The position numbers were made by a program, and so were the translations under genes. Positions 1 to 23,753 of a DNA stretch of 23,753 nucleotides are shown here, one piece after another. The DNA lies in the IMG/VR virus record IMGVR_UViG_3300042731_004146, positions 1 to 23,753 of that record; one strand, given 5' to 3'. Each line of letters opens with the position of its first letter. Within the stretch, counting starts at the first letter, position 1. The notes beneath the pieces were generated by a model, which saw only the letters and a program-made list of their open reading frames with translations, had not been told where the DNA came from and did no database searches. The DNA is from a virus.

Positions 1-241
1 ACACAATGATTTCGTCCACATACTTTACTGCACTGAGCTGTATCTGTCTTTCTATGATGCTCTGTACTGGAGGATTTTTGCTGTCCGGTCTGTCCAGTGT
101 GGGATCATTTTGCAAACCCACAATCAGAAAGTCACAGTGGTGTTTGGCTTCTTCTAACATGGTGATGTGTCCTGCATGTAGCAAATCAAACGTGCTACAG
201 GTGAATCCTATTTTACCGCATCCCTTGTAGTCCAGTTTCAT
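1..241 (-). CDS. Cytidylyltransferase-like nucleotidyltransferase (partial, runs off left edge)
   Basis: The N-terminal ~80 codons of a minus-strand gene are visible, starting at the ATG at 239-241. The translation begins MKLDYKGCGKIGFTCSTFDL and continues LHAGHITMLEEAK, giving the HxGH nucleotide-binding motif of the glycerol-3-phosphate cytidylyltransferase-like family (TagD/GCT fold), followed by a typical IVGLQND segment. Such enzymes transfer CMP or AMP to a phosphorylated alcohol or sugar to make an activated precursor. The start overlaps the stop of the upstream carbohydrate-cluster gene in an ATGA arrangement and has no good Shine-Dalgarno, so translation is probably coupled. This suggests one pathway with that gene. 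The substrate cannot be told from this fragment, and the C-terminus is outside the window. Confidence 0.85.
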   Translation of the reverse strand, partial: MKLDYKGCGKIGFTCSTFDLLHAGHITMLEEAKHHCDFLIVGLQNDPTLDRPDSKNPPVQSIIERQIQLSAVKYVDEIIV

Positions 242-1377
242 CTTGGTATGCCCAACTCCACGTTGGGATCAGTGTTTTCATTCACAAACTCAAAAATGCG
301 CTGTATGTGTTTGATGTCATCCTGGTTACGCACACTACACAGCTCATTGGCAAAATGCAATTGTGTGTTATTGGCCACTGCTAACTCTAAAAGTTCCTGT
401 CTGCGTTGTTGATCGTCTGGCAGGTTGTAAATGCTACACAGCACAATACCACCCACTGTGGTTTGCTCTATGTAACCCTGTAGCCCAGGTAACCAATCCA
501 GAAACTCATTCTCAAATTGGTAATCATTCAACTTGATGTTGTTTTTGGCACAATATTTGTTTATGACTTCACGTTGCATGGGTAAAGGTATACCGCTACC
601 AAATTTGGTGTTCCAAGCCGCATAACTCACCCATTGCTTGTCCACATCCACAGGCCTGCTATCCTCTCGTTCCCCCAGGAATCTGAAATAACCACCAGGA
701 AGTTTTCTACCAAAGTTACCTCCCTTGAGCAACACCCTGCCGTCCATGCTCCAGCGAGTGATATCAGTTTCATTATTATAATTGCCGTGGATATGGTGTT
801 GTTGAAACAGGTGAGCCTGCCCTGGGCCCAGTGTCACTGGCCAGCTATCACCACGACACAAGTCCTGTATTTCCTGGTAGTTGGGCTTTTCCTGATAAAT
901 TTGTCTAGTGATTTCGTCACTGCGATCCCAATCCATGGTCCACATGGTGTTGGTATCATAGCATTTAGTAAACGGTGTCCAGATGGTTCTCAAACCCAGT
1001 CCGTTGCCCACCCATATGCCCTGATGAAATGCCAACAATCGACCCTGTTTTTCCTGGTTGGGTATCACGATCCTGATGGTAAAAAATCTCTGTACCATGT
1101 ACTCATCATCAGGCTCCAGCAGACCAGGCAATACTTCACCATAGTAGTCATCCACACGCTGTGCAAATTCTTCTCTGTCACATGCTTTCTGGCAGTAATT
1201 AGCCAGATCGTATATTTCGTCTGGCGTTAAAATTTCGTGTACTGTTTCCAATTGTTCGATTTGCGGGAATTTTTCTCTGGCAACATTTAGCCAAAACTCC
1301 GGCCAGTTGTGGCGCTGTAAATCATATTCCAGCGTTTGGTTGTCCCATTTGGGATCAAGTTGATTTTTATCGTTCAT
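238..1377 (-). CDS. Two-domain sporadic carbohydrate cluster protein: 2OG-Fe(II) oxygenase-like + LIC12192-like domain
   Basis: 379 aa. Residues ~90-215 resemble the 'sporadic carbohydrate cluster 2OG-Fe(II) oxygenase' family: a proximal His in FHQGIWVGN (H118), an IWTPFT strand, a distal His in HIHGN (H197), and TRWSMDGR, whose R208 is the likely 2-oxoglutarate-binding Arg. Residues ~255-365 resemble the companion 'sporadic carbohydrate cluster protein, LIC12192 family' (IPLPMQREVINKYC, then GGIVLCSIYNLPDDQQRR, then HFANELCSVRNQDD). As I recall, these are normally separate neighbouring genes, so this looks like a fusion. The iron-binding motif reads H-Q-G where H-x-D is expected (see findings). 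It is probably sugar-modifying, with unknown substrate. Transcription likely starts from CATAAATA at 1419-1426. The ATG at 1377 has only a weak GGAA upstream. The family assignment is from memory of conserved motifs. Confidence 0.75.
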   Translation of the reverse strand: MNDKNQLDPKWDNQTLEYDLQRHNWPEFWLNVAREKFPQIEQLETVHEILTPDEIYDLANYCQKACDREEFAQRVDDYYGEVLPGLLEPDDEYMVQRFFTIRIVIPNQEKQGRLLAFHQGIWVGNGLGLRTIWTPFTKCYDTNTMWTMDWDRSDEITRQIYQEKPNYQEIQDLCRGDSWPVTLGPGQAHLFQQHHIHGNYNNETDITRWSMDGRVLLKGGNFGRKLPGGYFRFLGEREDSRPVDVDKQWVSYAAWNTKFGSGIPLPMQREVINKYCAKNNIKLNDYQFENEFLDWLPGLQGYIEQTTVGGIVLCSIYNLPDDQQRRQELLELAVANNTQLHFANELCSVRNQDDIKHIQRIFEFVNENTDPNVELGIPR

Positions 1378-1418
1378 TAACGTGCAGTTCCATTATGTGC
1401 TAGGATTGGCCAAAGGGC

Positions 1419-1426
1419 TATTTATG
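1419..1426 (-). promoter_or_regulatory. Late promoter core CATAAATA for the 238-1377 gene
   Basis: CATAAATA on the minus strand matches the T4-like late promoter core NATAAATA. By T4 geometry (core at -13 to -6) the transcript would start near 1413, about 35 nt before the ATG at 1377. It shares its outermost base with the plus-strand core at 1426-1433, forming a palindrome. Confidence 0.65.
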
Positions 1427-1433
1427 ATAAATA
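1426..1433 (+). promoter_or_regulatory. Late promoter core GATAAATA for the 1467-2177 gene
   Basis: GATAAATA on the plus strand, followed by C as in the T4 consensus. The predicted start is near 1439, leaving a leader of about 28 nt that contains the GGAGAG ribosome-binding site. It is the right half of the palindrome TATTTAT-G-ATAAATA (1419-1433). Confidence 0.65.
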
Positions 1434-1466
1434 CTTATAGTTAACAAACTGGTGGAGAGTCAATTA

Positions 1467-2177
1467 GTGGCACAGCAATATAAAAATTATGGTATCTCTG
1501 GGGTAAACCATAGTTTGCAACTAGGCAAACAGGGCCCACATATCAAGCATAATGGTGACGGCACACTTAGTGTGACTGACGTCACAGGTAACACACTGAC
1601 TACACTATCTGGAGCAAATGCTACCCAGTCAAATCATTTGGTAACCAAAGCACAATTAGATATTGTTAGCAAAACCCATCACAAATCCAATTTAGCAGCA
1701 GTATACGCAGATGCTAATATTGGAGATGGCGACCTTATTTTGGTGGATGACGCGGGCGATGGCGAGTATGCCATATACATTGCAAATCAGGATAACCCAA
1801 CAAGCACAGGGCACTTAACATTAGTGAGCACCAGAGACAGTGGCGGGGCTGATGCACAGACCCTGAGCGCCGTTATAACGCACACTAGCGGTAACGTCAC
1901 ACTGGGGAATGTTAGTAGCACAAGCAGGCCCATGAGTGTGGTTGTGGACGTTACACAAGCATTTGACGGCAACACCACAATCACTGTGGGCGACGATAAT
2001 AACCCCAGCAGATTGATGGGTGCACAATACGTGGATGTGGCAGAGATATACACTTATACAACCAATCCCAGTTACGTGTATACAGATGCTGTTGATGCGA
2101 ACAACACTATCAAAGTGTATGTTACACAAGGAAATTCCACTGTGGGCACTGCCACAGTATTGGTGAGCTATAGCTAA
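1467..2177 (+). CDS. Probable virion structural (tail or fibre-associated) protein
   Basis: 236 aa from the GTG at 1467, translation beginning MAQQYKNYGISGVNHSLQLG. I chose this over the in-frame GTG at 1452 because GGAGAG (1454-1459) sits 7 nt upstream of 1467 and would lie inside the gene if 1452 were used. The protein has no Cys and is rich in Gly, Ser, Thr, Asn, Asp and Val with alternating beta-type segments. An N-terminal GKQGPHIKHNGDGTLSVTD stretch is followed by NTLTTLSGANAT and VTKAQLD, a style common in marine phage virion and fibre proteins. It is isolated on the plus strand behind a late promoter, which fits a late structural gene. No catalytic motif is visible. The exact virion position is unknown. 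Confidence 0.6.
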   Translation: MAQQYKNYGISGVNHSLQLGKQGPHIKHNGDGTLSVTDVTGNTLTTLSGANATQSNHLVTKAQLDIVSKTHHKSNLAAVYADANIGDGDLILVDDAGDGEYAIYIANQDNPTSTGHLTLVSTRDSGGADAQTLSAVITHTSGNVTLGNVSSTSRPMSVVVDVTQAFDGNTTITVGDDNNPSRLMGAQYVDVAEIYTYTTNPSYVYTDAVDANNTIKVYVTQGNSTVGTATVLVSYS

Positions 2178-2186
2178 TCAAAAAAT

Positions 2187-2205
2187 AACCCGCACTGGGC
2201 GGGTT
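2187..2205 (-). terminator. Rho-independent terminator after the 2239-2535 gene
   Basis: AACCCGC (2187-2193) and GCGGGTT (2199-2205) form a 7-bp stem with a 5-nt loop. On the minus strand it is followed by ATTTTTTG, a proper U-tract. It lies between the convergent ends of the structural gene (2177) and the small membrane protein gene (2239), so it mainly ends minus-strand transcripts; plus-strand transcripts get the hairpin without a U-tract. Confidence 0.8.
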
Positions 2206-2238
2206 AAGAGGCACAATGCCTAAATACTGTGCACCAGG

Positions 2239-2535
2239 TTAGGGTCTTCCGCCCAGTTCCAGTTGTGCTAGTTCTTCAGCAATCTGCTGATCACTCATTC
2301 CTTCGCCTAGCGTGGGTGGTACGTAAGTACCGCCATTGGCAATGATGCGTTTGCTCCATAGATCAAGCATTCCATCTCTGCCCAAGGCAAGGAGTTCAGC
2401 CACTGTGCTGTCCCACAAACTCTGGGACGGACCTGGTATGATTACCGCTTTCTTGGGCTGTTTTCTCTTCTGCAACCAAAAGTAGACTGCCACGGCGCAT
2501 GCGCCTGCTAGTGCTAATAGAAATAAATTTTCCAT
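2239..2535 (-). CDS. Small single-pass membrane protein, unknown function
   Basis: 98 aa. An N-terminal hydrophobic segment (residues ~3-20, FLLALAGACAVAVYFWLQ) is followed by a basic KRKQPKK stop-transfer patch, so it is probably N-out/C-in with a soluble C-terminal part rich in Leu, Glu and Gln. The start at 2535 has a strong AGGAG 11 nt upstream. I recognise no family. The gene stands alone: it has its own late promoter core (GATAAATA, 2561-2568), its own terminator, and a leader that can fold with the Shine-Dalgarno in a loop. Confidence 0.7.
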   Translation of the reverse strand: MENLFLLALAGACAVAVYFWLQKRKQPKKAVIIPGPSQSLWDSTVAELLALGRDGMLDLWSKRIIANGGTYVPPTLGEGMSDQQIAEELAQLELGGRP

Positions 2536-2540
2536 AATAT

Positions 2541-2563
2541 GGTCTCCTATAAACCAATATTAT
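2541..2563 (-). promoter_or_regulatory. Leader hairpin presenting the Shine-Dalgarno in its loop
   Basis: On the minus strand ATAATAT(T)GG can pair with CCATATTAT, leaving the 11-nt loop TTTATAGGAGA with the Shine-Dalgarno; the 3' arm runs into the ATG at 2535 (pairing extends to about 2534). The 5' arm begins inside the late promoter core, upstream of the predicted late start (~2555), so only read-through RNA would contain the whole hairpin. Confidence 0.5.
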
Positions 2564-2568
2564 TTATC
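2561..2568 (-). promoter_or_regulatory. Late promoter core GATAAATA for the 2239-2535 gene
   Basis: GATAAATA on the minus strand, 26 bases before the ATG at 2535. The predicted transcript start is near 2555, immediately upstream of the Shine-Dalgarno region. Confidence 0.65.
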
Positions 2569-2577
2569 CTGAGCGAC

Positions 2578-2585
2578 CATAAATA
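2578..2585 (+). promoter_or_regulatory. Late promoter core CATAAATA abutting the GNAT start codon
   Basis: CATAAATA is separated from the ATG at 2591 by only GCGGC. With T4 geometry the first transcribed base would be the A of the ATG, predicting a leaderless mRNA. No Shine-Dalgarno is present. Confidence 0.55.
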
Positions 2586-2590
2586 GCGGC

Positions 2591-3052
2591 ATGGAATATG
2601 CAAAAATTACATTTGAACAGATACTTCCAGTATGGGAGGAACACCTGTGGCCTGACAGGGTCAGCCCCATAGAAACACACAGTGCTATGACCTGGCCATA
2701 CAGTTGGCCTGATAAAGAAATAGATATGCAAATATTTGAATACCCAGCCAGCTTCTGGGCAGCGTTTGATGGTGAACGTATTGTGGGAGTGAACAGTGGG
2801 CACAGGTCCAGTGAGGTGGAATATCGCAGTCGCGGCATTTGGGTAGACCCAGATTATCGTGGACAGGGCATTGCTGCCTGTTTGTTTGATTTGCTGAAAA
2901 ATCAGGCAACTGCGGAAGGGTGTGAGATGATTTGGAGTATCCCCAGAAAAACCGCCCTGCCCGCATATACCAAAGCTGGCTTTATGACGGTGGGCGATTT
3001 TCTGGAGACCGAAACCTCAGATGCAAATATCTATGCTATTAAGCGTCTTTAG
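2591..3052 (+). CDS. GNAT-family N-acetyltransferase
   Basis: 153 aa. The acetyl-CoA-binding motif A is clear: IWVDPDYRGQGIAACLFDLL at residues ~83-102, with RGQGIA matching the R/QxxGxG/A signature. Upstream strands (FWAAFDGERIVGVNSGH) and the C-terminal AYTKAGF complete the fold. The enzyme should transfer an acetyl group from acetyl-CoA to an amine; the substrate is unknown. The start at 2591 keeps the full N-terminal ITFEQILPVWEEHLW region and leaves no Shine-Dalgarno. The gene is an island on the plus strand. Its 3' end overlaps the convergent peroxiredoxin gene by 14 bp, so the two transcripts would be complementary at their ends. Confidence 0.88.
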   Translation: MEYAKITFEQILPVWEEHLWPDRVSPIETHSAMTWPYSWPDKEIDMQIFEYPASFWAAFDGERIVGVNSGHRSSEVEYRSRGIWVDPDYRGQGIAACLFDLLKNQATAEGCEMIWSIPRKTALPAYTKAGFMTVGDFLETETSDANIYAIKRL

Positions 3053-3599
3053 TGTCGGCTTGTACTTTTTCTTGACGTTCCATGGCAGCCTGTAGATACC
3101 TAATCATGGTGTCCACGTCACTGATTTCAAAAGGATCTCCATCAGCATTGTCTGTTTGACCAGGCTCCACGAACATCATTTCCACCGTGCCGTTTGTAAC
3201 AACCATGCTATAACGCCAGCTTCTGGGACCAAAGCCCAGGTTACGCTTCTCTACCAAAAATCCCATCAGGCGTGTAAAGTCCGCATTTCCGTCCGGAATG
3301 GCTTTGACGTTTTCGATACCCAGGCCGTTGAACCATGCGTTCATGGAAAAGCTGTCATTGACACTGAGGCAGTACACTTCGTCAATACCCATGTCACGAA
3401 TTGCTGAATAGTTTGCTTCATATCCAGGCAAGTGTGTGCTGGTACAAGTGGGTGTAAATGCACCTGGCAGACTAAACAAAACCACTCGTTTGTTTGCAAA
3501 CAAATCACGTGTGGTAACATCTTTCCAAGCGAACCCAGGCATATCATCTGTTTTGACTCTGGTTTTAAAAACCACGTCAGGTACTGTAATTGTAAACAT
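3039..3599 (-). CDS. Peroxiredoxin (Prx5-type thioredoxin-fold peroxidase)
   Basis: 186 aa, close to the usual Prx5 length. The peroxidatic site is LPGAFTPTCTSTHLPGYE with Cys52. A second Cys (C77 in EVYCLSVND) sits where bacterial Prx5-like proteins also carry one. FSMNAWFNGLGI and the C-terminal VEPGQ segment are family hallmarks. It would reduce peroxides in the cytoplasm using thiols such as glutaredoxin or thioredoxin. The start at 3599 follows TAGGAGA, in which the TAG is also the stop codon of the upstream desulfurase gene, so the two are almost certainly co-translated. Context (SufS-like, ClpS, Hsp20, GroEL) suggests protection against oxidative and protein stress during infection. 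Confidence 0.92.
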   Translation of the reverse strand: MFTITVPDVVFKTRVKTDDMPGFAWKDVTTRDLFANKRVVLFSLPGAFTPTCTSTHLPGYEANYSAIRDMGIDEVYCLSVNDSFSMNAWFNGLGIENVKAIPDGNADFTRLMGFLVEKRNLGFGPRSWRYSMVVTNGTVEMMFVEPGQTDNADGDPFEISDVDTMIRYLQAAMERQEKVQADTKDA

Positions 3600-3608
3600 A
3601 TATTTCTC

Positions 3609-4826
3609 CTATGCTGTTAGTGTGTGTATGGTTTTTTTCAAAACGTCTACAAGTTTTTCGCAATCAGAATGATCGTTATAGGGTGCAGTGCTGATACGCA
3701 TAATTCCAGCATCAGGTTTATTGTTTAGCACTCTGTTTGCAAACGGATACGCACACATTTTTCCGTGACGCACCGCTATTCCTTGCTCATTGAGCAAAGT
3801 TGCAACGTCGCTGATATCAACCACGTCGCTAGTGAAACTGAAAATATTGTTGATATCTTCAGCATCCCCCAAAAAGTTTAACTCAGGTATTTCCAGTAAA
3901 CCCAAGTCAGTTAATTGTTGTGCAATCTGCTCCAGGCGTTCCAAGTACTGTGAGCCATACCAACTCAGCATTTCGCAACACATACCCATGCCAATAATGC
4001 CTGCTGTGTCTGGTGTCCCAGCCTGATGTGCATCCAGTCCGTCAATGATGTTATAACCCTGATAGCACACATCGTCCACCATGCCGCCACCGCCGTATAC
4101 TGGCATATGACTTTCTGGTTCACGCACATACAACACACCAATGCCTGTGGGTCCAAACATTTTGTGTGCACTGAACACTGCGTAGTCCACATTTTTAGAC
4201 ACAAACATGGGAGCCTCAATCAGAGATAACAGGTCTGTTTCCATCATTACACTCTGACTAAAGTCCAGTGCAACCTTTTGTTCATGTGCTTTGGCAATCA
4301 TGGTGGCCATACGCCAGTCCAGTGTTTTGCCAGTGAGATTACTCTTGGTTGTCATGCTGAGCAAGCCCACAGATTTTTGTCTGCTTATAATGGCATTCAC
4401 AGTGTCGTAATTGAATTTTCCTTCAATCACTTCCAGGCCTTGCTGGTATGTTCTGCCTTGACTGAGCCAGGGTACCAGGTTACTGTTATGTTCCATTTCT
4501 GAAATTATCACGTTGCCAGGCAAATGATTATTCCATTTGGCTATCCAATTTAGTCCCTGTGTGGCTCCTGTTGTGAACAGTATTTGTTCTGGCAACACAC
4601 CCAAAAACTTAGCCACCTGTTTACGACTATTTTCTACTGCCTGCGTGGCACGTGTACTGTCAGTGTAACCTCCCCTGCCTGGGCTGGCACGGTAACCAGA
4701 ATAATAATCCAATATTTGCTCTAGGACACAATCATGAATGTGCGTGGTACTGGCATTGTCAAAAAATACTGCTTCAGGATTTTGTCTGTAGTAGACAAAA
4801 TTTTGTTTATCCAGTAAATCCACCAT
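3609..4826 (-). CDS. SufS-type cysteine desulfurase (class V aminotransferase fold)
   Basis: 405 aa, the normal SufS length. Visible active-site elements: FFDNASTTH near the N-terminus; EMEHNSNLVPW, whose His113 stacks on PLP; ALDFSQS with Asp188 and Gln191; the PLP Schiff-base lysine in SAHKMFGPTGIGVLY (K222); and the catalytic cysteine in RHGKMCAYPF (C358), aligned with the Cys of SufS RTGHHCA. All residues needed to pull sulfur from cysteine appear intact. The product could feed Fe-S cluster or thiolation pathways, but no other suf genes are in the window. It starts 2 nt after the clpS stop and its stop overlaps the peroxiredoxin ribosome-binding site. Its own Shine-Dalgarno is poor, suggesting coupling to clpS. 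A related class V enzyme cannot be excluded. Confidence 0.85.
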   Translation of the reverse strand: MVDLLDKQNFVYYRQNPEAVFFDNASTTHIHDCVLEQILDYYSGYRASPGRGGYTDSTRATQAVENSRKQVAKFLGVLPEQILFTTGATQGLNWIAKWNNHLPGNVIISEMEHNSNLVPWLSQGRTYQQGLEVIEGKFNYDTVNAIISRQKSVGLLSMTTKSNLTGKTLDWRMATMIAKAHEQKVALDFSQSVMMETDLLSLIEAPMFVSKNVDYAVFSAHKMFGPTGIGVLYVREPESHMPVYGGGGMVDDVCYQGYNIIDGLDAHQAGTPDTAGIIGMGMCCEMLSWYGSQYLERLEQIAQQLTDLGLLEIPELNFLGDAEDINNIFSFTSDVVDISDVATLLNEQGIAVRHGKMCAYPFANRVLNNKPDAGIMRISTAPYNDHSDCEKLVDVLKKTIHTLTA

Positions 4827-4828
4827 AA

Positions 4829-5131
4829 TTAGTCTGAACAGGGCTCACAACTTATACTCAGCGGATGACCACTATGCCTGGATATCACTGTGGCTTCGTG
4901 TGCTTTTTGCTCAGCAATTTCCTTGCTGTATACGCCTGCCACTGCTTTGCCTTCATTGTGAATTTCCAGTGTGATATCAGATGATTGCTCAACTGTTTTG
5001 TTAAACACTTCCACCAGTAACTGGATAACAAACTCCATGGGAGTAAAATCATCATTCCAGATAATCACATTGAATCGTTTGGGGTAACTTAGATTAGCTT
5101 GTGTTCGTATTTGTGTCTGTGTTTGTGCCAT
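4829..5131 (-). CDS. clpS: ClpS, adaptor of the N-degron pathway
   Basis: 100 aa, full length. The core matches ClpS: YPKRFNVIIWNDDFTPMEFV carries the N-end-residue pocket Asn-Asp-Asp and the gate Met; EIHNEGKAVAGVY holds the pocket His; GHPLSISCEP is the C-terminal strand. ClpS delivers proteins with destabilising N-terminal residues to the ClpA unfoldase of ClpAP. The phage has ClpX in the window but no ClpA or ClpP, so this ClpS probably recruits host ClpAP. The ATG at 5131 has no normally spaced Shine-Dalgarno; the nearest (GGAG, 5159-5162) is separated by a stable hairpin. It is followed after 2 nt by the desulfurase gene. Confidence 0.92.
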   Translation of the reverse strand: MAQTQTQIRTQANLSYPKRFNVIIWNDDFTPMEFVIQLLVEVFNKTVEQSSDITLEIHNEGKAVAGVYSKEIAEQKAHEATVISRHSGHPLSISCEPCSD

Positions 5132-5163
5132 ATATAAAGGGGCAGGTTCACTGCCCCTCTCCG
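5132..5163 (-). promoter_or_regulatory. Hairpin between a distant Shine-Dalgarno and the clpS ATG (terminator-like)
   Basis: On the minus strand GGAG (5159-5162) is followed at once by an 8-bp stem AGGGGCAG/CTGCCCCT (5138-5145 with 5151-5158, 5-nt loop), then TTATAT and the clpS ATG. Folded, the hairpin shortens the GGAG-to-ATG distance to about 6 nt, as described for T4 genes 38 and 25. It could instead be a weak intrinsic terminator after hsp20 (tail TTATATA). I see no separate promoter for clpS, which favours the first reading. Confidence 0.55.
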
Positions 5164-5166
5164 TTA

Positions 5167-5631
5167 TTAAAGTGTACGGTTGATTTTAATTGTACGAGGT
5201 TTTTCCTCGTCAGGGATAATTTGCTCCAGTTCAATCTTGAGCAAGCCATTATCCAAGTTTGCTTCTTTGACCTCAACATTCTTGGCTAACTTGAACGAGC
5301 GAGTAAACTTGCGCTCTGCAATGCCTTTGTGCATGTACTCATAACTGTCGCCATGATCCAACACTGGGCTTTCACCTGCAATGTGCAATTGATCGTTCTC
5401 GATAGTGATGTTAATGTCTTCCTCACGGAAACCTGCCACAGCAAGTACAATTTCATAGCTGGTAGATTCACCATTGGTGATCTTGGCTACATTGTATGGA
5501 GGATAACCACCGGCACTCGCAAATGAGGGGTTGTCGAAGAAGTCGTTTAGGATTCTGTCGAAGCCCACTGCATTTTTAAAAAGTGGGGTGTTAATAAAGT
5601 CAGAAGTCAATTTTAGATGTTTGCTTGTCAT
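5167..5631 (-). CDS. Small heat-shock protein, Hsp20/alpha-crystallin family
   Basis: 154 aa from the ATG at 5631 (MTSKHLKLTSD), chosen over an in-frame codon 24 nt upstream because AGGAGA lies 7 nt before it. The short N-terminal FDRILNDFFDNP helix, the alpha-crystallin core (YEIVLAVAGFREEDINI, then FTRSFKLAKNVEVKEANLDNG), the GLLKIEL strand and the C-terminal I-x-I motif (RTIKINRTL) are all present. It is an ATP-independent holdase that binds unfolding proteins for later refolding by chaperones such as GroEL, whose gene lies immediately upstream. Marine T4-like phages commonly encode an Hsp20 thought to act on virion proteins. It has its own late promoter (5711-5718) and a stem-loop at the predicted mRNA 5' end. 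Confidence 0.93.
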   Translation of the reverse strand: MTSKHLKLTSDFINTPLFKNAVGFDRILNDFFDNPSFASAGGYPPYNVAKITNGESTSYEIVLAVAGFREEDINITIENDQLHIAGESPVLDHGDSYEYMHKGIAERKFTRSFKLAKNVEVKEANLDNGLLKIELEQIIPDEEKPRTIKINRTL

Positions 5632-5664
5632 AATATATCTCCTATTGTTAAGCAAGATTTATAT

Positions 5665-5705
5665 GTAACTTCGCAGTACCCATTTGGCATACTGCGATTT
5701 GTTAC
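5665..5705 (-). promoter_or_regulatory. 5'-terminal stem-loop of the hsp20 late mRNA
   Basis: On the minus strand GTAAC (5701-5705) pairs with GTTAC (5665-5669), and TCGCAGTA (5690-5697) with TACTGCGA (5671-5678), around an 11-nt loop. The late start predicted from GATAAATA at 5711-5718 is 5705, exactly the first base of the stem. A 5'-terminal hairpin would protect the mRNA; it might also act as a groEL 3' end, but no U-tract follows. Confidence 0.55.
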
Positions 5706-5710
5706 AAGGT

Positions 5711-5718
5711 TATTTATC
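5711..5718 (-). promoter_or_regulatory. Late promoter core GATAAATA for hsp20
   Basis: GATAAATA on the minus strand in the gap between the groEL stop (5728) and hsp20. The predicted start is at 5705, with a leader of about 74 nt. Confidence 0.65.
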
Positions 5719-5727
5719 ACCAGAATA

Positions 5728-7743
<2,016 letters not shown>

Positions 7744-7751
<8 letters not shown>

Positions 7752-7953
7752 CCTGTTCTTTTCCTAGATTGTGAAATGTTGCCAAAAATGCCTGCTTTTC
7801 TGATTCAGGCAATACCACTAGGCGAACTTTCTGGTAGCCCCACCACCATTGTCCCTGTCCATCACCACGGGGTACCATCCACCACTGATGGTGGTGACGC
7901 TTTTCTTCTTTGGGGTTTAATTTACTGACCCAGTTTTTCAGTTTCCGGGTCAT
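7744..7953 (-). CDS. Small basic hypothetical protein
   Basis: 69 aa, unrecognised. It is unusually rich in Trp and His (HHHQWWMVPRGDGQGQWWWG, residues ~20-39) and has a basic N-terminus (MTRKLKNWVSKLNPKEEKR). No membrane segment. The ATG at 7953 has GAGG 7 nt upstream. It overlaps the end of the psiE-like gene by 32 bp and the start of the next gene by 8 bp. The tight nesting and good ribosome-binding site support a real gene; the protein alone would not. Confidence 0.6.
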
Positions 7954-8359
7954 TTCTCAACCTCATTTTTTCCAAACTGAGCTTGTCCTTCATGCTCAGT
8001 ATGTACGCACTCACTGACAGAATAAAAATGCCAGCAGTCTCATATAATATGAACTCTGGTTGGGTGCCTTTGGTTGTGAGCACGATCATTCTGGTCAATG
8101 CAGTAATAGCAATGATGATTGGCAGTGTGACAGGTATACGATGATCCTTGTAAAACGCACCCACCATGCCCAGTATTTCTGCATAAATGAACAGTAGGAA
8201 TAAATCTGCCAATGCCATTTTGCCACTAGTGGTAAACATGTGCATGATGTCGTAACCTGCGGCCCACACCGTGCCTGCCACAATAAATAGTAGCAGTGAT
8301 TTTTCTATGTGCATGATCACACGATGCACACTGTTTTTAATTAACTTGTTATTAATCAT
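7922..8359 (-). CDS. PsiE-family (phosphate-starvation-inducible E) membrane protein
   Basis: 145 aa from the ATG at 8359 (MINNKLIKNSVHRVIMHIEK), chosen because that ATG overlaps the preceding gene's stop (ATGATTAA), the usual arrangement here. Four hydrophobic helices are arranged as in PsiE: SLLLFIVAGTVWAAGY; ALADLFLLFIYAEILGMVGAFYK; the conserved PVTLPIIIAITALTRMIVL; and ETAGIFILSVSAYIL. PsiE is an inner-membrane protein of unknown biochemical role induced by phosphate starvation in E. coli. Phage copies fit the known pattern of marine phages carrying phosphate-stress genes, but function here is inference. It is the fourth gene of the operon from 9309. Confidence 0.72.
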   Translation of the reverse strand: MINNKLIKNSVHRVIMHIEKSLLLFIVAGTVWAAGYDIMHMFTTSGKMALADLFLLFIYAEILGMVGAFYKDHRIPVTLPIIIAITALTRMIVLTTKGTQPEFILYETAGIFILSVSAYILSMKDKLSLEKMRLRNDPETEKLGQ

Positions 8360-8585
8360 TTTCTGACTCCCACTGATGCAGTGCCAGGCTGTACCCAACT
8401 TGCATCACACTGTACTCGTTTAGATCTTCATCGCGATATTTGACAACTTCCATGTACTGCTCTCTGGTTAAATCAACAATATCTTCAACATCAAAATGTT
8501 CGCAGATGTGTTGCACCACATCATCTCTGATTTGGCTTTCATAATACTCTTCGTTCTTGTACATCCTGGGCCATTCGTATGACAT
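8352..8585 (-). CDS. Small acidic hypothetical protein
   Basis: 77 aa, strongly acidic, no membrane segment (MSYEWPRMYKNEEYYESQIR ... LNEYSVMQVGYSLALHQWE). The end resembles a small protein seen in T4-like marine phages, but no function is known to me. The Shine-Dalgarno AGGAGA lies within the last codons of the upstream gene and the ATG at 8585 is directly after it. The stop overlaps the start of the PsiE-like gene. Placement in a tightly coupled operon makes it a confident gene. Confidence 0.75.
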   Translation of the reverse strand: MSYEWPRMYKNEEYYESQIRDDVVQHICEHFDVEDIVDLTREQYMEVVKYRDEDLNEYSVMQVGYSLALHQWESEND

Positions 8586-8587
8586 GT

Positions 8588-9019
8588 CTATCTCCTCATG
8601 TTTGCTATTTCTTCAGCATGCTTTTGATCAATCACTGGCACGGCATTGGATTTATGCATTGTGGCGATACCTTTGATCAGTGTGCCTGTGTACTTCTGGC
8701 TGTCCTTTTTGGGTGCTACACCTATGCCATTGTCGTGGCTGGGTATGTGACTGGTGTCTCCACGGCGGTATACCGATCGTTCAGGAACGTATGGCTTAAA
8801 CGCTGACCTATCTTTGGCAGGATTAGCCACCTTGCCCTTACCATGAACATAATCGATGTACTCCTCCAGTGTGAACTTGGGCTGCCCCATTTGCTTGAGT
8901 TGTTTGTTGTACACGCGGCATTCCTCTGTCCACTTTGCAATATTTGCTTTGGTGTACTTGGGCTTATGCTTGCGTTTACGCACTGTGTTAAAAGCATGTG
9001 ATGCCAAATGCATAGTCAT
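8588..9019 (-). CDS. Conserved phage hypothetical protein
   Basis: 143 aa, basic in the N-terminal half (VRKRKHKPKYTKANIAKW). The C-terminal half has a segment I associate with marine T4-like phages: GIGVAPKKDSQKYTGTLIKG followed by IATMHKSNAVPV and a terminal EIANMRR. No enzymatic motif, signal peptide or membrane helix. The ATG at 9019 overlaps the upstream stop by one base (TGATG), and the last codons double as the ribosome-binding site for the next gene. Possibly nucleic-acid or protein binding given its charge, but that is a guess. Confidence 0.75.
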   Translation of the reverse strand: MTMHLASHAFNTVRKRKHKPKYTKANIAKWTEECRVYNKQLKQMGQPKFTLEEYIDYVHGKGKVANPAKDRSAFKPYVPERSVYRRGDTSHIPSHDNGIGVAPKKDSQKYTGTLIKGIATMHKSNAVPVIDQKHAEEIANMRR

Positions 9020-9309
9020 CAGAAATGGTCCTCGCCGTTTAGTTTGCGAAAGGCTCTCTCCATATCGAGCTCTGCCTGAATTCGTTTTCCACGAGTGTTA
9101 CGCACAAACCTGGAAAAAAACTCTCCACCCACAATATAGGATATAACCATGCCTATGTTGGTGAGCACTATCTTGGTGGCCATGGCTTTGTTTTCCAGTG
9201 CCAACTCGTCCAGAGTATCAAAATATGTACCCACACACCAGGAAAATAACACAATCATCAGCATGGATATAATCACATACGCCCAGTCTTGCACACTCAT
9301 AAATCTCAT
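9019..9309 (-). CDS. Small membrane protein, first gene of the groEL operon
   Basis: 96 aa from the ATG at 9309 (MRFMSVQDWAYVIISMLMIV). I prefer this over the ATG at 9336 because AAGGA lies 7 nt upstream of 9309, and the sigma70 promoter at 9340-9368 would start transcription around 9333, making 9336 untranscribed. Two hydrophobic helices (YVIISMLMIVLFSWCVGTYF; IVLTNIGMVISYIVGGEFF) are linked by an acidic segment and followed by a basic tail (RFVRNTRGKRIQ). Unknown function. With the downstream membrane proteins and groEL it forms one apparent transcription unit. Confidence 0.72.
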   Translation of the reverse strand: MRFMSVQDWAYVIISMLMIVLFSWCVGTYFDTLDELALENKAMATKIVLTNIGMVISYIVGGEFFSRFVRNTRGKRIQAELDMERAFRKLNGEDHF

Positions 9310-9339
9310 AGAAGCATCCTTTATCACAATTACCATGGT

Positions 9340-9368
9340 ATTATGACACAGATATGGTGGTTTGTCAA
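9340..9368 (-). promoter_or_regulatory. Sigma70-type promoter, TTGACA-17-CATAAT
   Basis: On the minus strand TTGACA (9363-9368), a 17-base spacer and CATAAT (9340-9345) match 11 of 12 consensus positions. The predicted start is about 9333, about 24 nt before the ATG at 9309, leaving room for the AAGGA site. It would drive the seven-gene run ending in groEL, presumably early in infection with host RNA polymerase. The -35 overlaps the 3' end of the SGNH gene. Confidence 0.72.
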
Positions 9369-10129
9369 ACGTTATTTTGTTGGATATACTGAAAAATACC
9401 CTCAGCCAGTGCGATATGCCCCACTTGACTCAGGTGTGATTTATCCCAGGTTGTGGTATTGGGGCCTGTACCCAAATCATATGGGTCACGCTGATCTCTG
9501 GCACCTGACGGCCACAGCACCTGAAAACTGTTCACAAAGTGTGTTTTTTCGCTCTGGTAGTACAGTTGTTCAGGTGGCGATTCCTTCATGATGTCAAACG
9601 TATCATATGGAGAATTTAAAAATATCAGTCTGATATCATGTTGATTGCATAATGCAGTAAACATTGCATGTTGGGTTGCAAAATGCTCTCTTTCCCATGC
9701 TGGATCCACTGCGGTGGTTTCATACTGCAAATGCAATTGTTCATGCGGCGGCTCCACCCAACTGTGACTGCCCACTTTGTAGTTAGTGGTGTACATATCG
9801 CCAAAAGGTGTGGGCTGTTTGAATATCCAGGGAACGGGTCTACCAGGTCCTGTGTGACTGTCTGTTTTTAGTGGTTCCCATGTTTCTGCACTGGCGGCAA
9901 ACTCACGGCGATTTATATCAGTATACTGTATTACAACTAAATCTTGCGGAGTGATTTCTCCGTCCATGACTTTCCGGGCGATTATGCGCCAAGTACGATC
10001 GTTATTTCCTGCACCCACAGCTATGTGATGATATTCATATTCCAGCATGGGTGCTAGGCATTCGCCCCAGGGATAATCTACACCAGTATAACTGCTGTAA
10101 CTGCAACCAGAAACGAACAGTTTAGGCAT
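9365..10129 (-). CDS. SGNH/GDSL-type hydrolase-like protein
   Basis: 254 aa. Three SGNH blocks are in order: block I GCSYS at the N-terminus (Ser10 as nucleophile), block III GAGNND (residues ~39-44), and a C-terminal block V, DKSHLSQVGHIALAE, with the Asp-x-x-His pair. QYTDINR and IRLIFLNSPYDTF look like core strands. SGNH enzymes are esterases or lipases, often deacetylating polysaccharides, so glycan modification is a plausible role given the sugar genes nearby. No signal peptide, so it would act in the cytoplasm or be packaged. The ATG at 10129 lacks a visible Shine-Dalgarno and lies 3 nt after the upstream stop, suggesting coupling. Confidence 0.75.
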   Translation of the reverse strand: MPKLFVSGCSYSSYTGVDYPWGECLAPMLEYEYHHIAVGAGNNDRTWRIIARKVMDGEITPQDLVVIQYTDINRREFAASAETWEPLKTDSHTGPGRPVPWIFKQPTPFGDMYTTNYKVGSHSWVEPPHEQLHLQYETTAVDPAWEREHFATQHAMFTALCNQHDIRLIFLNSPYDTFDIMKESPPEQLYYQSEKTHFVNSFQVLWPSGARDQRDPYDLGTGPNTTTWDKSHLSQVGHIALAEGIFQYIQQNNV

Positions 10130-10132
10130 GGC

Positions 10133-10336
10133 TTAGTTAGAGAAATATTTTTTTAGTGTTTCCAGTTTTTCGTCAGCTTCGGCAAGTTTAGCAAGTTCAG
10201 ATTCCATGGACTCCATGATGTCTGGATGTTCGCCAATGCCCACGCTGCTGCGCATGTACACTTCGATGTTTGCTCTGTGGTATGCAACCTTGCCTTGTAG
10301 GTGCTGTTGTAATGCGTCTAATAGCATGCTTTCCAT
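10133..10336 (-). CDS. Small helical conserved phage hypothetical protein
   Basis: 67 aa, predicted mostly helical and acidic at the C-terminus (MLLDALQQHLQGKVAYHRAN; SVGIGEHPDIMESMESELAK). The GIGEHPDIMESMESEL segment resembles a small conserved protein of marine T4-like phages of unknown role. AGGAA upstream of the ATG at 10336 supports the start; the gene begins 9 nt after the upstream fusion gene ends and stops just before the SGNH gene. Probably cotranscribed with both. Confidence 0.75.
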   Translation of the reverse strand: MESMLLDALQQHLQGKVAYHRANIEVYMRSSVGIGEHPDIMESMESELAKLAEADEKLETLKKYFSN

Positions 10337-10345
10337 TGTGTGTTC

Positions 10346-11149
10346 CTATTTACCGTAGTTTTCGTCAACGTCCAATCTGATGATGTCTTCCTCACTCAGA
10401 TAATCACCAGCCCACACCTCCACAATGCGCAGAGGAGTTTTTCCTGGGTTGGACAATTTGTGTGATTGTGCTGTCCTCAAAAATACACTTTCGCCTTCAA
10501 GCAGGAAGAACTCTCTGCCGTCCATGTTGCGTGTGGCACCCTGTTTGAGGTGTCCAATACCTTCCAGCACAATCCAGTGTTCCGAGCGATGCAGATGATA
10601 TTGGTCGCTTAGGCTTTTTCCTGGCTCGACGACCAGTTCCTTTACTTTGTATCCTTCGCCATCATACAGTTCCCTGTAATGACCCCAGGGGCGATGTGTG
10701 GTGGGGCTTTCCCAGTTTTTCAGTATCCAACTGCTGCTATTCTGCTTGTCCTCTCCGCCCACACCAAATTTAAATTTCACTTTGATCGATGCTTGCTTGG
10801 CTTTGATTTCTTCGGGGATGTTTTCTTTGGTGCGATCCCCACCGTTCATGAAAATGTATTCGTCTTTGTCTGGGTTACCAATAATTTGCTGAGTTGTCTG
10901 CAAGATTAAATCAAATGCTGAATTGTCATCGTCATTGAAATCCAATACATGGTCCACTGACTTTAAGGACGACACAATTGCCTGGCGATCTGCCAATGGC
11001 ATGAATGCTCTGCCCTTCTTGCGCTCCAACCACTGATCAGTGTTGCATCCAACAACCAGTATGTCGCAGTGCTTTTTGGCATCGTTGATATATGATATAT
11101 GACCTTTGTGGATAGGATCGAATCCACCAGAAATTATTCCGATTTTCAT
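10346..11149 (-). CDS. Nucleotidyltransferase fused to a mannose-6-phosphate isomerase-type cupin
   Basis: 267 aa, two domains. Residues 1-~135 form a cytidylyltransferase-like domain: GGFDPIHKGH (H14 and H17 of HxGH), NTDQWLERKKGRAFM and MNGGDR, much like the RfaE/HldE adenylyltransferase group. Residues ~150-260 match the C-terminal cupin of ManC-type mannose-6-phosphate isomerase/GDP-mannose pyrophosphorylase: RPWGHYRELYDGEGYKVKEL, then PGKSLSDQYHLHRSEHWIVL with metal-binding H185, H187 and E190, then GESVFLRTAQSHKLSNPGK. It could both isomerise and activate a sugar phosphate. Neither domain shows a missing key residue. AGGG precedes the ATG at 11149. The nearest promoter-like element is TATAAC at 11168-11173, without a good -35. 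Confidence 0.85.
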   Translation of the reverse strand: MKIGIISGGFDPIHKGHISYINDAKKHCDILVVGCNTDQWLERKKGRAFMPLADRQAIVSSLKSVDHVLDFNDDDNSAFDLILQTTQQIIGNPDKDEYIFMNGGDRTKENIPEEIKAKQASIKVKFKFGVGGEDKQNSSSWILKNWESPTTHRPWGHYRELYDGEGYKVKELVVEPGKSLSDQYHLHRSEHWIVLEGIGHLKQGATRNMDGREFFLLEGESVFLRTAQSHKLSNPGKTPLRIVEVWAGDYLSEEDIIRLDVDENYGK

Positions 11150-11183
11150 GTGTGTCCCTTGTGTACTGTTATACTAGTGTATT

Positions 11184-12461
11184 CTAAAACAAACAGTAGT
11201 CTGTGTCAATCCTTTCATCACCATTTTCTAATACAAATAAAGGATTATGATTGTTGTCGTTGTCTGGGTACTTATCAAAAATAATTTTTATGACACCAGA
11301 ATCTCGAAGATCCCTGGCTCTGTACATGATGTTGATCACGCTGTTTTCCACTATGCCCCTGATGGCTCTTGCGCCCAGCTTTCTTTCCATGCTGAGTTTG
11401 GCAGCGTCACGTACATATTGGTCACCAAACACCAGTTGTATGTCGTCCAGTCTGAGTAGCTCCACACACTGGTCCAGTACACTGTTTTTCACAGATGTCA
11501 TCACACGGTACATATCGTCTTCGTTAAGTTGTTCCAGTAAGCCCAGCAGCGGTAATCGTCCCATAAGCTCAGGGAGCATACCGTACTCCACTATGTCATC
11601 ATGTGTGATACACAAGGACAGACGCTCACGGTCAGCATCTGTCATAACAGTAGCACCAAAGCCAATAGCAGAACTCTTGCGCATGCGATTTTCCACTATC
11701 TGTTCGATGCCCACAAATGCACCGCCCAGTATAAACAGAACCTGACTGGTATCAAACTCGATGTATTCCTCTGAATATTTTTTACTGCTGTTGACTTTGA
11801 CTTTGCTAGTGGTGCCTTCAATTAGCCTTAACAGTGCCTGCTGCACACCTTCACCACTCACGTCTTTTGTGCTGGTGTTGTTTTCTCCCTTGCGAGCCTT
11901 TTTGTCTATCTCGTCAATATAGATGATTCCCTGTTGTGCTCGCTCCAGATCAAAATCAGCAGTTACTAGTAGACGCTCCAGCACACTCTCCACATCCTCA
12001 CCCACATATCCTGCTTCGGTTAGTGTGGTGGCATCTGCTATGGCAAATGGCACATTTAGTTTTTTAGCAAGTGTTTTTGCAAACAGTGTTTTACCTGTAC
12101 CAGTTGGACCCACGAGCAGTATGTTACTTTTTTCCAGCTCCAAGTCATGAGCACTGTTCTGACGTATGGAATTGTGTCGTATTCTTTTGTAGTGATTATA
12201 CGAACTAACACTGAGTAACTGTTTGGTGCGATCGTGGCTCACTATCCAGTCATCCAGATGACTTTTAATTTCTGTGGGGCTGGGCAAGTAGTCATAATCA
12301 GCTGGGCTGTCGTCTACTGTATGTCCCAAATCGCCCACAACGATTTCATAACTCAGTTTCACGCACTCATTACAAATGTATACGCTGGGTCCTGCAATTA
12401 GTTTGTCTACGTTACTGCGACCTTTGCCGCAGAAGCTGCATGTTAGATTGCCATCTGACAT
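11184..12461 (-). CDS. clpX: ClpX, AAA+ unfoldase
   Basis: 425 aa, the normal ClpX length. The N-terminal zinc-binding domain has its four cysteines (C8, C11, C30, C33). AAA+ parts: Walker A GPTGTGKT (118-125), pore-1 loop GYVG (151-154), Walker B IIYIDEID (~179-186), [18 protein letters not shown], arginine finger in GRLP, and sensor 2 LGARAIRG. The IGF loop that docks on ClpP is kept (AIGFGA, 266-268), so it should pair with host ClpP; no clpP is in the window. The RKH loop, which in E. coli helps recognise ssrA tags, reads KKY (~227-229), hinting at altered substrate choice. GGTGG precedes the ATG at 12461. The gene follows the coiled-coil membrane protein by 15 nt. Confidence 0.95.
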
Positions 12462-12476
12462 TATACCACCAGTGAA

Positions 12477-13880
12477 TTATTTTTTCTGTATATACTTTTT
12501 GGATTGGTTGACTTGGTTATCATTGTCATCCCTGGGTAATGGTACAGCCCAAAAACCCATTTTGCGCTTTACATCCTCTTCAGATGTTTTTTCTAATAGT
12601 TCTAAAATTTCCTGTTCGCTCAAATCTTCCTTGTTTAGTTCGCTATTAGCCAGTATTTTAGCTATATGCGCCGGAGTAGTTTTTCCCTGATTACGATTTT
12701 TTTCTGCATCCAACTCTTTGATTAATCTCTCCACCTCTGTGGCGAGCTCGCTTATTTTCTCGTCATCCGTTACCAGTTTTTCAACCTCTACAATGCGTTC
12801 CACTTCCACTGGCTTCTCGACGATTTTTTCTTTTTCAACAATCTTTTCGACTTCAACTGGTACTTCCACAATCTTTTCCACTTCTTTGACAACTTCGATC
12901 TCTCTGGGCTTCTTTTTGAGCTCCCTTTTAAGTTTTGCGATCTGTTTGTCTTTGGCAGCACTCTCCATCATTGCTGTGGCTGCATCATCCACGGCACTGG
13001 GTTGATCATTGTGCCATGGCTCCACTGGCTCTTTTTCCTTGACTGGTGGAGCATGATCCCAATCAATTTTTTCTGGTTCAGGATCTGGCTCAGGCTCTGG
13101 ATCCGTATCAGGTCCTGATTTTTCCAAGTTGATTCCATAACGCATTAGTGTCTGGTTAGCAGCTATCACCATGATAATAGCCAGTGGGTCAAACACAAAC
13201 ACCAGCATAAGTATAAACAATCTCACAGCCTTGTCAAGAACTGACTCACCAGATTCGCCATAAATTAATTCAGCCACATATTTCAGTGGGCCCACTTTGA
13301 GCTCTACTTGCATCTGCTCCTGTTGTAAGGGCAGTAATTGATCCTGGTACTCTGCAATTTTGTCAGTGGCTGTATCAATCACACTGTTAAGTTGTTCACG
13401 TTCACCACTTTGGCTTTCACGTACTGCTATGCTACCCTGTGGACCACGAATACGATCATAATCTATCAGCGTTTGTACCGCCTGGTCCAACTGTGCGATC
13501 ACAGTGTTGGCATCGTTTATTTTACGTTGCTCACGATCTATACGCAATTGTATTTGTTGCTGTTGCAATTCATTGTTGCCGCCCACGGCTTCTTGATCCA
13601 GATGAGCTTTACTGAGGTAACCAAAAATACCCATGCTGGTGATCAGCATTAGCACTACTACTGCGGCAGTCAGATAAGTTTTCATCCACCAGGAGGTATC
13701 GTGCCAGTAACGATATAGCCAGCTGGCCGCGACCAATTTGCCCACTTCCAGTGTGCCTGCCATGATAGCAATGGGCAAGGCAGCCGCACTGAATATGGCC
13801 ATAAGGCCCACGATACTGAACCATCCTGCAACGCCTGCGATAGATAGTGCTATAAATAATGTAAGAAAACCAAATATCAT
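12477..13880 (-). CDS. Large coiled-coil membrane protein of marine T4-like phage type
   Basis: 467 aa from the ATG at 13880 (MIFGFLTLFIALSIAGVAG). An in-frame GTG at 13907 would put the start upstream of the late promoter core and is unlikely. Three N-terminal hydrophobic helices (~1-95) are followed by a Gln/Arg-rich coiled coil (NELQQQQIQLRIDREQRK and on), a fourth membrane segment (LFILMLVFVFDPLAIIMVIA, ~220-240), an acidic Pro-Glu linker (DPEPEPDPEPE), a Val-Glu-Lys repeat block, and a helical C-terminus. Function unknown; the architecture suggests a membrane-anchored scaffold. CATAAATA at 13886-13893 sits 5 nt before the ATG, predicting a leaderless mRNA; there is no Shine-Dalgarno. Confidence 0.72.
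   Translation of the reverse strand: MIFGFLTLFIALSIAGVAGWFSIVGLMAIFSAAALPIAIMAGTLEVGKLVAASWLYRYWHDTSWWMKTYLTAAVVVLMLITSMGIFGYLSKAHLDQEAVGGNNELQQQQIQLRIDREQRKINDANTVIAQLDQAVQTLIDYDRIRGPQGSIAVRESQSGEREQLNSVIDTATDKIAEYQDQLLPLQQEQMQVELKVGPLKYVAELIYGESGESVLDKAVRLFILMLVFVFDPLAIIMVIAANQTLMRYGINLEKSGPDTDPEPEPDPEPEKIDWDHAPPVKEKEPVEPWHNDQPSAVDDAATAMMESAAKDKQIAKLKRELKKKPREIEVVKEVEKIVEVPVEVEKIVEKEKIVEKPVEVERIVEVEKLVTDDEKISELATEVERLIKELDAEKNRNQGKTTPAHIAKILANSELNKEDLSEQEILELLEKTSEEDVKRKMGFWAVPLPRDDNDNQVNQSKKYIQKK
12771..12902 (-). repeat. Coding repeat block VEKIVE / PVEVE
   Basis: This stretch of the membrane protein gene encodes about 44 residues built from short units such as VEKIVE, VPVEVEKIVE and KPVEVERIVE. 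Such alternating Val-Glu-Lys arrays are common as extended spacers or coiled-coil segments. The DNA is a matching imperfect tandem repeat prone to copy-number change. It is a protein repeat, not a CRISPR array. Confidence 0.8.
13851..13858 (+). promoter_or_regulatory. Late promoter core TATAAATA upstream of the 13927 gene
   Basis: An exact T4 consensus core on the plus strand, lying inside the first codons of the divergent minus-strand gene. The predicted start is near 13864, about 63 nt before the ATG at 13927. A weaker core, CATAAATT, lies at 13912-13919, 7 nt before the same ATG. Confidence 0.5.
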
Positions 13881-13885
13881 ACCCG

Positions 13886-13893
13886 TATTTATG
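13886..13893 (-). promoter_or_regulatory. Late promoter core CATAAATA abutting the ATG at 13880
   Basis: CATAAATA is followed by CGGGT and then the ATG of the coiled-coil membrane protein. The core-to-ATG distance (5 nt) is identical to that of the GNAT gene, and the predicted +1 is the A of the ATG. Confidence 0.55.
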
Positions 13894-13926
13894 CTATTTT
13901 GATACACAGATCATAAATTATCAGTT

Positions 13927-15150
13927 ATGCACATAGAAAGAATACACAGCATAGACAGTAAACCAGCAGAAAGCGGCAGTCTTTGGCAACCTGCAAACTG
14001 TTTCTGTGCAGGAATAACAGACTTATTCGTGAAGGACAGCATACCCAAAACCAAAGACGGCAGTGCATGGGACGAACTGTCTGAGCATGTGTACGCCTAT
14101 TATGGTGAGCATTTCCAAAATAATACTAGACTGAAATTTTGTGAGTATTGGCCTGAGGGCATTGATCTGCAGGAAGTGTTAAAGCTGGAATACGACCCCA
14201 ATGTGTATTTTGAGATAGACTGTCACACATTGATCAAATGGCCCGATGCCAACCAGGTAAAAGAACTGTGTGCTAACCATAATATAATAATTTTTGATTA
14301 CATGGAACTGGGCGCACTGGTGGGTCAATTACTGGAGATAACCAGTGTGTTTAAAAACACAGTGTTCATGGACAGCAGTATGGGTAATCATGTAACCACG
14401 AAAAATTGGCAGGTCAACAGCAATTTAAAGTTGCCAGATAATTTTCGCAGACTTCAACTCCCATTGTATCTGTACTTTATCAGTAGTAAATATCAAGCCA
14501 ATAATTTTATACCTGAAAAAAATCTGATGAAGAATGATATCTTGGTTAACTGCTTCAAACCCAGAAACCACAGAGTGAAACTGTTAGCCACCATGTGGCA
14601 CAAAGGACTATTAAACAGAGCCAACTGGAGTTTGGCTGGTAGTGTGAGTAAAACTCCTGATCTCAGAAAGATCGAATATGCCTATCACCGAAGCAAAATG
14701 GATCTGGATGCAATGGACCCACTCACTGCCAAGTTTTGCCGCTATCATGATCAGATACTGCCCAAAAGATTGGTTGGAGAATGGTACAAGAGCCATCACG
14801 ATCTGCTGCTTCTCAAACACACAGACTACAAATGGCACATAGTGAGTGAAAGTTTTGTGGACAGAGTGGAACTCACAGAGAAGATATTTCAGGCATTCAT
14901 GTTACAGAATCCTCCTTTGTGCTACGCAGGCAAAGGTTATGGTTCCAAGTTACGCAGTCTGGGTTTCAGGATAGAAACTGACGATTACGAGCACAGTGAC
15001 CCTGATGTTCATGTAGAGTTACTAACGGAAAAACTGTATCAAGATCCTGACACAGATCATTTGACACACAATCAAAAACTGCTGTTACAAAATGACCACT
15101 GGGCAGAATACCTGGTAGAGAAAATGGAAGAAGTTCTGATAGAAAAATAG
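13927..15150 (+). CDS. Glycosyltransferase-like protein, plus-strand island
   Basis: 407 aa, no close family recognised. The C-terminal half has a layout typical of GT-B-like sugar transferases in phage genomes: DILVNCFKPRNHRVKLLATM followed by a WHKG turn, then WHIVSESFVDRVELTEKIFQ with a T-E-K motif near residue 315, then a glycine-rich turn (YAGKGYGSKLRSLGFRIE). The tandem genes at 19604-22307 carry a related ITEKTWEP motif, so these may be distant relatives. The N-terminal half is unassigned. No membrane segment or signal peptide. The ATG at 13927 has no Shine-Dalgarno and only 46 bp separate it from the divergent ATG at 13880. The 3' end converges on queD with two stem-loops between. Confidence 0.55.
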   Translation: MHIERIHSIDSKPAESGSLWQPANCFCAGITDLFVKDSIPKTKDGSAWDELSEHVYAYYGEHFQNNTRLKFCEYWPEGIDLQEVLKLEYDPNVYFEIDCHTLIKWPDANQVKELCANHNIIIFDYMELGALVGQLLEITSVFKNTVFMDSSMGNHVTTKNWQVNSNLKLPDNFRRLQLPLYLYFISSKYQANNFIPEKNLMKNDILVNCFKPRNHRVKLLATMWHKGLLNRANWSLAGSVSKTPDLRKIEYAYHRSKMDLDAMDPLTAKFCRYHDQILPKRLVGEWYKSHHDLLLLKHTDYKWHIVSESFVDRVELTEKIFQAFMLQNPPLCYAGKGYGSKLRSLGFRIETDDYEHSDPDVHVELLTEKLYQDPDTDHLTHNQKLLLQNDHWAEYLVEKMEEVLIEK

Positions 15151-15175
15151 CCCGGACTCGTCAGCCAGGGCTATT
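15146..15175 (-). terminator. Bidirectional terminator-like stem-loop with loop CTCGTCAGC
   Basis: AATAGCCC (15146-15153) and GGGCTATT (15168-15175) form an 8-bp stem that includes the stop codon of the 13927 gene. On the minus strand it is followed by TTTCT after the terminal TT, giving a U-tract, so it should end queD transcripts. The loop holds CTCGTCAGC (15157-15165), repeated in the next stem-loop. Confidence 0.65.
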
Positions 15176-15209
15176 AATACTCAACTCTTGTATAGTCTCA
15201 TATAGTTAG

Positions 15210-15241
15210 CACTGTTATTGCTCGTCAGCAGGCAAACAGTG
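15210..15241 (-). other. Second stem-loop with the same 9-base loop sequence
   Basis: CACTGTT (15210-15216) pairs with AACAGTG (15235-15241); inside, TGCT (15219-15222) pairs with AGCA (15227-15230) around a CGTC tetraloop. The apical part contains CTCGTCAGC (15221-15229), identical to the loop 9-mer of the terminator-like hairpin 64 bases away, while the outer stems are unrelated. It lies 9 nt past the queD stop, in the 3' untranslated region of queD or of the 13927 gene. Confidence 0.55.
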
Positions 15242-15249
15242 ACGCCTGG

Positions 15250-15699
15250 TTACCTTTGATAAATTGCTGAGTTAGCACCATGCTCTGCACACTCTGCTCG
15301 CACACAATAACAACGATTGTTGGTCATGTCACGAACCAGTTTGTCTGCAAAGTTAAATGCGTGTTCTGCGAACTTCTCTGCACCCACTCCATGTAGGATA
15401 ACGATTTCTGCTAGACCCTTTTCTTGAAGTTCCAGCAAATCCTCTAATTTAGGATCTGCCGCATCAACCACAACTTTGTGATCAAATGTATCTTCTAACC
15501 ACTGCTTGAGTGGTTTGAGTCCACCAAAGTCCACAGCCCAGTTTTTATTGTCTAGGTCATCACACCCAAAAGTGAACGTGAATGCTAAACTGTATCCATG
15601 CAACAAACTACAATGCGAATGATCTGCATGAGGTTGACGAAACACAGCACTTAATCCAATGTTGTGTCCGTAATGCTTAGTTGAGAAATACTGCCCCAT
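15250..15699 (-). CDS. QueD/6-pyruvoyltetrahydropterin synthase family protein
   Basis: 149 aa. The family core is clear: FRQPHADHSHCSLLHGYSLA supplies the metal-binding His residues and catalytic Cys; NWAVDFGGLKPLKQWLEDTF followed by DHK, and a C-terminal GVGAEKFAEH then CAEHGANSAIY complete the T-fold enzyme. The motif reads HGY where the classical enzyme has HGH; I recall this variant in a QueD-like group of bacteria and phages. QueD makes 6-carboxytetrahydropterin, the second step to preQ0/queuosine, used by some phages for 7-deazaguanine DNA modification. No queE, queC or folE is in the window. AGGAG precedes the ATG at 15699. Both a sigma70 promoter (15789-15816) and a perfect late core (15747-15754) lie upstream. 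Confidence 0.85.
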   Translation of the reverse strand: MGQYFSTKHYGHNIGLSAVFRQPHADHSHCSLLHGYSLAFTFTFGCDDLDNKNWAVDFGGLKPLKQWLEDTFDHKVVVDAADPKLEDLLELQEKGLAEIVILHGVGAEKFAEHAFNFADKLVRDMTNNRCYCVRAECAEHGANSAIYQR

Positions 15700-15746
15700 T
15701 TTAGTCTCCTATAAAGTATAATAGAAGGCCACCCTCAAGTGCGGAA

Positions 15747-15754
15747 TATTTATA
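15747..15754 (-). promoter_or_regulatory. Late promoter core TATAAATA for queD
   Basis: A perfect TATAAATA on the minus strand with predicted start near 15741 and a 42-nt leader. In longer RNA its TATAAA could pair with the TTTATA just before the AGGAG of queD. Confidence 0.7.
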
Positions 15755-15788
15755 GTGGGTCGACGCCTTGAATCCATCCACTGTGTAC

Positions 15789-15816
15789 AGTATACACTCT
15801 ATTTAGGCGTTGTCAA
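15789..15816 (-). promoter_or_regulatory. Sigma70-type promoter, TTGACA-16-TATACT
   Basis: On the minus strand TTGACA (15811-15816), a 16-base spacer and TATACT (15789-15794), in the gap between the nuclease stop (15824) and queD. The predicted start is near 15782. A GTGTA-CAGTA-TACAC inverted repeat (15783-15797) overlaps the -10 and could be an operator. Together with the late core, queD would be transcribed both early and late. Confidence 0.65.
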
Positions 15817-15823
15817 CCAAATT

Positions 15824-16324
15824 TTAGGATTTTTTAGATTCCATGAGCTCAACAGCATCATCGTAATCTGTTTGCGATACAGTCCCTTCGCGTAATAGCT
15901 TTTGTCTGTTCACCAGATGCTTTGCCTGTATCTCTGATTTGCTGCCGCCAAAATATGCCACAGCATGACCTTCCTCTACCATAATGTCGCTCACTGTGCA
16001 CCAGCGATCCTGTCTGTGGTAGTATACTTCAAAGTCTCCCAACACGCGGCCAAATTTACCTTTCATGTCTTCGCCTTTGCGATCTTCTTTGGTGATCAGT
16101 TTTATGTCACCATGCTCTAACAATTCTTTCAGTCTGGATTTGGCAGCTTCGCCAAAAAGATCTTCAACTTTGTCACTGGTGCGTGACTCGGGGCAGTCTA
16201 TGTTGATAATACGAACTCGTTCGTCTGTGATCCAGACACCAAAACCCAAATTGATGTCTACGTCCACAGTGTCGCCATCCACCACTTTTAGGATTTTGAC
16301 ATCGTATTTGTTATTGATATTCAC
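15824..16324 (-). CDS. Staphylococcal nuclease-like (SNase/TNase) protein
   Basis: 166 aa. The SNase OB-fold catalytic set is intact: VDGDTV (D18, equivalent to D21 of micrococcal nuclease), RIINIDCPESR (R38, D43, E46, equivalent to R35, D40, E43) and GKFGRVLG (R93, equivalent to R87). It would cut DNA and RNA in a calcium-dependent way. There is no signal peptide, so it is probably cytoplasmic, perhaps degrading host nucleic acid or processing DNA. The start is GTG at 16324 with AGGAGA 8 nt upstream, embedded in a strong stem-loop. The late promoter lies at 16353-16360. SleB-type lysis gene precedes it, 37 bp away. Confidence 0.88.
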   Translation of the reverse strand: MNINNKYDVKILKVVDGDTVDVDINLGFGVWITDERVRIINIDCPESRTSDKVEDLFGEAAKSRLKELLEHGDIKLITKEDRKGEDMKGKFGRVLGDFEVYYHRQDRWCTVSDIMVEEGHAVAYFGGSKSEIQAKHLVNRQKLLREGTVSQTDYDDAVELMESKKS

Positions 16325-16352
16325 TGTTACTATCTCCTGTGTGTAGTAACAG
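16322..16352 (-). promoter_or_regulatory. 9-bp leader hairpin with the Shine-Dalgarno in its loop, at the SNase start
   Basis: On the minus strand CTGTTACTA (16344-16352) pairs perfectly with TAGTAACAG (16324-16332); the 11-nt loop CACACAGGAGA contains the Shine-Dalgarno and the stem ends on the G of the GTG start codon. The late promoter start predicted at 16347 falls inside the 5' arm, so late mRNA would lack most of the stem. Confidence 0.65.
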
Positions 16353-16360
16353 TATTTATC
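16353..16360 (-). promoter_or_regulatory. Late promoter core GATAAATA for the SNase gene
   Basis: GATAAATA followed by C on the minus strand, placed immediately upstream of, and starting transcription within, the leader hairpin. Leader from the predicted start is about 23 nt. Confidence 0.7.
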
Positions 16361-16361
16361 A

Positions 16362-17033
16362 CTAGTAACTGGCTTTCATGAACCTGTGGTCGCCCACAGC
16401 CACAGTGTATTCAAAATGATTTTTCCAGTAGGGATCTGCCAGATCAGGGTTGTAATAAAAAGTGGCACCCTGAGTGTTGTCCTCTAACACGCCCAACATG
16501 GCCTGCATGGCCACCTCCTGGCTCTCTGCCCAGGCTTGAACGTTTTTCACAATGGGCTCTCCTTCCACAGTGGTCAGCTGAATACGGTCGCTGAGACCGT
16601 CACAGTACCAACTGAACTGACATTGGTTGCGCACTGGCACCAACCTGTTGTGATGTTCTTTCCACCACTTGGAGTATTTTGTCTGGTACACCACCTTGCA
16701 GATGGTGTCTGGAAAGCGACTGCTGTGCACACGATTCAGTGTTACCCATGCCACAGCAAGTTTGCCTTCACGACTCTCGCCACGTGCTTCATGGTAAATG
16801 TTTTTAGCCAAACACTGGAGCTCATCTTCGTCCACGTCAGGTTCTGAAGCTTTAACTGGTTCTGGTTCTGATATACGCAAAGCCACTGTGGCTGGCACAT
16901 TTTCTACCACAATGTAGTCCACAGTAAATGCAGGGCGGGGTTCTGGCTTGGAATTTACGATTGATAAAAAGACTGCTGTACACAAAACTGACAGCAATAT
17001 AAAAAACAGACTATACCTAACATGTATACCCAT
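16362..17033 (-). CDS. SleB-type cell wall hydrolase with N-terminal membrane anchor
   Basis: 223 aa. An N-terminal hydrophobic segment (YSLFFILLSVLCTAVFLSIV, residues ~7-26) acts as signal anchor, followed by a Pro/Glu-rich linker to ~70 and a SleB/Hydrolase_2 domain: LAKNIYHEARGESREGKLAV with the catalytic Glu82, AWVTLNRVHSSRFPDTIC followed by KVVY, and CQFSWYCDG. The C-terminal TFYYNPDLADPYWKNHF is also typical. These enzymes cleave peptidoglycan glycan strands; this is the likely endolysin or virion wall hydrolase, with the anchor suggesting holin-independent export. GGGAGGAG 7 nt upstream of the ATG at 17033 is the strongest ribosome-binding site seen here. A late core lies at 17138-17145 in the upstream gene. 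Confidence 0.88.
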   Translation of the reverse strand: MGIHVRYSLFFILLSVLCTAVFLSIVNSKPEPRPAFTVDYIVVENVPATVALRISEPEPVKASEPDVDEDELQCLAKNIYHEARGESREGKLAVAWVTLNRVHSSRFPDTICKVVYQTKYSKWWKEHHNRLVPVRNQCQFSWYCDGLSDRIQLTTVEGEPIVKNVQAWAESQEVAMQAMLGVLEDNTQGATFYYNPDLADPYWKNHFEYTVAVGDHRFMKASY

Positions 17034-17051
17034 TGCAATGCTCCTCCCGGT

Positions 17052-17339
17052 TTATGCAAGTTTGATACTGGATGTGGTCTCTGTGTATGCTTTTGCTATG
17101 TCTTCTTCTGTGAGTGCTATTGCAATAACTGCACTTTTATTTATGTCCACAGTATCGCTTCTGCTGGTCATCATCCAGGGAACAATGCCCATGCCCTGCC
17201 CATCGCTGGCAATGGTACTGGGTCTCTTTACTGTGATGCTGGTCTCGTTGTATCTGATGAATCCTGCCAACACTTCTTCTCCTGTCAGCAATTTCAGTGT
17301 TACAACATCGTTTTCTGCAATGGGTTTTTGAATTAACAT
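17052..17339 (-). CDS. Small beta-rich conserved phage protein (Sm-like style)
   Basis: 95 aa from the ATG at 17339 (MLIQKPIAENDVVTLKLLTG). This start is fixed by AGAGGAA upstream and a perfect sigma70 promoter whose predicted start (~17357) lies between the two candidate starts. The pattern DVVTLKLLTGEEVLAGFIRY, then SITVKRPSTI, then GMGIVPWMM and INKSAVIAIALTEEDIA is that of a small beta-barrel (Sm/LSm-like) domain and resembles a conserved protein of marine T4-like phages. If it is Sm-like it could bind RNA; that is inference only. The sleB-like gene starts 18 nt downstream. Confidence 0.72.
   Translation of the reverse strand: MLIQKPIAENDVVTLKLLTGEEVLAGFIRYNETSITVKRPSTIASDGQGMGIVPWMMTSRSDTVDINKSAVIAIALTEEDIAKAYTETTSSIKLA
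17138..17145 (-). promoter_or_regulatory. Late promoter core CATAAATA inside the small Sm-like gene
   Basis: CATAAATA on the minus strand within the upstream coding region. The predicted start is near 17132, about 99 nt before the hydrolase ATG at 17033. It would let the lysis gene be expressed late, independently of the upstream early promoter. Confidence 0.5.
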
Positions 17340-17363
17340 GTGATTCCTCTCAGTTATGTGTAT

Positions 17364-17392
17364 ATTATACTTGTGATTCAGGGCTGTGTCAA
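17364..17392 (-). promoter_or_regulatory. Perfect sigma70 promoter, TTGACA-17-TATAAT
   Basis: On the minus strand TTGACA (17387-17392), exactly 17 bases, TATAAT (17364-17369): a full consensus match. The predicted start is near 17357, with an 18-nt leader carrying AGAGGAA before the ATG at 17339. Confidence 0.85.
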
Positions 17393-17588
17393 CACGTTTT
17401 TTGAGGTTTTGGGGCAAAATCCACTATTTCTGGGCAGTTTTCCACAGGGTCAGTTAAATAACATTGTGGACAGTAACATGTTCGGTTCGACAAGTAATAG
17501 TAATTGCGTCCCTCTTAGAATACGCTAGATAGTGGAAGGAAACTTCAGACTAAAGACTGTCCCACTACTATAAAATAGGCGCCTTATT
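17393..17588. other. Gene-free interval with several potential RNA stems (possible ncRNA)
   Basis: No supported gene in these 196 bases. Complementary segments: CCACTAT (17421-17427) with ATAGTGG (17529-17535); the same ATAGTGG with CCACTA (17562-17567); CCACA (17442-17446) with TGTGG (17465-17469); GCGT (17506-17509) with ACGC (17522-17525); and a GAAG-GAAA-CTTC tetraloop hairpin (17535-17546). An AT-rich inverted repeat with a GGCGCC centre follows at 17570-17592. It could be the 3' untranslated region of the glycosyltransferase gene or an independent small RNA; the strand is undecided. Confidence 0.35.
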
Positions 17589-17592
17589 TTAT
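17570..17592 (-). terminator. AT-rich inverted repeat at the glycosyltransferase stop codon
   Basis: ATAAAATA (17570-17577) and TATTTTAT (17585-17592) flank GGCGCCT, with GGC/GCC extending the symmetry. On the minus strand it overlaps the stop codon of the 17589 gene and its 3' arm ends TATTTTAT, terminator-like but without a long U-tract. It could serve either strand. Confidence 0.4.
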
Positions 17593-18323
17593 AACACCAA
17601 TGTCTGGTTATCTGATTCGGATAGCCGTTTCATCGCTGCAAGTCTCCCTGTAGTATCACGACTACCATGAAAATGGGCAACGGCTGCTTCTGACAAATCA
17701 ATCTGGTTAAAACGTTGATTTGCTGGATGATTTGTAGGATATTGCAACAACTGAAATGCTTTTCTGGGGTCGTAATATTTTTGAGGATCAGTATCCTGAT
17801 GATACATCATGGCATTGTATATTACCTGCTCACTGTCCCAGCGATCTGGATTCCAGTTATCCAGCATTTCAAAACCCAAGTCCCACACTGACTGATCCAT
17901 GTTTTTGGGGTAGTATCTGATACCGCAGTTGAAAAAGAAATCAAAAGACACCCCATAGTGTTGATCCACTGTACGCGGTGGGTCAGTCAGATTGAACATG
18001 CTGAACAGGTTATGTTCTCCGAAAAACTTCACAGGCTTCATGAACAGCACGTCCAGGTCACAATATAATATATCATGGCCCTGTTTCCACAATTCATGTA
18101 TTTCCTGAAAATGGATGCGGAAAACTTCACGTATATTTTCTGCTTCGCCGCGGTGAACAATCACCTCATCAAGGTCCTGCAGATGCCTTTGCGCACTGGC
18201 AGTCATCAACAGTTCCATCTGATCATATCCTGAAACCATTTGATCAGAATTGTGACTGCGATCGTTGTACCACTTGGTGTGATCGATCACTGTATAATTT
18301 TTACTCACTAACAGATTAGACAT
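17589..18323 (-). CDS. DXD-type glycosyltransferase-like protein
   Basis: 244 aa from the ATG at 18323 (MSNLLVSKNYTVIDHTKWYN), which overlaps the sulfotransferase stop as ATGTCTAA; an upstream in-frame TTG is a poorer choice. ILYCDLDVLFMKPVKFF (Asp89, Asp91) is the D-x-D metal and nucleotide-sugar site of GT-A glycosyltransferases; preceding helices (FRIHFQEIHELWKQGHD) and the later FFNCGIRYYPKN and AVAHFHGSRD segments fit that fold. It should transfer a sugar from a nucleotide donor; the acceptor is unknown. It is the last gene of the minus-strand run that contains the sulfotransferase and methyltransferase, so the three may decorate one glycan. Confidence 0.75.
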   Translation of the reverse strand: MSNLLVSKNYTVIDHTKWYNDRSHNSDQMVSGYDQMELLMTASAQRHLQDLDEVIVHRGEAENIREVFRIHFQEIHELWKQGHDILYCDLDVLFMKPVKFFGEHNLFSMFNLTDPPRTVDQHYGVSFDFFFNCGIRYYPKNMDQSVWDLGFEMLDNWNPDRWDSEQVIYNAMMYHQDTDPQKYYDPRKAFQLLQYPTNHPANQRFNQIDLSEAAVAHFHGSRDTTGRLAAMKRLSESDNQTLVL

Positions 18324-18996
18324 AGTAGTAGGGCCTGGTTTTGATATAAGCAATCAATTCATAATCCTGTCTGCGGAACTCCTTTTCAAACCACACACGA
18401 TTTGACGGGCTTATGGAATAAGTTTGTGGCCGGCTAAACAGTTGACGACTTCGTTTTCTAAAAGGATCCTGCGGTAGTTGTACATCGTATATTTCTTTCA
18501 TCACCTGGTCCAGGTTGTTGATGTGAAATACCAAACGTATGTTGTGTTCTGCTTTCTGGAAATTTTGCAAATTTCCCAACCAAGTGGTCATGCTGGCTGT
18601 AAGCTCAAACAATCCAGGTTGGGCGCCTTCTGTTTTTCCGCCTTCCCGCACATAGGTGAGATATTCGTCTGGAGTTTTGCACTTTGAAAATATTTCTTTT
18701 TCCAGTGGCGTGTAATCCTTGTATCCAAATCCCTCGATATCCTTGTATTCTGTTTTGCTGAGTTCTCTGCGTTCTGGCATTGTGATACGCTCCCAGAATC
18801 CACTGCAAAATCTTTCCCAGGGATGGCGTATAATAAAACATGCATTTTTCATATTATGCAGTCTTTGACTATGACCGCCACTGGGTAAATTAAATTTAGG
18901 CTGAGACTTATCGGCGGAGTTATGCTCTTTTTGTGCATATTTCATTGCAGTGCCGCCAGTTTTGGGAATGTGTAGATAATTATGAACCTGGCGCAT
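18316..18996 (-). CDS. Sulfotransferase family protein
   Basis: 226 aa. The N-terminal YLHIPKTGGTAMKYA (residues ~8-21) is the 5'-phosphosulfate-binding loop for PAPS, with K12-T13-G14-G15-T16. FIIRHPWERFCSGFWER (~54-70) is the 3'-phosphate-binding motif with R57 and S65. Length and layout fit carbohydrate-type sulfotransferases. It would transfer sulfate from PAPS to a glycan or small molecule. The gene starts 1 nt after the methyltransferase stop, with AAAAGG as ribosome-binding site inside the upstream gene, and overlaps the next gene by 8 bp. No PAPS synthesis gene is present, so host PAPS is needed. Confidence 0.85.
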   Translation of the reverse strand: MRQVHNYLHIPKTGGTAMKYAQKEHNSADKSQPKFNLPSGGHSQRLHNMKNACFIIRHPWERFCSGFWERITMPERRELSKTEYKDIEGFGYKDYTPLEKEIFSKCKTPDEYLTYVREGGKTEGAQPGLFELTASMTTWLGNLQNFQKAEHNIRLVFHINNLDQVMKEIYDVQLPQDPFRKRSRQLFSRPQTYSISPSNRVWFEKEFRRQDYELIAYIKTRPYYYV

Positions 18997-18997
18997 G

Positions 18998-19570
18998 CTA
19001 TGCCTTTTTAATAAGCCATTGACTCTGACCGGATTGATAAATTTTTAAATCTAGATTGTGCTCCTGCACAAATTCGCCAACTGCTTCTACTACACCATAC
19101 TCGAAGCCTTTGCCAGTTTTGCCTGCACCATAATCGTCGCCACACAAATACCCACCTGCTTTAACTTTGGGCCACCAAGATTTAATATCTTGCACTACAC
19201 CAGCGTATGTGTGATCACCGTCAATATACACCATGTCCAGAGAGTTATCAGCAAATTGCGTGGCGCCGCCCACACTTTTATCTCTAATCAGTTTGCCGCC
19301 CAGGGCCTGTAGTCTGGCGGACACTCTGCCTGCCAACTGATCTAAACTGTCCTGTGTGCCATACTCGCTGCCCGGTGCACTTACCATTCCAGGAAACAGT
19401 GCATAAGGATCCACTGCAAAAAACTGTTCCGGTTTTAAAATTTCCATCATGATGACCGAGAAGTCTCCACGCCAGGTTCCCACTTCTACGGCAGCAGTAA
19501 TGCTTGGTGATTCTTGTTTTATGTCTCTGAGCATTTGACGTCTGTCACTGCTGATTTCGGTGATCTGCAC
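18998..19570 (-). CDS. Class I SAM-dependent methyltransferase (Methyltransf_24-like)
   Basis: 190 aa. AAVEVGTWRGDFSVIMMEIL (~26-45) contains the glycine-rich SAM-binding motif I with the acidic residue (E29). FFAVDPY is motif post-I, and LDMVYIDGDHTYAGVVQDIK is the motif typical of this group, followed by KAGGYLCGDDY. It probably methylates a sugar or small molecule and is often found in glycan clusters. The start is GTG at 19570 with GGGAG 8 nt upstream, behind a late promoter core (19596-19603). It begins the methyltransferase-sulfotransferase-glycosyltransferase run. Confidence 0.85.
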   Translation of the reverse strand: MQITEISSDRRQMLRDIKQESPSITAAVEVGTWRGDFSVIMMEILKPEQFFAVDPYALFPGMVSAPGSEYGTQDSLDQLAGRVSARLQALGGKLIRDKSVGGATQFADNSLDMVYIDGDHTYAGVVQDIKSWWPKVKAGGYLCGDDYGAGKTGKGFEYGVVEAVGEFVQEHNLDLKIYQSGQSQWLIKKA

Positions 19571-19595
19571 AGTTGTATCTCCCTCGCAATAGCGA

Positions 19596-19603
19596 TATTT
19601 ATG
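19596..19603 (-). promoter_or_regulatory. Late promoter core CATAAATA for the methyltransferase run
   Basis: CATAAATA on the minus strand, directly after the upstream gene's stop (19604). The predicted start is near 19590. In read-through RNA a TCGC-TATT-GCGA hairpin abuts the GGGAG; its 5' arm lies before the late start. Confidence 0.6.
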
Positions 19604-20968
19604 CTATTTCAAGGTCTTGTCCTGGAAACACTGGTGGTGCACCATGTACCGTTTTATGGCTTCCTCCACGGTGTCGCGGTAACCTGTGTCCAGCATAACC
19701 TGTCTGTTATACTCAAGTATGTCAATGTGTTGTTGCTTTAGCTCATACAACTTTCTAGGACCCAAGTTCAGCAGACGTTTCACCTCAGCCAAATACATTA
19801 CCCACCTTTTCAGATCAACACCAGCTGAATCATAATCATAATTGATAAACGGTGCCAGTTTGAGACCATAGTGTTCCTGTAAATCTCGTGGCATGCCGGC
19901 ATAACCAAAAGGTAAAATAAAGTGTCCTTTGATCACTGGCTCCCAGGTTTTTTCTGTGATGCCAGAAACCTGCTGTTCATGATATGTCAGAGTTTCAACA
20001 TATATGCTCACTGTACTGTTTTCGTAATATGCATTGTGCGCAGGTGTCCAACCCAGAGATCCTACGCCCTTGATGTGCTCATGCACTCGTTGATTCAGTG
20101 TGTCGCCCTGCCCCACCAACATTGCCCCAGAACTGGAGTCTCCCAGATATCCTGGATAATGCCTTAACAAATTCACTAGTTGTGTGCGCAGATAATCTCT
20201 CACTTCTGCTCCGTCACCACCAATGATGTTTTCTTCCAGCTGGTAGCCAGTATATTCTGATCGGGTACCCTGTGTGTTTCTGGTTCTGGTGAGTGACACA
20301 TATCCACGCATTATGTAATCAGGATTACTTAGTGGTCGTTCGTCCAGTGGTGATTGAGACGCCCTTATGTCATTGAGGCTGTACATGGTTTTGTCCCAGT
20401 AACTTTTTTTAGTTTCTGAATCATATGCCATGCTGGGATACCAATGATTAGCAAAATCTTCCTGTCCGCTCTCAAACACACAATCAGGTTGGTACTTGTA
20501 AAATAACAATTGTCTGTTCCACAAAAAATCAGTAAAATAAATTTGTGAATCTTGTGGAGCATTGTGAAACAGCATGTTTGTAACCAGCATCATAACATGC
20601 ACATTATGCCCGAATACCTTTTTTAAAAAATTGATTTCTTTAAGGGCCAAATTGCGATCAGACACACCTTCAGCAATGTGCTGCAAATGCCGGCAATCCA
20701 CAAACAATTTTGCATTGGGGAAATGGTTCTTGAACTCTCTTGTTTCAGGCAAGCAAGAAGCTGGGTTTGATAGTTGTTCAGGCCCAATACGAGATATAAA
20801 TGCCACAAGTTCTGCTTGGTGAGGGTCTCTGGTAAAATCGAAAATCTCATTACTGAATGGCACCAAAACATCCAACCCGTTGCACAAAGTAAACCTATCG
20901 CTGTTGTATTTTTCCAGGTCAAGCGGCGGCGAGTTAAAAACTTTGATCGTATTACTTGCGAAGGGCAT
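19604..20968 (-). CDS. Glycosyltransferase-like protein, tandem paralogue 2
   Basis: 454 aa from the ATG at 20968 (MPFASNTIKVFNSPPLDLEK). This start has GGAGG 6 nt upstream within the end of the neighbouring gene; an in-frame codon at 21010 is less likely. Shared with its neighbour: LFVDCRHLQHIAEGVSD, YFTDFLWNRQLLFY, NHWYPSMA, TRNTQGTRSEYTGYQLEEN, GSLGWTPAHNAYYENSTVSI and ITEKTWEPVIKGHFILPFG. The last resembles the donor-site region (T-E-K, then a G-H-F/P turn) of GT10-like and GT-B transferases. No membrane segment. It overlaps its paralogue by 17 bp, consistent with tandem duplication and translational coupling. The donor, acceptor and exact family are unknown. Confidence 0.6.
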   Translation of the reverse strand: MPFASNTIKVFNSPPLDLEKYNSDRFTLCNGLDVLVPFSNEIFDFTRDPHQAELVAFISRIGPEQLSNPASCLPETREFKNHFPNAKLFVDCRHLQHIAEGVSDRNLALKEINFLKKVFGHNVHVMMLVTNMLFHNAPQDSQIYFTDFLWNRQLLFYKYQPDCVFESGQEDFANHWYPSMAYDSETKKSYWDKTMYSLNDIRASQSPLDERPLSNPDYIMRGYVSLTRTRNTQGTRSEYTGYQLEENIIGGDGAEVRDYLRTQLVNLLRHYPGYLGDSSSGAMLVGQGDTLNQRVHEHIKGVGSLGWTPAHNAYYENSTVSIYVETLTYHEQQVSGITEKTWEPVIKGHFILPFGYAGMPRDLQEHYGLKLAPFINYDYDSAGVDLKRWVMYLAEVKRLLNLGPRKLYELKQQHIDILEYNRQVMLDTGYRDTVEEAIKRYMVHHQCFQDKTLK

Positions 20969-22307
20969 CCATAACCTCCTCGGGAAACAGTGGGCTTTGG
21001 CAGCTTTCATGGCAATAGTGATAAATTGCGTTGCCCACGGTGTGGCGATAGCCCTGTGTCATGATGTTTCTGTTGTGTTGTAAAATATCTGCATGTTGTT
21101 GCTTTAGCCTAAACAATTCTTTTCCGCCCAGGCCCAGTAATCGTTTCACCTCTATAGCGTAGGTTGTCCAGCGTTGCAGTCCGTCCTCAAATCCATCGTA
21201 AGAGTAATCTATAAATGGCGCCATTTTAAAACCATATATGCGTTGCAAATCAGCCACCAGATGCTGTGTACCGAAGGGTAATACAAAGTGTCCTTTGATC
21301 AGCGGTTCCCAGGTTTTTTCTGTTATGGTACGTACAGTCATTTGGTCACTACCAGCATTTAGCAGTGTTTCCACATATATGCTCACTGCGGTATTGTCAT
21401 AGTATGCATTATGCGCAGGTGTCCAGCCCAGGTTTCCATAACCCAGAATCTGAGGCCTCATTCGCTGGTATTGTGATTCACCGTGTCCCACCAAAAAAGT
21501 TCCTCTGCCGGGATCAGACAAATAACCAGGATAACCAGATAACAACTTAATCAGTTCCACACGAAAAAAATCTCTGGGATGTGACTGGTGTCCAGGATTT
21601 TCTGCCATCTGAAACCCAGTGTATTCTGATCTCAATCCCACACTATTTCTAGTGCTGTTAAGTGACAGGAAACTTTTAACTAACACATTATTATTTTCCA
21701 GAATTTCATCTGCATGCGGACCATTTATAGCATAATCAATATCTGGTAGTTCGTACATGGTTTTATCTACATATTCTTGTCCATTGCTGTCCACTGCTAA
21801 CGTAGGGTACCAATGATTCATTATGTCACTGCTGGTTGCATTAAATGCACGATTATCATGGTCAGTGTAAAACAATGTGTGCCTGTTCCACAAGTAGTCT
21901 GTGTAACGTAAATAAGGCCTTGACTCCAGTTCGCAACTTGCGTGATTTGTGTGCAGGTATAGCAGTCTGGCATCACCAAACATCTGTTTGAGAAATGTTG
22001 AGTTGTCTATCAACACATTGTGATTGGAAACTCCCTCGCCCACGTGCATCAAGTTGATCATGTCCACAAACAGTTTGGCATTTGGAAACTGATGAATAAA
22101 CCTTTGCACGTCAGTTGCATCTGAATCCTGAAACTCACCATGGTAGCCAAAAGCCACTATGTCTGCCTGGTGTGGTTGATCAGTCAGACTGAAAACCGAC
22201 TGATCATGAAATGCCACCATGACGTCCAGGCCGCCAAATGGTCTGCAAAACTTTGTTTCAGTTCGAAATAGTGTATCGCTATTTGGACAAAAAACGTTAA
22301 GCCGCAT
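20952..22307 (-). CDS. Glycosyltransferase-like protein, tandem paralogue 1
   Basis: 451 aa. Same architecture as the following gene: AKLFVDMINLMHVGEGVSNH, YTDYLWNRHTLFY, NHWYPTLAVDSN, TRNSVGLRSEYTGFQMAEN, GNLGWTPAHNAYYDNTAVSI, and RTITEKTWEPLIKGHFVLPF with a closing G. Identity with the paralogue looks substantial in the second half and lower at the N-terminus. The ATG at 22307 overlaps the end of the UV endonuclease gene by 11 bp and has no clear Shine-Dalgarno, so it is probably coupled to it. Its last codons hold the GGAGG of the next gene. The role is inferred only from the T-E-K motif and the surrounding sugar genes. Confidence 0.6.
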   Translation of the reverse strand: MRLNVFCPNSDTLFRTETKFCRPFGGLDVMVAFHDQSVFSLTDQPHQADIVAFGYHGEFQDSDATDVQRFIHQFPNAKLFVDMINLMHVGEGVSNHNVLIDNSTFLKQMFGDARLLYLHTNHASCELESRPYLRYTDYLWNRHTLFYTDHDNRAFNATSSDIMNHWYPTLAVDSNGQEYVDKTMYELPDIDYAINGPHADEILENNNVLVKSFLSLNSTRNSVGLRSEYTGFQMAENPGHQSHPRDFFRVELIKLLSGYPGYLSDPGRGTFLVGHGESQYQRMRPQILGYGNLGWTPAHNAYYDNTAVSIYVETLLNAGSDQMTVRTITEKTWEPLIKGHFVLPFGTQHLVADLQRIYGFKMAPFIDYSYDGFEDGLQRWTTYAIEVKRLLGLGGKELFRLKQQHADILQHNRNIMTQGYRHTVGNAIYHYCHESCQSPLFPEEVMDALRK

Positions 22308-23367
22308 GCTGTATCATGCCACTGGATATAGCCTGCTCAAACAATTGTTGAGTAGCCAAATTTTTTGCTTTGGCTTCGCACTGAATATCAAACTTGTCCC
22401 AGAAGCTCAGTGCCCAGGCATTGGCCTCCACATTGGGGAAGAAATCGCTGTGTGCTCTGAGCTTTTGCTTCTTAGCACCACTGTGAATCAAATGGGCGAG
22501 GTCATACATGGTATCGTGCTCACCGTGGAACAGGGTCGACTGATCCAACCATTCATCTCTGCTGTAACTATAATGCATAGCAGGCCTAACACCGCGCCAG
22601 CTATCAATAACTTTTTTAACACGTTCATCATCTGCTTGTATGTATTCCTCATCTCTGATCCAGTGGTGGTGTATATCCAGTACCAGCGCCACATGATCCA
22701 CCAGTTTAAGACTTTCGTCCAGACCCCAACACATTTCGTCGTTCTCGATTGTGATGGTGTTTCGGGCTTCTGGACTAAGACGTGGCAACACGTTAATGAT
22801 GCCCTCTGCGCCCTGTTTGCCGGAAATATGCACATTGATCTTCATGTCCTGGAACTGTTTGCCATAACCCATCCAACGTGCCATATCCACATGATACTCG
22901 AACTCGTCTATGCTGCGTTCAACAACATCTGGACGATCACTAGCAAGAACACAAAACTGCCCGGGATGAAAACTAATGCGAACATCAAGAGCACGAGCGG
23001 CTTGGCCCACCAGGGCAAATCCTTTAGCCAACCAATCTCTGTTACTGGGGTCTTGCCACAGATATCGCCAATCTTCTTGCGTAGCCATGGGTATTTGATT
23101 GCTTCCAAGTCTAACCATCCTTCTGTTTGCAGGCAGTGTACCCACGTATTTAACCAAATTCAGTGCACTGGCCATGTTGTGTTCCACAATACCCAGTAAC
23201 TTTTCCTCTGCTGTGGCACGTTCCTGTCTGTTGCACCAGGCCACAGTGGTGTTTTTCTCTGTGTATTGTTGTTGCATCTCCATGAGCACCTTCTTGGGCA
23301 GTGTCTGATCCTCATGCATGTATTTACAACAAAAACCCATACGCTGAATAGTCTGATCAAAGCTCAT
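22297..23367 (-). CDS. uvsE: UV-damage endonuclease (UvsE/UvdE)
   Basis: 356 aa. The TIM-barrel metal-site motifs are in order: MGFCCKYM at the N-terminus, MVRLGSNQIP, RISFHPGQFCVL (His), DMKINVHISGK, TITIENDEMCW (Glu), ALVLDIHHHW (Asp and His), MHYSYSR (His), RAHSDFF. UvsE nicks DNA 5' of UV photoproducts and starts alternative excision repair, useful to a phage in sunlit water. The ATG at 23367 has GGAGA about 10 nt upstream within the preceding gene and overlaps its end by 11 bp. Confidence 0.92.
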   Translation of the reverse strand: MSFDQTIQRMGFCCKYMHEDQTLPKKVLMEMQQQYTEKNTTVAWCNRQERATAEEKLLGIVEHNMASALNLVKYVGTLPANRRMVRLGSNQIPMATQEDWRYLWQDPSNRDWLAKGFALVGQAARALDVRISFHPGQFCVLASDRPDVVERSIDEFEYHVDMARWMGYGKQFQDMKINVHISGKQGAEGIINVLPRLSPEARNTITIENDEMCWGLDESLKLVDHVALVLDIHHHWIRDEEYIQADDERVKKVIDSWRGVRPAMHYSYSRDEWLDQSTLFHGEHDTMYDLAHLIHSGAKKQKLRAHSDFFPNVEANAWALSFWDKFDIQCEAKAKNLATQQLFEQAISSGMIQHAA

Positions 23368-23629
23368 TTTTTAGTATCTCCATGGCTGTGTTGATTGTAT
23401 CTGTTGTGGGGTTAAAGTAGTCATATGGTAACACTGGCTTGGTAAATGCACTCATAGCATGTATCATGGTGTAACTCAAATTCTCCACAGTATCGCTTGA
23501 TACGCTGACAGGAGACTCATCGTAAGACACAGGCACACCCTGCTCATTCAGATAGACCATGTGAATACCATAAATACAGTTGTTCACATCAGACAGTACA
23601 CGATATTCCCAGTTGACATTTTCATTCAT
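23357..23629 (-). CDS. Small conserved phage hypothetical protein, leaderless candidate
   Basis: 90 aa from the ATG at 23629 (MNENVNWEYRVLSDVNNCIY). It resembles short phage proteins with a WxYRV ... YGIHMVYLNEQGVPVSYDE pattern; function unknown. Upstream in-frame codons (ATG 23647, TTG 23668) lie within or before the perfect sigma70 promoter at 23636-23664, so they are unlikely to be transcribed. The predicted transcription start coincides with the A of this ATG and no Shine-Dalgarno is present. It heads the transcript that continues into uvsE. Confidence 0.68.
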   Translation of the reverse strand: MNENVNWEYRVLSDVNNCIYGIHMVYLNEQGVPVSYDESPVSVSSDTVENLSYTMIHAMSAFTKPVLPYDYFNPTTDTINTAMEILKNEL

Positions 23630-23635
23630 AACAGA

Positions 23636-23664
23636 ATTATACAGCATATTTTTATGGGTGTCAA
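23636..23664 (-). promoter_or_regulatory. Perfect sigma70 promoter, TTGACA-17-TATAAT
   Basis: On the minus strand TTGACA (23659-23664), exactly 17 bases, TATAAT (23636-23641). The usual 6-7 nt to +1 puts the start at 23629-23630, i.e. at the ATG of the small gene. It probably drives that gene, uvsE and the paralogous glycosyltransferase-like genes early in infection. Confidence 0.85.
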
Positions 23665-23676
23665 TCAACGATTTCA

Positions 23677-23684
23677 GATAAATA
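23677..23684 (+). promoter_or_regulatory. Late promoter core GATAAATA for the right-edge gene
   Basis: GATAAATA on the plus strand with predicted start near 23690 and a 42-nt leader to the ATG at 23732. It is divergent from, and next to, the sigma70 promoter at 23636-23664. Confidence 0.6.
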
Positions 23685-23731
23685 ACTATACCGGTTTATA
23701 TAAACAAACTTTAAACAAGGGAACCCTAAAA

Positions 23732-23753
23732 ATGGCACAAATAAAAAAGTATA
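23732..23753 (+). CDS. Start of a plus-strand gene leaving the window
   Basis: Only seven codons are visible (MAQIKKY). A late promoter core and a GGGAA stretch 9-13 nt upstream support a real start. The opening resembles that of the virion-like protein at 1467 (MAQQYKNY), so another structural protein is possible, but seven residues cannot decide. Confidence 0.45.

Follow-up and report, generated by a model that had tools for sequence, protein, structure and literature searches.

When glycine stands in place of the iron-binding aspartate of an Fe/2OG oxygenase, which chemistry is left to the enzyme? The question is raised by a gene of an uncultured virus, whose record of 23,753 bases was analyzed as a whole (hereafter the window). 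A His118-Gln-Gly120 triplet had been predicted on the minus strand of this DNA and was confirmed by its codons (Table 1). The open reading frame, whose product contains the stretch LLAFHQGIWVGNGLGLRTIW, matched two families. NCBIfam TIGR04324 was matched with 70.6 bits at residues 41–215, below the curated cut-off of 150, and TIGR04323 with 49.2 bits (E 4.7e-13), slightly below the cut-off of 55. Since both parts match, each under its cut-off, the gene can be described as a divergent TIGR04324/TIGR04323 fusion. At 26 canonical loci, in contrast, the TIGR04323-like ORF is separate and adjacent to the oxygenase gene. Assignment to the sporadic carbohydrate cluster oxygenase family, as originally predicted, agreed with an hhalign profile-profile comparison of the viral and canonical families (probability 99.2, E 6e-20, homologous residues 31–240). 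The two thus share a His...His...Arg frame and a two-component architecture, and differ in score, in the Gly replacing the iron Asp and in the fusion of the parts. By sequence, the phage gene is a carboxylate-less, fused relative of TIGR04324. No paper on the ‘sporadic carbohydrate cluster’ or LIC12192 was found in the literature.

Table 1. Coordinates in the window of the oxygenase fusion gene, its domains, its iron-site residues and the adjoining gene
Feature	Position	Strand	Basis
Fusion gene, 379 aa: N-terminal TIGR04324-like Fe/2OG oxygenase and C-terminal TIGR04323-like (LIC12192) domain	238..1377	-	ORF
Oxygenase domain, residues about 41–240	658..1257	-	TIGR04324 match; hhalign residues 31–240; Foldseek phytanoyl-CoA-hydroxylase-like superfamily
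LIC12192-like C-terminal domain, residues 260–363	289..600	-	TIGR04323 match
H118-Q119-G120: proximal iron His, then Gly replacing the iron-binding Asp	1018..1026	-	Codons CAT CAG GGC at 1026-1018
Arg130, accompanying Gly120 in 58/62 HxG rows	988..990	-	Alignment
Gln193 (distal His minus 4), invariant	799..801	-	Alignment
His197, probable distal iron ligand, invariant	787..789	-	Alignment
Arg208, presumed 2OG C5-carboxylate anchor, invariant	754..756	-	Alignment
Cytidylyltransferase-like gene, overlapping, downstream, cut by the window end	2..241	-	Pfam CTP_transf_like 3.1e-11

We observed that His118, His197 and Arg208 are invariant across 64 aligned phage-type sequences, so that the distal His and the Arg are kept, as had been claimed; Gly120 occurs in 62/62 rows of the HxG group. 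Canonical TIGR04324 members, on the other hand, carry H-x-D in all 26 aligned sequences (25 from bacterial genomes, one viral), usually in the form H[AST]DVW[SD]GDSP, and H-x-D was also found in all four viral contigs bearing canonical genes. The family motif given in the original prediction was accordingly right as to H-x-D but not as to its flank, which reads VWSGDSP instead of VWSGN. From His118 to His197 the profile-profile alignment is gap-free except for one residue in a helical insert. As no gap lies around the motif, the Asp-to-Gly change is an unambiguous substitution in a single column, and this column is exactly that of the iron ligand, as proposed.

Scans of IMG/VR returned up to 329 relatives. 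Among the retrieved phage-type sequences 99 distinct ones were HxG versus 2 HxD, which rules out a one-off mutation or sequencing error as the source of Gly120. When the phage motif was scanned for with HxD/E in place of HxG, only two contigs matched, those of L030 and L031. That the whole family might carry Gly at this place had been considered from the start: this is so for the phage subfamily, apart from the rare HxD forms, but not for the canonical family, which has Asp. Gly120 is encoded by all four Gly codons, and dN/dS of close pairs was about 0.03–0.12 where dS was measurable, many pairs being saturated at synonymous sites. Both observations argue against decay. Gly at position 120 is fixed in the phage subfamily and is no defect. 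Three queries of 50,697 reference phage records gave no relative of the oxygenase gene, and none was present in PHROGs. In L004, a tandem paralogue lies upstream of the oxygenase (4853-5986), with similar copies in L006-L009, L012, L013 and L040; this paralogue is HxG too, but reads HQGIWYGHGPGMYSIW and has a divergent C-terminal domain.

A fixed Gly could also mark a dead or non-redox protein, whose domain would only bind metal or sugar while the LIC12192 part, or the fold serving as a scaffold, does the work. Pseudo-enzymes are usually recognized by a missing catalytic ligand, and neither of the two domains has a known activity. However, 62/62 HxG rows retain the two His and the Arg that anchors 2OG, under strong purifying selection, which speaks against a dead enzyme because some lineages would be expected to lose them; moreover, a related HxD form occupies the same locus in L030/L031. 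We judge such inertness improbable. That the protein is an active two-histidine Fe/2OG enzyme working on sugar is well supported.

How, then, would the vacated iron site be completed? One answer is a carboxylate from elsewhere, for instance that of Asp212 or of the substrate, which would make the protein an ordinary hydroxylase. In the viral family Asp212 never varies, and the model puts it on the strand that carries Arg208. However, the viral HxD pair has it too, and canonical HxD enzymes have a conserved Asn there; Asp212 therefore does not stand in for the lost ligand. In the alignment of phage-type rows, no acidic residue is conserved in the HxG form yet absent from the HxD form; a compensating acidic ligand particular to HxG was thus not found, and the Asp or Glu elsewhere that the original prediction had set against itself did not appear. 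We consider a borrowed carboxylate slightly more improbable than an inert protein.

The features of a halogenase-type site are present: HxG for HxD/E, with the distal His and the 2OG Arg retained. In its two-His site with Gly/Ala for the carboxylate the protein resembles SyrB2, CurA, WelO5, BesD and AdaV, while it differs from these Fe/2OG halogenases in its sugar context, a different substrate class, and shares with them about 10–13% identity by structural alignment. The original prediction had taken HxG for a ‘hallmark’ of halogenases. This does not hold: human AspH, a 2OG hydroxylase, naturally has a two-His site and yet lacks halogenase activity (PMC6817910, PMC13168262), and the Asp-to-Gly variant of prolyl 4-hydroxylase performs neither hydroxylation nor halogenation (PMC2767507). 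Of the halogenase prediction, the family, the lost carboxylate with both His and the Arg kept, and the sugar setting stand, with no acid specific to HxG; chlorination is thus possible.

AspH offers a second model, in which water would fill the vacant site and the sugar would be oxidized without halide by a two-histidine hydroxylase (or epimerase/desaturase). The precedent is established (PMC10947486, PMC6817910, PMC13168262) and the phage enzyme, like AspH, would hold its iron by two His only. Furthermore, no triad residue is missing in the canonical TIGR04324 relatives, and the hydroxylase PtlH (1-deoxypentalenic acid 11-beta hydroxylase) gave the best PDB sequence-profile match, albeit a weak one (E 0.005), and is a top structural match; it differs from the phage protein in reading HQDG for HQG and in its terpenoid substrate. 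Against this model, removal of the Asp abolished hydroxylation in prolyl 4-hydroxylase (PMC2767507). The phage family also differs from AspH in the lack of a Pfam match to PF05118 and in the residue at the offset of Asp721. In AspH, the open iron position is occupied by a water that Asp721 fixes, and this Asp is believed to impede the binding of halide (PMC13168262). At its offset (distal His725 minus 4), all 62 HxG rows carry Gln193, which also speaks against the AspH-like model, though the equivalence is by sequence offset only. Gln in place of Asp721 tips the balance slightly towards a ligand that can be exchanged, such as halide, although this is tempered by the presence of Gln193 in HxD forms as well.

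Position 130 was considered likewise. The viral HxD pair has Leu there, and canonical HxD enzymes mostly have Val, Ile or Leu. Arg130 as a signature of a halide site was, however, weakened by L216, which combines a basic residue (His) at 130 with Asp120, and by PtlH, whose corresponding stretch contains an Arg. With Gln193 in HxD forms and His130 in L216, neither position 193 nor position 130 is diagnostic. L216 itself, from a genome belonging to the order of the Pelagibacter MAG, has both domains matched within one open frame (320 aa, minus strand) with HxD kept (HTDYWYGHGKNTHTVW), and is a possible intermediate towards the phage fusion.

Two-His sites are thus known to halogenate or, as in AspH, to hydroxylate, for which reason we favour only tentatively, at rather less than an even chance, that the enzyme chlorinates its sugar substrate; AspH-like oxidation is a serious alternative of slightly lower probability. 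In the chlorinating scheme, His118 and His197 would be the only protein ligands of Fe(II), and Arg208 would anchor 2OG, as their conservation suggests. Gly120 would vacate the iron site and let in a small anion, most likely chloride, possibly with assistance from Arg130 and/or Gln193. A ferryl intermediate would then take a C-H hydrogen from the substrate, and chloride instead of hydroxide would rebound to give a chlorinated sugar. The substrate is probably a nucleotide-activated deoxy- or amino-sugar to be built into surface polysaccharide or into a glycan of the phage, and the fused LIC12192-like domain presumably handles this same sugar.

The predicted structure does not separate the two chemistries. 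The AlphaFold2 model of the fusion protein (pLDDT 95.4, pTM 0.91) adopts the double-stranded beta-helix fold of Fe/2OG enzymes, and its best PDB matches by Foldseek were the CurA halogenase domain, ThoJ, TlxIJ, SptF, SyrB2 and PtlH. The predicted fold is that of the superfamily of SyrB2 and the CurA halogenase domain; being common as well to hydroxylases, to the HxD relative L030 and to the epimerase SnoN, it also suits the AspH-like model. A control model of L030 (pLDDT 93.9) matched the CurA/SyrB2 structures better (3.1e-8) than the window protein did (1.5e-7). This match thus reflects superfamily and not chemistry, and structural likeness to halogenases was dropped as a sign of function.

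We also compared the HxG enzymes with their natural HxD relatives, which are ~60% identical to them and sit at the same locus. L030 and L031 form a phage HxD pair with the gene order of HxG copies such as L016, less two or three genes found in the latter. L040 has a third HxD copy, which is broken by a frameshift and lies beside an intact HxG paralogue. The HxD pair differs from the HxG rows at eleven positions, five of which fall within residues 119–130, where the joint switch from HxG to viral HxD comprises Q119K, G120D, I121E, V123T and R130L. Free trees nested L030/L031 inside the HxG clade with L015/L016 as their neighbours, and the relative root-to-tip spread doubled when the root was put on the HxD branch (0.41 vs 0.20); all polarity trees had very distant outgroups. 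AU tests, on the other hand, did not reject a single HxG clade (p 0.585, 0.743, 0.342). Weighing the nested trees, this clock-like argument and the gene order against the unrejected clade, a Gly-to-Asp reversal, in which the L030/L031 lineage would have regained Asp, is favoured but not statistically settled.

The sugar-related setting described in the original prediction was borne out by dehydratase, aminotransferase and cytidylyltransferase neighbours and by one bacterial polysaccharide cluster. Around the HxG oxygenase, an NAD sugar epimerase/dehydratase was found at 71/160 loci (duplicates of the same contig included), and other neighbours were radical SAM proteins, aminotransferases and cytidylyltransferases. 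The cytidylyltransferase-like gene next to the oxygenase in the window, whose product is likely the partner supplying the nucleotide sugar, belongs to a sequence cluster found at 17 loci including the window; sulfotransferase, methyltransferase and cytidylyltransferase/mannose-isomerase-cupin genes lie further off in the window. On a 957-kb Roseivirga MAG contig, the neighbours of the oxygenase copy are genes for GDP-mannose 4,6-dehydratase, a fucosyltransferase-like protein, glycosyltransferase and ABC-2 transporter, a setting that suggests surface polysaccharide. A StrB1-like inosamine-phosphate amidinotransferase was found near the oxygenase at 51 phage loci (duplicates included), for example at L202:4915-5964 (PDB 1bwd, E 2.6e-88); together with the nearby aminotransferases it suggests that the phages make a guanidinylated amino-sugar or cyclitol.

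Halogenase genes are known in aquatic phages, and the viral halogenases described in the literature consulted are flavin enzymes (PMC10452541). The tryptophan-halogenase-like genes of cyanophages and the marine viral halogenase of Gkotsi et al. 2019 belong to this flavin type, with unrelated fold and chemistry. A narrow literature search found no paper on an Fe/2OG halogenase acting on carbohydrate. If the phage enzyme chlorinates, it would count among viral Fe/2OG halogenases as well as among carbohydrate halogenases, neither of which we found reported, and halogenated surface sugars would be expected on phages or bacteria. The wider proposal, namely a virus-borne family of Fe/2OG halogenases common among uncultured phages, whose members chlorinate nucleotide sugars destined for surface glycans, with one lineage back to H-x-D forming a natural halogenase/hydroxylase pair, is doubtful. 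Even if the enzyme hydroxylates, a large fixed two-His family with close HxD relatives provides a ready system on the choice between halogenation and hydroxylation.

Other genes were noted at these loci. Often directly 3′ of the oxygenase (56 loci) lies a gene for a 167-aa protein with a PYHTDQY motif, as at L202:7098-7598; the L202 protein matched no family and may be a second 2OG-type oxygenase. Within the window, the ORF at 10346-11149 fuses a cytidylyltransferase-like domain to a mannose-6-phosphate isomerase/cupin domain. Finally, the ORFs at 5728-7347, 5167-5655, 4829-5131 and 11184-12461 were assigned by eye as GroEL-, HSP20-, ClpS- and ClpX-like, which brings together chaperone and protease-related genes on a single phage fragment.
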